Source: an uncultured Carboxylicivirga sp. (lineage in GTDB: Bacteria; Bacteroidota; Bacteroidia; Bacteroidales; Marinilabiliaceae). From it: a stretch of DNA of 64,000 bases. The DNA is taken from NCBI RefSeq assembly GCF_963668385.1, contig NZ_OY764327.1:1860001-1924000 (forward strand). Reading direction: 5' to 3'. The notes beneath the pieces are model-generated. The model was given only the letters and a program-made list of their open reading frames with translations. It ran no database searches and was not told the DNA's origin. Shown piece after piece: positions 1 through 64,000 of this stretch (the first letter of the stretch is position 1; each line of letters begins with the position of its first letter). A program made the translations under genes and the position numbers.

Positions 1-909
1 TCACAGAGCACCGGTATTGTTAAACTTCCAACAACCAATTCAACAATTAAAACATTTGCTATTGATGATAAATTAATTATTTATCCCAATGGTGATAAGC
101 TCGATGTGTGGGATATTGATAAGAATAGTATAGTAAAATCTTATCCATTTTCTACCCCGCAGGCTGTTAGATGTATTGGGGTAAGTGATAGTCTTCGTTA
201 TATATGTTATGGCACCACCGATGGGCAGTTGGTGATCTTATCAAACGATTTTCAGAAAATTATTTATGACGAGCAAGTTAGTGAAAAAAGTATTACTAGC
301 CTGGCCTTTATAGATGATATGTTTAAGCTTTTGGTAGGATGCAATGGAGGTCAGGTTTACGAGTTGGATTTATTGAACCTTGAACCACCTAAACTATTTT
401 TTACGGGTATTGACGAGATTACTTCAATCAATTATTCAAATCAATTGGGATATATTTCTATCTCAGGAGGCAATCAAATAAATATTTTTAAAGATCATTC
501 AGGAGAATGGCTAACATCTTTTAGTATTAAAAAAGGATGGGTGCGAGAAACAAAGTTTGAAGCATCGAATAAAAGACTTTTTGCTGTGGGTGATGATGGA
601 ATGTTGAGAGAATGGAAGATAGGCGAAGATGATAATTTTGTTTTGATAAGAAGTAATCGTGTGTCGGCAAATTGGTTGTTGTCTCTCGATGTTGGAAATG
701 CCGGAGATGTTATTGCTACAGGTGGTCTAAATCATAACCTGCAAGCGCTAATAAAATTTGGTCAGTACGATATCAAATTAAAGGGGCCTTTACTCCAAAC
801 TAAAATCATTCAGGATAATGAGCGGCAAATTAAATTAGTTTGTTGTGTTTATGGTGTGGGTATTCAAATTGTGTCTTTAAACCATATGAAATTTAAAAGT
901 TTATACTAA
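1..909 (+). CDS. WD40-like beta-propeller protein, C-terminal part (cut by window start)
   Basis: The frame is open from base 1, so the gene begins outside the window; the first in-frame GTG at 106 lies inside the repeat domain and is unlikely to be the true start. The visible ~300 residues show WD40-like blades, with turns such as 'DVWDID' and 'LREWKIG' and alternating short beta strands. No catalytic motif is visible. The stop is followed directly by the ATG of the next gene, so the two are probably co-transcribed. In Bacteroidota such propellers often form the C-terminal half of larger proteins (caspase-like, CHAT or TPR fusions); the missing N-terminus decides which. Function unknown. Confidence 0.6.
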   Translation, partial: SQSTGIVKLPTTNSTIKTFAIDDKLIIYPNGDKLDVWDIDKNSIVKSYPFSTPQAVRCIGVSDSLRYICYGTTDGQLVILSNDFQKIIYDEQVSEKSITSLAFIDDMFKLLVGCNGGQVYELDLLNLEPPKLFFTGIDEITSINYSNQLGYISISGGNQINIFKDHSGEWLTSFSIKKGWVRETKFEASNKRLFAVGDDGMLREWKIGEDDNFVLIRSNRVSANWLLSLDVGNAGDVIATGGLNHNLQALIKFGQYDIKLKGPLLQTKIIQDNERQIKLVCCVYGVGIQIVSLNHMKFKSLY

Positions 910-2133
910 ATGAGATTACGTAACTATTTATTGTTGATTTTATTCTTTAACGTGTGTAGTAATATAGTAGCTCAGGTAGATTTCAGACCGGGTTATATTA
1001 TTACAAATTCACTAGATACAGTAACAGGTTTATTGGATTATAGAGGTGATGTTAGAAACATGAAGGTCTGCAGTTTTAAAGAAAACGAAACCGGAGATGT
1101 TATACAATATAAACCTACCGATATTTATGGTTATCGATTTGAGAGTGGAAAGTACTATGTGTCAAAATACCTGGAGGATAAAAGCGTTAAGGATACTGTT
1201 TTTGTTGAGTTTTTGCTAAAGGGTATTTATAATCTTTATTTTTATAAAAATCCAAATTACTTAGCTTATTATATCGATTCGAGGGATGGAGGTCTGCTTG
1301 TTTTAGATAATGATGAGATGATCATTGAGAAAAAAGGAACAAAATATGTTAAGCATAGTAATAGATATATTGGACTTCTGAGATATACTTTTAACGACTG
1401 CCCCGAAATACAAAGAGATATTGTTGGGGCTTCGTTGTCGCATAAATCATTGATTAACATTACAAAAAAATATCACGAATACAAGTGTGATGGGGAGCAA
1501 TGCATCATTTATGAGAAAAAAATACCTGTTTTAACGGTGGATATTGAGCCTTTCGTGGGATATTCTTTATCTAAAATGAGCCTTAAACAATTAGGTGTTG
1601 TAGAAGATATGGATTTAGATTTGAGTCACTCCTTTAGTTATGGACTTGCATTAAATCTGAATCTTCCTAGGTTCAATGAAAAGATGTCCGTAGCATTTAA
1701 TTTTCAGATGAATGATGATAATTACTATGGAACATCTTTTATTGATCACAATAGAGTATACAACGATAAATATTACTGCGACATTAAAACAAAATCGTTG
1801 TTGACTGGCATTGAACTTAGATATACCTACCCTAAAGGAAACTTTCGTCCGGAGTTGTTTATTGGAGGTTGTTTCAATTATCTTTTAGATAGTGATATGA
1901 GTTTGACTAAGGAATCGGTTGTTAATGATCGTGTAATTACAAAGAAAGATCAGCTTGATTTTTTGAATAATTCAAATAGAGGATTAACTGGTGGAGTAGG
2001 GCTCAAGTACAGGTTATTTAACAAGGTAAATGTGTTTAATAGGCTAAGGTGTGTTTATGTAAATGAAAAACAAAAACATGAAGTGAAGCTAAACACGGTT
2101 TCATATTGTTTGTCGATGGGGGTAATCTTATAA
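910..2133 (+). CDS. Predicted outer-membrane beta-barrel protein
   Basis: 407 aa with a clear Sec signal peptide (positively charged start, hydrophobic LLLILFFNV core, cleavage after 'SNIVAQ'). Residues ~25-190 form a globular part. From ~200 the sequence becomes a run of amphipathic strands ('VDIEPFVGYSLSKMSL', 'SYGLALNLNL', 'SLLTGIELRYTY') ending in 'SYCLSMGVIL', as in small OprF/PorT-like barrels of Bacteroidota. It starts directly after the stop of the propeller gene and is followed 9 bp later by a TIG lipoprotein, so it probably belongs to one surface-exposed operon. Role not known. Confidence 0.6.
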   Translation: MRLRNYLLLILFFNVCSNIVAQVDFRPGYIITNSLDTVTGLLDYRGDVRNMKVCSFKENETGDVIQYKPTDIYGYRFESGKYYVSKYLEDKSVKDTVFVEFLLKGIYNLYFYKNPNYLAYYIDSRDGGLLVLDNDEMIIEKKGTKYVKHSNRYIGLLRYTFNDCPEIQRDIVGASLSHKSLINITKKYHEYKCDGEQCIIYEKKIPVLTVDIEPFVGYSLSKMSLKQLGVVEDMDLDLSHSFSYGLALNLNLPRFNEKMSVAFNFQMNDDNYYGTSFIDHNRVYNDKYYCDIKTKSLLTGIELRYTYPKGNFRPELFIGGCFNYLLDSDMSLTKESVVNDRVITKKDQLDFLNNSNRGLTGGVGLKYRLFNKVNVFNRLRCVYVNEKQKHEVKLNTVSYCLSMGVIL

Positions 2134-2142
2134 TTTGATCAA

Positions 2143-4620
2143 ATGCGTTACTATTCATATATCATTATTAGTATTTGTTTTTTACTTCATAGTTGCCAGA
2201 AAGACTATCAAAAATCAGAAGCATTTGTTCTTTCAACCAAGGATGTAGCATATGAGGGAAACACAACAAATGGTGTTACCTTTTCAGCATCCATTGTGCT
2301 TGAAAGTGAAAATGAAATATTGGAACAGGGTTTTGTGATTGATTTAGAAGGTCAACCCACTATCGATGATGAAGTGCTTCGTGTTAAGGAAGTAAGTAAC
2401 AAGGCCTATTCGTTGCAGTACGATAACGTACTTGTTCCCGACACAACCTATTATGTAAGAAGTTTTTTAAAAACACAAAAATATATAGTATATGGTAACC
2501 AGGTAGAATTTTATTCAAATGGTTCCCAGGCACCTGTTATATCTAAAATAGAACCTTCAGTGGTGTTTTGGTTAGATACAGTTTTGATAACAGGAGCAAA
2601 TTTTGATAAGTATGGTAAAAAAAATATCATCAGTTTTAATGGTATGAATGTTCCATATGTTTGGTTTAATAAAGATTCAATCAAAGTTATTGTACCGCCT
2701 AGCTTAAATGTAAAGGAGAGTTATGTTACCGTCAGTGTTTATGGCAATAAATCTGAAGGAGCTGAATTTCAATTGCAAAAGCCTTTAGTTTCAGGAATTA
2801 ATAAAACAGAGGGGCAATATCCGGATACCATAATGATACAAGGCGAAAATCTATCTGAGTTTTACGGACAGTTGTATTGGGGAGAGGAAATACTAAAACC
2901 ACTAAAAATTAATCCAATTCAGAATCCCTACTTAAGGAGAGACAGATTGTACTTTCGAGTGCCTTTTATGGGCGATGAGCTGGATGTTGATTTGAAATAT
3001 TATCAAGTTGGTGATGTTTCTACTGTGAATCAAACTTTTCATTATAATGAACAGAAAATAACAGGGGTCTCATTAGACAGTATGTTTCTTCATGATAGTA
3101 TTACTGTATATGGTAAAAATATTGATTTTCTCAAAGCAAATTTTGAACTGCTATTGGGAGGGCAGAAATGTCAAGTGGTTGATGTTTGGAAAGATAGTGT
3201 GAAAGTTTTTTTTAGTGGATATTATGGTCAATCTGAAGCTTCAGAATTTGAAATAGAAGGTATAATAACAGATAGTAAAGAAAAGAGTATTTATAAAAAA
3301 TCAATTAAGCATAGGGATCCGTATGTAAGAGTAGTTGGAGCAGATAACCTGACTTATATGGATGAATTAGAGATTGCTGTAAAAGGTGTGCTTAGTTATG
3401 GAAATACAAAATATTATATCTATAATGATAAAGATGAATTAATATTAAGTAATTATTATTACGGATCAGAGATAAAATTATCGGAAGATATAATTCCAGG
3501 AAATTATTCATTAGAGATTAAGTGTTATTCAAGGACTTCAAATCGTGTTAATTTTAAAGTAAATAGACCCATTGTTACTTCATTTCCTAATGGTTCAATA
3601 AAAAAAGGTGAGGTGTTAAGAATTGAAGGTGCTTATTTGCCACGAAATAGTTCATTTTATCGGTTAAGGCATCTTGAAAGTAATTTGACTTTTGAAAGAC
3701 CTTGGTTTGGGAGTGAGGAAAATATAAATGATTACTATACAACAAATCTCATTGGTAAAGGGCAATATCAATTGGAATTCGTATTTGGTAATGAGGTTTA
3801 CTCAACTGATAATATTTTTACTTTGGAAGATAATTTTAGTTATCAAATCTCTTGTGATAGGATCGAAAATGAGATGGTCGGCAAGGTTTGTTTTGCGAAG
3901 GATGATAAGTTATATTATCTATTGCGAGATGAAGCTGCGATGCGTATTATTGATATAAATACAGGGAAAGTAGAAAAAAAGCATACTAATATTAGACTTG
4001 CAGATAGCTATATTCCGGGGTCGTTATATCCTGAGTATTGTATATTCCCAACAATTATTGATGATAAAATTTATATAACAAATAACTATCGCTTGGTTGA
4101 ATTTAACTTTGATTCAATGGATTGGGATCAGGTAGCCGTTGTTGCAGATAATGATAGTGTCGTGAGAACTGCCAATGTTAATAATCAATTGGTTGTTAAT
4201 ACGAAGGATAATAAGATTCTAAAATATAACGGATCATGGGAAGAAATGGGAGAGTTGAATCTGGATTATTATACATGGGGAATTGGGGATTACCTTTATA
4301 CTGGGTTTAACAATTCCTTTCAAAAAATATCATTGAATAATTTTGATGATTATACCTCAATAATTTCGCCTTTTTATAGGTTTGGATATTACTATGCGTT
4401 CAGGCATCTTTTTATTTACAATAATGAGTTATATGAGTGTTTCAACGGGAATTATAATCTGGAGATAGCACGATTATCTCCAACAAACGATTCATTTACC
4501 AAACTTGATCCAAGTATTATTTCTGATGATACAATATTAACTCGCTTTTTCTCAGATGTTAATGGAGATGTATATTACTTGGTTAATAATGTTATTTATA
4601 AATTCACTCCAAATGAATAA
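2143..4620 (+). CDS. IPT/TIG-repeat surface lipoprotein with C-terminal propeller-like region
   Basis: 825 aa. The N-terminus is a lipoprotein signal with a lipobox ending in 'LLHSC' (Cys ~18). Residues ~25-125 resemble the FN3-like domain of Bacteroidota lipoproteins ('TTYYVRSFLKTQ', 'VYGNQVEF'). Residues ~130-560 hold IPT/TIG-type Ig folds, recognisable from 'PVISKIEPSVVFWLDTVLIT' and 'GANF' and repeated 'I.G.NL' motifs. The last ~230 residues have spaced 'DDKLYYL', 'DDKIYIT' and 'DNKILKYN' strands like a Kelch/propeller. The stop codon overlaps the ATG of the next gene. Probably anchored to the outer membrane and ligand-binding; the ligand is unknown. The lipoprotein at 5329 is a paralog with the same order of domains. 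Confidence 0.65.
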   Translation: MRYYSYIIISICFLLHSCQKDYQKSEAFVLSTKDVAYEGNTTNGVTFSASIVLESENEILEQGFVIDLEGQPTIDDEVLRVKEVSNKAYSLQYDNVLVPDTTYYVRSFLKTQKYIVYGNQVEFYSNGSQAPVISKIEPSVVFWLDTVLITGANFDKYGKKNIISFNGMNVPYVWFNKDSIKVIVPPSLNVKESYVTVSVYGNKSEGAEFQLQKPLVSGINKTEGQYPDTIMIQGENLSEFYGQLYWGEEILKPLKINPIQNPYLRRDRLYFRVPFMGDELDVDLKYYQVGDVSTVNQTFHYNEQKITGVSLDSMFLHDSITVYGKNIDFLKANFELLLGGQKCQVVDVWKDSVKVFFSGYYGQSEASEFEIEGIITDSKEKSIYKKSIKHRDPYVRVVGADNLTYMDELEIAVKGVLSYGNTKYYIYNDKDELILSNYYYGSEIKLSEDIIPGNYSLEIKCYSRTSNRVNFKVNRPIVTSFPNGSIKKGEVLRIEGAYLPRNSSFYRLRHLESNLTFERPWFGSEENINDYYTTNLIGKGQYQLEFVFGNEVYSTDNIFTLEDNFSYQISCDRIENEMVGKVCFAKDDKLYYLLRDEAAMRIIDINTGKVEKKHTNIRLADSYIPGSLYPEYCIFPTIIDDKIYITNNYRLVEFNFDSMDWDQVAVVADNDSVVRTANVNNQLVVNTKDNKILKYNGSWEEMGELNLDYYTWGIGDYLYTGFNNSFQKISLNNFDDYTSIISPFYRFGYYYAFRHLFIYNNELYECFNGNYNLEIARLSPTNDSFTKLDPSIISDDTILTRFFSDVNGDVYYLVNNVIYKFTPNE

Positions 4621-5308
4621 AATAAAAGTAGTATCGGTGCTGTTGTTTATCAGTGCTGTATTTATAAGTAATTGTAATGCTCAACTTCTGGAAACCCGTC
4701 ATATTATTAGTGTAACAGGTGGGTATGGATCATTGTCGGGGAGTGGTAGTGATAATATGTTTTTTCCATCAGGAGTGGATCAGTCGGGTTATAATATTGA
4801 TATATCATACGAGCATAAGGTTTATTCCTGGTTGTCAGGAGGAGCTACTTTAGGGTATTACAAATTTAATGACCCATCAGTAACAGGTGGTTTTGCTCAA
4901 ATTATATCTAACGGAGGCGATTTTCTTTGTATAGGGCCACAATTGAATATTCATTCTCCTTTTAAAGGCTTTGGATGGTTAAATAATATGCGTTTGGGTA
5001 TTGCATTGGCTCCACAAATACATTTCTACTCGGGTAAAAGAACGGTTTTTATTGAAAACGTAATTGTACCTCTGGATTTAGAAAGTGTAACTAAACCAGT
5101 GTTGCAAATGACTGATTCGAGTCGTGGTTTTAGTTTTAAAATAAGTCCGGAAGCATATTTGCGAGTATCTCAGCGTATCGGAGTTAAATTGTCATATATG
5201 ATTCAATATTCAGATATGTTTACGGGTTATGATAATGAAAGTGTTTTTACAAAATCGTTAATGGGAGGTTTAATAATAACACTTGGTAACGATCGACATA
5301 TTTTTTAA
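4613..5308 (+). CDS. Small outer-membrane beta-barrel protein
   Basis: 231 aa from ATG 4613, which overlaps the previous stop (4618-4620). This start gives a classic signal peptide, 'MNKIKVVSVLLFISAVFISN', cleaved after 'NCNAQ'; upstream in-frame codons lie inside the preceding gene. The mature part has Gly/aromatic-rich strands ('ISVTGGYGSLSGSGSDNMFF', 'LSGGATLGYYKF', 'GGLIITLGND') typical of an 8-stranded barrel. It sits between two TIG lipoproteins and may pair with one of them at the outer membrane. Specific function unknown. Confidence 0.6.
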   Translation: MNKIKVVSVLLFISAVFISNCNAQLLETRHIISVTGGYGSLSGSGSDNMFFPSGVDQSGYNIDISYEHKVYSWLSGGATLGYYKFNDPSVTGGFAQIISNGGDFLCIGPQLNIHSPFKGFGWLNNMRLGIALAPQIHFYSGKRTVFIENVIVPLDLESVTKPVLQMTDSSRGFSFKISPEAYLRVSQRIGVKLSYMIQYSDMFTGYDNESVFTKSLMGGLIITLGNDRHIF

Positions 5309-5328
5309 TAGAACACTCTTTTAACGTC

Positions 5329-7341
5329 ATGCAATTCAAAATGAAGAGCCTTGTTTATATCGTATGTTTGTTGTTGTTGCTTTTATCTTGTAATGAAGAA
5401 AAGCAATCGGAGTTGCCACTTTTGCTCACTAAAGATGTTAGTGATATTACTGAAGAAGGGGCTTGGTTTTCAGCAAGAGTTATTAATGATTATAAATCGG
5501 ATGTGATTGAATATGGATTTGTGTGGAGCAACCAGGAAAATCCTGTAATAGAAAAAGATGAAAAATATGTGATATACGAAACTTTCAATGGAGGAGATTT
5601 TGGACAACAAATAACAACTTCTTTAAAAAAGGGAGAAATCTATTATATGCGTAGCTATATGCAAACTAAAAGTGCTCTTATATATGGTAATCAGGTTGAA
5701 TTTGTAAGCAAGGGAAGTGGGGCTCCTGTTATTGAGGATTTTAATCCTAAAAAAGGTAACTTAAACGATACTGTAATTATTACTGGGCAAAATTTTAGTT
5801 ATGTATTGATTAATAATATTGTAAAATTTAACTCATCTTACGCTAGGATTCTAAAGGTTACACAGGATACAATAATTACAATAGTACCTCGATGGTTAAG
5901 TGGTGTAAAATCTGATTTATCGGTAACTGTACTGGACAATAAAGCGATTGCAGATCATCAATTTGAACTCATTTTACCAGAGATACAAGATTTAACTCCT
6001 AAAGAAGGAAATTTTGAAACGCAGGTTACCATTAATTGTGAAAATTTATCTGATACAAATTCACTAAAGGTTTTTTTCGATGAATTTGAGGCAGATATAA
6101 TCGATGTTTCAGCTAAGCAGATTGTAGTAAATGTACCAGATGATTTAAATAAAACGAGTTCAGAAATGCGAGTGGAAATGAATGGTTTTCCTGTTACTGC
6201 AGCAGAACGGTTTGAATTACTTCCTGTTAAATTGTCTCAATTTTTCCCTAAGATTGCGGTTACTGGTAATACAATTGTAATTCAGGGAGAGAATTTTAGT
6301 CCGCTTCCTCAAAACAATTTAGTTTATCTAGGAAATATCCAAGTCGAAGTTGTAAAGGCTAGTTCTAACGAGCTAGAAATTAAATTACCCTTACAGGATG
6401 ACGTAATTTATCCTTCCCGAAACGTTACTATATCGGTAGAAGTTGCGGAGGAAAAGCCTACTTTTGATGCTAACCTAATGATCAATGATCAATGGTTTAG
6501 GCTTAATAATGCGCCAGAAGAGTTGTTTTCATCAAATTTAGGGTATTCTGATCTTCATTGTTTTTCGGATGAAAATAAGGCTTATTTAGGATTAAATGAT
6601 AATAATATATTCTTTGAATATGATCCCATACAAGATACCTGGAAAAAGTTAAGAGACTTTCCTGGTGAAAGCCGATTTTATGGAGTTGGATTTGTTATTG
6701 ATAATAACGTGTTTTTTGGAACAGGTATTTCCACTTATCCCAAACGTGTTTATTATAAGGATTGGTGGAAATATAATATTCAGGATAATATATGGACACA
6801 ACTTCAAGATTTTAAAGGCAAAGAACGATGTGCAGCAATTGCTTACACAGCTGATAATATAGGTTACATTGGAACAGGAAGTGGTAGTGGAATAATTGAA
6901 TATTTCACTGATGTTTGGAAGTATGATGAGGTGATAGATGATTGGTCTATGGTAGCAGATTATCCTGAAGAGATGTTTCATGGAGTAGCATTATCTGCAG
7001 GTACAAGTGCTTATGTAGGTTTAGGTAGGTGTTTTGCTACGGATGTTAATTACATGTATCAGTATAATTCGGAGAACGATAGTTGGAGTAAATTGCCTGA
7101 TTTTCCTCAAGGTGGTGAGGATAATAGATCTATAGGTTTTGTAATAGATGGTCAGATATATGTTTCTATAGGATACTGGAATTCGTTTTACTGTTATAAT
7201 GAGTCTTCGAAATGGTGGACAAGTATTGAGCAGCCAGATTTTTTTGATAATAGAGATGCTATTGCTTTTAGTTTAAATGGGAAGGGATATGTTGGATTAG
7301 GAATGAACAATTGGATGTGGGAATATGACCCTTCCAGATAA
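5329..7341 (+). CDS. IPT/TIG and Kelch-repeat surface lipoprotein
   Basis: 670 aa from ATG 5329; an in-frame ATG at 5341 is equally possible. Lipobox 'LLLLLSC' with Cys ~21. Domains: FN3-like (~30-118; 'YYMRSYMQT', 'YGNQVEF'), three IPT/TIG domains (~120-380; 'PVIEDFNPKKGNLNDTVIIT', 'IQDLTPKEGNFETQVTI'), then a Kelch beta-propeller (~385-670) with repeated 'W..L.DFPG..R...' blades such as 'DTWKKLRDFPGESRFYGVGF' and 'DSWSKLPDFPQ', ending 'YVGLGMNNWMWEYD'. Kelch lipoproteins of this build are common near SusC/D-like loci, but none is seen here. A cell-surface binding role is inferred from architecture only. Confidence 0.7.
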   Translation: MQFKMKSLVYIVCLLLLLLSCNEEKQSELPLLLTKDVSDITEEGAWFSARVINDYKSDVIEYGFVWSNQENPVIEKDEKYVIYETFNGGDFGQQITTSLKKGEIYYMRSYMQTKSALIYGNQVEFVSKGSGAPVIEDFNPKKGNLNDTVIITGQNFSYVLINNIVKFNSSYARILKVTQDTIITIVPRWLSGVKSDLSVTVLDNKAIADHQFELILPEIQDLTPKEGNFETQVTINCENLSDTNSLKVFFDEFEADIIDVSAKQIVVNVPDDLNKTSSEMRVEMNGFPVTAAERFELLPVKLSQFFPKIAVTGNTIVIQGENFSPLPQNNLVYLGNIQVEVVKASSNELEIKLPLQDDVIYPSRNVTISVEVAEEKPTFDANLMINDQWFRLNNAPEELFSSNLGYSDLHCFSDENKAYLGLNDNNIFFEYDPIQDTWKKLRDFPGESRFYGVGFVIDNNVFFGTGISTYPKRVYYKDWWKYNIQDNIWTQLQDFKGKERCAAIAYTADNIGYIGTGSGSGIIEYFTDVWKYDEVIDDWSMVADYPEEMFHGVALSAGTSAYVGLGRCFATDVNYMYQYNSENDSWSKLPDFPQGGEDNRSIGFVIDGQIYVSIGYWNSFYCYNESSKWWTSIEQPDFFDNRDAIAFSLNGKGYVGLGMNNWMWEYDPSR

Positions 7342-7514
7342 TAAAATTGATGGTATTAATATGTGATTTTGGGACTAATTTTTCAGTGTTAAACGCAAAT
7401 ATTTAGGAAGAATTGATCTTATATAATAGGTATTTTGCGTATAAATATTGATAACTCTTTATGAACTTCTAAAGCTTATACTTATCTTTATTAAGAAAGG
7501 AAAAAATAGAAGTT

Positions 7515-10500
7515 ATTAAGAGATACACTACATATAAGCATTTTATTCTACTACTAATACTTATAGTAGGGATAGGATACAGATCTTATGCTCAGCCGCA
7601 AGAGATGAAATTTAAGTATTTCAATCAAAAAGAAGGGCTGTCTAATACTTTTATTACTTCAATAGTTAAAGATTCCACCGGATACATTTGGGTAGGTACA
7701 ATAAATGGCCTGAATCGGTTTGATGGTAGCATATTTAAATCGTATTACGATAATGTGAAGGACTCAACTCAACTTCGTAACTACTCAATAACTGATTTAT
7801 TAATAGATAAAAAAGGAACTTTATGGGTGGCAACACTAAATGGATTACATTCATACAATAAATTAGAAGATAATTTTAAAAGATATCGCTTTAATTCTTC
7901 AGTAATAAATAATGAATCAGTAATTGTTGAAGGTATCTCAACCGATTCTTATGGCGATATGTATGTAAGTGTTGGATCGGTTATTTATAAGTATAATGAA
8001 GCAACCGATGTTTTAGATCCTTATTTGGATATAAGAAATGGTTTGATAACTAATTTTGTGTTTGATAAGAATGGAAATATTTGGATAGGGGCAATAGAGA
8101 GTGGTTTATTTTATTTTGAGTCGGATTCAAATATTTTAAAGAAATTTCCCATTGGCTCACCACCTTCAGCATCTCCAAGTATGAATGTGCAGAAAGTACT
8201 GCTTAAAAATGATGTTGTTTGGTTAGCTACACGAGGTAAGGGATTAGTATCATACAATATAAAGGAACAGGTATTTAAACAACATCCGATAAACCAACCC
8301 GATACAGAGCATATTATTGATATAATGATTGATAATTCAAATCAGCTATGGACCATAGATTATACAGGATTAAAGTTGTTTGATGAAAAATCAGATACTT
8401 TTTATGGATATTATTATTATGGAGAGGATCCACAGAGTATAAGGCCGTCTCCTTCTGTTATTTTTCAGGATGACCAAGATAATATTTGGGTAGGACATAA
8501 TGGTGAGGGATTAGGTTTAAGAGTTCCTCCGAGTGGATTTCATCACATTTCAAATAATCATGCCGAGTATTGGCACCTTGATCAGGCCGGAGTGAACTCA
8601 ATAACAAAAGATGGGAAGGGAAATTTATGGATTGCTAATAGTAGGCCTGGTATTAGCATATTTAATTACGAGCAAAATAAGATCGAAGAAAAATGGTATC
8701 AACCTGGAGTTGCTGGCTGTTTGGGAAGTGGGACCGTATTTTGCCTTTTTACAGATAGCGAGAAACAAGTTTGGGTAGGTACTTACGAAGGTGGTTTGGC
8801 CAGATATGAAGAGAAGAGTGCTTCATTTATAAGTTTTAAGAATGATGAGTCAGATTCAACAACTATTTCATCAAATGATGTTCGTTTTATTGATGAAGAT
8901 AGGGATGGTAATCTATGGATGGTAACATATGGGAAAGGAGTAGATAAGTTAGAAGGGAAACAAATGCAATTTACACATTTTAATCCTGATAATTCTGGAT
9001 TGGCTAATCCCTATGTCAATACAATTTTATGTGCTGAAAATGGAGACTTATGGGCAGGAACAGTTTGGGGATTAAGTTGTAAGGTGAACGGTGAAAGCCA
9101 ATTCGAAAATTTCTATTTTAACTCTAATGATTCAAATACAATTAGCAGTAATAATGTGTTTGTACTATTCGAAGATAGTAGACATCATATTTGGGTTGGT
9201 ACCGATAATGGTTTGAATTGTTATAAAAAGAATGAGCAGAATTTTCATCGTGTGGTACATAAATCGTTAAAAACAACTATTTGTGGTATTCAAGAAGATG
9301 ATAATGGCAATATTTGGGTTAGTACTTATAATGGAATTGTTAAAATAAATGTTAATACAACTGAAATTCAGTTGTTCGATGGGATAGAGGTACTTGGAAA
9401 TAATAGTCTAATTCCTAGATCATCATTCAAATCTGAAGATGGTAGAATTTATTTTGGAGGAACAAAAGGAATAACCCATTTTGAGCCCAAGGAAGTTCAA
9501 ACCAATATTCATGCTCCAGATGTTGTATTAACCAATTTGTATGTATTGAACCAAAGTACGGATGTTAATGATTCAACATCAATTATAAATAAAAACATCA
9601 ATTATACTGATTATTTTGAAGTGGATTATGAAGATAAAATTATAACCTTCGAATATCTTGGACTTTCTTATAATAATCCAGCTGATAATGTATATAAATA
9701 CAAATTAGAAGGATTACATGAGGATTGGCAAGGACCAACAAAACAAACGTCTGTAAGTTTTACAAATTTGTCCGCTGGAACTTATACATTTTATGTAAAT
9801 GCTGCTAATAACAATGGAGTATGGAATCAGCTAGGTAAGAAAATTACCTTTAGGGTTAAACCACCTTGGTATCGAACTACCGGATCTATTATTGTGATAC
9901 TATTGTTTGTATTGCTGTTAATTTGGGGTGTTTTAAATGTTCATTCTTTAAGAATCCGTCGTCATAGAAAACTTTTAGCTATTCAGGTTCATGAAAAAAC
10001 AAGTGCATTAAGACAGACAAACGATGAACTCTTAGTTCAAACTGAAAATTTAGACTATATAAATAAGTTATTGGAAAATCAATCGAAGATATTAAGTGAG
10101 AAAACAAAAGAATTGGAAGCTAGTAATCTTAGGTTATCAGAACTTAATAAAACCAAAGATCAAATGTTTTCAATTATTTCACATGACTTAATTGGTCCAT
10201 TTAATACAATTTTGGGGATGACAGATTTGCTTATGGCTGCTCAGGGAAAAGGAGAATCTAAAGAACGTGCATCACTGGCTCATAATGTTAATTTATCAGC
10301 CAGTAGAATATTTGAATTATTGCAAAACTTATTGCTTTGGGCTAAGAGTCAAACGCAAGAAGTTAAGATTTTAAGTGAGGATTTTAATGTTAGGATACCA
10401 GTAGAGGAATCAATAGAGTTTTTGCATGAAGCTATGGTTCAAAAAAGTATCCAATTAAATTTATTATGTGATGAGGATTTAATTGCGTATGGAGATGTGG

Positions 10501-10841
10501 CAATGTTTAAAACAATAGTACGCAATTTGGTTAGTAATGCTATTAAATTTACAGGGCAAGATGGTAAAATATTAGTAAATATATATTCGCAAAAAGGAGA
10601 GGTGCATATAGTTGTTGAAGATAATGGAGTTGGAATGTCGAAGGAAAAAGCAATGTCTTTATTTGATAAAGATGGATTAGAAAGTACTGTTGGAACAAGA
10701 GGAGAAAGTGGTACCGGTATTGGTTTATTTCTATGTAAAGAACTTGTAAGCAAAAATAATGGAAAGATAAGTGTGGTGTCGACTGAAGGAGAGGGTACTA
10801 AGTTTGTTTTTACTATTCCAAAGTCAGATAAAATGCTGTAA
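7515..10841 (+). CDS. Two-component sensor histidine kinase with Reg_prop/Y_Y_Y periplasmic sensor
   Basis: Large sensor kinase. Periplasmic part: repeated Reg_prop blades ('DSTGYIWVGT', 'DDNGNIWVST', 'DSRHHIWVGT') making two seven-bladed propellers, then a Y_Y_Y domain (~725-785). One membrane helix follows (~788-810), a coiled coil, HisKA with H-box 'SIISHDLIGPF' (His ~890), and HATPase_c with N-box 'NLVSNAIKF' and G-boxes 'DNGVGMS' and 'GTGIGLF'. It ends after HATPase; unlike hybrid (HTCS) proteins it has no receiver or AraC domain. The first ATG (7605) lies after the signal peptide. The in-frame upstream stretch from ATT 7515 encodes a good signal peptide ending 'YRSYAQ' but has no ATG, GTG or TTG. 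The start is therefore proposed as ATT, or as ATG lost by mutation or sequence error. Confidence 0.8.
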   Translation: MKRYTTYKHFILLLILIVGIGYRSYAQPQEMKFKYFNQKEGLSNTFITSIVKDSTGYIWVGTINGLNRFDGSIFKSYYDNVKDSTQLRNYSITDLLIDKKGTLWVATLNGLHSYNKLEDNFKRYRFNSSVINNESVIVEGISTDSYGDMYVSVGSVIYKYNEATDVLDPYLDIRNGLITNFVFDKNGNIWIGAIESGLFYFESDSNILKKFPIGSPPSASPSMNVQKVLLKNDVVWLATRGKGLVSYNIKEQVFKQHPINQPDTEHIIDIMIDNSNQLWTIDYTGLKLFDEKSDTFYGYYYYGEDPQSIRPSPSVIFQDDQDNIWVGHNGEGLGLRVPPSGFHHISNNHAEYWHLDQAGVNSITKDGKGNLWIANSRPGISIFNYEQNKIEEKWYQPGVAGCLGSGTVFCLFTDSEKQVWVGTYEGGLARYEEKSASFISFKNDESDSTTISSNDVRFIDEDRDGNLWMVTYGKGVDKLEGKQMQFTHFNPDNSGLANPYVNTILCAENGDLWAGTVWGLSCKVNGESQFENFYFNSNDSNTISSNNVFVLFEDSRHHIWVGTDNGLNCYKKNEQNFHRVVHKSLKTTICGIQEDDNGNIWVSTYNGIVKINVNTTEIQLFDGIEVLGNNSLIPRSSFKSEDGRIYFGGTKGITHFEPKEVQTNIHAPDVVLTNLYVLNQSTDVNDSTSIINKNINYTDYFEVDYEDKIITFEYLGLSYNNPADNVYKYKLEGLHEDWQGPTKQTSVSFTNLSAGTYTFYVNAANNNGVWNQLGKKITFRVKPPWYRTTGSIIVILLFVLLLIWGVLNVHSLRIRRHRKLLAIQVHEKTSALRQTNDELLVQTENLDYINKLLENQSKILSEKTKELEASNLRLSELNKTKDQMFSIISHDLIGPFNTILGMTDLLMAAQGKGESKERASLAHNVNLSASRIFELLQNLLLWAKSQTQEVKILSEDFNVRIPVEESIEFLHEAMVQKSIQLNLLCDEDLIAYGDVAMFKTIVRNLVSNAIKFTGQDGKILVNIYSQKGEVHIVVEDNGVGMSKEKAMSLFDKDGLESTVGTRGESGTGIGLFLCKELVSKNNGKISVVSTEGEGTKFVFTIPKSDKML

Positions 10842-10891
10842 GGAATTGGCTGGTATAGTTAGTATTATGGGATTTGGGCTTTTGCAAACAA

Positions 10892-10980
10892 AAAAAGCGC
10901 CCAGAGTGGAAGCCCCCGAACGCCTTTATTTTCAGTGTGGAGAATATCGGAATCGAACCGATGACCTTTTGACTGCCAGT
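10892..10980. repeat. Left attachment repeat (remnant of tRNA-Ala 3' half), att site
   Basis: 89-bp direct repeat matching 17192-17280 with two differences (T/G at 10927 vs 17227, G/A at 10935 vs 17235). It contains the 3' half of the tRNA-Ala gene plus its downstream flank, but not the 5' half. This is the expected footprint of integration into a tRNA gene: the chromosome's original 3' end is displaced to the far side of the element. Identity ends in the anticodon stem, a common crossover region for tyrosine integrases. Confidence 0.9.
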
Positions 10981-11160
10981 GATTATTGGAACTCTACATC
11001 CACTCTAATTATCAATTATATAGCAAATGATTGAAAAGCGCACTTTTTAGCATTTTCACACAAAAATGCACCAATTAAAACGTAAAGAACTTCTTAGTAA
11101 AAATGAAGTTAAAACATCAGAACAAAACACAGTTTAAACGGTTTAAGTAAAAAAAATAAT

Positions 11161-11168
11161 TACTTTTG
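11161..11168 (+). promoter_or_regulatory. Candidate -7 promoter element (TAnnTTTG)
   Basis: TACTTTTG matches the Bacteroidota -7 consensus and lies 17 nt before the ATG at 11185. No perfect TTTG is present at the -33 distance, only TTTA at 11133 and 11142. Proposed to drive the three cargo genes. Confidence 0.4.
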
Positions 11169-11184
11169 TTGCAAAAATTTGAAG

Positions 11185-11961
11185 ATGTTTGGATTTCCGC
11201 AAGTTCAAAGGAAAATATATAAGAATAACTTTTTAAGAACAATTGTTTTTCAAGTACAGTTTGCTGAAAATAAAACAGTAATTGAAAAGAGTTTGGAAAT
11301 AAAGAATTTATTCAAAGAAGAGTTTCCAAGGGCAAATGATTCTGTTGCCAAGGGTTTCAATATACAGCTAAACAAAGATAAAACACCAATACTTCAATCA
11401 ATCCCTGACGCAAGAACTGGGATTGATTTAAGGTCAGAAGATGGTCAAAAAGTCCTAAATATTAGCACTAATTCTTTAACCTTAACTGTTGGTGGTAAAG
11501 TATATAAAAGCTTTGAAATAATTGAAACTCTAATTAAGAAGTTAAATCAGGTTTTCGAATTATGTGATATTAAGAATGCTCTTCGATTATCTGTTAGGAA
11601 AGTAAATATAATTGAATTTGAGATTGTCAATAGTAATCATATTGAGGTTTTACAATACCTATTATCTCAACCCCTATTAAGTAATTTAAACGCCTTTCCT
11701 GATTCAAAGTATATTAACCAGAGTATTCAAACAATAAACTACAAGAAAGACCTAAATCACTTGAATTTAAGATATGGAATGGCACTTGTTCCTAACACCA
11801 AAAATGGTCAGGTTATTGTAGATATTGATTTGATTGACATGGGAAATATTACAATTGATAAAATATTAAACAGGTCTAAAGAGTTAAATTCTCAAATTTT
11901 TAGTATATTTAATTGGACATTAAGCAATAACGCAAAGGACTTATTAGATGGGAAATCTTAA
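11185..11961 (+). CDS. TIGR04255-like protein of unknown function (cargo gene 1)
   Basis: 258 aa from ATG 11185 (a TTG at 11179 is in frame). No signal peptide or membrane helix, so probably cytoplasmic. The layout resembles the sporadically distributed TIGR04255 family: an N-terminal strand 'FLRTIVFQVQFAE', a central 'LNISTNSLTLTVGG' and a C-terminal helix with 'IFNWTLSNNAKDLL'. This assignment is from memory of the family pattern and was not searched. It overlaps cargo gene 2 by 14 bp, which suggests translational coupling. It is first in the cassette, right after the left att site. Function of the family is not established. Confidence 0.55.
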   Translation: MFGFPQVQRKIYKNNFLRTIVFQVQFAENKTVIEKSLEIKNLFKEEFPRANDSVAKGFNIQLNKDKTPILQSIPDARTGIDLRSEDGQKVLNISTNSLTLTVGGKVYKSFEIIETLIKKLNQVFELCDIKNALRLSVRKVNIIEFEIVNSNHIEVLQYLLSQPLLSNLNAFPDSKYINQSIQTINYKKDLNHLNLRYGMALVPNTKNGQVIVDIDLIDMGNITIDKILNRSKELNSQIFSIFNWTLSNNAKDLLDGKS

Positions 11962-12619
11962 TATCATAGAAAGGGATTACTCAATTGAGGAAACAACGTT
12001 TCTTGATGAACCACAAACAGATGAAACTATAGCTTCATGCATAAGTGGTGAAGATAAAGTGGGGATTCCTTTGATTAAAATCATAGCAGCTGGTGCTGTT
12101 TTAATAAGTTCCAACCAAGCCAATAGTGAAGTTAAGGAAAATGTTATTGTCTCCAATCAGAAAGAGGATAACATTGAATTATGCATCACTGATTATACTA
12201 ATTCTATTGAAAGTTCCGAAACAGACTACTTAGCAGAGCTTCAGTATTTTAATGCTATACCAAACTTTTCCAAACAAGACATTTACAAAAAGGTTTTTTC
12301 TTTTAGAACTCTTGAAAATAATTGGGATGGATATGGTGCATACCCTTTAGAAGCAGATAGCGCTGCAAATGCACTATTGCTATATGATGCGATTGGAGAA
12401 ACAAAATTTGGGAAAGTTGAAGAGATTTATCCTAATACAAATGGAACTATAACTTTTACTTGGGAAAATCAATATGATGAGACTATCAATGTTGAAGTTG
12501 GAAATAAAACAATGTCTTATTTTGTTGAATTAGCAGGTATTGAAACAACTTTCGTAAATAATGTTGAAATCAATGATAAAGAAGCTAAAAAATTATCTGA
12601 CTTCATTGAGCTTCTTTAA
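11948..12619 (+). CDS. Uncharacterised protein with NWDGYGA motif (cargo gene 2)
   Basis: 223 aa. Residues 1-95 are acidic and low in structure, with a short hydrophobic stretch 'IPLIKIIAAGAVLISS' at ~39-54 that is probably too weak to be a membrane anchor. Residues ~105-223 form the conserved-looking part, with 'LENNWDGYGAYPLEADSAAN' and later 'PNTNGTITFTWEN'. A compact domain with NWDGxGA is met in many hypothetical proteins encoded near phage- or plasmid-borne genes, but no function is known to me. The start overlaps cargo gene 1 by 14 bp and the end overlaps cargo gene 3 by 59 bp, so the three proteins are probably made together. Confidence 0.55.
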   Translation: MGNLNIIERDYSIEETTFLDEPQTDETIASCISGEDKVGIPLIKIIAAGAVLISSNQANSEVKENVIVSNQKEDNIELCITDYTNSIESSETDYLAELQYFNAIPNFSKQDIYKKVFSFRTLENNWDGYGAYPLEADSAANALLLYDAIGETKFGKVEEIYPNTNGTITFTWENQYDETINVEVGNKTMSYFVELAGIETTFVNNVEINDKEAKKLSDFIELL

Positions 12620-13133
12620 AAATTCTAAAGAAAGAAAAAATGAGGGTTCAACCGACAAAGAACCCTCTATTCCAAATGAAATAGATAATACCGAAAGAAT
12701 TGTACGGTTTATTTATTCTCCATTTCACTTAAACAAGAAAAAAAACAAGGTCATTGCTGGTGCTTATAAAACGCCTTTAGGGATGGATGAAGTTTCAGTC
12801 AATAGATTTAATTATACCAATGCCAACTTCTGTAAAAAACACGGGAAAAAAGGACAAGACTTACCAAGTAAGACTTTCTTCGGACTTTCAATGCTTAATG
12901 CTCATGAGATAAAAGAGACAGAATCAGAGGTCGTATATACTCCAATCTTAGAGAAAGAAAGAAAAAATCCTTTTCATTCAGATATTAAAATCGGATTTAC
13001 TCCAATTGTCAAAGGCGAACCATTTCCAGCTGAATTTCAACAAAAAATTCACCAAATGGCAAAGACCTCAAGATTATATATCGATGAGAACTTAGATTCG
13101 GACAATTGGGAAGGAGAAACTGAACTATTATAG
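12561..13133 (+). CDS. Uncharacterised protein (cargo gene 3)
   Basis: 190 aa from ATG 12561; ATG 12573 is an alternative. The first ~50 residues are basic then disordered and are read in a different frame from the end of cargo gene 2. The core (~45-180) carries 'RIVRFIYSPFHL', 'EVSVNRFNY', 'HEIKETESEVVYTP' and 'HSDIKIGFTP', with several conserved-type His/Asp/Arg residues that could form a small catalytic or binding site. This is only a guess, since no family is recognised. The gene ends 23 bp before the convergent Rep-like gene. It completes a tightly overlapped trio whose products probably act in one complex or pathway. Confidence 0.5.
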   Translation: MLKSMIKKLKNYLTSLSFFKNSKERKNEGSTDKEPSIPNEIDNTERIVRFIYSPFHLNKKKNKVIAGAYKTPLGMDEVSVNRFNYTNANFCKKHGKKGQDLPSKTFFGLSMLNAHEIKETESEVVYTPILEKERKNPFHSDIKIGFTPIVKGEPFPAEFQQKIHQMAKTSRLYIDENLDSDNWEGETELL

Positions 13134-13156
13134 TGATACTTGTTTTGTAAAAAATT

Positions 13157-13837
13157 CTACAAACCAGAATTTACAATTCCAAATCCATCTTTTAGCCTAT
13201 CAACATCTTTTAAGATATATCCAAATCCATCTAAATGCTGATTGTATTTTCGAATATCCGTTAGACCTAAAGATGCATTGCGAAAAAAGGCATCTATTAG
13301 CCTTTTTAAAGGCATATAATCATTCTCTGAACAAACCCTGGCCACGAAATGATTGTGATGTCCTGTCCCTCTGACTTCATTTAATTCTGTAGTATAAATT
13401 ATCTCAAATGGCAATTTAAAGACCTTTTTAAGATACTTCTCCAACCTGTAAAATTGGTAATTACATGAGTCAATATTAAGGTTTCCATTGTAGCTAATAC
13501 TTCCAAACAAGTTCCATTTGTTTGCATATTCACTTCTTAACGTATGTCGAATAGATTTCTTTTTAATAATCTTATTCATCTCTTTTCTTTTAATTCGTTT
13601 ATTCAACCTATACATTATGTCTAAGTTTGGATTAGTATTAAAGTATTGAGCAAGTTCTTTGTATATGTAATATCTTTTACTCTTCTTGTTATTATCTATC
13701 ACAAATAAATTTTTGTATTTATTGCTATATTCTTTTATAAACTTTCTAATAGTCGATTCAGATTTCTTTGTTAATTGGGCAAAGCTCTTAACTGTTGTAT
13801 ATGTATTATTCATTTGGTTATTATTATTTTTTAGCAT
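13157..13837 (-). CDS. HTH plus HUH-type Rep-like protein (candidate replication initiator)
   Basis: 226 aa. N-terminal ~65 residues: a helix-turn-helix ('VKSFAQLTKKSESTIRKFIK') followed by a wing-like 'KRYYIYKELAQYF'. C-terminal ~100-220: strand 'FGSISYNGNL', then 'FEIIYTTELN', then a His pair in 'GHHNHFVARV' (His161, His163), then 'FGYILKDV' with Tyr207. This order (HxH strand followed by YxxK) matches the HUH endonuclease arrangement of rolling-circle Rep proteins. The assignment rests on motifs only. The start may be the internal Met at 13813. A 41-nt palindrome lies 157 bp upstream and could be its origin. Alternative: a transposase or relaxase of the same fold. Confidence 0.5.
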   Translation of the reverse strand: MLKNNNNQMNNTYTTVKSFAQLTKKSESTIRKFIKEYSNKYKNLFVIDNNKKSKRYYIYKELAQYFNTNPNLDIMYRLNKRIKRKEMNKIIKKKSIRHTLRSEYANKWNLFGSISYNGNLNIDSCNYQFYRLEKYLKKVFKLPFEIIYTTELNEVRGTGHHNHFVARVCSENDYMPLKRLIDAFFRNASLGLTDIRKYNQHLDGFGYILKDVDRLKDGFGIVNSGL

Positions 13838-13993
13838 AGATATGATACAAGGAATGATACATTCTCATTAAATCAAATCCGATAATATTATTATATATAT
13901 GGATGAGGTGGTTTTGTTTGAAATAAAATGGTAGAAATAGAAAGATTATTTCAATACTAAGAATTAAAAATAACAAAAGGCTTAACACAGAAA

Positions 13994-14034
13994 AAGATGC
14001 AAAAACATTCAATTTGAATGTTTAAATGCATCTT
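13994..14034. repeat. 41-nt imperfect palindrome, candidate origin or terminator
   Basis: Arms AAGATGCA/TGCATCTT (13994-14001, 14027-14034) enclose AAACATTCAA/TTGAATGTTT (14003-14012, 14014-14023) with a one-base centre, giving 18 paired positions. It lies in the 318-bp gene-poor gap between the Rep-like gene and the next reverse-strand ORF. HUH initiators nick hairpin origins, so an origin role is plausible. A role as terminator of the 14156-14494 gene cannot be excluded, though no good T-run follows. Confidence 0.6.
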
Positions 14035-14155
14035 CCTACGCCTGAAAATTAAAAAAACTAACTAAAATTTTGTATTATCGTCTAAATATAGATTTATTAA
14101 AAAAAGCTTTTTAAGCCTTATAATCGTTATTATGATAATACGGATTCATAGCCAT

Positions 14156-14494
14156 TTATTTTTCATTTAGTGATTTTACGATTTTCTTTAATTTCAATCT
14201 TCGCAACTCTTCATTTTTAACAAGAAAAGCATATGGTTTTTCAGTAGTATAATCACGATATGAGCTTCTTTTCGATGCAACTTTGATTAACCTACATTTG
14301 AGTTCCAAATGGTATATCAAATCTTTTACCTTATAGTGGTTTTCATTTGCATATCCAATATGAAATCCTTCCTGAATAAGGTTTAATATTCTATCATTTA
14401 TATTTCGGTTTTCACCTATAATTCTTTTAGCTATTTCTATACTTTGGTCATAACCATTCATTAACGAACTTTTCTCATTTGTTTTATGTAGCAT
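14156..14494 (-). CDS. Hypothetical protein of the integrative element
   Basis: 112 aa, soluble and basic at the C-terminus ('RRLKLKKIVKSLNEK'). It is probably mostly helical, with 'YDQSIEIAKRIIGENRNIND' near the N-terminus. No family recognised. It shares orientation with the Rep-like gene and the 49-aa ORF behind it, forming the reverse-strand arm of the element, so a role in replication or control of the element is a guess from position. A nearby internal Met (residue 12) is an alternative start. Confidence 0.45.
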   Translation of the reverse strand: MLHKTNEKSSLMNGYDQSIEIAKRIIGENRNINDRILNLIQEGFHIGYANENHYKVKDLIYHLELKCRLIKVASKRSSYRDYTTEKPYAFLVKNEELRRLKLKKIVKSLNEK

Positions 14495-14560
14495 ATAATT
14501 TGATTTAAATTAGACGTTTGATTTCATTCTAATTTATATATACCCCAAAACAGAAATAGT

Positions 14561-14710
14561 TTATTTTTTTTCTGAATCATTCAGAGCTGTAAGCTTATTT
14601 TTCTGCTGTTGAATTTGTAATTCAAACTTCTTAATATCCGTTTTTGCTTTATCTCTCTTTTTTTCAAGACTTGCAATGAATTGCTTAATACTCTTAATTC
14701 TCGTTCCCAT
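14561..14710 (-). CDS. Small coiled-coil protein (49 aa)
   Basis: A complete short ORF, ATG at 14710 and TAA at 14561, encoding a highly charged helix beginning 'MGTRIKSIKQFIASLEKKRD' and ending 'KLTALNDSEKK'. The heptad-like spacing of hydrophobic residues suggests a short coiled coil. Small Lys/Glu/Gln-rich helical proteins of this size are frequent next to integrases in Bacteroidota elements. It is followed by the 112-aa gene in the same direction. No function is known. Confidence 0.5.
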   Translation of the reverse strand: MGTRIKSIKQFIASLEKKRDKAKTDIKKFELQIQQQKNKLTALNDSEKK

Positions 14711-14747
14711 ATTTTATATATTAAAACTCAACATTCCTAAATCACAA

Positions 14748-14780
14748 AAAATGTCTTCTTTTATCAGAAGAAGACATTTT
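14748..14780. repeat. Perfect 13-bp inverted repeat with extra direct copy
   Basis: AAAATGTCTTCTT (14748-14760) and its complement AAGAAGACATTTT (14768-14780) are separated by 7 nt. A further direct copy, AATGTCTTCTTTT, occurs at 14846-14858, 96 bp after the first (14750-14762). The group occupies the divergent gap between the 49-aa ORF and the short recombinase (14711-14912). It could be an operator, recombinase arm sites or Rep iterons. Confidence 0.6.
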
Positions 14781-14912
14781 GTATATCTCGCAAAGCGTTG
14801 TATATTAGATATATGTAGCGTTTTTTAGATTTGATATTATATTTTAATGTCTTCTTTTGTTGTTTTTCTGGGGTAAATGGTCATTTATATGTATTTTTAA
14901 AACAAAAAAATC

Positions 14913-15494
14913 ATGAGTATTAAGGGTTCTACTACAACAGCATCATATATGGATTTCGATAAGCTTATAAATTTAGGATTTCGAATAATTAAAAATGAAT
15001 CTAATTTTAAAATTGGCCTTATAATATTAGTAGGCGCAAATACTGGGTTGAGAGCATCAGATATACTGTCCCTTAGGCATTTTCACCTAAATAACACCAC
15101 AGGTCAATTTTCGATTAGAGAGAAAAAAACAGGCAAGAAAAGAATCATAACGATAAATGACCATTTGAAGAGGGCTTATAGCATATTTTTAAGTCGTTGT
15201 GAAACACCAATAGATGATGACGACTTCTTGTTTGTTAGCCAAAAAAATACCGTATATACGGTTCGTTCTATAAATAGATTATTAAAAGAGGTTATACCAA
15301 ATAAAAAGGGGCTTAATGTATCAAGCCATCTGCTACGTAAAAGTTTCGGTCGTGCTGTGTGGGAAAAGTTTGGTGAATCTGAAAAGAGCCTTATTTATTT
15401 ATCCGAAATATTCAACCACTCTTCTATATCCCTGACAAGGAGGTATTTAGGTATTCGTCAATCTGAAATTAGTAATATATACACAAATTTATAG
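14913..15494 (+). CDS. Catalytic-domain-only tyrosine recombinase
   Basis: 193 aa. All catalytic positions of the tyrosine recombinase family are visible: Arg47 in 'NTGLRASDIL', a Lys in 'REKKTGKKRII', 'HLLR' (His139, Arg142), His169 in 'FNHSS' and the nucleophile Tyr178 in 'TRRYLGI'. There is no room for the usual N-terminal SAM-like core-binding domain; full integrases are 300-450 aa. The size resembles FimB/FimE-type invertases. A second, full-length recombinase lies 386 bp downstream, so the two probably have different jobs (inversion, regulation or assistance in excision). Start ATG 14913 follows an A-rich leader. Confidence 0.8.
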   Translation: MSIKGSTTTASYMDFDKLINLGFRIIKNESNFKIGLIILVGANTGLRASDILSLRHFHLNNTTGQFSIREKKTGKKRIITINDHLKRAYSIFLSRCETPIDDDDFLFVSQKNTVYTVRSINRLLKEVIPNKKGLNVSSHLLRKSFGRAVWEKFGESEKSLIYLSEIFNHSSISLTRRYLGIRQSEISNIYTNL

Positions 15495-15578
15495 CCAACT
15501 AAGCCCCTAAAAATTAGTAATAAAAAGAAACTCTTTCTTATCCCAACGTATATAAGTAATATAAATAATACTCTAAGA

Positions 15579-15875
15579 ATGAAAAGAATTTATTTAAACG
15601 AAATATTACCAAAAATTCGTAAGACTGATATAAGAGCTGCTATTCAATGGTGTATAAGAAATAATGTTGCAATCTGTGAAGATGGAAGAGATAAGTATTG
15701 CGTATATGATGATTTTGTAAAAGCGTATAATAAGCCTTCAAAAAAAGGACTGAAGCAGAAGGAAGAACTTTCATTTGAAAAGAAAAAAACCAGTTATGCC
15801 CCAAGAAAAGTTTCAAATAAAGGATATAATCCTCAGAGTGATGAGGCACGAAGTTTTTTAGATTCAATTGATTAA
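15579..15875 (+). CDS. Excisionase-like small DNA-binding protein
   Basis: 98 aa, basic. Residues ~8-45 ('LPKIRKTDIRAAIQWCIRNN', then 'YCVYDDFVKAYNK') look like a short winged helix-turn-helix as in excisionases and MerR-like HTH_17 proteins. The tail (~50-98) is Lys-rich and disordered. It sits between the two recombinases and ends 4 bp before the ATG of the integrase, the usual place for an xis gene. It could instead be a repressor of the integrase. Family assignment is from motif and context only. Confidence 0.5.
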   Translation: MKRIYLNEILPKIRKTDIRAAIQWCIRNNVAICEDGRDKYCVYDDFVKAYNKPSKKGLKQKEELSFEKKKTSYAPRKVSNKGYNPQSDEARSFLDSID

Positions 15876-15879
15876 GAAG

Positions 15880-17292
15880 ATGAGTGAAATTCTAAAATAC
15901 AAACCTTTTGTTGGATTGCAGATTAAATGTAATTCCTGCGGAAGACTATTGCACAAAAAAATTCCCAAAGTTGAGGGATGTAAGCACCCATTGAATAAGC
16001 AGATATATAAGGCTGTTCTGACGGTTCCAAATTCAGGGGGCAAAAGAACAACAAGGAATTTAATATCTCGTAATTATGAAGATGCAATAGCTGAGCTTTT
16101 AGCATTTAGGAGTGAAGTTAGCGGAAAGAAACCAGAGGCCTTTTTTGAAACAAAGTCAAAACCAAAAATACTTATTTATACGATTGCATTATATTTAGAT
16201 TTTCTTTCTGATGTAAATGTTCCCGAACATAAGAAAAAGCACAACTCCAAAACGCACATAGCACAGCAAAGTTCTATGTTTAAACTATTCATTAAATTTC
16301 TAAAATCTAAGTTTATTGAAATTAAAAATTTCGAGATTACACAGATAGATGAATTTATAGTAGGTGATTATTATAAGTTTTTATCGAAATACAGCAAAAG
16401 TAATTACACCTTTAATCACGCCATGAAGAGCATGAGAGCTTTATTTGATTTTCTCATCAATAAAAAATTTATTACATCTAACCCGTTCAAAGATGTAAAT
16501 CTAAAAAGTGAGAAAAGCACAAACATTACAGTTTCCCCACAAGATTTTTATGAATTATTACAGGTTATCAATCCGCAAAATGCGATTGATTTGGTTGGTA
16601 AAACAAAACGAAATATGTTTAAACCTTGGTTAAGAGATATATTTAAACTTAAAGCATATACGGGAAGAAGAAATGAAGAGGTAGCGCTTATGAAATGGAA
16701 TTGGATTTTTTCAGATGGTCAAAATCCTATATATATGAAATGCCCTAATATAAAAGTTAATAAACAGAAAAATAACGAACAAGAATTAGATAAAGAATAT
16801 AATTACATCCCCATTGCTAAGGAGTTAAAAGAAGTCTTATTTAATTTAGGATTTGAAGAAAAAATTGATTCAGATGAGTTTATTATCGCTCCAAAATCCA
16901 CAAACAGAAAAACCATAGAAGACCAAACAAGTAAAGCGTTTAGTTTCTTTTTTAAGAAGTTAAATCGTTCATATAATTTAGAATACAATTATCTGAGAAA
17001 AACATACATAACTCAATTAGAGATTTTTGGTATGCAAAATATATCGCTGGTTAATGAACATGGTAATAAAATGATAACGAATAAGCATTATATTAACGAG
17101 ATTGATATAGCAAAGTTTATTGCGAAAAGTAATTTCAGGGTATTCCCAGAAGAAGAATCTTCAAATAATGCACCCACAACAGCACCTAACGAAAAAGCGC
17201 CCAGAGTGGAAGCCCCCGAACGCCTTGATTTTCAATGTGGAGAATATCGGAATCGAACCGATGACCTTTTGACTGCCAGTCAAACGCTCTAG
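15880..17292 (+). CDS. Full-length tyrosine integrase reading through the att core
   Basis: 470 aa from ATG 15880 (TTG 15868 would overlap the previous gene). Residues 17-34 hold a CxxC...C pattern ('CNSCGRLLHKKIPKVEGC') like a zinc or AP2-like arm-binding region. Core-binding domain ~95-205. Catalytic residues: Arg263/264 in 'YTGRRNEEV', Arg373 in 'NYLRKTY' (the usual His of HxxR is Asn), His394 and Tyr404 in 'NKHYIN'. From residue ~438 the protein is encoded by the 89-bp att core and then by the tRNA-Ala antisense strand, ending '...LLTASQTL'. In an excised circle the same frame would continue into 10981-11034 and end differently. Directs insertion at tRNA-Ala (inferred from adjacency). Confidence 0.85.
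   Translation: MSEILKYKPFVGLQIKCNSCGRLLHKKIPKVEGCKHPLNKQIYKAVLTVPNSGGKRTTRNLISRNYEDAIAELLAFRSEVSGKKPEAFFETKSKPKILIYTIALYLDFLSDVNVPEHKKKHNSKTHIAQQSSMFKLFIKFLKSKFIEIKNFEITQIDEFIVGDYYKFLSKYSKSNYTFNHAMKSMRALFDFLINKKFITSNPFKDVNLKSEKSTNITVSPQDFYELLQVINPQNAIDLVGKTKRNMFKPWLRDIFKLKAYTGRRNEEVALMKWNWIFSDGQNPIYMKCPNIKVNKQKNNEQELDKEYNYIPIAKELKEVLFNLGFEEKIDSDEFIIAPKSTNRKTIEDQTSKAFSFFFKKLNRSYNLEYNYLRKTYITQLEIFGMQNISLVNEHGNKMITNKHYINEIDIAKFIAKSNFRVFPEEESSNNAPTTAPNEKAPRVEAPERLDFQCGEYRNRTDDLLTASQTL
17192..17280. repeat. Right attachment repeat, overlaps tRNA-Ala 3' half and integrase end
   Basis: Partner of 10892-10980 (87 of 89 identical). This copy supplies the 3' half of the functional tRNA-Ala; sequence right of 17280 (tRNA 5' half and its promoter) is chromosomal. 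The two substitutions lie outside the mature tRNA, so integration leaves the tRNA sequence unchanged. Confidence 0.9.
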
Positions 17293-17311
17293 CCAACTGA
17301 GCTAATCCCCC
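17238..17311 (-). tRNA. tRNA-Ala (GGC)
   Basis: Reverse-strand cloverleaf of 74 nt: acceptor GGGGGAT/ATTCTCC including the G3-U70 pair that is the alanine identity element, anticodon stem TTTGA/TCAAA with loop CTGGCAG (anticodon GGC), T-arm ATCGG-TTCGATT-CCGAT and discriminator A. CCA is not encoded. The 3' half is inside the right att repeat of the integrative element, and the antisense strand is read as the last codons of the integrase. Confidence 0.93.
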
Positions 17312-17346
17312 AATATGCAAAAACAGTCTTAGTTGTTTTAGCGATG

Positions 17347-17354
17347 CAAATATA
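17347..17354 (-). promoter_or_regulatory. -7 promoter element for tRNA-Ala
   Basis: On the reverse strand this reads TATATTTG, a full match to TAnnTTTG, 36 nt upstream of the tRNA 5' end. No clear TTTG at -33. Lies outside the element, so the tRNA keeps its native promoter after integration. Confidence 0.55.
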
Positions 17355-17689
17355 CATGTTTTTTCATAACATGATGTTTCGTGCGAAAAAAAAAATAGGA
17401 TATTGCACTTTTGGCGTGTTTATTGTATATTCTATAATTGGTAATAAATTAATTGAAGCAAGAAAATAGAGGTGTTTGTTTCTAAAGCGGAGGTTGATAC
17501 TTGATTTATGTCATGAAACCATAAAGATGTTGAGAAAACAGATAAAAACTGTTCAAAATAGCATGGAAATTGATTTTAAAATTCTATTTTTATGCACTCA
17601 AAAAAATGAGAATAGGGTATTGTTCCCTATGTAACATGAATAAAACTATTATTGATAGCTATCTTTAGGCACCAAAACTTTGATCTATT
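17355..17689. other. AT-rich gap before tonB, no gene seen
   Basis: About 335 bp with no convincing ORF or RNA gene. Contains an A10 run near 17388 and, shortly before tonB, TATCTTTA (one mismatch to the -7 consensus, near 17661), which may be the tonB promoter. Confidence 0.4.
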
Positions 17690-18373
17690 ATGGAAGTAAA
17701 AAAGTCGCCGAAGGCAGATCTTGAGAACAAGAAGAGTGTCTTTATGCAGATTGGCTTGGTGGTTACTCTGGCACTCGTATTGATTGCTTTTGAGTGGACA
17801 TCAACTGATGTGGACGTCTCTCAGTTTGAGATGGCTGAAGACCTTGAAGCCGAGGAGGAAATTATGCCTATTACAAGGCAAGAGGAAGTGAAACCACCAC
17901 CACCACCACCACCACCAAAAGTGACTGATGTATTGAACATCGTTGAGGATGATGTGGAGTTGGATGAGGAGTTAGACATTGAAGATACAGAAATGGAGGA
18001 AGATACAGAAGTTGATTTCTCTGATCTGGCAATGGATGAAGAGGAAGCAGAAGATGCGCCTGTATTCTTCATTGTAGAAGAGATGCCTGAATTCCCTGGA
18101 GGTGAAGAAGCATTACGTAAGTTTATTGCTCAATCAGTTAAGTATCCTGTAATTGCTCAGGAGAATGGTATTCAAGGGCGCGTTTACGTTTCTTTCGTTG
18201 TGAACACAAAAGGTGCTGTAACAGATGTTAAAATTGCACGTGGAGTGGATCCAAACTTGGATAAAGAAGCAATTCGCGTAGTAAACTCGATGCCGGCTTG
18301 GAAACCTGGTAAGCAAAGGGGTAAAGCAGTAAAAGTTTCTTATACTGTACCTATCAACTTTGTATTGCAATAG
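17690..18373 (+). CDS. tonB: Energy transducer TonB
   Basis: 227 aa. Cytoplasmic N-terminus, single membrane helix ~19-38 ('FMQIGLVVTLALVLIAFEW'), a proline run 'VKPPPPPPPPK' (~66-76), a strongly acidic linker (~78-130), then a TonB C-terminal domain ~145-227 with the signature 'MPEFPGGEEALRKFIAQSVK', 'YPVIAQENGIQGRVYVSFVV' and 'PAWKPGKQRGKAVKVSYTVP'. Couples the proton-motive force to TonB-dependent outer-membrane receptors (SusC-like and siderophore type in this phylum). The periplasm-spanning linker is Asp/Glu-rich instead of Pro/Lys-rich. Monocistronic, with a strong terminator behind it. Confidence 0.9.
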   Translation: MEVKKSPKADLENKKSVFMQIGLVVTLALVLIAFEWTSTDVDVSQFEMAEDLEAEEEIMPITRQEEVKPPPPPPPPKVTDVLNIVEDDVELDEELDIEDTEMEEDTEVDFSDLAMDEEEAEDAPVFFIVEEMPEFPGGEEALRKFIAQSVKYPVIAQENGIQGRVYVSFVVNTKGAVTDVKIARGVDPNLDKEAIRVVNSMPAWKPGKQRGKAVKVSYTVPINFVLQ

Positions 18374-18392
18374 AATATTTTTATGTCTATAT

Positions 18393-18424
18393 AAAAAACC
18401 CTCGCTCTTAGCGGGGGTTTTTTG
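18393..18424 (+). terminator. Rho-independent terminator after tonB
   Basis: AAACCCTCGC-TCTTA-GCGGGGGTTT stem (10 bp with one G-T) followed by a T-run. Confidence 0.85.
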
Positions 18425-18439
18425 TTGCTTATAATTCAG

Positions 18440-18447
18440 TATATTTG
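18440..18447 (+). promoter_or_regulatory. Candidate -7 element for hflX
   Basis: TATATTTG, full match to TAnnTTTG, 22 nt before the hflX ATG. The nearest upstream TTTG (18421) is 15 nt away, shorter than the usual ~20. Confidence 0.5.
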
Positions 18448-18469
18448 TGGCCATAAAACACTAGTGTGA

Positions 18470-19690
18470 ATGATTGAAAATCTGTCGACTCAGCAGGAAT
18501 TAGAGAGAGTAGTGCTGGTTAGTGTGAAAACACCCGAGGTAACCGAGCAACAAGTAACCGAATATTTGGATGAACTGGCGTTTCTGGCCGAAACTGCAGG
18601 AGCAGAACCGGTAAAGCGTTTTACGCAAAACTTGGCAATGCCCGATCCAAAAACATTTGTGGGAAGTGGAAAACTTCAGGAGATAGTTGATTATATGAAA
18701 GTGCACGAGGTGAAGACAATCATTTTTGATGATGAATTAACGCCTTCGCAACTTCGTAACCTTGAAAATAGTTTGAAAGTATTGGTATTGGATCGTACCA
18801 ATCTTATACTTGATATATTTGCCCGACGTGCCCGAACAGCTCATGCTAAAACGCAGGTAGAGTTGGCACAATATCAATATTTACTTCCGCGATTAACTCG
18901 AATGTGGACTCACTTAGAGCGTCAGCGTGGTGGTATAGGTATGCGTGGACCTGGTGAAAAGGAGATTGAAACAGACCGTCGTATTATCAGAGATAAAATA
19001 GCAAAACTAAAGGTTGATCTGAAAAAGATAGATCAACAGATGTTTACTCAACGTCAAAACCGAGGGAAGCTGGTAAGAGTAGCTCTAGTAGGATATACCA
19101 ATGTGGGTAAAAGTACCTTGATGAATGTTTTAAGTAAATCGGAAGTGTTTGCTGAGAATAAGTTATTCGCCACTTTGGATACTACAGTGCGTAAAGTTGT
19201 GGTTGATAATATTCCATTTTTGTTAGCCGATACGGTTGGATTTATTCGTAAGCTGCCTCATCACTTGGTAGAGTCGTTTAAATCAACCTTGGATGAGGTA
19301 CGCGAGGCTGATGTATTGATGCATATTGTAGATGTATCTCACCCTGGATTCGAACAACAAATTGAAGTGGTTACACAAACTCTTAATGAGATTGATAAAC
19401 GTGAAAAACCAACCATTTTAGTTTTCAATAAGGTAGATGCCTATTCATATATTCCTAAAGAAGAGGATGACTTAACACCTAAAACAAAGATTAACTTTTC
19501 GTTGGATGAATTGAAAGAAACCTGGATGGGAAAACAAGATAATTGCATTTTTATTTCAGCCAAAAACAAGGTTAATTTTATTGAGTTCAAAAAGGTATTA
19601 TATGATGCTGTAAAGGAAATTCACACAAAACGATTTCCTTTTAATGATTATTTATATAATACTTATGAAGATGAAAACGAAGTAGAATAG
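18470..19690 (+). CDS. hflX: GTPase HflX
   Basis: 406 aa, normal length. N-terminal HflX domain with 'FVGSGKLQEI' and 'DELTPSQLRNLE', and a coiled linker 'RQRGGIGMRGPGEKEIETDR' that is diagnostic for HflX. The G domain from ~200 has G1 'GYTNVGKST', G3 'DTVGFIRKLPHHLVESF' and G4 'NKVD'. HflX binds the 50S subunit and splits stalled or stress-arrested ribosomes. A TAnnTTTG element and a following terminator suggest it is transcribed alone. Confidence 0.95.
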   Translation: MIENLSTQQELERVVLVSVKTPEVTEQQVTEYLDELAFLAETAGAEPVKRFTQNLAMPDPKTFVGSGKLQEIVDYMKVHEVKTIIFDDELTPSQLRNLENSLKVLVLDRTNLILDIFARRARTAHAKTQVELAQYQYLLPRLTRMWTHLERQRGGIGMRGPGEKEIETDRRIIRDKIAKLKVDLKKIDQQMFTQRQNRGKLVRVALVGYTNVGKSTLMNVLSKSEVFAENKLFATLDTTVRKVVVDNIPFLLADTVGFIRKLPHHLVESFKSTLDEVREADVLMHIVDVSHPGFEQQIEVVTQTLNEIDKREKPTILVFNKVDAYSYIPKEEDDLTPKTKINFSLDELKETWMGKQDNCIFISAKNKVNFIEFKKVLYDAVKEIHTKRFPFNDYLYNTYEDENEVE

Positions 19691-19701
19691 ATACTTATAA
19701 G

Positions 19702-19729
19702 AAAGAGTGCAATTTTAGCACTCTTTTTT
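19702..19729 (+). terminator. Rho-independent terminator after hflX
   Basis: AAAGAGTGC-AATTTTA-GCACTCTTT stem of 9 bp plus T-run. Confidence 0.85.
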
Positions 19730-19805
19730 GCTTTATTGGCGTAACAAAATGAACTTTATCTGGTACAAAAAGTAAGTTAATAACTAACAACCGGACGGAT
19801 AGAGT

Positions 19806-20927
19806 ATGTTTTCCTTTGATAAGTTCAAGATTAAAATATATCTGGTATACAGAGCATTCTTTTACCATTTGTTTTTTTGGATTGCCTCCTTTTCTTTATT
19901 TGTATTTATTTCGGGTATTGATTCTATTTATATCAATTATTTTGATATTCTTCTTAAAGATGATATTTACGGAAATACTTTTTTACTAAGTCTTTTCCTA
20001 GCTGTGTTATTTGCTTCTCTGGATGCAATGTTTTCAGATGTGATTCTGAGGAATTCACCTATAAGATTTCTAATTTCCTTACGTTTTGTTTTGTATTTTT
20101 TACTAGGGTATACAATTGTTTTTTTCTCTGAGAATAAGCAATTACAATGGGGCGATTTAATTGATTACCATGGTTTGATTAAGATAATGCCTCCTTTGTC
20201 ATTAACGCATATCCGTTTTTTAATCTGGTTTTATATTTCATGTTTATTAAATAGTTTATTACGAAGTGTACTGCATAAGGTTGGCATCGATAATTTTATG
20301 CGATGGGCCTTGGGTATGATGAACAAACCAAGGGCCGAGAAGCGAATTTTTATGTTTATTGATATGAAATCTTCAGTTACGATTGCTGAAAATTTGAAGC
20401 ACAAACACTTTAGCCATTTGGTACAGGATGTGTTCGCTGATTTAGCAATTGTTGAAAACTATCATGGAGAGATTTATCAGTATTTAGGAGATGGTGCTAT
20501 TGTATCATGGAGCCTAAAGAAAGGCCTTAGAAATAATAACTGTCTTAAATCTTTTTATGCTTTTCAGAAAGTGATTAAACGAAAGTGGCGAATTTATGAT
20601 TTTCGTTATGGGATGGTACCTGAGTTTAAGGCTGGGATTCATATTGGCGAAATTATGGTACTTCAGGTTGGACGACGTAAAAGAGATATTTCTTACAATG
20701 GTGATACTTTAAATACGACTGCGCGTATTGAATCAATGTGTAATGTTTGTAAAGAAAGTCTTTTGATATCGGGTGTATTATACGAATCGCTAAAAGAACG
20801 AGATGGTTTTAATTTTAAAGAAATAGACGGACAAAAAGTAAAACTGAAAGGGAAGCGCCAAGCTGTGCAAATCTATGGTGTAAAGCAAAAAAGTAAGACG
20901 AAGAAAAAGAAACGAAAAAAGGCCTGA
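19806..20927 (+). CDS. Membrane-bound class III adenylate/guanylate cyclase
   Basis: 373 aa. The first ~165 residues contain four hydrophobic segments (e.g. 'FYHLFFWIASFSLFVFI', 'FLLSLFLAVLFASLDAMF'), so the protein is anchored in the inner membrane. Catalytic domain ~175-355: 'MFIDMKSSVTIAENL' (first metal Asp), 'YLGDGAIVSW' (second metal Asp), 'FKAGIHIGEI', and 'GDTLNTTARIESMC' carrying the Asn/Arg transition-state pair. Probably makes cAMP; nucleotide specificity cannot be fixed by eye. The tail is Lys/Arg-rich. Its stop codon lies inside the stem of a terminator shared with the convergent asd gene. Confidence 0.85.
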   Translation: MFSFDKFKIKIYLVYRAFFYHLFFWIASFSLFVFISGIDSIYINYFDILLKDDIYGNTFLLSLFLAVLFASLDAMFSDVILRNSPIRFLISLRFVLYFLLGYTIVFFSENKQLQWGDLIDYHGLIKIMPPLSLTHIRFLIWFYISCLLNSLLRSVLHKVGIDNFMRWALGMMNKPRAEKRIFMFIDMKSSVTIAENLKHKHFSHLVQDVFADLAIVENYHGEIYQYLGDGAIVSWSLKKGLRNNNCLKSFYAFQKVIKRKWRIYDFRYGMVPEFKAGIHIGEIMVLQVGRRKRDISYNGDTLNTTARIESMCNVCKESLLISGVLYESLKERDGFNFKEIDGQKVKLKGKRQAVQIYGVKQKSKTKKKKRKKA

Positions 20928-20943
20928 TGTAGCATCAGGCCTT
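20915..20943 (-). terminator. Terminator between cyclase and asd
   Basis: GGCCTGATG-TAG-CATCAGGCC, 9-bp stem at 20921-20941. The reverse strand has a T6 run after it, so it mainly serves asd. The TGA stop of the cyclase (20925-20927) is part of the stem. Confidence 0.8.
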
Positions 20944-20964
20944 AATAGTATTGTATGTGTTTGA

Positions 20965-21975
20965 TTATTTAATCAAGCCTTCTTTAATCATATATTCTGC
21001 AATTTGAACAGCATTTAATGCAGCACCTTTTTTAATTTGATCAGAAACACACCAAAAGGCTAAACCGTTCGGATTTGCCAAATCAGCGCGTACACGTCCT
21101 ACAAAAACTTCATCTTTACCAGCCAGGAATAATGGCATTGGATATTGTTTTTCTTGAGGTTCATCCATTAAAATAACTCCATCTGCATTACGGAAAGCTT
21201 CTTGTGCTTGTTCAGGAGCAATTGCATTTTCAGTTTCTAACCAAATGGATTCTGAATGTGCGCGAAGAATTGGAACACGAACACAAGTTGCACTTACGCG
21301 TATATCACTGTGCATTATTTTTCGTGTTTCGTTAAACATTTTCATCTCTTCTTTGGTATAGTTGTTATCGGTAAAAACATCAACCTGTGGAATCAAATTC
21401 ATAGCCAATTGATATTGGAAAGCCGATACATCAATATTTTTCCCTTCAACAATTGCTTTAATCTGATTTTCTAATTCTGCCATACCACTTGCTCCGGCAC
21501 CACTCGATGCTTGATATGTTGAAACGTGAACCTGTTTAATATGCGAAATTTCATTGATAGGTTTCAATGCAACAACCATTTGAATTGTTGTACAGTTTGG
21601 GTTGGCTATAATATTTCGAGGTGCATTCTTACAATCCTCTGCATTTACTTCAGGCACAACCAAAGGCACATCATCATCCATACGAAAGGCACTTGAGTTA
21701 TCAATCATGATAGTGCCATGTTTGGTAATGGTTTCGGCAAAATCCTTTGACGTTCCTCCACCAGCAGAAGTCAAGGCAATGTCAATGCCCTTAAAATCAT
21801 CGTTGTGTTTTAGCTCTTTTACAGTAAGTGTTTTGCCCTTGAATGTATAGGTTTTACCTGCACTACGAGATGATCCGAAAAGAACCAATTCATCTAAAGG
21901 GAAATTTCTTTCTTCCAACACTTTTAAAAACTCTTGTCCTACTGCGCCACTGGCACCAACGATTGCAACTTTCAT
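20965..21975 (-). CDS. asd: Aspartate-semialdehyde dehydrogenase
   Basis: 336 aa, usual length. NADP-binding start '[20 protein letters not shown]', catalytic Cys128 in 'ANPNCTT', substrate-binding 'SSGAGASGM' and general base His240 in 'LRAHSES'. Reduces aspartyl phosphate to aspartate semialdehyde, the branch point to lysine/diaminopimelate, threonine and methionine. Monocistronic and convergent with the cyclase gene. No recognisable riboswitch in the ~75 bp upstream. Confidence 0.96.
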
Positions 21976-22101
21976 TGTTGTAAAATTTTAATTATATTTA
22001 GTTAGGTGAGCATCTAATTAATTTATAGTGTATTGTTGGTGGTTGTATAAATGCTTCACCTAAATGCAAAAATAGAAATAATTGTAATAATCCGTCACCC
22101 T

Positions 22102-24921
22102 ATGAAACGCTTTTTCCTGCTTTTAATGCTTTGGCCTACCGTTCTATTAGCACAATTAAACGAATCCTTTTCGGATGGTGAAATACTTAACAATCCTAAC
22201 TGGTTTGGTCTGGTAGATAGCTTTATTGTAAATGCCGATTATAAGCTCCAATTAGATGCTCTTGTGGCAGGCTCATCATTTATCTATACTCAATCTGATG
22301 TGATCGAAGATGCTAGTTGGACTTTTGAAGTTATTAATCAGTTTAGTCCATCATCATCTAATTATACTCGGATCTTTTTAACAATGGATAATCCCGATCC
22401 GGAAAATATAAAGTATGGTGTTTATTGTGATGTTGGCCGTAATAGCGATCGACTTGAATTAGGTATTATTAAAGATGGCAATGAGGAGGTTATTATTGAG
22501 AGTGAAGACGGACTATTTGCAGCAAATACAAATTCGATAAATATTAACATCTCAAGGAATGAGGATTTGTGGCAATTATCTTATAATGTAGGTAACGGTG
22601 AAATTGTATTGGATTCAGTGACGTATCCAATTCGCTTTGCTTCAGCTTGGTTTGGGATATTATGTACTTATACCAAAACCCGTGCGAAGAAATTCCTTTT
22701 TGATAATATTATTATTGAAGGAGAGTCGTTACGCGATCGATATCCTCCTGAAATACTTATGTATCATGTTACAAATGGGGAAGAAATTACTATACAATTT
22801 AACGAAAGTTTGGATGAAACTTCCTTTGATGAAAAGAGTTTTTATCTGTCAAAATTGAAAAGATATGCTTCTTGGGTAACATATAACGAAAATCAAATTG
22901 TATTGTCTTTTAGTCCTGCTTTAGATGATGTGGAAGAAGAGAAGTTGATTATCTCCAATTTGGCCGATTTATCAGGAAATTTACTTTCAACAGAGCTTTT
23001 ATTCAGTTTTAAAAGAGTAAAGGTTGAGGAGGTTAAAACTCAATCGTTGAATGAGCTTTGCTTTCGTTTTTCTAGAGCTATACCATTAAATAGTTGGACT
23101 GAGGCAAATTTACTTTTGAATAATGAAAAGGTGACGCATTTTGAAGTAGTTTCTTCAATGGATGATTTAGAATATCAATTGAAATTAACAAGTGATTTGG
23201 ATAATGGGGCTGCATATTTATTACAGCTAAGTAATCTAAAAGATGACAGAGGAGATACTATCCGAACTTTTAGTCAGACTATAAGTTATTATCAGCCTCA
23301 ACGATTTGATGTTGTTTTAAATGAGATAATGGCAGATCCAACTCCTCAGGTTAGTTTACCTGAATCTGAATATATCGAACTATTTAATCGATCAGAGTTT
23401 GACTTATCATTAAATAATTGGAAAATTCAAGTAGGAGATAAAGTTGCGTATTTACCCGATAGTGTTATTAAATCAGGCACATACTGTCTGTTGATCCCAT
23501 CCACTAAACTAAATGAATGGTCGGATGAAGTTGTGGCTGTAACTAAATGGCCAACACTCTCTAATAGTGGTTTTGGAATCGCACTTTATGATGGAGATGG
23601 GAGTGTGATTGATGCATTCATATATGATTTGGATCAAATTGGTGGAGATAAATTCAAATATGAAGGAGGTTGGTCGGCAGAGCGGGTTGATGTTAATAAT
23701 ATGTCGGGGTGTTCTAATAATTGGTTTTGGAGTGCAGATCATAGGGGAGGCTCACCTTTAGTAGAAAATTCGCTGATACAACAAAACAATGATATTGATG
23801 CACCTTGGATTATTTTTTCCGAATTAGTAAATGATACAATTATTCGTATTCATTTTAATGAAGTGATGGATATTTTAAAATCGAATTGGAGTATCTCTAT
23901 ACAGCCAGAAGTTGAATTTTGTACAAATGTAGACTCCGTTTTTATGCAATATGTCGATATAAAGCTTAACGAAATACCAGATAAGAATAAGGAACACCAA
24001 GTTACGTTTAATAGTTTGTTTGATTGGGCGGGTAATGGCTTAATGGATAATATACTACGCATTGCAAAAACCGATACCTTAACGAAGAATGATGTAATAA
24101 TTAATGAAATTTTATTTAATCCATTTATTGATGGTGTTGATTTTGTAGAGTTGGTTAATGCTTCAAATAAAGTGATTAATCTGAGTGATCTATGTTTTGC
24201 CAGTTGGGATGAAGATAAAATAATTGATAAATTATATCCTATTATGGATAAAAGCAGAATGTTATTTTCTGGTGATTATATTGTATTGAGTGAAGATAGT
24301 TTAGTTCTCTTTAGTCAATATTACTGTGAGAATAAGAATGCATTTTTAAACACAAAGTTACCATCAATGCCTGATGATGAAGGAGCGATAGTATTATGTA
24401 ATCAAGCAGGAGAAATTATCGATTTTATTGAATATTCAAAAGATATGCATTTCGATTTAATTCGTAATGAAGAAGGAGTGTCTTTGGAAAGATTAGCAAT
24501 AGATCAACCAACACGCGATCATCAAAATTGGCATTCTGCCGCTTCTTCTGTGTTGGCAACTCCGGGGTATTTAAATTCACAAACTATAACAGATAAAAAA
24601 TCTGTAAAAACAATTTCGCTTGATTACGATCTATTCACACCCAATGGAAATGGCGATAAGGATCAGTTAATAATTAGGTATTCAAATAAAGAAACTGATG
24701 GAACCATGTCCATCAGGATTTTCGATAGTGCCGGGCACGAAGTGCGATATCTTATCAATAATCAGTTAATGAAATCCGATGGATATTATTTGTGGGATGG
24801 ATTAGATGATCAAGGTCAAAAATTGACTCCGGGTATTTATATAATATGGGTCCAACGAGTTTATGCTTCGGGAAATATACAAGAAAATAAAATGGTTTGT
24901 GTGATAGGTGTAAAGGATTAA
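22102..24921 (+). CDS. T9SS-secreted lamin-tail domain protein
   Basis: 939 aa from ATG 22102, which gives the signal peptide 'MKRFFLLLMLWPTVLLAQ'; the longer frame from 22051 has no sensible N-terminus. Residues ~20-210 resemble a laminin-G/jelly-roll fold; ~215-400 are Ig-like ('YHVTNGEEITIQFNESLDE'); lamin-tail domains begin at ~405 ('VVLNEIMADPTPQ', 'EYIELFNRS') and ~664 ('VIINEILFNPF', 'DFVELVNASN'). The last ~85 residues ('LFTPNGNGDKDQ', 'IRIFDSAGHEV', 'WDGLDDQGQKLTPGIYIIWV') match the type B C-terminal domain for type IX secretion. Probably exported and surface-associated or released; substrate unknown. Confidence 0.8.
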   Translation: MKRFFLLLMLWPTVLLAQLNESFSDGEILNNPNWFGLVDSFIVNADYKLQLDALVAGSSFIYTQSDVIEDASWTFEVINQFSPSSSNYTRIFLTMDNPDPENIKYGVYCDVGRNSDRLELGIIKDGNEEVIIESEDGLFAANTNSININISRNEDLWQLSYNVGNGEIVLDSVTYPIRFASAWFGILCTYTKTRAKKFLFDNIIIEGESLRDRYPPEILMYHVTNGEEITIQFNESLDETSFDEKSFYLSKLKRYASWVTYNENQIVLSFSPALDDVEEEKLIISNLADLSGNLLSTELLFSFKRVKVEEVKTQSLNELCFRFSRAIPLNSWTEANLLLNNEKVTHFEVVSSMDDLEYQLKLTSDLDNGAAYLLQLSNLKDDRGDTIRTFSQTISYYQPQRFDVVLNEIMADPTPQVSLPESEYIELFNRSEFDLSLNNWKIQVGDKVAYLPDSVIKSGTYCLLIPSTKLNEWSDEVVAVTKWPTLSNSGFGIALYDGDGSVIDAFIYDLDQIGGDKFKYEGGWSAERVDVNNMSGCSNNWFWSADHRGGSPLVENSLIQQNNDIDAPWIIFSELVNDTIIRIHFNEVMDILKSNWSISIQPEVEFCTNVDSVFMQYVDIKLNEIPDKNKEHQVTFNSLFDWAGNGLMDNILRIAKTDTLTKNDVIINEILFNPFIDGVDFVELVNASNKVINLSDLCFASWDEDKIIDKLYPIMDKSRMLFSGDYIVLSEDSLVLFSQYYCENKNAFLNTKLPSMPDDEGAIVLCNQAGEIIDFIEYSKDMHFDLIRNEEGVSLERLAIDQPTRDHQNWHSAASSVLATPGYLNSQTITDKKSVKTISLDYDLFTPNGNGDKDQLIIRYSNKETDGTMSIRIFDSAGHEVRYLINNQLMKSDGYYLWDGLDDQGQKLTPGIYIIWVQRVYASGNIQENKMVCVIGVKD

Positions 24922-24988
24922 TTGGTGGATTTCGAAATTGAATAACTCAACTAAATGTATATATTCGTAATAACCGATAAAAGAATCT

Positions 24989-25573
24989 ATGAACAGACAA
25001 GAACAATTACAATATTGCAAAGCATGTAAGAATCAGAAATTCGATAAGCAAGAAGGAATTATTTGTAGTATTACTAATAGGAGAGCCGATTTTACTGATA
25101 GGTGCTCATCTTTTGTTGAAGATGATGATCTATCACATAAAATGGCGATGAATGATATCAGAACACAATTGATAACGCAAGAAGCAACTAAAGGTAGTCG
25201 CTTTGCTAATTATCTGATAGATATATTTATTATTCAATTATTAGGCTTTATCGTGGGCATGATAGTTGGTGTTATACTATTAATATTCGCACCTAGTTCT
25301 GCTAACCTACTTGAGGAAGACATTTTCTCATATCTATTATTTATCATGGTTGGCATTTCTTACTATACTCTTATGGAAGCCACAACAGGTCGGACTATTG
25401 GAAAGTTAATTACCCGAACAAAAGTTGTTTCTGAAAATGGTGAAAAAATGGGGATTACTACAGCCTTGTTGCGTTCTGCTAGCAGGTTTGTACCGTTTGA
25501 TGCATTATCTTTCCTGGGAGAAAATGGATGGCATGACAAATGGACCAATACTATAGTTGTGAAGCTTAAGTAA
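24989..25573 (+). CDS. RDD family membrane protein with N-terminal Cys motif
   Basis: 194 aa. Residues 10-40 hold four cysteines ('CKACKNQKFDKQEGIICS' and 'RCSSF') suggestive of a small zinc ribbon. Residues ~68-190 are an RDD domain: 'GSRFANYLIDIFIIQLLGFI' (Arg...Asp), two or three membrane helices and the closing 'GRTIGKLITRTKVVSENGEK' and 'WHDKWTNTIVV'. RDD proteins are inner-membrane and mostly of unknown function; some act in Na+/H+ exchange. Single gene with its own terminator. Confidence 0.75.
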   Translation: MNRQEQLQYCKACKNQKFDKQEGIICSITNRRADFTDRCSSFVEDDDLSHKMAMNDIRTQLITQEATKGSRFANYLIDIFIIQLLGFIVGMIVGVILLIFAPSSANLLEEDIFSYLLFIMVGISYYTLMEATTGRTIGKLITRTKVVSENGEKMGITTALLRSASRFVPFDALSFLGENGWHDKWTNTIVVKLK

Positions 25574-25592
25574 TACTTAGTATATAAAGGTT

Positions 25593-25621
25593 AAGGTGTA
25601 AAGTATCTTTACGCCTTTTTT
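25593..25621 (+). terminator. Terminator after the RDD gene
   Basis: AAGGTGTAAAG-TAT-CTTTACGCCTT, 11-bp stem (one G-T) followed by a T-run. Confidence 0.85.
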
Positions 25622-25757
25622 TGTATTTAAAAAAGGTAAAAAAGTACTTGTTTTTTTAGTCAAAGTATTTGGTGTATTAATAAATAAAAAAGGTAGATTA
25701 ATTTTTGGGAATTGGCCTAAGTTGCATTATATGAGTACTTAAAGTGCAATTAACTGT

Positions 25758-25789
25758 TTTGTGTTATTTCAACACTAAGATTATATTTG
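25758..25789 (+). promoter_or_regulatory. Bacteroidota-type promoter of the first chemoreceptor
   Basis: TTTG (25758-25761), 20 nt, TATATTTG (25782-25789): a full -33/-7 match. It lies downstream of the earliest in-frame GTG (25744), so the coding start must be the later ATG at 25906. Upstream, 25622-25757 holds no gene. Confidence 0.75.
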
Positions 25790-25905
25790 TGTCGATTATT
25801 TCACTTCAGACAATTGAACTAATCACACACAACCATTACATTTTATTTAAGGAAAGAATTGGATTTACAATCAATAGTATCCAATTATTAATAACTCATA
25901 TTACA

Positions 25906-27696
25906 ATGAAAATTAGAGATCTATCTATTAGAACTAGGTTAGGTATATCCTTTTCTGTTCTAGTGTTTTTTGTTGCATTGGTAGGATTAATTAATCATTT
26001 CGCTTTAAAGCAAACTACTGAAATAGTAAATGAAGTAAAACATTTATCGTATGCCGACAAAGACCTTGAGTCAGCTAGACTTAAAGTTATGTATTTTATT
26101 AAATTTAATGATTCAAACTCAGCCAAGGAGGCTCTGTTGTTTCTTCAGAAATCTATAAAAGAAGTTGATACATTTAAATTGGCAGATGTAGATAATAATA
26201 CAACTGAAGTAGATAGTTTAAATGATGCAATAAAAGAGTACATGTCTGGATTTGAGGATTATGTGCAATTAGAGGATAAAAAACAGGAAACTCGTAAACA
26301 CTGGTCTGAAGTTGGTGATGATTTGGGTAATACCATTACTTCAAATAAGTATTTGAATAATATGGGAGCTACTACGATTCAACTACTGAATGCACATAGT
26401 CAACTAAGGGTAAACGCATGGCAATTTGTCGCTAATCAAATTGACCAAAAAGGAAATGTAAATAGTGATATTATAACCAATTTCGTTAATAGCATTGAGT
26501 CTTGTGAGACTATTCTTGACTTATCGCATAAGCGTTATCTAAGTGCATCCCATCAATTGGCGATCAAACAAGGGAGAGATGGGTATGAGAACTATCAAAA
26601 TTCTTTCGAAGATTTTAAGAAGGTGCTTATTGAGCAAGGAAAAGCGATGAGAAGGATGCAAATAAGTAGTCGAATGGTATCAAAATTAGCAAGCAGTTTA
26701 ATAAATAAGCATACTATTGAAGAAGAATTAGTGACGTCTACAGCAGAAGTAAGAGCTTTATTAATTTTAATAGTGGCAATTATTCTTGGAGTTGTTGTAG
26801 CTCGTTATTCATCATTAAGTATCACAAAACCATTAGCAGAGAGCTTGAGCTTGGCAAATTTTCTATCAAAAGGAGAGTTGTTTCATTCGGTTAATGTTGA
26901 TGGAAAAGATGAGTTAGCTCGTTTGAATAAGGCAATGTTGCTAATGAATGAAAAATTACGAAATGTGGTAAGCGAGATCAAAGGAGGAGCGGGACAATTA
27001 AATATTGCCAGTAATCAGGTTAATTCTACCTCACAGGAATTATCTCAAGGATCGAGTGAACAAGCAGCCTCTATTGAAGAAGTGTCGACCACGATGGAGG
27101 AAATGTTGGCTAATATTGACCAAAATAATAGTAACTCAAGGGTTAGCGCTGAAAAATCTGATGAAGCATATAAAAGTATTATTGATGCGGATGAAAAAAC
27201 GAGAATAGCAATGGAAGCCAATAAGGTGATTGCTGACAAAGTCACTGTTATTAATGATATTGCGATGCAAACTAATATTTTAGCATTAAATGCAGCTGTT
27301 GTAGCAGCACGTGCTGGTGAACATGGGCGAGGTTTTAATGTAGTAGCCAATGAAGTTCGTATTTTAGCTGAACGTAGTCAGGAAGCAGCTGTGGAAATTA
27401 TTAAATTAGTTGATCAGAGTCGCGACTCTGCCATTATTGCTAGTGATAAAATAGTCGGTGTATTACCATTACTAAAAGAATCAAATACATTGATGAACGA
27501 AATAGCATTGGCTACAACCGAACAACGAGAAGGATCAAACCAAATAAATAATGCACTACATCAACTTAACTTAGTAACCCAGCAAAATGCTGCAGGTAGT
27601 GAGGAGTTGGCAAGTAGCGCTGAAGAATTAAGCTCTCAGGCTGATCTGCTCAATGGATTAATTAATTTCTTTAAGGTTGAGAAGGTATCTGCTTAG
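25906..27696 (+). CDS. Methyl-accepting chemotaxis protein (receptor 1)
   Basis: 596 aa from ATG 25906. Membrane helices ~14-32 and ~280-300 flank a periplasmic four-helix-bundle sensor; then HAMP ('[20 protein letters not shown]') and a long coiled-coil signalling domain with tip '[20 protein letters not shown]'. In most receptors the tip reads NAAxEAARAGE; here the Glu is Val (residue 466). The C-terminus is '...[12 protein letters not shown]', without a CheR-binding pentapeptide. It senses an unknown ligand and should signal through CheA/CheW, neither of which is in the window. The next gene is a close paralog. Confidence 0.9.
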
Positions 27697-28001
27697 GTAA
27701 ATCATATGTAGACCTGGTTAATAAAAATTGAAAGACTAGTATTGAAAAACATTCTGTTTATAATTTAAAATATTTTAAAGGGTGCATGGTGTTGAATATT
27801 AGTGTGTAGTATGATGTATTTAAATAATCAAATAATTTATTTCTGCTATTGACACTTTACATTTGATTTAATATTCAATAAATTTAATTTACAATACGGA
27901 AACACAACGCTGTTGGATAGATAAATAACCTACGGAAAGTACTTATAATATATTCTTGCAAGGATGAGCGAGAATAAATGTTGAACAAAAGTGCTTTAGT
28001 T
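27697..28001 (+). promoter_or_regulatory. Gap with candidate promoter of receptor 2
   Basis: About 300 bp of AT-rich DNA without a gene. TACATTTG at 27858-27865 is a full -7 match, with TTTA 18 nt upstream as a weak -33. This would give a 5' UTR of about 130 nt and independent transcription of the second receptor. Confidence 0.4.
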
Positions 28002-29882
28002 ATGAGAATTAGACATTTATCTATTAGAGTTCGGTTATTAATTGGCTCAGCAATACTAATTGTTTTTATTGCTTTAATTGGAGGTTTAAGTTGGTACTCT
28101 TTATCCGAGATTGAAGCCATTGTAAAATCTGCGAATCATATTAAAAAAGCTGAATCGGAGTTATTAAGTGCACGTTTAAAGGTGATGTACTTTATTAAGT
28201 TTGTTGATTATGATTCGGGAAATGAAGCGATTGAATTTTTGGATAAGGCAAGTACTGAAGTAGAGACTATATTAAATACTTATGATGAAGAAATAGCTTC
28301 CGTCAAAGCTTTGCACCAAGAGATTTTGCTTTACAAACAGGCCTTAACTAAATATATAAAGCTAGAAAAAGAGAAGCAAAATACTAGGGTTCAATGGTCG
28401 GAATATGGCCAAGTAATAGGAGATATTGTTACTAAGGATAAGTATTTAATAAAAATGGGTGATAACACACTAAAGTTATTTAATGCTCATCATCATCTAC
28501 GTTTAGCTGCCTGGCAATTTGTGTCGAATCCTTCTGATAAGAATGGATATTTAGTAGAGACTTCAGTAGATCAATTTGATGAAAATATTCAAAGCTGTTT
28601 CAGTGTTTTGGAATCTTTTAATAGAGGAAACAGTAATTCTCAGCGTAAATCTATTGAGAAAGCGATCAACGGCTATCATGATTATCAAAATGCATTTGGA
28701 GTGTTTATGCAAGCTTTAATCGATCAGGGAGTGGAGTTGAGAAGTATGCAAGCTGCAGGAGCTGAGGTTGCCCATGATACAAATGTATCGGTAGCTTTTC
28801 TTTTAGATCAAGAAACTTATATTATAAAAAGAGCAGGCATTATTATCTTGTTATTATTAATAGCGGGTGTTATTTTAGGTACAATTGTATCGCGATTGAC
28901 TGCGATTAGTATCACTAAACCTTTAAATGAAGGTGTTGAACTAGCCGAACGACTTGCCAAAGGAGAACTTTATCATAGCGTGGTAATAGAAGGTAATGAT
29001 GAGTTAACCCGACTCAATAATGCTATGTTTAAGATGAATGAAAAGTTAAAAGAGGTAGTTCGTGATATTAAAGTGGGTTCTGAGCAATTGGCATCATCTA
29101 GTGATCAAGTTAATTCTACTTCACAAGACTTTTCTCAAGGAGCTACAGAACAAGCGGCTGCGTTAGAAGAAGTGTCTACAACAATGGAAGAAATGTTAGC
29201 TACTATTGAGCAAAGTTTAGAGAATTCCCTAAAATGTGCACATAAATCCAGCGAAGTACATAGCGGTATTAAAAAGGCCGTTGAAGGTTCAACAAAAACA
29301 GTGGAATCAAATAAAATCATTGTTGATAAAATAGCAGTGATCAATGACATTGCATTTCAAACAAATATTTTGGCATTGAATGCTGCCGTTGTAGCAGCAA
29401 GAGCTGGTGAGCAAGGTAAGAGCTTTGCTGTTGTGGCAGGAGAAGTACGACGCTTGTCTGAATTATGTCAGAAGGTGGCAGAAGAAATAGTTACACTTGC
29501 CGAAGATAGCCATGCCTTTGCGCAAGACGCCAATAATGAATTATTGGGTATTCAACCTGCAATTAACGAATCAAATTCGCTGATGCAAGAGATAGCAGCG
29601 AGCTCAAAGGAACAAAAAGAAGGAACGAATCAGATAAGTTCAGCCCTACAGCAATTAAATGTAGTTACACAGCAAAGTGCGGCTGGAAGTGAAGAGTTAG
29701 CCGGAAGTTCAAAAGAGTTAAACTCTCAGGCACATCATCTCGATAATTTGGTGGGTTTTTTTAGAGTAGAAGAATTAGTGGGTGCAAATGGAAAAACTGA
29801 AAAACGTATAGTATCATCTGATCCTATTTACACTGGTGGAAGTTATGACGAAAACTTTCAGGATCAGTATGAGAAATTTTGA
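28002..29882 (+). CDS. Methyl-accepting chemotaxis protein (receptor 2, tethered type)
   Basis: 626 aa from ATG 28002, chosen because '[15 protein letters not shown]' aligns with the start of receptor 1 ('[15 protein letters not shown]'); ATG 27978 is possible. Same plan: periplasmic helical sensor, HAMP ('[20 protein letters not shown]'), signalling tip '[20 protein letters not shown]' with Val464 where Glu is usual. It carries an extra ~30-residue tail ending 'QDQYEKF'; the last five residues QYEKF fit the x-[HFYW]-x-x-[HFYW] pattern of CheR-tethering pentapeptides. Tandem duplication with receptor 1, with strong divergence in the sensor region. Confidence 0.9.
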
Positions 29883-29895
29883 GTTAGTTCCGGAG

Positions 29896-29921
29896 TCAGA
29901 CCAGACAACGGTCTGGTCTGA
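29896..29921. terminator. Hairpin between receptor 2 and pyrH
   Basis: TCAGACCAGAC-AACG-GTCTGGTCTGA, perfect 11-bp stem between convergent genes. Only short T/A runs flank it, so it may act in both directions, perhaps weakly. Confidence 0.7.
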
Positions 29922-29931
29922 TTTCAAAATA

Positions 29932-30639
29932 TTATGAGTGTACTAAGGTACCAATATTATCACCTTTCAATACTTTTATAAGATTGCCTTTTGTATCCAT
30001 GTCGAAAACAACAATAGCCAGGCTGTTTTCTTTGCACATGGTTGTGGCTGTTAAATCCATAATTTTCAGACCACGATTATAAATTTCATCAAATGTAATT
30101 TCATCAAACTTAGTTGCCGAAGGGTCTTTTTCCGGATCAGCAGTATAAATGCCATCAACACGGGTTCCTTTTAACATTACATCAGCCTCAATTTCAATAC
30201 CACGAAGAGATGAACCAGTATCTGTTGTAAAATAGGGATTACCAGTACCTCCAACTAAAATAACTACTTCGCCGTTTTCAAGGGCTGCAACAGCTTTGGG
30301 TTTGTCGTAGTATTCTCCAACTGGTTCCATGCGAATAGCAGACAGTAAACGAGCTTTAATACCTAAATTAATTAATGCTGATTGCAGTGCTAATCCGTTA
30401 ATAGCTGTGGCAAGCATTCCCATTTGGTCGCCTTTGTAACGATCAAAGCCTTTAGAAGCACCTGATAGCCCGCGAAAAATGTTACCGCCGCCGATAACAA
30501 TACCTACCTGAACGCCCATATCTGTGGCTTCTTTGATTTGTTCGGCATAATCGTTCAAACGATCAGGATCAATGCCATATCCTTGTTCTCCCATTAAGGA
30601 TTCACCGCTGAGTTTAAGAAGTATTCTTTTGTATTTCAT
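29932..30639 (-). CDS. pyrH: UMP kinase
   Basis: 235 aa, full length. Amino-acid-kinase fold with 'YKRILLKLSGESLMGEQGYG', 'GIVIGGGNIFRG', 'GDQMGMLATAINGLAL', 'GTGNPYFTTDTGSSLRGIEI' and 'DGIYTADPEKDPSATKF'. Phosphorylates UMP to UDP for pyrimidine nucleotides; hexameric in bacteria and allosterically controlled by GTP/UTP. Follows rpsB-tsf as in most bacteria, but here has its own promoter and is separated from tsf by a terminator. Confidence 0.97.
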   Translation of the reverse strand: MKYKRILLKLSGESLMGEQGYGIDPDRLNDYAEQIKEATDMGVQVGIVIGGGNIFRGLSGASKGFDRYKGDQMGMLATAINGLALQSALINLGIKARLLSAIRMEPVGEYYDKPKAVAALENGEVVILVGGTGNPYFTTDTGSSLRGIEIEADVMLKGTRVDGIYTADPEKDPSATKFDEITFDEIYNRGLKIMDLTATTMCKENSLAIVVFDMDTKGNLIKVLKGDNIGTLVHS

Positions 30640-30704
30640 TTTATAGTATCAAGATGTAAGTACAAAGTATCAAGATGATGTGTAAACATTTTCTTGATAC
30701 ATAA

Positions 30705-30736
30705 CAAAAGTAGTAAGTCCTTTAGCAAGCTACAAA
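30705..30736 (-). promoter_or_regulatory. Promoter of pyrH
   Basis: Reverse strand reads TTTG (30736-30733), 20 nt, TACTTTTG (30712-30705): full -33/-7 match, about 65 nt upstream of the pyrH ATG. The leader between contains two copies of GTATCAAGAT (30646, 30667) and an inverted near copy (30691-30700). Confidence 0.7.
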
Positions 30737-30763
30737 CACTGCACTGTTTTTATTTTTTAGACA

Positions 30764-30793
30764 CAAAAAAAGGGGCTTATGAGCCCCTTTTTT
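30764..30793 (-). terminator. Terminator after tsf
   Basis: AAAAAGGGGCT-TATG-AGCCCCTTTTT, strong stem with A/T runs on both sides; ends the rplM-rpsI-rpsB-tsf unit. Confidence 0.9.
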
Positions 30794-30810
30794 AATATGT
30801 TGACGTATCA

Positions 30811-31635
30811 TTAGTCTAATGAAAAACGTTTGAAATCAACTGCAGTTAAGCCTTTGTTTGCACTATCAAGATATTGTTTGATAGAAACTTTGTTGTCTTT
30901 TACAAAAGCCTGGTTTAATAAAGTGCTTTCTTTGAAGAACTTGTTTAAACGACCCATTGCAATTTTTTCCAACATTGCTTCTGGCTTACCTTCGTTACGA
31001 GCTAGTTCTTTACCAATCTCCAACTCTTTTTCTTTAATGTCAGCAGGAACACTGTTTTCATCCAATGCAACTGGAGCCATAGCAGCAGCCTGCATAGCAA
31101 CGTCTCTACCAACTTGAGCATCGATGTCAGCTTGGTTGTAACCCACCAAAGTAGCTAATTTATTACCTGGGTGAATGTAAGCAACAACTGATTCAGCAGC
31201 AATTGTATCAAAAGCTGAAAGATCAATTTTTTCACCAATAACACCAGTTTGTTCTGTAATTAACTCTAGAACAGGACGTCCGTCCAAATCTAAAGCTTTT
31301 ACAGCTTCAGCGTCAGTCGCGCCAGCAGCTAAAGCAGTATCTAAGATGGATGTAGCAAATGCTACAAAGCTTTCATTTTTAGCAACAAAGTCAGTTTCAC
31401 AGTTTAAAACAATGATTGCACCATTTTTACCGTCTTCAGTAACTTTTGCTAAAACAACACCTTCAGTAGCTTCTCTGTCGGCACGTTTACTTGCAATAGC
31501 TTGACCTTTTTTACGGATGATTTCAACTGCTTTGTCGAAATCACCTTCAGCTTCAGTTAAAGCCTTTTTACAATCCATCATACCGGCACCGGTAGTCTTT
31601 CTTAATTTGCTTACGTCAGCAGCAGTGATAGCCAT
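30811..31635 (-). CDS. tsf: Translation elongation factor Ts
   Basis: 274 aa. N-terminal UBA-like region 'VSKLRKTTGAGMMDCKKALT' and 'AVEIIRKKG', then the diagnostic EF-Ts block 'VVLNCETDFVAKNESF' and the dimerisation core with 'DVAMQAAAMAPVAL'. Exchanges GDP for GTP on EF-Tu. Follows rpsB by 32 bp as in nearly all bacteria. The C-terminus ends 'LTAVDFKRFSLD'. No anomaly. Confidence 0.97.
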   Translation of the reverse strand: MAITAADVSKLRKTTGAGMMDCKKALTEAEGDFDKAVEIIRKKGQAIASKRADREATEGVVLAKVTEDGKNGAIIVLNCETDFVAKNESFVAFATSILDTALAAGATDAEAVKALDLDGRPVLELITEQTGVIGEKIDLSAFDTIAAESVVAYIHPGNKLATLVGYNQADIDAQVGRDVAMQAAAMAPVALDENSVPADIKEKELEIGKELARNEGKPEAMLEKIAMGRLNKFFKESTLLNQAFVKDNKVSIKQYLDSANKGLTAVDFKRFSLD

Positions 31636-31667
31636 GATATTTTCTTTTTAAAAAGTTAAAAATCAAA

Positions 31668-32498
31668 TTACTCTTTAGTAGTTCCTTCTTCTGAAGCTTT
31701 AGGAGCTTCTTCAACTACTTCATCTTCTTTTTTAGCTTTAGCCTTTGCAGGTTCAGCTTTTTTGCTACGAGCAGCTCTTTTTTCTTTAGAACCATCGCTA
31801 TCTTTCTCGGCTTTACGTTCGTTCAATCCTTCTTGCATAGCCTTTACCATAACGTCAGTAATCAATTCGATAGACTTTGTAGCATCATCGTTTGCAGGAA
31901 TAACATAGTCTACGCTTGATGGATCCGAGTTGGTATCAACAATACCGAAAACAGGGATATTTAAGCGAATAGCTTCTTTTACTGCAATGTGTTCTTTCAT
32001 TACGTCAATAACGAACATAGCAGCAGGAAGACGAGTCAAATCAGCAATTGAACCTAAAGTTTTGTCCAATTTAGCACGTTGACGAGTAATTTGAAGTCTT
32101 TCACGTTTCGACAAGTTGTTCCATGACTTATCAGCCATCAATTTGTCGATAGAAGTCATTTTTTTCACTGCTTTACGGATAGTGGGGAAGTTGGTTAACA
32201 TACCACCTGGCCATCTTTCAACAACATAAGGCATGTTTACACTACCAACTTTATCAGCAATGATTTCTTTCGCTTGTTTCTTCGTAGCTACGAATAACAC
32301 TTTCCGACCTGATTTTGCAATCTGTTTAAGTGCATCGGCAGCTTCGTCGATTTTTACAGCTGTTTTGTGTAAGTCAAGAATGTGAATTCCATTACGCTCC
32401 ATGAAAATGTAAGGAGCCATGGCTGGGTTCCACTTTCTTTTTAAGTGACCGAAGTGTACTCCGGCATTCAATAATTCCTCGAAATTAACTCTAGGCAT
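31668..32498 (-). CDS. rpsB: 30S ribosomal protein S2
   Basis: 276 aa. Core S2 (~1-225) with 'LLNAGVHFGHLKRKWNPAM', 'HILDLHKTAVKIDEAADAL', 'ERWPGGMLTNFPTIRKAVKK' and 'GIVDTNSDPSSVDYVIPAND'. Beyond ~230 is a Lys/Ala/Glu-rich tail ('KKAEPAKAKAKKEDEVVEEA') longer than in E. coli, common in Bacteroidota. Located between rpsI and tsf. A 9-bp helix in the upstream gap may be an autoregulatory leader. Confidence 0.97.
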   Translation of the reverse strand: MPRVNFEELLNAGVHFGHLKRKWNPAMAPYIFMERNGIHILDLHKTAVKIDEAADALKQIAKSGRKVLFVATKKQAKEIIADKVGSVNMPYVVERWPGGMLTNFPTIRKAVKKMTSIDKLMADKSWNNLSKRERLQITRQRAKLDKTLGSIADLTRLPAAMFVIDVMKEHIAVKEAIRLNIPVFGIVDTNSDPSSVDYVIPANDDATKSIELITDVMVKAMQEGLNERKAEKDSDGSKEKRAARSKKAEPAKAKAKKEDEVVEEAPKASEEGTTKE

Positions 32499-32537
32499 TT
32501 TAATTTTTTTAAAGTTGTTTACTTTCTGTTTAAATCA

Positions 32538-32579
32538 ATCTTTAAGTAGTTCCTCATTATAAAGAGTAGTCTTAAAGAT
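32538..32579 (-). promoter_or_regulatory. Candidate rpsB leader structure
   Basis: In the 108-nt gap between rpsI and rpsB the transcript can form ATCTTTAAG (32579-32571) paired with CTTAAAGAT (32546-32538), 9 bp, enclosing 24 nt. It starts 40 nt upstream of the S2 ATG. There is no T-run, so not a terminator. A ribosomal-protein leader is inferred. Confidence 0.4.
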
Positions 32580-32606
32580 TTAGATACTAAACACACCTGA
32601 TAAATA

Positions 32607-32993
32607 TTAACGTTTAGAGAACTGGAATCTCTTACGTGCTTTAGGTTGACCTGGTTTCTTACGCTCAACAACACGAGAGTCGCGAGTCATGAAACCTTCA
32701 GCTTTCAAAGCAGGTTTATTTTCTGCGTCAATTTTCACAAGTGCGCGGGCAATAGCTAAGCGCACTGCCTCTGCTTGTCCTTTGGTACCACCTCCGTAAA
32801 GGTTGATTTTGATGTCGTAGTTATCAGCTACACCAATAACATTCAAAGGTTGTTTTACAATGTATTGTAATGTGGCATCAGGGAAATAGTTTGCCAACTC
32901 ACGCTTGTTAATGGTGATTTGACCTTTTCCTTCGCTCAAATAAATACGAGCAACTGCCTCTTTTCTTCTACCAATAGCATTAATCACTTCCAT
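32607..32993 (-). CDS. rpsI: 30S ribosomal protein S9
   Basis: 128 aa, normal length. 'VINAIGRRKEAVARIYLSEG', 'GGGTKGQAEAVRLAIARALV' and the C-terminal 'RDSRVVERKKPGQPKARKRF' followed by 'QFSKR', whose basic tail reaches the P-site tRNA. Follows rplM by 5 bp, the universal L13-S9 pair. Confidence 0.98.
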   Translation of the reverse strand: MEVINAIGRRKEAVARIYLSEGKGQITINKRELANYFPDATLQYIVKQPLNVIGVADNYDIKINLYGGGTKGQAEAVRLAIARALVKIDAENKPALKAEGFMTRDSRVVERKKPGQPKARKRFQFSKR

Positions 32994-32998
32994 ATTGC

Positions 32999-33454
32999 TT
33001 ATTTAAGAGTGTTAATATCAATTACTTTAGGTTGTTGAGCTTCGTGCTTGTGCTCATTTCCAACGTATACATACAGATTTCTGAAACATTGACGTCCAAG
33101 ACGATTTTTAGGTAACATACCTTTGATCGCTCTTTCTACTAATCTTTCAGGTTTTTTAGCGAATAATTGCGCTGGAGTAACTTCTGTTTGTCCACCTGGG
33201 TAACCACTATGGTAAAAGAAAACACGCTGGTCCCATTTGTTACCAGTCAATTTAACTTTGTCTGCGTTTAAGATAATCACGTTATCTCCACAGTCCATAT
33301 GAGGAGTATAATTTGGCTTATACTTACCTCTTAACAATTTAGCAACTTTTGTTGCCAAACGACCAACCACCATGTCTGTTGCATCAACAACTACCCACTC
33401 TTTGTTGATAGTAGATTTAGTGACTGAAAGCGTTTTGTAACTTAAAGTATCCAT
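32999..33454 (-). CDS. rplM: 50S ribosomal protein L13
   Basis: 151 aa. Signature 'WVVVDATDMVVGRLATKVAK', 'GDNVIILNADKVKLTGNKWD' and 'AIKGMLPKNRLGRQCFRNLY'. First gene of the reverse-strand ribosomal block. A TACTTTTG -7 element lies 123 bp upstream and a long-range helix is possible in the leader. Confidence 0.98.
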   Translation of the reverse strand: MDTLSYKTLSVTKSTINKEWVVVDATDMVVGRLATKVAKLLRGKYKPNYTPHMDCGDNVIILNADKVKLTGNKWDQRVFFYHSGYPGGQTEVTPAQLFAKKPERLVERAIKGMLPKNRLGRQCFRNLYVYVGNEHKHEAQQPKVIDINTLK

Positions 33455-33501
33455 TTCTTAACTTTATTATTTATAACAAATTGCAAAAGCGAAAAATCTC
33501 C

Positions 33502-33565
33502 TATCCGACTTTAGGTCCCACCCCAAAATCAGTAGAAAGAACAATTCAACTTTTCAGATCGGATA
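33502..33565 (-). promoter_or_regulatory. Candidate rplM leader structure
   Basis: Within the predicted rplM 5' UTR the reverse strand can pair TATCCGA (33565-33559) with TCGGATA (33508-33502), a perfect 7-bp helix closing a 50-nt region. L13 leaders are known in other phyla; a similar role here is inferred, not shown. Confidence 0.35.
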
Positions 33566-33576
33566 ATAATCGGCCG

Positions 33577-33584
33577 CAAAAGTA
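33577..33584 (-). promoter_or_regulatory. -7 element of the rplM operon
   Basis: Reverse strand TACTTTTG, full match to TAnnTTTG. No exact TTTG at -33. Confidence 0.5.
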
Positions 33585-33686
33585 CTCTAATTATTTGTTA
33601 TTTACTAATGTTAAGATAAAAAAATAGTTAAGTTTTGTTCTTTGAAGAAAAAAGAACCATCTTGTTTGGCCAAATTTTATTTTGAT

Positions 33687-34154
33687 ATGGAAAAGACGAA
33701 GTGGATGACAGAGGCTATTGAGCTATCGAAAAGTAATGTTGTGAATGGAGGAGGTCCTTTTGGTGCTGTTATTGTGAGAGATAACCAAATAGTGGGTAAA
33801 GGTGTTAACCGGGTTACTGCTAATTGTGATCCAACAGCACATGCTGAAGTGAGTGCTATAAGAGAAGCTTCAAAAAACTTAGGAACATTTGATTTGTCCG
33901 ATTGTGAAATTTATACCTCTTGCGAACCATGTCCGATGTGTTTAGGAGCTATCTATTGGGCACGGTTAAAAACTATCTATTATGGCAATACAAAAGTGGA
34001 TGCTGCTAAAATAGGTTTTGACGATCAGTTTATTTACGACGAATTAGATAAGAATATTGAAGATAGAAGCATTCCAACAAAACAATTTATGCCAGAAAAG
34101 GCGATTGCGGCTTTTAAATTGTGGGACGAAAAAGAAGATAAGATAGAGTATTAA
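33687..34154 (+). CDS. guaD: Guanine deaminase
   Basis: 155 aa from ATG 33687 (a TTG at 33642 is less likely). CDA-fold zinc site: His52 and Glu54 in 'DPTAHAEVSAIRE', Cys82 and Cys85 in 'CEPCPMCLGAIYWAR'. The segments 'GGPFGAVIV', 'PCPMCLGAIYWAR' and 'AKIGFDDQFIYDELDK' plus the C-terminal '..IEY' agree closely with Bacillus subtilis GuaD as I recall it, rather than with tRNA deaminase TadA. Converts guanine to xanthine in purine salvage. Divergent from rplM. Confidence 0.85.
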   Translation: MEKTKWMTEAIELSKSNVVNGGGPFGAVIVRDNQIVGKGVNRVTANCDPTAHAEVSAIREASKNLGTFDLSDCEIYTSCEPCPMCLGAIYWARLKTIYYGNTKVDAAKIGFDDQFIYDELDKNIEDRSIPTKQFMPEKAIAAFKLWDEKEDKIEY

Positions 34155-34236
34155 AAATTGCCAATTAATCAATTTTCGATTTGTCAATGTTTAAAAACTG
34201 AAAGTTTGCTTATCAAGAAAATATTAATCAAGGCAG

Positions 34237-34746
34237 ATGAAGTTACAATCGTCATATTATAAAAGAGATGTATTAGAAATTGCGCCGGATTTGATAGGGA
34301 CGGTTTTGGTACGTCAGTTTGTAGATGGAACAATTGGACGGTGGCGTATTACCGAGACGGAGGCTTACAAGGGAGAGGAGGACGAAGCGTGCCATGCCCG
34401 AAAGGGAAGAACACCTCGTACCGAAGTCATGTATGCCGAAGGTGGAGCCATATATGTGTATCTTATTTACGGTATGTATTGGTTGTTGAATATCGTTACA
34501 GGTTCCCGTAATCATCCCCAAGCTGTTTTAATAAGAGGTTTGGAAAATATTGAAGGGCCAGGCAGAGTAGGTAAAACTTTGCAATTGGATAAAACCTTTT
34601 ATGGCGAAGATGTTTCAATGTCGGAAAGGATATGGATTGAAGAAGGGCAAGAGGAGGTTATTTATGAAACTTCACCTCGAATAGGAATTGATTATGCACC
34701 TGAAGAATGGCGATTAAAACCGTGGCGTTTTACAATGACTAAATGA
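34237..34746 (+). CDS. 3-methyladenine DNA glycosylase (AAG/MPG type)
   Basis: 169 aa, slightly short for the family (~190-200) but with all core parts: 'LEIAPDLIGTVLVRQ', catalytic Glu in 'RITETEAYKGEEDEACHA', 'RTPRTEVMYAEGGAIYVYLI' and 'YGMYWLLNIVTG', 'PQAVLIRGLE', 'GPGRVGKTLQ', and the end 'PRIGIDYAPEEWRLKPWRF'. Removes alkylated purines and hypoxanthine in base-excision repair. Starts 82 bp after guaD in the same direction and is followed by a degenerate repeat island. Confidence 0.93.
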   Translation: MKLQSSYYKRDVLEIAPDLIGTVLVRQFVDGTIGRWRITETEAYKGEEDEACHARKGRTPRTEVMYAEGGAIYVYLIYGMYWLLNIVTGSRNHPQAVLIRGLENIEGPGRVGKTLQLDKTFYGEDVSMSERIWIEEGQEEVIYETSPRIGIDYAPEEWRLKPWRFTMTK

Positions 34747-34880
34747 CTCTATTGCCGATGTATCAATTAATTGTTTAATTGAAAAACTGTTGAGTTGTTT
34801 AATTGCAAATAAACAACTCGACAAATCAACAGTTTAACTTTGTAATCGAAAATCGACACATTGATACATCGATTAATTGG
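34747..34880. repeat. Degenerate AATTGATTAATCGA-type repeat island
   Basis: Intergenic DNA built from recurring words (CAATTAATTG, GTTTAATTG, TCGACACATTGA at 34853, CGATTAATTGG). It contains the inverted pairs GAGTTGTTTA/TAAACAACTC and GATGTATCAAT/ATTGATACATC. The same words recur at 35255, 45973, 46563 and 48143; a smaller patch lies at 34155-34200. Confidence 0.6.
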
Positions 34881-35249
34881 TTAATTGATCGTTCTTCCAA
34901 AAGGAGTAAGGGCTACACCAGCCAGTTTAAAATGTTGGCGTGCAAAAGGAATCCCAATTATGGTAATTGCCAATACAATTCCCCAAAAAACGTGGGTAAG
35001 TGCAATGATAAAACCACCGAAAATTAGCCAGATTACATTCATTATAGTACTTAAGCAACCAGATGCCTGAGGATTGTATCCTACCTGAGTACCAAATGGC
35101 CATAGAGCTAGTATTCCTAACTTCATGGTTTGTAAGCCAAATGGAATGCCAACAATGGTAAGCATCAGAACTAAGCTACTTAAAAAGTATTCGATGGCGA
35201 TCATAAAGCCGCCAAATATCAACCAAATTATATTTCCTAAAAATGACAT
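34881..35249 (-). CDS. YccF domain-containing membrane protein
   Basis: 122 aa from the ATG at 35249, chosen because 'MSFLGNIIWLIFGGF' is the normal family start; the longer frame begins in repeat-like DNA. Two YccF-type halves, 'GNIIWLIFGGFMIAIEYFLS' and 'MNVIWLIFGGFIIALTHVFW', each followed by 'TIVGIPFGLQTMKLG' or 'TIIGIPFARQHFKLA', with about four membrane helices. Inner membrane; function unknown. Flanked by repeat islands on both sides. Confidence 0.85.
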   Translation of the reverse strand: MSFLGNIIWLIFGGFMIAIEYFLSSLVLMLTIVGIPFGLQTMKLGILALWPFGTQVGYNPQASGCLSTIMNVIWLIFGGFIIALTHVFWGIVLAITIIGIPFARQHFKLAGVALTPFGRTIN

Positions 35250-35254
35250 TTTAT

Positions 35255-35345
35255 TTTTTTTAAAGTCCGGAGAACTATGTTCGAAGTCCGAAAATTCATC
35301 GACACATTGAAAATTGATTAATTGAAGCAATCACTTCAGCCTTTA
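35255..35345. repeat. Short repeat island upstream of yccF
   Basis: Contains TCGACACATTGA (35299-35310) followed by AAAATTGATTAATTGAAG, the same words as the island at 34747-34880. Confidence 0.5.
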
Positions 35346-35362
35346 GCGTAATGAGCTAAATT

Positions 35363-35869
35363 CTATTTGTAATTCTCCAGTTTGCTTGCCATCTCTTTCA
35401 CATCCTCTACTTTAAAGTTGCCAAAGAATGAAAGTAAAACTCCATTTGTTTCACCTTGAAATAGTATATGGCATTCTTTAATTTTTCTGCCCGAACCATT
35501 TACACGTATGTCAACGGTTCCATTTTCGTTATCTATATCATACTCTTCGGTGTCGATCTTACGGAATTTACTTAATGGAAGGTAGCGTAAAGCTTCTCCT
35601 CTGAAATCCATGGACTCTTCATTTTCGGGTGCTTTGTAAATAACTACTTTTACTTCGTTTAGGTCTCCTGTAACTTTACTGTCGTTAGTACCATCATCAC
35701 TATCCAGATTCATATCGATGGCATTCAGCATCTCTTGCGAGAAAGAAAGCATGGTTATACCTTTTTTCAAAGCCATTTTTTCAAATAAACGGTCAGAAGG
35801 TCTGCTTTGTGCCTGTATGGAAATATTCAGGCTTAATAGTGCTATGGTAAAAAATGTTATTGTTTTCAT
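35363..35869 (-). CDS. DUF4252 family exported protein
   Basis: 168 aa. Signal peptide 'MKTITFFTIALLSLNISIQA' cleaved near 'AQS'. The rest fits DUF4252: 'RLFEKMALKKGITMLSFSQE' near the N-terminus, 'VKVVIYKAPEN' in the middle, and 'GVLLSFFGNFKVEDVKEMAS' near the end. Periplasmic or lipid-free secreted protein of unknown function, common in Bacteroidota. Last gene of the PadR-PspC unit, 24 bp after the preceding gene. Confidence 0.75.
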   Translation of the reverse strand: MKTITFFTIALLSLNISIQAQSRPSDRLFEKMALKKGITMLSFSQEMLNAIDMNLDSDDGTNDSKVTGDLNEVKVVIYKAPENEESMDFRGEALRYLPLSKFRKIDTEEYDIDNENGTVDIRVNGSGRKIKECHILFQGETNGVLLSFFGNFKVEDVKEMASKLENYK

Positions 35870-35893
35870 TGTAATTTGTTTTAGGTAGGATAA

Positions 35894-37402
35894 TTATTTC
35901 TCAGAATCAAAGTTGTAGTTGATAAATCGATCGAGGTAAGGACTAACAATTAGCTTTTTATTGTAGGGTATTTCAATATTGATAGAGACCTCCTGTTTGC
36001 GGGCCAGCGCTTCGTCGCCAACTACATAAGTTCGATCTAAATAGATAACCGAATCGTTTTGAGCCCAATAATATTCAGTAGTTTGGGCATTAAATTCTGC
36101 ATCATCTTCATTCATCCCCCGTGCAGTTTTGGTAATGCTAACCTCAAACTTATCACCTTTGTTAACGTTTATTGTTGGTTCTCCTTCAATAATTAATTTG
36201 TCGTTCAAAGCAGATAATTCAAGATTGTTGATTTCGAATAAATACTCTTTGTTTCCGAAATTACGATCATCATTGCCAAGTTTTAGATAAACAGTCTCAG
36301 CCGAAGTTTCTTGCAGTTGATGTGTTTCGGTAATAGTACCTTTTTCTTCAAAACTCTTCACCACTTTAAGTCCGGTAAAGAAGAGTAGAACAAGCCCTGC
36401 TAGCCAAAGGCCCAGTGCTAACATTCCAATTACTTTGCCGTTGGATTTAAATTGGAAAATTAATTTAAGTCCCAGATATAGAATGATGAAAAATGGTACC
36501 AGAATTAATAACCCGGCAGCGATACTAAATAGTAATTGATCGAGATGAGAAAACAAATGATAAGGTAATGTGGTAATAACTAAGTTGCTATTAGAGTGCG
36601 CTAAACCGGGCATGGCATCTTTTAGAACTAATACACCTGTTAATGTCATGATGAATAAAACACTGAATATTACGATGCCAATTCCTAAGATAATTCCAAC
36701 TACTCGTAGTACGGAGTTCAAAACATTGGCCATGGTGTCACCCGATTTATTCATGCGTTGTTGCATGTTTTTATAGCCCTGTGATTTCTTGTATGATTTA
36801 AACTTATCGGATACCGAATTGTATTCATTTTTGATATTATCCCCCATATCCTTAAATGTTACACCACCACGCATTCGTAAACGTTGCTCAATGGTTCGGG
36901 CTTCGGGCATCGCTATCCATAGCACAATGTATATTAAAGGTACGGCTCCAACAGATAATAATGTGGTAACTACAGCAATTACTCTGAATACAACCGGATC
37001 AATATCAACGTAAGCTCCCAGTCCTCCGCAAACGCCTGCAAATACTCTGTCTTCTCGGCTTCGGTAAAGACCTTTTCGTGTATAATATGGAGGAGGTGCA
37101 GAATAGTATTGTTCCGATTCTTTTTTTGGTTCTTCGGATTCATCTTCATCTACAATATCAGATGGCTCACCAATGGTTTCTATAATTTCTTCGACCAAAG
37201 AAAGTGTGATGTTGCTTTGTCCACTTTTAAAGATGAAAAGTTCAGCAATTCTGGCTTCAATGTCGTCTAGTATTTCCTGAGCTTCTTCGTTTTTGCCTAA
37301 ACGAGATTTGATAGTATCGAGGTATTTTTTGAGCTTTGCGTAGGCATCTTCTTCAATTTGAAACACCCTACCATCGAGATTTATATTGATTGTTTTATTC
37401 AT
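35894..37402 (-). CDS. PspC domain membrane protein (long form)
   Basis: 502 aa. Residues ~1-90 are a soluble helical domain ('YAKLKKYLDTIKSRLGKNEE', 'IEARIAELF', 'IIETIGEPSDIVDEDE') also present in the next paralog. PspC at ~110-180 ('REDRVFAGVCGGLGAYVDID', 'LIYIVLWIAMPEARTIEQRL'). Three or four further membrane helices (~215-345) follow, then a C-terminal ~155-residue beta-rich extracytoplasmic domain. PspC proteins sense or protect against envelope stress. In an operon with PadR, so probably induced under membrane-active conditions. The C-terminal domain is absent from the shorter paralog. Confidence 0.8.
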   Translation of the reverse strand: MNKTININLDGRVFQIEEDAYAKLKKYLDTIKSRLGKNEEAQEILDDIEARIAELFIFKSGQSNITLSLVEEIIETIGEPSDIVDEDESEEPKKESEQYYSAPPPYYTRKGLYRSREDRVFAGVCGGLGAYVDIDPVVFRVIAVVTTLLSVGAVPLIYIVLWIAMPEARTIEQRLRMRGGVTFKDMGDNIKNEYNSVSDKFKSYKKSQGYKNMQQRMNKSGDTMANVLNSVLRVVGIILGIGIVIFSVLFIMTLTGVLVLKDAMPGLAHSNSNLVITTLPYHLFSHLDQLLFSIAAGLLILVPFFIILYLGLKLIFQFKSNGKVIGMLALGLWLAGLVLLFFTGLKVVKSFEEKGTITETHQLQETSAETVYLKLGNDDRNFGNKEYLFEINNLELSALNDKLIIEGEPTINVNKGDKFEVSITKTARGMNEDDAEFNAQTTEYYWAQNDSVIYLDRTYVVGDEALARKQEVSINIEIPYNKKLIVSPYLDRFINYNFDSEK

Positions 37403-37445
37403 AGCGTTTATGGTAAATAATGATAAATAAATGCAGTGCTTTTCT

Positions 37446-38420
37446 TTATGTCATTATGATAAATCCTCCGAACATCCAAAAAATTGCTTTTAAAATGAGC
37501 CCACCAAGTAGTAAAAAGGCGATGATGTATAGTATTATCTTGAAAACAGCTTTAAAAACAAGACCTACTATTAATAGTACCAAAACAATAGGTAATGCTC
37601 CTGGAAAAAAGATGTGGTTGAATGTAGGTGCGATACCATGTGTTAGGGATGAAAAAGCAGCAAATGGTGCATGGAATATATATGGATCGAAATGAAATCT
37701 GCTAAAGGCAAAGATGCTCAATACAAATGCAATAATGATGAAAGTTGTTTTTTCGGATTTTGAAAAGCGACTAAAAAAATTCTCGCCTTTTTTATAGGTG
37801 TCGGTATGCTTAAAATTTTTGAAGTTCTTTTTTACTTCATCGTATTCATTCTTGATTGATTCTTCAATTGTATTGATAGTAATGTGCATGCCGCGCATCT
37901 CTAATTTTTGAGCCGTTGTAATGGCAGGTGGTAAAGCCATCCACAATACCAAATAAATTAGAATGATTACACCTGATGTAAAAGGAATCAGAATTAAAGC
38001 AATTATTCGTACAATAATACTGTCTATTCCGAAGTAGGCTGCAATGCCCGCACATACTCCTCCTAAAATACGATTGTCTATATCCCTATAGAAACGTTTA
38101 CTTGGTTTAACTAATGCTGTAGATGTTGGACGGCTTTTCGATTGCTTTTCTTCTTCTTCATCGGTCATATCTTCAGGTTCACCCATAATTGAAATCATAT
38201 TTTCAACCATGTTAATGGTAACTACATCTGTTTGACGATTGATCTTTTCTTCAAAAAGTTCAGCAATACGCGCTTCAATGTCTTTAATGATTTCATCGCC
38301 GCTCTCTTGATTTTTAAAACTTTTTTCGATGTTTTTTAAATAGGTGCTTAATCGGGCATAAGCATCTTCGTCGATAAAAAACTGACGACCGTTTATATTT
38401 GTGGTTATTGTTTTATTCAT
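37446..38420 (-). CDS. PspC domain membrane protein (short form)
   Basis: 324 aa. N-terminal soluble domain like the long form ('TITTNINGRQFFIDEDAYAR', 'IEARIAELFEEKINRQ', 'MVENMISIMGEPEDMTDEEE'), PspC domain ~110-180 ('DIDNRILGGVCAGIAAYFGI', 'LIYLVLWMALPPAITTAQKL'), then about four membrane helices. It lacks the C-terminal beta domain of the downstream paralog. Starts 8 bp after the padR stop, so the two are translated from one message. The paralog pair suggests tandem duplication followed by loss or gain of the extracytoplasmic domain. Confidence 0.8.
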   Translation of the reverse strand: MNKTITTNINGRQFFIDEDAYARLSTYLKNIEKSFKNQESGDEIIKDIEARIAELFEEKINRQTDVVTINMVENMISIMGEPEDMTDEEEEKQSKSRPTSTALVKPSKRFYRDIDNRILGGVCAGIAAYFGIDSIIVRIIALILIPFTSGVIILIYLVLWMALPPAITTAQKLEMRGMHITINTIEESIKNEYDEVKKNFKNFKHTDTYKKGENFFSRFSKSEKTTFIIIAFVLSIFAFSRFHFDPYIFHAPFAAFSSLTHGIAPTFNHIFFPGALPIVLVLLIVGLVFKAVFKIILYIIAFLLLGGLILKAIFWMFGGFIIMT

Positions 38421-38428
38421 GGCTATTA

Positions 38429-38758
38429 TTATTGGGGTTGGTGAATTAATTCTACAGCATTTACCAATTCTTTCCAGGATGAATCCATTTCGTTTAAGAA
38501 TGTTTTTCCATCTTCGGTTAATGCATAATATTTTCTTGGAGGTCCTTGTGTCGATTCTTCCCAGCGATAACTTAATAATTTTGCATTTTTTAATCGCGTT
38601 AGCAAAGGATATAAGGTGCCTTCAACAACAATCATCTTAGCCTCTTTAAGGGTGTTGATGATGTCTGAAGCATAAGCATCGTTATTGGCCAATATTGAAA
38701 GGATGCAATATTCGAGCACTCCTTTTCGCATTTGGGCTTTTATATTTTCTACATTCAT
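38429..38758 (-). CDS. PadR family transcriptional regulator
   Basis: 109 aa from ATG 38758; the longer frame runs into the preceding gene's region. Winged-helix PadR-N: 'QMRKGVLEYCILSILANNDA', 'YASDIINTLKEA', 'VVEGTLYPLLTRLKNAKLLS' and 'QGPPRKYYALTEDGKTFL'. A short form with only one C-terminal helix (PadR-s2 type). Dimeric repressor; autoregulation of the padR-pspC-pspC-DUF4252 unit is inferred from position. Confidence 0.9.
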   Translation of the reverse strand: MNVENIKAQMRKGVLEYCILSILANNDAYASDIINTLKEAKMIVVEGTLYPLLTRLKNAKLLSYRWEESTQGPPRKYYALTEDGKTFLNEMDSSWKELVNAVELIHQPQ

Positions 38759-38780
38759 GTGTGCTGTATTTAGTTTGATT

Positions 38781-39053
38781 TCAGATGTTGGAAAGTGGTT
38801 TTTGTTTGATAATAAACTCATTTTCCAGCCATCGGCTATTATCCACACTGTCTTTCTTTACTTTGATAGAGTCAGATGTGTTGTTTGTTCGCTCCTTGTC
38901 GGTCGTTACCGGTTGGATTTTGGTTTCATTGGTTGATTTTGTTTTTTCTAGTGAGTCTGTTCTAGAGATTTGTGCATAATTCAATGGGACATACAATAGA
39001 ATCGTTAGCGCTAACAAAAATCGTTTAAGTTTATTTCGATTAAGTAATCTCAT
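38781..39053 (-). CDS. Small exported protein of unknown function
   Basis: 90 aa. Signal peptide 'NKLKRFLLALTILLYVPLNY' with cleavage after 'YAQ', followed by a Lys/Thr/Ser/Asp-rich disordered stretch and a short ending 'WLENEFIIKQKPLSNI'. First gene of the padR-pspC unit (22 bp before the padR ATG). No family recognised. The clean signal peptide supports a real gene. Confidence 0.5.
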   Translation of the reverse strand: MRLLNRNKLKRFLLALTILLYVPLNYAQISRTDSLEKTKSTNETKIQPVTTDKERTNNTSDSIKVKKDSVDNSRWLENEFIIKQKPLSNI

Positions 39054-39230
39054 GACAGAATACTATTTTAAACAATGATATTGGTTATACAAATATATGT
39101 ATAAAAGAAGGTACTATGCAATACAAAGTACCATATTTTTGGTGATTGTTTCTGTTTGCTTTGATGAATCTCTTTTCTGGCAAGGCTTTTGAGATGAAAA
39201 TATTTTTTAATATGAGGGAAATAATTTTTA

Positions 39231-39238
39231 TACATTTG
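39231..39238 (+). promoter_or_regulatory. -7 element of the yqaA-like gene
   Basis: TACATTTG, full match to TAnnTTTG, 21 nt upstream of ATG 39260. It rules against the upstream start candidates at 39146-39200. Confidence 0.55.
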
Positions 39239-39259
39239 CCCCAAATTGAGTTAGTTTAC

Positions 39260-39700
39260 ATGTTTGAATCGGGATATTTAGCACTTTTTTTAGCGTCGTT
39301 TTTGGCAGCAACGGTTGTTCCGTTTAGTTCCGAAGCCTTATTGTCGGGTATGTTGGCAACAGGTTATGACTTATATTGGAGTTTGGCATTGGCAACACTT
39401 GGCAATTGGTTGGGAGGATTGAGCTCATACTATATTGGCTGGTTGGGAAAAACCGAGTGGATTGAAAAATACCTGAGAATAAAACATGAGCAGATAGTAA
39501 AAACTCAAAATAAGATTGCGGGTAAGGAGTTGTGGATTTCATTCTTTTGCTGGTTGCCTGGTGTGGGCGACGTTATTGCTGTTCTTCTGGGCTTATTAAA
39601 GGTGAATGTTTGGAATGCAGCTATTGGAATGTTGCTGGGTAAATTGGTTCGTTATGTGGTTTGGGCTTTATTGACTCTTAAGGTTATTGATCTCTTTTGA
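39260..39700 (+). CDS. YqaA/DedA-like membrane protein
   Basis: 146 aa from ATG 39260, supported by the promoter just upstream and by the natural start 'MFESGYLALFLASFLAATVV'. 'PFSSEALLSGMLATG' is followed by 'GNWLGGLSSYYIGWLGKTEW' and 'KELWISFFCWLPGVGDVIAV', typical of YqaA-type SNARE-associated/DedA proteins with about four membrane segments. DedA relatives flip undecaprenyl phosphate or phospholipids; YqaA itself is uncharacterised. Confidence 0.85.
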   Translation: MFESGYLALFLASFLAATVVPFSSEALLSGMLATGYDLYWSLALATLGNWLGGLSSYYIGWLGKTEWIEKYLRIKHEQIVKTQNKIAGKELWISFFCWLPGVGDVIAVLLGLLKVNVWNAAIGMLLGKLVRYVVWALLTLKVIDLF

Positions 39701-39752
39701 TTGTTAACTATAGGATTGAAAAAGTATTATTTTTACAGAAAATAATTATTTG

Positions 39753-41986
39753 ATGAAATACCTTTCTCGTCTATCAATTCTGCAATTTTTTTGCTGTGTT
39801 TATCTCTGCAAGCTCAAAATAAAACGATAAGTAATCCTACAAATCAATTAGATACCATTTATCATGATGATGTAAAAGTGGTAATGTATTCAATTTTAAA
39901 AAGTACTGCATCAACTAGTCATGATTATCAATTGTTTTCACCCGATGGTAATATTGAGTTGGGTGTTAATATTGCAGTTGATCAGATAAGCTATACGGTT
40001 TCAAAGGGTGCTTCTTCAATTCTTGAGCCTTCCATATTGGATTTGAGTATAAGTAATGGAAAGTTGGTGTCTGGGGTTGAAATCCTAAATGTGGTTAATC
40101 AGAATGAAAACGAGGTAATTCATTTTCCTTATGGAGAACGAAATACTTTTGAAAATAACTATCATGAAATTGTTTTCAATCTAAAGAACAAAAATGGCGT
40201 CTATTTCAATCTACGATTTCGAGCCTACAATCAAGGAATAGCTTTCTGTTTCAATTTTCCCGAGTCTTCTTCTTACAATCAATTATATATTAATGGCGAA
40301 ACTACTCAGTTTTCGTTTGCAACTTCGTTAACTGCCTATGCTGAGCCCTATAACGAAAATGGCTATACACCAAAATCGGTTAATTCTATTTCTAGAACTT
40401 TAATTCCGTTAACACTCACAGGTAGTGCTTTAAGTGTATGTATAAATGAGGCTAATAATGATCATTATGCTCGAATCGGTTTGAAAAGTGTTGGTAATAA
40501 TACTCTCCAATCTATTTATTTAGGAAGTAATAAGATTTGTGATGTGCCTTTTTCGTGTCCTTGGCGATATATGGTGATTGGTGAACAACCAAAAGATCTG
40601 ATCGAAAATAAGCAGATGGTTTACGGATTGGTTGAACAATCGGAGGAAAATACGAGTTGGATAAAGCCTGGTAAAGTTTATAGATGTATGCAATTAACCA
40701 CAGAAGGAGCAAAGAATGCAATTGATTTTTGCGATAATATGCATTTTCAATATATGATGTTCGATGCAGGATGGTATGGGTTGGGTTATGGTCAATCGAG
40801 GGAGCGTGATCCTAGTTCAGATCCAACTGATGTTGTTGATGAGATAAATATGGAAGAGGTTTGTGCATATGCAGAATCGAAAAATATTGGTGTGATTTTA
40901 TACATAAATAAAGTCGGATGGAATTATTACAATAATCAAACAATGCTTGATTTGTATGCCAGTTGGGGAATTAAAGGAATTAAGTTAGGTTTCATGGATG
41001 GATATTCTGCTACAGGTGTCAGACAAGTTTATAATATTATTAAAGGGGCTGCTAAAAGAAATATATTGGTTAATGTTCATGATGAGTTCAGATTTGCTGG
41101 CACCAACATGAAATATCCTAATTTACTAACGGCTGAAGGTATTAAAGGGAATGAATCGAGAAGTAATACAGGCGATCATACATCTTTGCTGCCATTTACC
41201 CGTTTTTTATCTGGTGCTGCCGATTATACTTTCTGTTTTAAAGGTAATGATAATAAACCTACCGGTTTAGGTACTAAAAAAGGACATCAGTTGGCGATAA
41301 GTATATTGTTTTATAGTCCATTGCAACATATTTTCTGGTATTCTCTTCCTACTGTTTATTCTGTGCCGGTTGAAGTTGAATTATTTAAAGAGATTCCTAC
41401 TGTTTGGGATGATTATACTGTTGCTGCAGCCCATATGGGGGACTATATTTCTATGGCACGACAAAAGGGTGATGTTTGGTATTTAGCTAGTATTAATGAT
41501 AATATAAGTAGAGAATTTATAGTGCCTTTAGATTTTTTGGATGACCAAACCAATTATGCCGTTACTGTGTATGGAGATACAGATGATGACTCTATAGAAA
41601 AAATAAAAACTACAACTGATCATATGTGGAGTGATGGTATAATCACACAAGAAGGATTACATGTGTCGTTAATGGCTAGTGGAGGTCAGGTATGTAAGTT
41701 TGAACCAAAACCATCGACTGGAATAAACGATATTAAAGCAGATTCAAGATTTAAAGTGTTTCCGAATCCTTCAAATGGAATAATTAAGATTTCGGACAAT
41801 ACGAATGGGCAATTGGTAAGTGTTACTGTTGTTTCTGTTGATGGGTTAAAAATGTATGAAAGAAAGAATGTTTTGCTATTGGAAGATGGAGTTATTGATT
41901 TGTCAATGTTGAAAGATGGGTGCTATGTTCTATCGATAGGTACTTCTAATCATGTAGAGTCTCATAAAATAATAATTAGTAAGTAG
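39753..41986 (+). CDS. Glycoside hydrolase family 97 with T9SS tail; signal peptide frameshifted
   Basis: Alpha-glucosidase or alpha-galactosidase type enzyme. N-terminal beta domain ('LFSPDGNIELGVNI', 'LRFRAYNQGIAFCFNF'), TIM barrel with 'MMFDAGWYG', 'GIKGIKLGFMDG' and 'PNLLTAEGIKGNES', then a beta domain, and at ~660-731 a type A secretion domain ('FKVFPNPSNGIIKIS', 'GCYVLSIGT'). In retaining GH97 enzymes the 'KxDFMD' Asp is the nucleophile; here it is Gly, so an inverting mechanism using the Glu residues of 'AEGIKGNE' is more likely. ATG 39753 opens a signal peptide ('MKYLSRLSILQFF'), but the T7 run at 39786-39792 is one base short of joining it to the enzyme frame; with T8 it reads on as 'LLCLSLQAQ'. 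The in-frame TTG at 39791 would give no signal. Confidence 0.8.
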
Positions 41987-42193
41987 ACTGTGTGAAAGTT
42001 GGTCTTTAATTAGCTGTTTCAATGTGTTTTTATTTTAATTATCACGTCTAATTGATAGATTTTTATCATTTTTGTGCCTGTTTTAAAAATGATTAATAAG
42101 TTTTTGGAGTTATCCAATGCTTAAAATAATATATCAACTACAGAAAGTAAGGGTTTGCTGTAATTCTGAGTTGACTTTAATTGATTGAATGTT

Positions 42194-43279
42194 ATGACAA
42201 CAGAAAAGACTGAAGGAATCAGTAATTCATCGTTTGATATTGCTGTTAAAAAAAGTCAGGCTTTAGAGGCTGATTTGCAATTAAATCCTCAAAAACACCG
42301 AGTGCTCACAGGTGACCGTCCGACGGGTAATCTTCATATTGGCCATTATTTCGGATCGTTGCAAAACCGTGTGCGTTTGCAGAATTTGGGTGTTGAAACT
42401 TTTATTGTTATTGCAGACTATCAGGTTTTGACCGATCGTGATGTTTTTAAAGATATTTCAAAGTTTGTGTTGGAATTAACCATCGATTATTTGGCTTGTG
42501 GTTTAGATCCTCATAAATTCAAAACACATATTTTCCCTCATAGTCATATTCCTGAATTAAACCAGTTATTGGTTCCATTTTTATCGTTGGTTTCTAATGC
42601 TGAATTGAGTAAGAATCCAACCATTAAAGAAGAGATTCAGGCATCGGGGCAAAATGTAATTAATGCGGGTATGTATACTTATCCTGTTCATCAGGCTGCT
42701 GATATTCTTTTCTGTAAAAGTGATGTGGTTCCTGTGGGTAAAGATCAGTTGCCTCATATTGAGTTGACTCGTAACATCGCTAAGCGATTTAATAAAAAAT
42801 TCAAGGCAAAAGTTTTTCGTGAACCAACAGGATTGTTGAGCGAAACGCCAATGATTCTTGGTTTAGATGGTGGTCAGAAAATGAGTAAGAGTAGAAACAA
42901 TACCATCATGATTAAGGCTACTGAAGATGAAACATTGAAAGCTGTAAAATCGGCTAAAACTGACTCGGAACGTATGATTACTTACGATCCGGATAATCGC
43001 CCTGAGGTAGCTAACTTGTTACGCATTGCTGCTTTGGCCTCAGGTGGTACTCCTGAGAAATTAGCTGCTGAAATTGGAGATCAGGGAGCTGGTAAATTAA
43101 AGCAAATTGTTACGGAATCAATCAACGAACATTTCCGCGAGATTCGTCAACGCCGTTCTCAGTTAGAGAATGATATTGATTTTGTAAAAAATATCTTACG
43201 CGAAGGTATTACAGAAGCACGTGGAGTGGCTCAAGCTACATTAGAAGAGGTGAGAGCTGCGATGAATATGGAAATATAA
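42194..43279 (+). CDS. trpS: Tryptophanyl-tRNA synthetase
   Basis: 361 aa from ATG 42194. Class I motifs 'GDRPTGNLHIGHYFGSL' (HIGH) and 'DGGQKMSKSRNN' (KMSKS), and the tryptophan site region 'MYTYPVHQAADILFCKSDVV'. Charges tRNA-Trp. Slightly longer than the E. coli enzyme because of an N-terminal ~35 residue extension. Single gene with its own terminator. Confidence 0.96.
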   Translation: MTTEKTEGISNSSFDIAVKKSQALEADLQLNPQKHRVLTGDRPTGNLHIGHYFGSLQNRVRLQNLGVETFIVIADYQVLTDRDVFKDISKFVLELTIDYLACGLDPHKFKTHIFPHSHIPELNQLLVPFLSLVSNAELSKNPTIKEEIQASGQNVINAGMYTYPVHQAADILFCKSDVVPVGKDQLPHIELTRNIAKRFNKKFKAKVFREPTGLLSETPMILGLDGGQKMSKSRNNTIMIKATEDETLKAVKSAKTDSERMITYDPDNRPEVANLLRIAALASGGTPEKLAAEIGDQGAGKLKQIVTESINEHFREIRQRRSQLENDIDFVKNILREGITEARGVAQATLEEVRAAMNMEI

Positions 43280-43306
43280 AAAATCATATCATTAAATAAT
43301 ATAATG

Positions 43307-43332
43307 AGGGAGGCTTATGCTTCCCTTTTTTT
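43307..43332 (+). terminator. Terminator after trpS
   Basis: AGGGAGGC-TTAT-GCTTCCCT stem (8 bp, one G-T) followed by T7. Confidence 0.85.
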
Positions 43333-43365
43333 GTGCTTAAATATTCAATTAACATTTATTTAATA

Positions 43366-43408
43366 TGACGTATTTGTACGTCAAAAATATCCGACGTATG
43401 TTTACGTC
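43366..43408 (+). promoter_or_regulatory. Two ArsR-type operators overlapping the ars promoter
   Basis: Operator 1: TGACGTA-TTTG-TACGTCA (43366-43383), perfect 7-bp arms. Operator 2: GACGTA-TGTT-TACGTC (43393-43408). Centres are 26 bp apart. The TTTG in the loop of operator 1 (43373) and TATGTTTA in operator 2 (43397) are spaced by 20 nt, exactly the -33/-7 geometry, so repressor binding would cover both promoter elements. The ATG of the regulator is 13 nt downstream. Confidence 0.8.
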
Positions 43409-43421
43409 AAAATAAGGGAGT

Positions 43422-43754
43422 ATGGCAGAAGCAAAAAATCAGTTGTTCGATTCAGATCTTCAGGATTTGGCTCAGTTTTTTAAGGCACTGGCGCATCCGG
43501 CCCGATTGCAGATTCTTAGATTTCTGGCATCGCAGAATGCATGTTTTACAGGAAATATAACGGATGAAATTCCTTTGGGGCGCACAACGGTTAATCAGCA
43601 TTTAAATGAATTAAGAAAAGCTGGCCTGATACAAGGAACTGTTCAGGGAGCTAAAACCAACTACTGTGTCAATCCTTCTGTTATTAAGCGGCTCGAAACA
43701 ATGGGTAAGGAATTTTTTGCTGGTTTGAATAAAGTTAAATGCTCAGATTGTTAA
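43422..43754 (+). CDS. arsR: ArsR family repressor
   Basis: 110 aa. Winged helix 'FFKALAHPARLQILRFLASQ', recognition region 'GRTTVNQHLNELRKAGLIQG' and 'KTNYCVNPSVIKRL'. Candidate metalloid ligands are Cys in 'QNACFTGN', 'NYCVN' and the C-terminal 'VKCSDC'; the classical ELCVCDL site is absent, so As(III) is bound differently if at all. First gene of the arsenic set; the operator pair upstream implies autoregulation. Confidence 0.88.
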   Translation: MAEAKNQLFDSDLQDLAQFFKALAHPARLQILRFLASQNACFTGNITDEIPLGRTTVNQHLNELRKAGLIQGTVQGAKTNYCVNPSVIKRLETMGKEFFAGLNKVKCSDC

Positions 43755-43900
43755 GTATAGTTAGTAGTCAGAAGAATTTAGTCAGTAGTTAAGACTAATC
43801 AAAATTGTAAAGAGTAAATAAAAATAATAAAAACTTATCAGTATGAAGCATCAAGTAAATCTATCTTGATACTTCTATCTTGATACTAAAATCTTAAGTA

Positions 43901-44323
43901 ATGAAAGTATTGATTTTATGCACAGGTAATAGTTGTAGAAGCCAGATGGCTCACGGTTTTTTGCAATCGTTCGACAAAGAGTTGCAGGTTTTTTCTGCTG
44001 GGACTGAAGCTTCGGGGAAATTAAATGCAAAAGCTGTTCAGGTGATGAGCGAAATAGGAATCGATATTAGTGGTCACACCAGCGATTCTGTTTCCAAGTA
44101 TTTAGATGAAGAATGGGATTTTGTGATAACTGTTTGTGGTGGAGCTAACGAAAGCTGCCCTGCCTTTATCGGTAATGTTAAAAACAGAGTTCATATCGGG
44201 TTTGATGATCCTTCGCATGCAGTGGGAACTGATGAATTTATTATGAGTGAATTTCACCGTGTGCGAGATGAAATTAAAGAGCAGTTTTATCAGTTCTACC
44301 TGGAAAATATAAAAGGTAAGTAA
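43901..44323 (+). CDS. arsC: Arsenate reductase, thioredoxin-coupled (LMW phosphatase type)
   Basis: 140 aa. P-loop 'CTGNSCRS' (Cys7 nucleophile, Cys12, Arg13) and the redox pair Cys79/Cys86 in 'VITVCGGANESCPAF', the three-cysteine relay of the Staphylococcus pI258-type enzyme. Reduces arsenate to arsenite for export. Preceded by a 146-bp spacer containing two copies of ATCTTGATAC (43863, 43877); no terminator is evident, so transcription probably continues from arsR. Confidence 0.93.
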   Translation: MKVLILCTGNSCRSQMAHGFLQSFDKELQVFSAGTEASGKLNAKAVQVMSEIGIDISGHTSDSVSKYLDEEWDFVITVCGGANESCPAFIGNVKNRVHIGFDDPSHAVGTDEFIMSEFHRVRDEIKEQFYQFYLENIKGK

Positions 44324-44359
44324 TTCATTGTGTGATTAAGTTGATCTGAAATAAAGGGG

Positions 44360-45388
44360 ATGGAACAGAAAAAGCAGATTGGATTTTTTGAGAAGTATCT
44401 CACTCTGTGGGTAGCATTGTGTATTGCTGTAGGAATTGCCATAGGGCATTTTTTAGGAGATACTGTAAATGTATTAAGTGGCTTGGAGATTTCGGGGGTA
44501 AATGTATTGGTGGCAGTTCTGGTGTGGCTAATGATATACCCTATGATGCTTCAGGTGGATTTTACCAGTATTAAAAATGTGGGCAAAAGGCCCAAGGGAC
44601 TCCTTCTTACATTGGTGGTTAACTGGTTGATTAAACCTTTTACCATGGCCTTTTTTGCCTGGATCTTCTTCGATAAATTATATGCTGCGTTTATCGATCC
44701 ATCGCAGGCAGGCGAATACATTGCAGGAGCCATTCTTTTGGGAGCTGCGCCTTGTACAGCCATGGTGTTTGTGTGGTCGTACCTTACCGATGGTGATCCG
44801 AATTATACCTTGGTGCAAGTGTCAGTCAATGATCTGATTATTTTGGTGGCTTTTGTGCCCATTGTTGGGTTGTTGTTAGGAATCACCAATATTAGTATAC
44901 CATACGATACCTTGGTGATGAGTGTAGTGGTGTTTGTAGTGGTTCCATTATTGGCAGGGACGTTAACCAACCGAATGCTGATCAAACGAAAAGGAACTGA
45001 GTGGTTCACGCAAACGTTCTTACCTAAATTTAAGCCGGTAAGTATTGTTGCCCTATTGGCAACATTGGTGCTGTTGTTCGCTTTTCAGGGACATAATATT
45101 GTACAGAAGCCATTTATTATTCTATTAGTAGCTATTCCACTCGTTTTACAAACCTACTTTATCTTTTTCATTGCCTGGTTTGGTGGGCGAAAACTTAAAT
45201 TGCCTCACGCTGTATGTTCGCCTGCTGCAATGATAGGAGCCAGTAACTTTTTTGAGTTGGCAGTGGCAGTTGCTATTGCGCTTTTTGGCTTACATTCGCC
45301 TGCTGCATTGGTAACAGTTGTGGGAGTATTGGTTGAGGTTCCGGTAATGCTTTCGTTGGTGGCTTTGGCTAACCGGTGGAAATACTAA
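44360..45388 (+). CDS. acr3: ACR3 family arsenite efflux permease
   Basis: 342 aa with ten membrane helices. Family motifs '[14 protein letters not shown]', '[20 protein letters not shown]' (with the functional Cys), '[15 protein letters not shown]' and '[19 protein letters not shown]'. Exports As(III) using the proton-motive force. Follows arsC by 36 bp, completing reduction plus export under ArsR control. Confidence 0.94.
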
Positions 45389-45585
45389 AAGGGTGTCTAA
45401 CCGTTGAGGTCTTTAATTATTGATTTGATAATAGTAGATATAGGTGGTTTGGGATTATTCTCAAACCACTTTTTGCCTTTTGAAATGATGATAATTGACG
45501 GATGTCGGACTGAAAGCTTTGGACTTATATGAACAATCTTCACTTTTTTGTCTTTTATCTGTGACCGAATGATTATTTTTGCAGC

Positions 45586-45972
45586 ATGATTTATTTAGTA
45601 TTAGGTATCGTCTTAGCCATGGTTTTGGCGGTGGTATTTTCACGTAAATCCAAACCAGGGGAAGAAGAGAAGAAAGTTGAGGTGCCCGACGATTGTTGTG
45701 GTGCTCATGAAGTTTGCGAAGCCGATAGTTTACTAAGTGCTGATGGTAAAGCCGAATACTTCGAAGATGAAGAATTAGACAACTACAAAACAAAAGCAGC
45801 TAATAGTTATACCGACGAACAAATTGAGGAATTCAGAGATGTTCTTTTTACTTTAAAAGAACGCGAAGTAGCTGCTTGGCTCAAAAGTTTACAGGCCCGT
45901 AATATCAACCCGCCTGAAATTATCCGCGAAGAAGCTTTAATGATTGTTGCCGAACGACGATTGGTCAATTAG
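45586..45972 (+). CDS. Conserved hypothetical membrane-anchored protein with CC..C motif
   Basis: 128 aa. One N-terminal membrane helix ('YLVLGIVLAMVLAVVFS'), a charged stretch, then 'DDCCGAHEVCEAD' that could bind metal or form disulfides, and a helical C-terminal half ('TDEQIEEFRDVLFTLKEREV', 'PEIIREEALMIVAERR'). The same kind of protein is widespread in Bacteroidota without known function. Begins 197 bp after acr3 behind a non-coding gap, so it is probably not part of the arsenic operon. Confidence 0.7.
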   Translation: MIYLVLGIVLAMVLAVVFSRKSKPGEEEKKVEVPDDCCGAHEVCEADSLLSADGKAEYFEDEELDNYKTKAANSYTDEQIEEFRDVLFTLKEREVAAWLKSLQARNINPPEIIREEALMIVAERRLVN

Positions 45973-46205
45973 TCAATTGATCGATGTGCTAATGAATCAA
46001 TTACTCAATTATCGATTGTCCGATTGTCAATTAATCTGTAATCGTCTCATTGTTTAATTGGAAATGGGTAACCAGTTCATCGTTAATTTAGGAATTGGAA
46101 ATTGATAATCGTTTAATCGGTAATCGACTCATCGTTTAATTGATAATCGGTAATTGATCAATTGGTAAGCGAAAATCGTTATCTTATGTAATTATCAAAA
46201 AATTA
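45973..46205. repeat. Degenerate repeat island left of the four-helix-bundle gene
   Basis: About 230 bp composed almost wholly of variants of TCAATTGATCG, GTCAATTAATC, GATAATCGTTTAATCGGTAATCGACTCATCG. No ORF. Same word family as the other islands. Confidence 0.6.
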
Positions 46206-46211
46206 TAGGAG

Positions 46212-46562
46212 ATGAGCGAGCAAAAATCAAATTTGATTATCGATTTAAGTTTTCAATTTTCGCTAGATGTTATCGAATTTTGCGAAGAGCTTGAATTAAA
46301 GCGAAAGTTTGTAATTGCAAAGCAACTTTTGAAATCGGGTACTTCTATTGGAGCTAATGTAAGGGAAGCTCAGAGTGCGGAAAGCAGGGCTGACTTTATT
46401 CATAAAATGAAGATAGCTGCAAAAGAGGCGGAGGAAACAGAATATTGGTTGGAACTTTGTAAGTACTCCAAATCTTATCCTATCAACAACGAGCTTTTGA
46501 TTAATATTAGAAGTATCATTCTGGTTATTTCAAAAATTGTAGGAACAACCCGCAAAAATTAA
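46212..46562 (+). CDS. Four-helix-bundle protein (S23/TIGR02436-like)
   Basis: 116 aa. 'IIDLSFQFSLDVIEFCEELE' start, 'VIAKQLLKSGTSIGANVREA' and 'ESRADFIHKMKIAAKEAEET' then 'EYWLELCKYSKSYP' are diagnostic of the family first seen in intervening sequences of 23S rRNA genes. The fold is shared with Avd of diversity-generating retroelements. Here it stands alone, enclosed on both sides by islands of degenerate repeats, with no reverse transcriptase or rRNA nearby. Function unknown; nucleic-acid binding is likely from the family's basic surface. Confidence 0.85.
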   Translation: MSEQKSNLIIDLSFQFSLDVIEFCEELELKRKFVIAKQLLKSGTSIGANVREAQSAESRADFIHKMKIAAKEAEETEYWLELCKYSKSYPINNELLINIRSIILVISKIVGTTRKN

Positions 46563-46690
46563 CCAATTAACCGATGAGTCAATGAGTCGATGCGCCAATT
46601 GAACAATTAATTGATAATTGTTTAATTGATTCATTGAGAATCGGTAATCGACACATCGATTAATTGGTAATTGGATAATCAAACAAATGT
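46563..46690. repeat. Degenerate repeat island right of the four-helix-bundle gene
   Basis: Starts at the stop codon. Contains TCGACACATCGA (46648-46659) followed by TTAATTGGTAATTGG; words shared with 34747-34880 and 48143-48290. Confidence 0.6.
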
Positions 46691-46747
46691 CATTTTCAGC
46701 TCCTGCTAAAAACCATATCTTGAAGGCTAATTCAAAAAACAGTTAAC

Positions 46748-48142
46748 ATGTTTTCGAAAGACGTATATATAAATCGCAGGAAAAAGCTGCAAACAAAAGT
46801 TGAATCAGGTATTATCCTGATGTTAGGTAACAACGATTCTCCAATGAACTATGCTGATAATGTGTATCATTTTCGTCAGGATAGTACTTTTCTATATTTT
46901 TTCGGGATTGATTTGCAAAACCATGCCGGCATCATCGATATAGATAATAACAAAGAGTATTTATTAGGCGACGATGTTTCGTTGGATGATATTGTATGGA
47001 TGGGGCCTCAACCTACTATGGCCGAGAAAGCTGCTCAGACAGGTGTGGAAAATACCCGCTCAATGTCTGATTTAGCCAAGATGGTGGGCGATGCCATAAA
47101 GCAAGGACGTAAAGTGCATTTTACTCCTCCTTATCGTGGCGAAAACATTATGCTTTTGAGCGATTTGTTAAACGTGCATCATTCAAAAGTAAAAGAAATA
47201 GCTTCGCTGGAGTTGACCAAAGCTTGTATTAATCTTCGCTCGGTAAAAGAGCCATGCGAGATTGAAGAGCTGGAGCGACATATGGTAGTGGGCTATCAAA
47301 TGCATACAACGGCAATGAGAATGGCGCAGGATGGCGTAAGCGAGCAGGCTATTGCCGGGGCAATGGAAGGTGTATCCATGTCGGGCGGAGGAATGGTGTC
47401 GTTCCCTATTATCTGTAGTAGAAGAGGAGAGACGCTTCATAATCACTATCATGGTAATATTCTTAAAAAAGGAGATTTGCTATTGGTGGATGCCGGTAGT
47501 GAGTCGCCATTGCATTATGCAACCGATAATACCCGTACCACGCCGGTTGGAGGTGTGTTTTCGCAACGTCAGAAAGAAGTATATGAAATTGTGTTGGCAG
47601 CCAATAACATTGCTCGTGAAGCTACCAAGCCGGGAGTTACTTATAAGGAATGTCACTTGGTGGCAGCTCGCGTAATTGCTTCGGGACTGAAAGATTTAGG
47701 ATTGATGAAAGGTGATGTAGATGAGGCTGTGGCTGCCGGAGCTCATGCCATGTTCTTCCCTCATGGATTAGGCCATATGTTAGGACTGGATGTGCACGAC
47801 ATGGAAGATTACAACGATACCTTAGTGGGCTATATGGATGAGTTGGAGCGAAGCTCGCAATTTGGATTGTCGGCATTGCGTTTGGGACGTACCCTTGAGA
47901 AAAACTGGGTGTTAACCAACGAACCAGGCATCTATTTTATCCCTGCTTTAATCGATACCTTTAAAGCTGAAGGTAAATTCACCAATTTTATCAACTACGA
48001 TAAAGTAGAAACTTATAAAGATTTTGGAGGAATCCGTCTTGAAGATGATATACTGATTACCGATAATGGTTGTCGTATTTTGGGCGAAAGAATTCCGATT
48101 ACCGTTGATGAGGTGGAAGCTACCGTAAAGGGAAATAATTAA
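46748..48142 (+). CDS. pepP: Xaa-Pro aminopeptidase (M24B)
   Basis: 464 aa. N-terminal creatinase-like domain (~1-170), then the pita-bread fold with dinuclear metal ligands: Asp in 'LLVDAGSESP', Asp in 'ATDNTRT', His in 'FFPHGLGHMLGLDVHD', Glu in 'LTNEPGIYF' and Glu in 'GGIRLEDDILIT'. Releases N-terminal residues before proline from peptides; cytoplasmic (no signal peptide). Lies between repeat islands and a C1 peptidase gene, both concerned with peptide breakdown. Confidence 0.92.
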   Translation: MFSKDVYINRRKKLQTKVESGIILMLGNNDSPMNYADNVYHFRQDSTFLYFFGIDLQNHAGIIDIDNNKEYLLGDDVSLDDIVWMGPQPTMAEKAAQTGVENTRSMSDLAKMVGDAIKQGRKVHFTPPYRGENIMLLSDLLNVHHSKVKEIASLELTKACINLRSVKEPCEIEELERHMVVGYQMHTTAMRMAQDGVSEQAIAGAMEGVSMSGGGMVSFPIICSRRGETLHNHYHGNILKKGDLLLVDAGSESPLHYATDNTRTTPVGGVFSQRQKEVYEIVLAANNIAREATKPGVTYKECHLVAARVIASGLKDLGLMKGDVDEAVAAGAHAMFFPHGLGHMLGLDVHDMEDYNDTLVGYMDELERSSQFGLSALRLGRTLEKNWVLTNEPGIYFIPALIDTFKAEGKFTNFINYDKVETYKDFGGIRLEDDILITDNGCRILGERIPITVDEVEATVKGNN

Positions 48143-48290
48143 ACGATGCTCAATGAGTTGATTATCAATTCTCGATTAATCGATTTTCAATTACTCGATT
48201 AGCGAAGGCTAAATATGTCCATTGCCAACTAATCGATTAATCGACACATTGACTTATTGATAATTGACTATTTTTATCTGATAAACCAAA
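48143..48290. repeat. Degenerate repeat island between the two peptidase genes
   Basis: Words TTATCAATTCTCGATTAATCGATTTTC, AATCGATTAA and TCGACACATTGA (48241-48252), the same family as the other islands. Confidence 0.55.
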
Positions 48291-48300
48291 ATCAATAAGA

Positions 48301-49401
48301 ATGAAACGAATTTTATATCTGTTTGTTGGCCTGATACTGGTGACGAATATCACCGCCCAGGAAGAATCAAAATTTGAATTTACCGATGTTTACAATATCA
48401 AAACCACGCCTGTAAAAAGTCAGGATCGTACCGGAACTTGTTGGGCGTTTAGCACTACTTCGTTTGTCGAAACAGAAGTAATCCGCCTGGGAGGTCCTTC
48501 GCTGGATTTGTCAGAGATGTATTTTGTGCGTTACGTTTATCCGCGCAAGGCACAAAAATATGTGATGTTGCATGGCAAGGGTAATTTTAGTGAGGGAGGT
48601 TTGGCTCATGATGTAATGAATACCATTCGCCAGCATGGAATGGCTACCGAAGAGGCTTATCCGGGGCGCCGTGATGTGAGTCAACCTCATAATCATTCCG
48701 AGATGGTTTCGTCGCAAAAAGTGTTGTTAGATAATTTTATGGATCAGCGCCATGCTACACCTGGTCCGGTTTGGTTCGAAGTGTTAGGTGGTGTTTTAGA
48801 TACTTATATGGGTAAGCTTCCCGAAAAAGTGGAGGGAAAAACTCCTGAGGAATTTGCTGCTAAAATGAAGATTAATCCCGACGATTACATTGAGTTGACA
48901 TCGTACACCAATTACCCATATTATCAATTGGCTGATTTGGAAATTCCGGATAACTGGTCGCACGATAGATATTACAATGTGCCTTTAAACGAATTGATGG
49001 AAGTAATCAACAATGCTTTGGCCAATGGATACTCAATGGCGTGGGATGGTGATGTGAGCGATAAGTTTTTCTCTCACAAAAACGGAGTTGCACTTGTGCC
49101 TGTTGACGAAAGTAAAGGATTTGAACCTCAGGCAGAGAAAGAAATCACCCCAGAGATACGTCAGGAGGCATTTATGTCGTGGAATTCGACTGATGATCAC
49201 TTGATGCACATCACCGGAATGGTGAAAGACCAGGATGGAACTGTGTATTACAAAACAAAAAACAGCTGGGGCGAAAAAAGTAATGCCTTTGGGGGGTATT
49301 TAAACATGTCCGAAAGCTATATGCGACTGCATACTGTATCAGTAATGATTCATAAAGATGCTTTACCAAAAGCCATTGCTAAAAAGTTAGGGATAAAGTA
49401 A
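48301..49401 (+). CDS. Exported C1 cysteine peptidase (bleomycin-hydrolase/PepC-like)
   Basis: 366 aa. Signal peptide 'MKRILYLFVGLILVTNITAQ'. Papain-like catalytic residues: Cys47 in 'RTGTCWAFS', His in 'DDHLMHITGM', Asn in 'TKNSWGE'. 'SEMYFVRYVYPRKAQKY' and 'GGLAHDVMN' are as in bleomycin hydrolases and aminopeptidase C, but the protein is shorter than cytoplasmic PepC (~440 aa) and is exported. Probably trims peptides in the periplasm. Downstream terminator. Confidence 0.9.
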   Translation: MKRILYLFVGLILVTNITAQEESKFEFTDVYNIKTTPVKSQDRTGTCWAFSTTSFVETEVIRLGGPSLDLSEMYFVRYVYPRKAQKYVMLHGKGNFSEGGLAHDVMNTIRQHGMATEEAYPGRRDVSQPHNHSEMVSSQKVLLDNFMDQRHATPGPVWFEVLGGVLDTYMGKLPEKVEGKTPEEFAAKMKINPDDYIELTSYTNYPYYQLADLEIPDNWSHDRYYNVPLNELMEVINNALANGYSMAWDGDVSDKFFSHKNGVALVPVDESKGFEPQAEKEITPEIRQEAFMSWNSTDDHLMHITGMVKDQDGTVYYKTKNSWGEKSNAFGGYLNMSESYMRLHTVSVMIHKDALPKAIAKKLGIK

Positions 49402-49424
49402 AAAATAATACCATATCGATATGT

Positions 49425-49449
49425 AGGGAGCTTAATGCTCCCTTCTTTG
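49425..49449 (+). terminator. Terminator after the C1 peptidase gene
   Basis: AGGGAGC-TTAAT-GCTCCCT stem of 7 bp followed by a T-rich tail. Confidence 0.8.
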
Positions 49450-49854
49450 TGTTTATATATATGTATTTTATAAGAGATTAATGATCTCGATAGGCATATT
49501 GATTCTCTTATTTTATTTATTCTAATATTATTTAATAAAAACGATTGATATTATATGATGATTTAATCTATTGTTATCAATACATAATCTGATTAATATT
49601 TTTATTAGTCATTATTATAGATGAAGTAATACATTCTAGATATAGATAAAGTATTTGTAATGATAGATGGATAAAAATTAAAATAGATAGACGATAAATA
49701 TTAATAGATAGTATAAAACATAAAAAGACAATAGAAATATAAAAACAGAAAGCTACAAAAGAAAAATAGAAAGAATATATATAACAATAGAATATCGATA
49801 GATCACTCCAAGTTACTGTTTTAATAATAAAAGTTGCTTAAGTATTAAATAAGT
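49450..49854. other. Very AT-rich low-complexity gap
   Basis: About 400 bp without ORF or RNA gene; dominated by GATA/ATAG-type words (e.g. AATAGATAG near 49680-49710) and A-rich purine runs. Confidence 0.4.
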
Positions 49855-50082
49855 ATGCGAATCAACAGTTGAACCCACTTTGGGTTTCCTTTATGATTAC
49901 GTTCCTATTCCACGGGTTCTCCCCGTGGCTATTCAAATTAAATCCTTTCAGGATTTGAAAATGTCAGAAGGACATTAACAATAATAGCCTCGTGCCGAGC
50001 GCGAGGTGACTAGTTGCCTAATGATACAACCCGAAAGTGGGTTGAACTTTGCTTTAAAACAATTTGAACTATTGATTCGCAT
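49855..50082. repeat. 228-nt multi-hairpin element bounded by 16-nt inverted repeats
   Basis: Outer arms ATGCGAATCAACAGTT (49855-49870) and its complement with one mismatch (50067-50082). Just inside, AGTTGAACCCACTTT (49867-49881) pairs perfectly with 50034-50048 (15 bp). Each of these arms can alternatively fold alone (AACCCA/TGGGTT at 49872-49886; CAACCC/GGGTTG at 50027-50044). Between them lie hairpins CCACGGG/CCCGTGG (49910-49928), AAATCC/GGATTT (49940-49956), ATGTC/GACAT (49961-49975) and CCTCG/CGAGG (49988-50006). No ORF spans it. GC is much higher than in the flanks. It could be a structured RNA or a REP/BIME-type mobile unit. Confidence 0.75.
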
Positions 50083-50112
50083 TAAGTACAGACTATAGAA
50101 AGTGTTTTGATG

Positions 50113-51753
50113 CTAGAAACCAAAATTCATCCCTACCGAAAAAATTTGATTGCCATCTAAAAAGTAAGGATTGGTATATTTCTGTACATCCGGGCCACTG
50201 TAGGAGTTGTGTTGGTATTCAGCAAAAATATATCCGTCGTTGATAACCTGGTAGCGGCCTTTAAAAGTAAAATTAGAGGTTTTGTATCGCACTTCATTCA
50301 TATAAGGCAATCCGCGTCGAATCTCCTCTTGATCCTGATTGATTTCGGGGTGTAAATCCATCTCGTTGTTATCAAAAATTTCCTGATAATCTTTTCCTTT
50401 TCGAATAAGGGTGTATCCTGCCGATAAATCGAGGCCACGTATGGGTTTGCATCTGATCATCAGAAATAGCTCGTTAGAATTATCAAGCGTGTAGTTTCCC
50501 AACGCGTACTGATTGCTGGTGAAGGATAGCGAAGGTACAAAATGCTGATAAACCAATGGCCGGGTGATGGTATATTCGGCCGTTAACGAAGTGTTAGGAA
50601 GTAAATCGGTGGCACGTGCGCCGATTTTCCAGGCAATATCGTTCGATTGTTCCTCTTTCTTAAACATATTGGTGAGGCTTATCTCATCAATAAAAAGACT
50701 GGTGTAAAGGTTGAGGTTTTTTATTTGTCGGCTGTTAATGTCGATAAACATTTGCGCATTATGGCCCACCCAGTTGTTCCACGAATTATAGGTGTGATCG
50801 GCCGATTTGTAAAATAAGAAAGGAATTGCGTAGGTTGGATTAAAGTCAACATCGCTGTATACAATAGAGTTTCCAACCGAGATGTTTAGCTTTTTCCATG
50901 GACGGACGGTAAACATATTGGCCGCAATAAATTTGTTGGTAAAAACCTTTCGATCGCCATTAAATACAGGGTACGATTTTGTACTGTCGATCACTTCGCT
51001 TACCAGCCATCCGTGTATGTAGTTAAAGTCTAGCCACGATACGGGCGACATCTTAAATGACAAATAGGTGTAGGAGGGGGTTCGACCCGAGAAAATGGTT
51101 GATTGACTATAAGCATTGCCCCATTGAAAATGATCTTTGTGCAATCCCAGGCTTCCCCACTTCCAAGAGTAGGTAATGCCTCCGCGTGTTTCGGAATAAT
51201 CCTTATCGTCGTTGTCGCCTTTGTAAACAGCTCCCGGACGCTGGCTAATGTATCCCGGACCTCCCAAATAAAACGATTCATGATTGTCGCGCAGGCTTCC
51301 GTAGATGGAAACATGGTTTCCGATGGTTCCGTAAAATTCAGCACCTCCCCAACGGTGGTATTCTGTTTTATCGCCATTGTTAAAAAACTGGCCTCCAATA
51401 ATCGGATTCACAGTAATTTTAAGTAATGAATCGCTGTAGTAAAACAAATCCCATCGCTTGTCAAAGTCTTTTCCGGTTTGTAGCTCTTTGTTGAAATCCT
51501 TTAAATAAAAAGTCAATTCTTTTTGCTGACGCTTGCTTAACTGGGTGTTCTGGTCGCACAGCTGTAACCATTCAGCTATTTGTTGGCGGCTGTAGGGTTT
51601 AATGCACGAGTTTACATCAATCAGTCCTTTGTTGGCCAGCTCATCAATAAAATCGTAAACAGCTTCGTTGCTGATATGGTAAGGAGTATTCTGGCTGTGA
51701 ATATATGCCGATGCTGAGGTTAGAAAAGCAAAAAGAAAAATGAGTTTTTTCAT
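50113..51753 (-). CDS. Capsule assembly Wzi-like outer-membrane protein
   Basis: 546 aa. Signal peptide 'KKLIFLFAFLTSASAYIHSQ'. Residues ~25-100 are helical, with an SLH-like 'AVYDFIDELANKGLIDVNSC' and 'YSRQQIAEWLQ'. From ~110 to the end there is a large beta-barrel with 'RWGGAEFYGTIGNHVSIYGS', 'YSWKWGSLGLHKDHFQWGNA' and a final 'IFSVGMNFGF' strand ending in Phe. Fits the Wzi capsule-assembly family (Wzi_N plus barrel), which attaches capsular polysaccharide to the surface. The polysaccharide locus at 55-64 kb may be functionally linked. Confidence 0.8.
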   Translation of the reverse strand: MKKLIFLFAFLTSASAYIHSQNTPYHISNEAVYDFIDELANKGLIDVNSCIKPYSRQQIAEWLQLCDQNTQLSKRQQKELTFYLKDFNKELQTGKDFDKRWDLFYYSDSLLKITVNPIIGGQFFNNGDKTEYHRWGGAEFYGTIGNHVSIYGSLRDNHESFYLGGPGYISQRPGAVYKGDNDDKDYSETRGGITYSWKWGSLGLHKDHFQWGNAYSQSTIFSGRTPSYTYLSFKMSPVSWLDFNYIHGWLVSEVIDSTKSYPVFNGDRKVFTNKFIAANMFTVRPWKKLNISVGNSIVYSDVDFNPTYAIPFLFYKSADHTYNSWNNWVGHNAQMFIDINSRQIKNLNLYTSLFIDEISLTNMFKKEEQSNDIAWKIGARATDLLPNTSLTAEYTITRPLVYQHFVPSLSFTSNQYALGNYTLDNSNELFLMIRCKPIRGLDLSAGYTLIRKGKDYQEIFDNNEMDLHPEINQDQEEIRRGLPYMNEVRYKTSNFTFKGRYQVINDGYIFAEYQHNSYSGPDVQKYTNPYFLDGNQIFSVGMNFGF

Positions 51754-51847
51754 AGTGATGTCTACTGGTTGAAAACGAAGATAGGCAAAAGCGTAAAGTG
51801 ATCAAACAGAACTTGACAAAGAGGTTTTATGCTTAGGTATAGCCAAA

Positions 51848-51875
51848 AGAAAAGGGGACCGAAAGTCCCCTTCTA
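51848..51875 (-). terminator. Terminator after metK
   Basis: AAGGGGAC-CGAAA-GTCCCCTT, 8-bp stem; the reverse strand follows with a T-rich tract. Confidence 0.85.
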
Positions 51876-51897
51876 TACTCTATTATATAGGTATTAA

Positions 51898-53145
51898 TTA
51901 AAGTCCGAATACCTCTTTTACCTTGTCAACATAGTCAAGTTTTTCCCAGGTAAAGAATTCAACTTCTTTTTTGATGGTTGTACCATTTTCGATAAACTCA
52001 ACTTCTTGTTTATAAGGAGTACGACCAACATGTCCGTAGGCTGCAGTAGGTTCAAAAATTGGGTTTTTCAAACCAAAACGTTTTACAATAGCACTTGGAC
52101 GCATATCAAAAATTCCCTCTACTTTATCGGCAATTTCGCCATCGGTAAGGTTTACTTTTGCAGTTCCATAAGTGTTGATGTACAATCCAACCGGTTTAGC
52201 AACCCCAATGGCATAAGCAACCTGAACCAAAATTTCGTCGGCAACACCTGCGGCAACAAGGTTTTTTGCAATATGACGCGTGGCGTATGCAGCTGAGCGG
52301 TCAACTTTAGAACTATCTTTACCACTGAAAGCACCACCTCCGTGAGCTCCTTTGCCACCGTAGGTGTCAACAATGATTTTACGACCCGTTAAACCGGTGT
52401 CACCATGAGGTCCACCAATAACGAATTTACCGGTAGGGTTCACGTGTAAAATGTAATCGCTGAAAAGATGTTGTTGATCTTCGGGTAAAAGTGCTTTTAC
52501 TCGAGGAATTAAAATATTTTGAACATCGTCCTTGATTTTAGCCAACATGGTTTCGTCTTCGTCAAACTCGTCGTGCTGTGTAGAAACAACTATTGTATGA
52601 ACCTTTAAAGGTTTATTGTTCGAGTCATATTCGATAGTTACCTGGCTTTTTGAGTCGGGGCGTAGATAAGTCATCACTTTTTCTTCACGACGAATAGCAG
52701 CCAATTCCTTCAATAATACATGTGATAGAAATAATGGTAAAGGAAGATAATCTTCAGTGTCTTTACAGGCATATCCAAACATCATTCCCTGGTCACCGGC
52801 ACCTTGTTCATCTTCGCTTTCGCGTTCAACACCACGATTAATATCAGCCGATTGTTCGTGAATGGCCGAGATAACACCACATGAGCCTGAGTCGAACATA
52901 TAAGCCCCATCGGTATAGCCAATTCGCTCAATTACACGGCGGGCAACATTCTGTGTAGGTACAAAACCTTTGGTTTTTACCTCTCCACTTAGTACTACTA
53001 GGCCTGTGGTTACTAAGGTCTCGCATGCTACTTTCGAGTCAGGATCCTGACGTAATAATTCGTCGAGAATGGCATCAGAAATCTGATCTGCTACTTTGTC
53101 GGGGTGGCCTTCCGATACTGATTCGGATGTAAATAAATAACCCAT
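51898..53145 (-). CDS. metK: S-adenosylmethionine synthase
   Basis: 415 aa. '[20 protein letters not shown]', '[20 protein letters not shown]', '[20 protein letters not shown]' and '[20 protein letters not shown]' are the three family signatures. Makes SAM from ATP and methionine. About 30 residues longer than the E. coli enzyme owing to C-terminal insertions typical of Bacteroidota. No SAM riboswitch was recognised upstream. Confidence 0.98.
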
Positions 53146-53438
53146 ATCAAATACTTTTAAACAACTTTACTTGAGTTGTATTACTATTATTACTAAAATT
53201 GATATGTGAAAAAAGGAAGTTAAAACGAAGTACGCGTTTTAGCACTTTTTTTGAGTGGTTGCAATCAGCCAAATCCTTCCACTTTTCACTGTTTGCAAAG
53301 TAATAAAAATATAAAATGTTGAGCAAACGAAATAAGAGTAATTTGTCTTGATTGAGCTATTTTACTTTGTTTTTGAGTGAGTTGCTTGATTGATTAACAT
53401 TTATGAGTAAATTTTTTGAAATTTTTTTCGAAAAAATA
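53146..53438. other. Gap between metK and the tRNA-Glu/rpsT unit
   Basis: No gene seen. A hairpin TAAAACG/CGTTTTA at 53221-53241 is followed by a T7 run on the + strand, of unclear use. The right end passes into the promoter at 53439. Confidence 0.4.
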
Positions 53439-53469
53439 TTTGGAGGGAATTGAATTTGCTATATCTTTG
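53439..53469 (+). promoter_or_regulatory. Promoter of tRNA-Glu/rpsT unit
   Basis: TTTG (53439-53442), 19 nt, TATCTTTG (53462-53469): full -33/-7 match, 41 nt before the first tRNA-Glu. Confidence 0.75.
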
Positions 53470-53510
53470 CATCCGCATTTGAGACAGATATGAATGTCCA
53501 AAAGTAATAA

Positions 53511-53582
53511 GGTCCCTTCGTCTAGTGGTTAGGACGCAAGGTTTTCATCCTTGAAACAGGAGTTCGATTCTCCTAGGGACTG
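53511..53582 (+). tRNA. tRNA-Glu (TTC), copy 1
   Basis: 72-nt cloverleaf: acceptor GGTCCCT/AGGGACT, anticodon stem CAAGG/CCTTG with loop TTTTCAT (anticodon TTC), T-arm AGGAG-TTCGATT-CTCCT, discriminator G; CCA not encoded. Precedes rpsT by 37 nt, so it is probably processed from a joint transcript. Confidence 0.95.
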
Positions 53583-53619
53583 CAAAAGTATAAGAAATAA
53601 CAATTTTATTTGTAGTAAG

Positions 53620-53871
53620 ATGGCAAATCATCAATCAGCGAAAAAGAGAATTCGTCAGATAGAAAAAAGAAGACTTCACAATAGATATTACGCTAAATCA
53701 ACTCGTAATGCTGTGAAGCAGTTGAGAGGAACATCTGAGAAAGAAGCTGCTCAGGAGTTGCTTCCTAAAGTTGCCTCAATGCTTGATAAGTTGGCTAAAA
53801 GAAACATTATTCACAAAAATAAAGCTGCAAACTTAAAATCTAAGTTAGCAAGCCATGTGAACAAGCTTTAA
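53620..53871 (+). CDS. rpsT: 30S ribosomal protein S20
   Basis: 83 aa from ATG 53620 ('[20 protein letters not shown]'); longer frames start inside the tRNA. Three-helix basic protein with '[20 protein letters not shown]', '[20 protein letters not shown]' and '[16 protein letters not shown]'. Binds 16S rRNA early in assembly. Lies between tRNA-Glu copies 1 and 2. Confidence 0.96.
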
Positions 53872-53886
53872 TTTAAAGCTTCTTTA

Positions 53887-53958
53887 GGTCCCTTCGTCTA
53901 GTGGTTAGGACGCAAGGTTTTCATCCTTGAAACAGGAGTTCGATTCTCCTAGGGACTG
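53887..53958 (+). tRNA. tRNA-Glu (TTC), copy 2
   Basis: Identical in sequence to copy 1. Begins 15 nt after the rpsT stop and is followed by a terminator. Confidence 0.95.
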
Positions 53959-53962
53959 CTAT

Positions 53963-53997
53963 ACCTTCCATTGTAATGTTTTTGGGAGGTTTTTTTA
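53963..53997 (+). terminator. Terminator after tRNA-Glu copy 2
   Basis: ACCTTCC/GGGAGGT stem (7 bp, one G-T) then T7. Confidence 0.8.
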
Positions 53998-54061
53998 TGG
54001 AAAAATGACCTTATATATACTATAACTAAAGTTTGACTAAGTCAATAGGTTATAGGTCAAT

Positions 54062-54133
54062 GGTCCCTTCGTCTAGTGGTTAGGACGCAAGGTTTTCATC
54101 CTTGAAACAGGAGTTCGATTCTCCTAGGGACTG
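54062..54133 (+). tRNA. tRNA-Glu (TTC), copy 3
   Basis: Identical to copies 1 and 2. Separated from copy 2 by a terminator, so it needs its own promoter or read-through. Confidence 0.95.
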
Positions 54134-54138
54134 CAATA

Positions 54139-54167
54139 GCCTTCCAATTTTTGGGAGGCTTTTTTTA
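54139..54167 (+). terminator. Terminator after tRNA-Glu copy 3
   Basis: GCCTTCC-AATTTTT-GGGAGGC stem, 7 bp, then T7. Similar to the terminator after copy 2, consistent with duplication. Confidence 0.8.
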
Positions 54168-54215
54168 TACCCTTATTTACTTTCTCCTTTACTGTTATTA
54201 TCTTAAGTTGAAAAG

Positions 54216-54920
54216 ATGATGATGGAACCATACCAACACCTTAGTATTAAAGAGTGGGCATTGGAAGATCGACCGCGTGAAAAACTTCTGGTTAAAGGAT
54301 TATCTTCACTTTCGGATGCCGAATTATTGGCGATTGTTTTGGGATCGGGCAGTGCTAAGGAAAGTGCCGTTGATTTAGCTAAGAAAATTCTGAAAGATTG
54401 TACTAACAATTTAAATGAGTTGGGTAAAAAATCAGTTAATGATTTAAAGAGTAAGTATCACGGAGTTGGAGATGCTAAAGCCATTACTATTGTTGCCTGT
54501 CTGGAATTAGGGAGAAGGAGAAAACTGCAGGAGTCAACCAAAAGAGTACAGATAACACAAAGTAAGGATGTGTGTGATATATTTCAGCCCATATTAGGCG
54601 ATTTACCACACGAAGAATTTTGGGTTTTACTTCTGAATCGATCCAATAAAGTACTTACACGGAATAAAATTAGTCAAGGAGGAATTGCAGGAACTGTGAT
54701 TGATGTCCGATTAATTTTAAAATCAGCTATTGATCATCTGGCATCCTCGATTATATTATGCCATAATCATCCCAGTGGTAACTTACAGCCAAGTGACATG
54801 GATAAGCAAATAACCCAAAAAATGAAAGAGGCCGGTAAAATAATGGATATCCCGGTGTTGGATCATATAATAGTTACTGAATCGGGTTATTACAGCTTTG
54901 CCGATGAGGGGGAGATGTAA
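54216..54920 (+). CDS. radC: RadC family JAB-domain protein
   Basis: 234 aa. N-terminal HhH-like region 'LSIKEWALEDRPREKLLVKG' and 'LSSLSDAELLAIVLGSG', then an MPN/JAMM domain with zinc motif 'HNHPSGNLQPSDMD' and a Glu upstream in 'PHEEFWVLLLNR'. RadC proteins are widespread; the DNA-repair name is historical and the role is unclear, perhaps a metal-dependent peptidase or nuclease. ATG at 54216, with further Met codons at 54219 and 54222. Confidence 0.93.
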   Translation: MMMEPYQHLSIKEWALEDRPREKLLVKGLSSLSDAELLAIVLGSGSAKESAVDLAKKILKDCTNNLNELGKKSVNDLKSKYHGVGDAKAITIVACLELGRRRKLQESTKRVQITQSKDVCDIFQPILGDLPHEEFWVLLLNRSNKVLTRNKISQGGIAGTVIDVRLILKSAIDHLASSIILCHNHPSGNLQPSDMDKQITQKMKEAGKIMDIPVLDHIIVTESGYYSFADEGEM

Positions 54921-55004
54921 GGTGAATTAGTATTGTTAGTTGGTTATTTCATCAAAACATTTAAATACATGAGTTAGTACATAAAAGATAGTGCACATTT
55001 ATAT

Positions 55005-55012
55005 TAGATTTG
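55005..55012 (+). promoter_or_regulatory. -7 element of the polysaccharide locus
   Basis: TAGATTTG, full match to TAnnTTTG, 30 nt before the first glycosyltransferase ATG. No exact -33 TTTG. Confidence 0.45.
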
Positions 55013-55042
55013 TTCTATGTGTATATTAATAATTGCTAATTC

Positions 55043-56143
55043 ATGATTAAGCTTGGTATTGATGCGCGAAGAGCATTTAATGATTATACCGGATTAGGGA
55101 ATTATAGTAGAAATCTTATATCAATTTTAAGTCGTAGTGATTTTAGTTGCTATTTATTTGGAGTAAATAATTCAACATTACAATTCGATTACGAAAAAGA
55201 ACGGATTAAGATTGTTGAGCCTCCACGGTATCTGGATGAAAGAATTTGGAAGCAGTTGAGTATTTATAGCAGTGTAAAACGAAATAAAATTGATATCTAT
55301 CATGGACTAACCAACGAGATCCCATATTTGCTGCCATCAAATGTAGCATCAATTGTTACAATACATGATCTTCTGTTTTTAGACTATCCACAGCATTATA
55401 CCCGTAAATACAGGAATTATTACAATGTGAGGTTTAAGCATGGGGCAAAGTGCAGTGATAGGGTGATTGCAATGTCAACAAAAACGAAGCAAACTATAAT
55501 TAAGAATTATGGTGTTAGTGAAGATAAAGTAGACGTTATTCTTCAAGGATGTAATTCAGTATTTAAAAAGCAATTTACAGAATCAGAGAGGCAAGAAATC
55601 AGAGCTAGATATAAACTTCCAACAAAGTATATCTTGTTTGTAGGTTCAGTGCAGGAACGAAAGAATATTCTTGCCATTTTAAAGGCAATAAAAGGCACTA
55701 ATATTCAGTTTGTAGTAGTTAGTAATCGTCATACAAAGTATTATGATATAGTTAAGGCTTTTATAAAAGATAATCAACTGGAAAAATCGGTGCATTTTAG
55801 AACTGTTGAGTCAAATACAGATTTAGCTGTTATTTATCAATTATCGCAGTCATTTGTTTTTCCAAGTATAGACGAAGGATTTGGAATACCAATATTAGAA
55901 GCATTGTATGGAAATGTTCCGGTAATTGCTAATGATATAGAAGTGTTTAGAGAGGTGGGGGATAAGTATTGTTATTATTGTGATATGAAGGATAGTATGC
56001 AAACTCGTGAAGTAATTCAACAAGTGGGGAAAGATAGGCGAATACCTAATGCAGATTCTTTACCACAATTCTTACAGCAGTATGATGATGAAAATATTCT
56101 TAACCAATATATAAATGTGTACAATAAAGTACTATTGAAATAA
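55043..56143 (+). CDS. Glycosyltransferase family 4 (GT-B)
   Basis: 366 aa. N-terminal acceptor domain 'LGIDARRAFNDYTGLGNYSR', 'IDIYHGLTNEIPYLLP'; C-terminal donor domain 'YILFVGSVQERKNILAILKA' and the E-x7-E motif in 'DEGFGIPILEALYGNVPVIA'. Transfers a sugar from an NDP donor to a growing glycan on the cytoplasmic face. First gene of the polysaccharide locus, 3 bp before the next. Confidence 0.9.
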   Translation: MIKLGIDARRAFNDYTGLGNYSRNLISILSRSDFSCYLFGVNNSTLQFDYEKERIKIVEPPRYLDERIWKQLSIYSSVKRNKIDIYHGLTNEIPYLLPSNVASIVTIHDLLFLDYPQHYTRKYRNYYNVRFKHGAKCSDRVIAMSTKTKQTIIKNYGVSEDKVDVILQGCNSVFKKQFTESERQEIRARYKLPTKYILFVGSVQERKNILAILKAIKGTNIQFVVVSNRHTKYYDIVKAFIKDNQLEKSVHFRTVESNTDLAVIYQLSQSFVFPSIDEGFGIPILEALYGNVPVIANDIEVFREVGDKYCYYCDMKDSMQTREVIQQVGKDRRIPNADSLPQFLQQYDDENILNQYINVYNKVLLK

Positions 56144-56146
56144 CGA

Positions 56147-57121
56147 ATGCAACAAAATCCGATAATATCTATACATATTCTGACATATAATTCTGCTGAT
56201 ACTATTCGTCAGACTTTAGATTCTGTAATTCATCAACAAACAAGTTTTCCATTGGAGCTTGTAATCTCTGATGATGCATCTCAGGATAATACTCCCTCTA
56301 TTTTAAAGGATTATAAAAAGAGATTTCCGGAAATAATTAATCTTGAAATTAATGAAAGTAATAAGGGAATTGTAAAAAACTACTTTGATACATTATTGCG
56401 TTGCAGAGGTAAATACGTATTTGACTTAGCTGGTGATGATTTTTTCAACAGTTCAACTGCAATTGAACAAATAGTGGTTGAAATGGAAAAGAGTGGTGAG
56501 GATATTGGTTTTATTGAGTTTGAGTATGATGAATTAATAGAGCAAAAGAGTTTAACGATAAAGAATGTAAATCGTCATCATAGAAATTTTACAAGAGCTA
56601 AACTGCAAGAAAAAGGTTTCTTGGGACAGATTTTACCTGCAGGCTGGTGTATGAATACTGTTTTGTTGAAGAAATTAACTTCTGCAACTGAATATTTAAA
56701 TAACAAGATTGATGTTGAAGACTATCCTATTGTTATTGAGTTGTCGCAAAACTGTGTTTTCAAACATAGTAAGATAAATGTAATGACATATAGAGTAAGG
56801 GAAGGCTCTGTATCTAAATGTAAAACATTTGATCAACAAATCGAATTTGCGAATAGGCAGCTTTTAATGTCGAAATATTTTCTCAATAAATATGAACTAG
56901 ATAATTCGTGGTGGATAAAGAGGATGGCATTATATTATCAGGCAAAGTTGAACATTGCAATACAATTCAAAAATAAAAACAAGCTTTGTACTTATAAGGA
57001 TGAGATGAAAGAGAATAAATACAAGCTATCCTTTAAAATGAAATGTAAAGTATTATTGGTATCAACTCCACATTTATACGGAGCTACTGATTGGTTGTTT
57101 AAAAAGGTTAATCGAGTTTAA
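56147..57121 (+). CDS. Glycosyltransferase family 2 (GT-A)
   Basis: 324 aa. 'IISIHILTYNSADTIRQTLD', 'ELVISDDASQDNTPSILKDY', and the metal-binding DxD-like motif in 'YVFDLAGDDFF'. Adds one sugar using an NDP-sugar. Tightly spaced within the + strand polysaccharide operon (8 bp before the next gene's start). Confidence 0.9.
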   Translation: MQQNPIISIHILTYNSADTIRQTLDSVIHQQTSFPLELVISDDASQDNTPSILKDYKKRFPEIINLEINESNKGIVKNYFDTLLRCRGKYVFDLAGDDFFNSSTAIEQIVVEMEKSGEDIGFIEFEYDELIEQKSLTIKNVNRHHRNFTRAKLQEKGFLGQILPAGWCMNTVLLKKLTSATEYLNNKIDVEDYPIVIELSQNCVFKHSKINVMTYRVREGSVSKCKTFDQQIEFANRQLLMSKYFLNKYELDNSWWIKRMALYYQAKLNIAIQFKNKNKLCTYKDEMKENKYKLSFKMKCKVLLVSTPHLYGATDWLFKKVNRV

Positions 57122-57129
57122 AAGCAGTG

Positions 57130-58614
57130 ATGGTTATTCAGTTTCTTAAAAAATATAAGACAAGTTTGTTAATTTGTTCATTTGGTATTCTGTTCTTGTT
57201 TATATCATTTGGAAAGCACTTTTTATTCAAATCAGCGGCTCTCGATTTAGGAGTGTTTAATCAGGCAATGTTTAAATTATCAGGTTTCCAGAGTCCTGAT
57301 ATTACTCTTGTACCACATGGTAAATCTTATTTTAGAGACCATTTTGCACCCATTTTATTTCTTTATATCCCACTTTATAAAATGTTAGGTGTCCATTCTT
57401 TACTAATAATTCAGGTTGTTGCATTACTAGCGGGTGCTATTGGAATATTTAAATTGTCGATATTTTTAAATGGTGATAAAGATTCCAGTTATAGATGTAC
57501 TTTATATTATTTGGTTATTTGGGGAATCTATTCAGCTTTATGGTTCGATTTCCATAATATTGTTGTTGGAGCTGCATTGTTACCGTGGTTAATGTATTTT
57601 CTTTATAAAGAGAGATTATTACTAACAGTATTAATATATGCCACCATGTTGATGGCAAAAGAAAATATTAGTTTATGGTTGGCCTTTGTAATGTTGGCAT
57701 CAATGCTTGTTCGTAAATCAGAGATTGTTTTTTATAAGCGGATTGAGTTTTTTTTAATGATTATATCATTAACGTATTTTGTTATAATTGTGAGTGTTGT
57801 TATGCCCCATATTTCCGGGACAGATGGAAATGCGCAACTAAATAGGTATGATCATCTTGGCGTTGGATTATTTGATATTGTCAAAAACCTAATAAGTAAT
57901 CCAATAAAAGCTGTTGGATTACTGTTTGGATCATTCTCTCAAGAAGCTTTTTCCATTGAGATTATCAAATTAAAATTCTGGATTGTATTTCTAATTAGCG
58001 GAGGTTTTATGTTTTTGTATAAACCTAAGTTGCTAATAATGTTGATCCCTATTATTGGTCAAAAGATGTTAGCAAACGATGCTGCTTTTTGGGGCCCACA
58101 CAATCAGTATTCAATAGAGTTTGTACCTGTTTTTAGCTTTTTGTTTGTTTTTCTGGCTGGCAGAATCCTGAATAAAACAAAGCAATATGTATTAATTGGG
58201 TTGGCTATATCTATTACTTTTTTCGTTGTCACTGATAAGTATAAACATTGGTTCGAAAACAATGCTTCTAACATAATAATTTCAACACAAGAGATAGATG
58301 TTTCGGTAGGTGAAAGTATTCAATGGGAGGCTGGAAGTATTTTTGATATATATTCTGGTTTGGCCACAATACCTAAAGGTGCAGCAGTAAGTGCCACATC
58401 AACTCTTGTGCCTCATATAGCCAATAGAGATAAGATATATATGTTTCCCAAGGTATTAGATGCTGATTACATTGCCTTGCATAATACAAATAATACTTAT
58501 CCAATAACGAAGTGGGAGTATACTCATGAAATTGAAACTATTTTAGCAAAGGGTATTTTTCATATCATTTATAATAGAGGAGGATTAATAATTCTTCAAA
58601 AAGCCAATAAATAA
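57130..58614 (+). CDS. DUF2079 polytopic membrane protein
   Basis: 494 aa from ATG 57130 (GTG 57127 adjacent). About ten to eleven membrane helices. Motif 'SAALDLGVFNQAMFKLSG' followed by 'FRDHFAPILFLYIPLYKMLG' is the DUF2079 signature; such proteins resemble GT-C glycosyltransferases, with the Asp/His of 'LDLG' and 'DHF' in the first extracytoplasmic loop. Possible polyprenol-sugar dependent transferase in the polysaccharide pathway, inferred from fold and place. Confidence 0.8.
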   Translation: MVIQFLKKYKTSLLICSFGILFLFISFGKHFLFKSAALDLGVFNQAMFKLSGFQSPDITLVPHGKSYFRDHFAPILFLYIPLYKMLGVHSLLIIQVVALLAGAIGIFKLSIFLNGDKDSSYRCTLYYLVIWGIYSALWFDFHNIVVGAALLPWLMYFLYKERLLLTVLIYATMLMAKENISLWLAFVMLASMLVRKSEIVFYKRIEFFLMIISLTYFVIIVSVVMPHISGTDGNAQLNRYDHLGVGLFDIVKNLISNPIKAVGLLFGSFSQEAFSIEIIKLKFWIVFLISGGFMFLYKPKLLIMLIPIIGQKMLANDAAFWGPHNQYSIEFVPVFSFLFVFLAGRILNKTKQYVLIGLAISITFFVVTDKYKHWFENNASNIIISTQEIDVSVGESIQWEAGSIFDIYSGLATIPKGAAVSATSTLVPHIANRDKIYMFPKVLDADYIALHNTNNTYPITKWEYTHEIETILAKGIFHIIYNRGGLIILQKANK

Positions 58615-58660
58615 TAAGTGCTCGCAATAATTTTAAATCGTAAATAATAGAAAGATTACA

Positions 58661-59629
58661 GTGATTCCGAAACTAATTGATTACATGTCTTCTAATTTAA
58701 TAGTTCCAGTTGAGGTATTTATTCGTTGGATGTTATTTCGAATACTTAATAAAGTTTTTAAAACGCTACGATTAAAATGTGAGGTTACTAAATTTGGTAC
58801 ATTTGAAAAGAAGCTGCAACGCTTGCTTTTGGAGCTAAATGCAAGTAGGGCTTTTGTCGACTATGTAAGACAAAAGAAGGATGGATTGAATGAAAATTCA
58901 CAACACATAAAAACACTTGTTCTTCGAGGTTCGACAGCTGACTATAGTTTCTTTTCTCCGGTTATTGAAAACTCATATAATTTAGGGCTTACAAGTACTG
59001 ATCTTCATACATGTTATTATTTATATGTAAATAATAAAGATAAACTAGTTGATTTAGATACCATTGTTTTATTTTTTGGAGTATTTGTACCAGGATATTC
59101 TTTACAGCTCACTAGCGAAAAATGGAGGGCTGTTGTTTACAGGTATTACTTTGATATTCCATATGTGAATAGTGAATTAGAAGGATCCAGATATGAGAAA
59201 TATATTCTCTCAAAATGTAAAAAGAATAAGAATACAGAATTAAAGTATGAAGATGGTTATGTATATCCAATATTCTTTCATGCATATTCAGCTGAGCGAA
59301 GAATCAAAGGCCATTTAAGAGAGAATAAACGACAACCATCTCAATTGTTGTGGTTGAATAAATTATCAGATGAATTAGGTAAAGATGGGCGAAAGTTTGT
59401 TATTGTTTTTCCTCCGTACAGAAGTGATTATAAGAAGCTATTACCGAATTTTGAAGAACTTTATTCTGAAGTTTTGTTGATGAAAAATATTCATTTCATA
59501 GATTTTACAAATTCTGATTTTCTTGATGATAGCGATTTCGGAGATACTGAACATTTAAAACCAGAGGGAGCCCAAAAGTTGACTGTTAGATTAAAACAAC
59601 AATTGGAAGAATTTCATTTAAATGATTAA
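58661..59629 (+). CDS. SGNH-hydrolase-like protein of the polysaccharide locus
   Basis: 322 aa from GTG 58661 (ATG 58685 is an alternative). A block-I-like 'TLVLRGSTADYSFF' with a Ser, 'VLFFGVFVPGYS' in the middle, and at the C-terminus 'FGDTEHLKPEGAQKLTVRL', the Asp-x-x-His of SGNH esterases and O-acetyltransferase relatives (AlgX/DltD-like). Only a weak hydrophobic segment near the N-terminus, so localisation is uncertain. Likely modifies the glycan with acyl groups, or removes them; inferred from motifs. It overlaps the flippase gene by 8 bp. Confidence 0.55.
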   Translation: MIPKLIDYMSSNLIVPVEVFIRWMLFRILNKVFKTLRLKCEVTKFGTFEKKLQRLLLELNASRAFVDYVRQKKDGLNENSQHIKTLVLRGSTADYSFFSPVIENSYNLGLTSTDLHTCYYLYVNNKDKLVDLDTIVLFFGVFVPGYSLQLTSEKWRAVVYRYYFDIPYVNSELEGSRYEKYILSKCKKNKNTELKYEDGYVYPIFFHAYSAERRIKGHLRENKRQPSQLLWLNKLSDELGKDGRKFVIVFPPYRSDYKKLLPNFEELYSEVLLMKNIHFIDFTNSDFLDDSDFGDTEHLKPEGAQKLTVRLKQQLEEFHLND

Positions 59630-61073
59630 TAACGAACTAAAAAATAAGGCAAGTAAAGGAGTTGCATGGAATGCTCTTGACAAGTTTGTGGTTCAAGGAG
59701 GGCAGTTTGTTATATCATTGATACTGGCCAGAGTTATCGATCCTGAGGATTTTGGAATAATGGCTATAATTGCGGTTTTTATACAATTGTCGCAGGTGGT
59801 TATTGAAGGAGGATTAGGGATGGGCCTGATTCAGAAAAAAGATCGAACAGAGGCTGATTTTTCTACTGCCTTTATTACTAATCTGGTAGTTAGTGTAATT
59901 ATTTATGCAGCACTCTTTTTATTCGCTCCGTTAATTGCAAATTTTTACTCTATACCATCTCTTTCTGCTATTTTAAGGATTGTATCCTTGAATTTGATTA
60001 TTGGGGCGTTTACCTTAATTCAAATTACAAAACTTTCGATAGAGGTTGATTTTAAAAGTATAGCGAAAGTTAATTTAACTTCGATGCTTGTTAGTGGCAC
60101 CGTTGCTATCGTTTCAGCGTATTGGGGATTAGGAATATATGCACTGGTTATTCAATCACTTGTTAGATCGTTGGTAACTTTAGTAGGCTTAATTATAATA
60201 AAGAGGAAGTTTTTTTATTTCAAATTTTCAAAAGAATCATTCAAAGATCTTTATGGATTCAGTTTTAAGTTGCTAATAGCTAATTTGTATTCTCAGATCA
60301 TTACCAATGTTTATAATTTGGTTATTGGAAAATTTTATGCAACCAGTGATTTGGGCTTTTATAGTAGATCGCGATTATTAACTGATGTATCTTCTGGTAC
60401 AATTAGTAGTGTTGTGCAACAGGTTTCATTTCCAATACTATCGTTACTGCAAGATGATAGGGAGAAGCTTAATGCTTCTTATCGTAAAACAATACGAATT
60501 ACAGCATTTGTAATCTTTCCTTCAATGGTGATGATTTCAATATTGTCAGAATCAATTATCAGACTTTTATTTAATGATAAATGGTTAATGGTGATTCCTC
60601 TATTGCAATGGATGGCTTTTACCAGATTATTATATCCTTTAAGTGCTATTAATCTCAATATTTTAAATGTAAAAGGAAGATCTGATTTATATCTGAAATT
60701 AGAGTTAATAAAGTTTCCGATTATTGTAATCCCAATGTTGGTAACTATGTTTATTAGTTTGAAGGCTTTGGTAATTGGTCAGGTAGTGGCTTCGTTTATA
60801 AGCTTTTTTGTTAATGCGTATTATCCCGGAAAAATGTATGGTTACGGTGGGTTAAAACAATTGATCGATTTAAAGGATATTATTATAGCTACAGTCTTGA
60901 TGGCACTAACTCTTATTGGGATATGTATTTTGTTAGAATCAATGTTGTTAAAATTGGTAGTAGGTGTTATTGTTGGAGGAGTGTGTTATCTTGCTATTAC
61001 AAAATTATTGAGATGCAAAGAATATAATACTTTAATAGAGTTGGTAAAAAGCAATTTAAGTAAACTTAATTAG
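59622..61073 (+). CDS. Polysaccharide flippase (Wzx/PST family)
   Basis: 483 aa, about 12-14 membrane helices. Start 'KNKASKGVAWNALDKFVVQG' and 'ARVIDPEDFGIMAIIAVFIQ' followed by 'GGLGMGLIQKKDRTEADFST' are typical of the PST/Wzx branch of the MOP superfamily. Moves undecaprenyl-linked repeat units across the inner membrane. Ends 4 bp into the convergent gene. Confidence 0.9.
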   Translation: MINNELKNKASKGVAWNALDKFVVQGGQFVISLILARVIDPEDFGIMAIIAVFIQLSQVVIEGGLGMGLIQKKDRTEADFSTAFITNLVVSVIIYAALFLFAPLIANFYSIPSLSAILRIVSLNLIIGAFTLIQITKLSIEVDFKSIAKVNLTSMLVSGTVAIVSAYWGLGIYALVIQSLVRSLVTLVGLIIIKRKFFYFKFSKESFKDLYGFSFKLLIANLYSQIITNVYNLVIGKFYATSDLGFYSRSRLLTDVSSGTISSVVQQVSFPILSLLQDDREKLNASYRKTIRITAFVIFPSMVMISILSESIIRLLFNDKWLMVIPLLQWMAFTRLLYPLSAINLNILNVKGRSDLYLKLELIKFPIIVIPMLVTMFISLKALVIGQVVASFISFFVNAYYPGKMYGYGGLKQLIDLKDIIIATVLMALTLIGICILLESMLLKLVVGVIVGGVCYLAITKLLRCKEYNTLIELVKSNLSKLN

Positions 61074-62014
61074 AATCTTAGTGTTGTATCGAACTTATAA
61101 GTGAGCATAGAATAAATGGTTGCGCCAAATCTCTCTTTTATGTATAATAAGTTTTGGTTGATCTCACCGTCAGGCTCCATGCAATTACCAAGATCAATGT
61201 AATCTACCTTATCCAGATATTCCGAGATAAAACCATAGTATAATGCATGAGATGCTCTGTTGGTTCTTCCTGTTTCGCTTGCCGCTAAATATTGAAGCTT
61301 TAAAACATTGTTAAATTCATATAGTACAGCTCCTGCGTCGATATTTCCGGTTTCTCTATTTTCGACAATGAAGAGTTTGATTTTCTCAGGAAAAAGATTT
61401 TGTAGATATCTAATTTCAGCAATGGTATGTACTGGTTGCGTATTATGAAATTTATCAAGATTATTTTCAAGTATCTTCCAATAAGATTCAAAATCATCAG
61501 AGAATTTGAGATGGAAATTATTAAGCTTCAATTTTCTTTTTTCAACGGTACTTTTAGGGAACTTAAATCGCCTGGTAGATATGCATGTGCTAAGCTTAAT
61601 ATCTTCAAAAGGGATCTTGGATTTAATAAGTAAAAACGATTGGGCATCAGAAAATGAATTTGAATAAAATGATGGTTGTAGTTTTATCTTAAATGATTTA
61701 ATACCAATTTCATGAAGATATTCATTTGTATAATTGAGAAACAAAATTAAATCAGAAAAGCTCGTGTTTGTTTTTAGAATAAAACCGCCAAAAGTTAAAC
61801 CCGAATGACTATGATATTCCTTATCTGTTATGTGTCCGGGTAATATTGCCTGAAGTTTATCCTTTTTGTATAACATTAACGAATAATCGACGAACCGATA
61901 CTGATGATACTCCATATAGTCTCGATTAAACATAAAGACTGGAGTATCTGAGAGGGTAACGAAATGATCCCACTCTAATTTTAGGTTGGGAGTGTATTTT
62001 ACTATTTTAATCAT
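61070..62014 (-). CDS. FemAB/GNAT-like acyltransferase
   Basis: 314 aa from ATG 62014, overlapping the previous cupin gene by 8 bp. N-terminal half 'WDHFVTLSDTPVFMFNRDYM', C-terminal half 'KLFIVENRETGNIDAGAVLY', 'ASETGRTNRASHALYYGFIS' and 'DYIDLGNCMEPDGEINQNLL' followed by 'YIKERFGA', a layout like FemAB-type two-domain GNAT proteins. In the Fuc3NAc/Qui3NAc pathway an acyltransferase modifies the 3-amino group; this gene, next to two FdtA-like cupins, could do that, but the usual enzyme there is a hexapeptide-repeat protein. Substrate unknown. Confidence 0.6.
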   Translation of the reverse strand: MIKIVKYTPNLKLEWDHFVTLSDTPVFMFNRDYMEYHQYRFVDYSLMLYKKDKLQAILPGHITDKEYHSHSGLTFGGFILKTNTSFSDLILFLNYTNEYLHEIGIKSFKIKLQPSFYSNSFSDAQSFLLIKSKIPFEDIKLSTCISTRRFKFPKSTVEKRKLKLNNFHLKFSDDFESYWKILENNLDKFHNTQPVHTIAEIRYLQNLFPEKIKLFIVENRETGNIDAGAVLYEFNNVLKLQYLAASETGRTNRASHALYYGFISEYLDKVDYIDLGNCMEPDGEINQNLLYIKERFGATIYSMLTYKFDTTLRF

Positions 62015-62414
62015 TGATACTTCTAAAAGAATGGATATCTCTAATGTAGTCAGATTCATCATAGGGTTTTGATGCAAAGACCAAAACTACACTTCCACTA
62101 CTGAAATTATTTATTTCTCGCCAGATGCCGGGAGTAATTAGTAATCCTTTGTTTGGATTATTTAAAAAAACACTTTTTTGATTTTTTCCATCATTGATAA
62201 TAACATTAAAACTACCGCCTGCTGCAATAATTACCTGGTATAGATTTTTATGTGCATGTCCACCTCTCTCAGCCTCAGATGGAATATCGTAGGTGTAATA
62301 TACCCTTTGAATATCAAACGGAACATTAATATTTGCTTCCACAACAGATATACTTCCTTTATCTGATGGAATTTTATTAAGCTCAATAATCTTACAATCA
62401 TCAATTGATGCCAT
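62007..62414 (-). CDS. fdtA: dTDP-4-oxo-6-deoxyglucose 3,4-oxoisomerase-like cupin (FdtA), intact site
   Basis: 135 aa from ATG 62414, chosen because 'CKIIELNKIPSDKGSISVVE' is the normal family start; an upstream ATG (62477) would overlap the neighbour by 77 bp. Cupin with 'RVYYTYDIPSEAERGGHAHK' carrying both catalytic His (His53, His55). FdtA shifts the keto group of dTDP-4-oxo-6-deoxyglucose from C4 to C3, feeding the aminotransferase FdtB. Overlaps its paralog by 14 bp and the acyltransferase by 8 bp. Confidence 0.75.
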   Translation of the reverse strand: MASIDDCKIIELNKIPSDKGSISVVEANINVPFDIQRVYYTYDIPSEAERGGHAHKNLYQVIIAAGGSFNVIINDGKNQKSVFLNNPNKGLLITPGIWREINNFSSGSVVLVFASKPYDESDYIRDIHSFRSIND

Positions 62415-62826
62415 TCGATGTGTTTTTCCAGATGTTAAAATAGGTATTAAAATCTCTGATGTATTTACACTGGTCATAAGTAGTGTCTGAAATTACCAGA
62501 CATATGCTGCCCGAAATAAAATTACATACTTTTCGCCAGGTCAACTTAGGAATGAATAATCCTTGATTTGCCAAACTGAGCGTAAAAGTTTGTTTTTCGT
62601 CACCTGTATATAATTCAATATCAAACGAACCTTTTAATGCTATAATAAATTCACATGAATTAAAGTAAGCGTGTCCACCTCGCTGTTCGCCTCCAGGTAC
62701 ATCGTATATCCAATACGAACGAGCTATTTTGAAAGGAATGTGATTATTCTCTTCAATAAAACTAAGATTACCTCTAAGGTCTACAATCTTAGGTAGTGTT
62801 ATTAACTTAATTTCATCGTTGTGCAT
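62401..62826 (-). CDS. FdtA-like cupin paralog with altered active site
   Basis: 141 aa. Same fold as the adjacent cupin ('IKLITLPKIVDLRGNLSFIE', 'RSYWIYDVPGGEQRGGHAYF'), but the second catalytic His is Tyr (GGHAYF, Tyr54). The first His is kept. It may have a different specificity (other oxoisomerases), serve as a heterodimer partner, or be inactive. Divergent from the aminotransferase, with 56 bp between. Confidence 0.65.
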   Translation of the reverse strand: MHNDEIKLITLPKIVDLRGNLSFIEENNHIPFKIARSYWIYDVPGGEQRGGHAYFNSCEFIIALKGSFDIELYTGDEKQTFTLSLANQGLFIPKLTWRKVCNFISGSICLVISDTTYDQCKYIRDFNTYFNIWKNTSNGIN

Positions 62827-62882
62827 GATGTAAAATTACAGGTTGTGCAATATAATCAACAAGAATTGAATATTTTTATTGC

Positions 62883-63995
62883 ATGAAACAAATTCCTTTT
62901 TTAGACTTAAAGCTAATTAATCAAAAATACGAGACTGATATTAAAAATGCGTTTGATCGTTTATTAACATCGGGTTGGTATCTGTTTGGTGAAGAAAAAA
63001 AGCTTTTTGAAAAAGAATTAGCTCAATACAATGGAAGTAAATATGTGGTTGGTACTGCCAATGGTTTAGATGCATTAACATTGATTTTAAAAGGGTATAA
63101 AGAAGTGGGGCAACTTAAAGATGGAGATGAAATCATTGTTCCGGCTAATACCTATATTGCTTCCATCATATCAATTATTAATAGTGGATTGGTTCCTGTA
63201 CTTGTTGAACCCAAGGAGCAAACTTTTAATATTGATTACAGTTGCATTGAGCAAGCCATTACCTCTAAAACAAAAGCTATAATGGTGGTGCATTTGTACG
63301 GATTGGTTTCAGATATTTCTCATGTAAAAACTATTGCTCAAACCAATAATTTACTGCTGATCGAAGATAATGCTCAGGCGATTGGGGCATCATATCAAGG
63401 TGTAAAAAGTGGATGTTTGGGCGATGCTGCGGCATTTAGCTTTTACCCTGGTAAAAACCTGGGAGCTCTGAGCGATGCTGGAGCTGTTGCAACCAATAAT
63501 AAAGGATTGGCTGAAGTTGTTTTAGCGTTATCCAATTATGGATCAACCCAAAAGTATGTCAATAAATATGTGGGTTTAAATTCTCGTTTGGATGAACTTC
63601 AGGCAGCTATACTTAGAATTAAATTAAAAGATATTGATTGGGTTAATGCAGAAAGGCAACGAAACGCTCTGAAATATCAATCAGAAATAAATAATCCGTT
63701 GATTCAATTGCCATTATTGCCCGATTGTCAGGAAGAGCATGTGTGGCATTTGTTTGTTGTGAGGACCCAAAATAGAGATAATCTTGCTGCTTATCTTAAA
63801 GAAAAAGGAATTAGTACGATGATACACTACCCAATTCCACCTCATAAACAAGAGGCCTTGAAAAATTTTTCGCATTTAGAGTTGGCTGTTTCAGAAAGGC
63901 TCCATGCTGAAGTGTTAAGTATACCTCTGCATCAATGTCTTACTGTTGAAGAACAGAATTATATTATAAATCAGCTCAATGAATACAAGGGCTAA
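62883..63995 (+). CDS. DegT/DnrJ/EryC1/StrS sugar aminotransferase (FdtB-like)
   Basis: 370 aa. PLP Lys in '[20 protein letters not shown]', '[18 protein letters not shown]', '[15 protein letters not shown]' and '[20 protein letters not shown]' are family signatures. Transfers an amino group from glutamate to a keto sugar nucleotide. With the FdtA-like cupin beside it, the product is probably dTDP-3-amino-3,6-dideoxyhexose (Fuc3N or Qui3N). Further biosynthetic genes would lie beyond the window. Confidence 0.88.
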
Positions 63996-64000
63996 CGAAA

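Follow-up and report, generated by a model that had tools for sequence, protein, structure and literature searches.

The 228-bp element at positions 49855-50082 of the window (the whole 64,000-nucleotide stretch analysed here, from an uncultured Carboxylicivirga sp.) is very probably, at roughly 0.86, a non-autonomous DDE transposon, i.e., a MITE, which has IS982-like ends, carries a REPIN/BIME as its cargo, and uses a transposase supplied in trans. Two mobile-DNA systems appear to be fused in this one element. REP palindromes, which are usually put down to RAYTs alone, would here owe their spread to an unrelated DDE transposase, and their abundance is then not necessarily a measure of RAYT activity. 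The 16-bp inverted repeats and the 5-bp target duplications are the reason why we read the element as a DDE-type MITE and not as a unit moved whole by a RAYT. The termini form a 16-bp inverted repeat with a single mismatch, just as the original prediction had it, and 11 of its pairs are unbroken. The left repeat, ATGCGAATCAACAGTT (49855-49870, plus strand), resembles the ends of IS982-like insertion sequences, the right repeat is AACTATTGATTCGCAT (50067-50082, minus strand), and the same pentamer, TAAGT, adjoins them on the outside at 49850-49854 and 50083-50087. The window copy has convergent ORFs on its two sides, the right-hand one ending 31 nt away, and no ORF of at least 60 aa overlaps it, in agreement with the predicted lack of a reading frame. 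Its GC content had been expected to stand out from both flanks, but is distinct on one side only: the element has 0.41 against 0.22 in the left 500 bp, and the right 500 bp, which are mostly coding, have 0.40.

Six local hairpins, where at least five had been predicted, lie between the terminal repeats and form a core of two palindromic REP-like modules that face each other, which is the inverted arrangement of a REPIN/BIME. Each module consists, in order, of an AACCC hairpin, a spacer of ~20 nt, a 7-8-bp hairpin, a TATT tag, and a further hairpin. In module 1, on the plus strand, the outer hairpin 1 (GAACCC..GGGTTt, 49871-49887) abuts the terminal repeat and is followed by hairpin A (CCACGGG/CCCGTGG, 49910-49928), the TATT tag directly 3' of it (49930-49933), and hairpin C (AAATCCT/AGGATTT, 49940-49956), the worst-kept helix among close copies with 85.7% of cells paired. 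In module 2, on the minus strand, the same parts are the outer hairpin 2 (CAACCC/GGGTTG, 50027-50044), hairpin B (CCTCGTGC/GCGCGAGG, 49988-50006), the TATT tag (AATA on the plus strand, 49983-49986), and hairpin D (AATGTC/GACATT, 49960-49976). A 22-nt tail (50045-50066) connects hairpin 2 to the right terminal repeat and places the AACCC at offset 23.

The host genome (G000; 6,271,090 bp in one contig) holds at least 28 copies, whole or partial, among at least 37 hits, and the count is a lower bound, as 40 of 56 candidates were scored. The element is not the single-copy sequence without covariation that would have told against the original prediction, and its stems covary across lineages (see below). 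We read the hits as 21 near full-length copies, four short copies with two hits each, three partial copies, and five single-module hits. In the short copies, of ~148 bp, everything between hairpin A and the hairpin-2 region is missing, and the five single-module hits show the one module that the element has in common with a second repeat family. In that family (G000 5295842, 5295352, 1477769, 196251, and 5197016; L033-L036 and L113), the hairpin-D module and TATT are followed by a different stem. Pieces of the element also match 24 of 198 related genomes, the more distant of them mostly through CCACGGG..CCCGTGG, and two of the 24 show the module layout around Y1 (IS200-type) transposase genes. 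The plasmids and phages searched gave no match. Gene context, based on ORFs rather than annotation, was assigned for 25 of 27 copies (two had too little flank): 13 lie between tandem ORFs, six between convergent, and five between divergent ones, with one unclassified, and six of the 25 overlap an ORF of at least 60 aa. Two copies elsewhere, L094 (G011:C11) and L093 (G009:C53), are interrupted or rearranged inside by ~240 and ~110 bp of extra sequence, respectively.

We attempted to score the flanks of 28 host copies, six of which had no recognisable end. Among the 22 scored copies, the 5-bp flank duplication is perfect in 14 and matches at 4/5 positions in four more, and the remaining four match at three or fewer. 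When the right flanks were shuffled among copies in 2000 rounds, the mean was 1.1 perfect duplications and the maximum six, and at lengths of 2-10 other than 5 no duplication count fell outside the range of its control. Three of the scored copies have nearly identical flanks; these are read as a segmental duplication and are not independent. The commonest targets were TATTA (13/88) and TAATA (10/88) in a collection of 88 elements, a set picked for a perfect 5-bp duplication and hence no test of the duplication itself. The true end patterns returned 83 elements against none for reversed and none for permuted ends, in loci partly fetched by the true end pattern. The element thus shows what is expected of a MITE, namely short (228 bp), dispersed copies that are non-coding in the window, bounded by inverted repeats of 16 bp and by a target duplication of fixed length (5 bp). 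A ~300-aa IS982-like transposase acting in trans would recognise the 16-bp inverted repeats and would insert the element at AT-rich 5-bp targets, which are then duplicated; the ends and duplications are seen directly, and the catalysis is presumed. The cargo carried in this way is a REPIN/BIME, whose hairpins stay paired through sequence change.

The same ends bound insertion sequences of 1031-1055 bp, found among the matches listed in a scan of public genomes by end sequence. Perfect 5-bp duplications flank, among the matches listed, L237 and L252 (both Flavobacterium, L237 from F. franklandianum), L251 (a Bacteroidales MAG), and L311 (a Flavobacterium MAG), and also two loci from the transposase search in the host's family (see below), namely L327, of that family, and L329, of the same genus. 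The duplication of L232 is 4/5, L250 and L287 have both ends with flanks that lack a matching duplication, and the other transposase-bearing loci examined are single-ended, decayed, or incomplete. A length of ~1 kb with a single DDE transposase of ~300 aa, here 297-300 aa, is typical of IS982, and IS982 (NF033520) was the best NCBIfam family for all four transposases tested (L237, L250, L251, and L252), at 104.9-123.5 bits against a curated cut-off of 130. Pfam DDE_Tnp_1 and DDE_Tnp_1_3 scored above their cut-offs for L237 and below them for L251, the two proteins tested. The partner ends begin with AT; those of IS982 begin with AC, according to the accessible text of PMC7335449. Because the NF033520 scores lie under the cut-off and the ends begin with AT, not AC, the partner is, as judged from sequence, IS982-related rather than proven IS982.

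An autonomous partner with the same ends was found in relatives, and a search of the host genome for an IS982-like transposase gave no hit; since no matching gene was found there, the host copies look stranded. Partner transposase hits occur in 16 of 71 genomes of the host's family, many as fragments only, and the copy in the congener G012 is decayed, with two stops. Two other transposase families were tried as partners and rejected on 52 loci (L140-L191): for PF13701 (presumably of the IS1380 kind), loci were taken for 30 of 69 listed places, and for PF01609 (DDE_Tnp_1), for all 22 listed places in seven genomes; neither set contained such an end pair with a perfect duplication. The PF13701 elements L151 (G005) and L152 (G047) have ends like CCTAAATTGAGCGATT and AT-rich 5-bp duplications of their own, and G047 holds 16 same-scoring copies among the matches listed. 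We also set aside L192 (G043), whose ends stand 1289 bp apart around ORFs of at most 164 aa, none of them readable as a transposase, and a four-copy end match in G047, which is taken as chance, as it lies in what we take to be 16S rRNA.

Many elements with these ends hold quite different interiors. A strict core classifier, which overlooks REP cores that have decayed, placed 52 of the 88 collected elements in "other core", and this number is therefore too high. Between the same ends, the MITEs L125, L126, L193, L203, and L204 share cores of another kind, which contain long hairpins (AAGTAAGTCAGGG.. type) and form a further cargo class.

In 1.65 Mb of loci, 89 unique modules fitted the layout against 1, 0, and 0 in three shuffled rounds, and since these loci and those of the end patterns were partly fetched by element similarity or by the ends, the counts bear on layout and pairing and not on how frequent these features are genome-wide. 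The TATT tag gave these 89 modules, TTAT, which overlaps TATT, gave 38, and five other tags gave 0-10. Of the modules, 37 lie within recognised MITEs and 52 elsewhere, several of the latter with decayed ends; one of the 89 (the second in L247) looks spurious. Five modules surround a Y1 transposase gene in G007 (L059) and seven, alternating in orientation, surround another in G022 (L081); as the modules led us to both loci, they say nothing about how frequent the pairing of modules with Y1 genes is. The two transposases have 146-148 aa, and that of L059 matches NCBIfam IS200. Together with the protein of the host locus L037 (146-154 aa for the three), they show, read by eye, a Y---Q--HH motif, which is that of Y1 subclass 1.2 in the accessible part of PMC6006769.

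The host genome has four Y1_Tnp matches (L037-L040), and no module of the element's type was found in the loci around them. Another observation concerns a host Y1 gene with the subclass-1.2 motif at L114 2986-3447 (host genome 4,863,985-4,864,446), which was found by Pfam and not by repeats. Different hairpin repeats adjoin this gene, as direct repeats of 50-67 nt (74-90%) on both sides. If a resident RAYT, a Y1 HUH transposase, moved the whole REPIN/BIME and the terminal repeats belonged to the REP system, the inverted pairs of REP-like modules, the same layout around the Y1 genes of L059 and L081, and the four host matches would all be accounted for. We consider this reading scarcely credible. 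It is largely refuted by the 5-bp duplications that bound the whole unit, as IS200/IS605 members have no terminal inverted repeats and make no larger target duplications in the consulted part of PMC2817692. The same ends also occur on elements with unrelated cores and on DDE insertion sequences, and the host Y1 loci L037-L040 lack such a module, the one closely examined having other repeats beside it. Of the original idea of a REP/BIME-like mobile unit moved by a RAYT, the dispersed REP/BIME-like modules were borne out, but not the RAYT as mover of the whole unit.

The junction between the two parts of this MITE is conserved. We picked 33 elements that have an AACC[C/T] hairpin close to each end and a duplication of 4/5 or better, 25 from Carboxylicivirga and the other eight from Mariniphaga sediminis (L223), G022, G061 (two), G136 (two), a Bacteroidetes MAG (L247), and a Saprospiraceae MAG (L294), which makes about eight lineages in all; L294 qualifies weakly, its hairpin A being broken. 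In 33/33, the AACCC at one end, of the hairpin 1 type, begins 0-1 nt inward of the terminal repeat, and at the opposite end this distance is 10-37 nt. From the presence of this asymmetric junction in each lineage examined, we infer that the chimera is probably the product of a fusion at the common TTGAA(CC), the point of contact between the IS end (..GGTTGAA) and the REP end (TTGAACCC). Alternatively, and as a rival view of the origin only, IS982-like ends may have taken up the host's REPIN repeatedly, rather than a single ancestral chimera having diverged. The same ends often enclose other cores, and the two modules of the G022 MITE resemble, by eye, the two types that alternate in the Y1-linked array of the same genome; moreover, the TTGAA common to the IS end and the REP end would allow such a junction to arise repeatedly. 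Against these points stands the asymmetric junction in all 33 qualifying elements, and we take repeated capture to be a serious possibility but the less likely origin.

The original prediction proposed aligning the copies for covariation, and it is seen across lineages and weakly among close copies. In 11 representatives, four of the seven pairs of hairpin A changed on both sides (shuffled mean 1.2, reached by 4/500), with a covariation score of 0.332 against 0.170 shuffled (0/500). In hairpins B and 2, four of 14 pairs changed on both sides, corresponding to 4/8 in hairpin B, although one of these four is unpaired in 8/11 rows, and the score was 0.226 against 0.122 shuffled (0/500). The number of pair types was not raised for hairpin A or for hairpins B and 2 in the 11 representatives. 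Among 40 close copies, three of 57 pairs changed on both sides, fewer than after shuffling (mean 4.1), and the number of pair types was lower than shuffled as well; the cell count (21 vs 12.7 shuffled, 2/500) and the score (9/500) were high. The rows of the 40-row and the two 11-row alignments were chosen by hand from the collected copies.

The long-range helix predicted as a perfect 15 bp is not perfect: its arms (49867-49887 and 50028-50048) are 86% complementary over 21 nt, and at most 10 bp pair without interruption, whether or not G-U pairs are counted. In the host clade (28 copies from G000 and G001), 95.3% of its cells are paired compared with 94.0% for the local hairpins; in the other clade (12 copies), the values are 77.6% and 90.6%, and three inner pairs form in 0/12 copies, one of them through a gap. 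No covariation of the long-range helix was seen among the 40 aligned close copies. Since the helix is well paired in the host clade and degraded in the other, the two exclusive folds proposed earlier are possible on paper in the host genome, but of the two the fold conserved in both clades is that of the local hairpins.

The element folds strongly both as RNA (MFE -82.3 kcal/mol, z -8.5) and as DNA (z -8.7), with 0/200 shuffles as good in either case. This folding, the covarying stems, and two terminator-like hairpins within the element would suit a structured ncRNA gene or cis-regulator that was spread by transposition and kept its hairpins for the work of the RNA, a reading that is compatible with the MITE and rivals only the role given to its core. 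However, the hairpins are those of the free REP arrays, the ORFs flanking the 25 copies stand in every orientation, and promoter-like sites are at chance level (seven found, shuffled mean 5.5). No Rfam family reaches its gathering score, the only match at E<=1 being CRISPR-DR63 at 21.4 bits against 37. An RNA function of the core is accordingly improbable, and a free-standing structured ncRNA was rejected, as it has no Rfam family and its positive support is confined to folding and covariation.

Returning to the MITE with a REPIN core, the core may serve as a Y1 substrate, aid transposition, or shield neighbours by ending transcription at its two terminator-like sites. The Y1-linked arrays suggest a REP substrate for Y1 subclass 1.2. 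A bolder proposal, which we rate as unlikely, is that the core is acted on as single-stranded DNA by a subclass-1.2 HUH/Y1 protein and the ends by the IS982-like DDE transposase, as a stable partnership of two systems kept across Bacteroidota because the core still does something. If true, it would give the orphan Y1 subclass 1.2 its missing REP substrate.

IS982-derived MITEs in Bacteroidota (PMC9769881), REPINs with RAYTs (PMC3116915), and degenerate-REP fusions into inverted repeats (PMC6006769) are already known, as far as the accessible texts go. A close counterpart is MITECca01 of Cardinium, which is likewise a ~240-bp, non-coding, mostly intergenic sequence of many copies in Bacteroidota, with the ends of an IS982-family IS (PMC9769881, in part). 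However, MITECca01 derives from a parental IS and is tied to intact copies in the same genome, and a REP/REPIN core is not described in the consulted portion of that paper, whereas no parent was found for the host element and the Carboxylicivirga-type element spans several families. REPINs/BIMEs with RAYTs, in the available parts of PMC3116915 and PMC2817692, share the two inverted REP-like modules, the arrays beside a Y1 gene (here seen in G007 and G022), and stems that vary yet stay paired. They differ in that DDE-type inverted repeats and target duplications enclose our element, its modules have multiple hairpins, and its TATT tag stands 3' of the stem instead of the GTAG-type tag at the 5' side.

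In the case of TnpA Y1 subclass 1.2, the motif Y---Q--HH and the length of 146-154 aa agree with L059, L081, and L037, but its members generally lack typical terminal IS200 structures in the text available (PMC6006769), whereas the L059 and L081 genes sit inside REP-like arrays. TIRYTs, Y1 proteins with terminal inverted repeats, provide a precedent, as some of their repeats are said, in the same partly accessible source, to come from degenerate REPs fused to unrelated sequences (PMC6006769). TIRYT repeats flank a Y1 gene, whereas the DDE-type ends of our element, with their 5-bp duplications, enclose a REPIN. IStrons also combine two mobile systems in one element, in their case a group I intron ribozyme and an IS (PMC4227781, in part), rather than a REPIN and MITE ends. 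The BrickBuilt MITE of Porphyromonas gingivalis is intergenic, with a complex repeated interior in a member of the Bacteroidota, but the interior is a 23-nt minisatellite according to the consulted part of PMC4596501, unlike the REP core. A REPIN inside an IS982-type MITE was not found described in the titles and abstract beginnings of the open-licence literature searched. The recurring asymmetric junction, together with the stems that covary across lineages, offers a testable case of a REPIN maintained in a MITE over large distances within the Bacteroidota.

Other features of the window lie to the right of the element. A SAM-II riboswitch (Rfam; 53229-53288, minus strand) stands upstream of the ORF 51898-53145 (minus strand), which looks like S-adenosylmethionine synthetase, an ordinary setting for it. 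Three tRNA genes with equal Rfam scores (53511-53582, 53887-53958, and 54062-54133) are arranged around a small ORF, presumably that of ribosomal protein S20.
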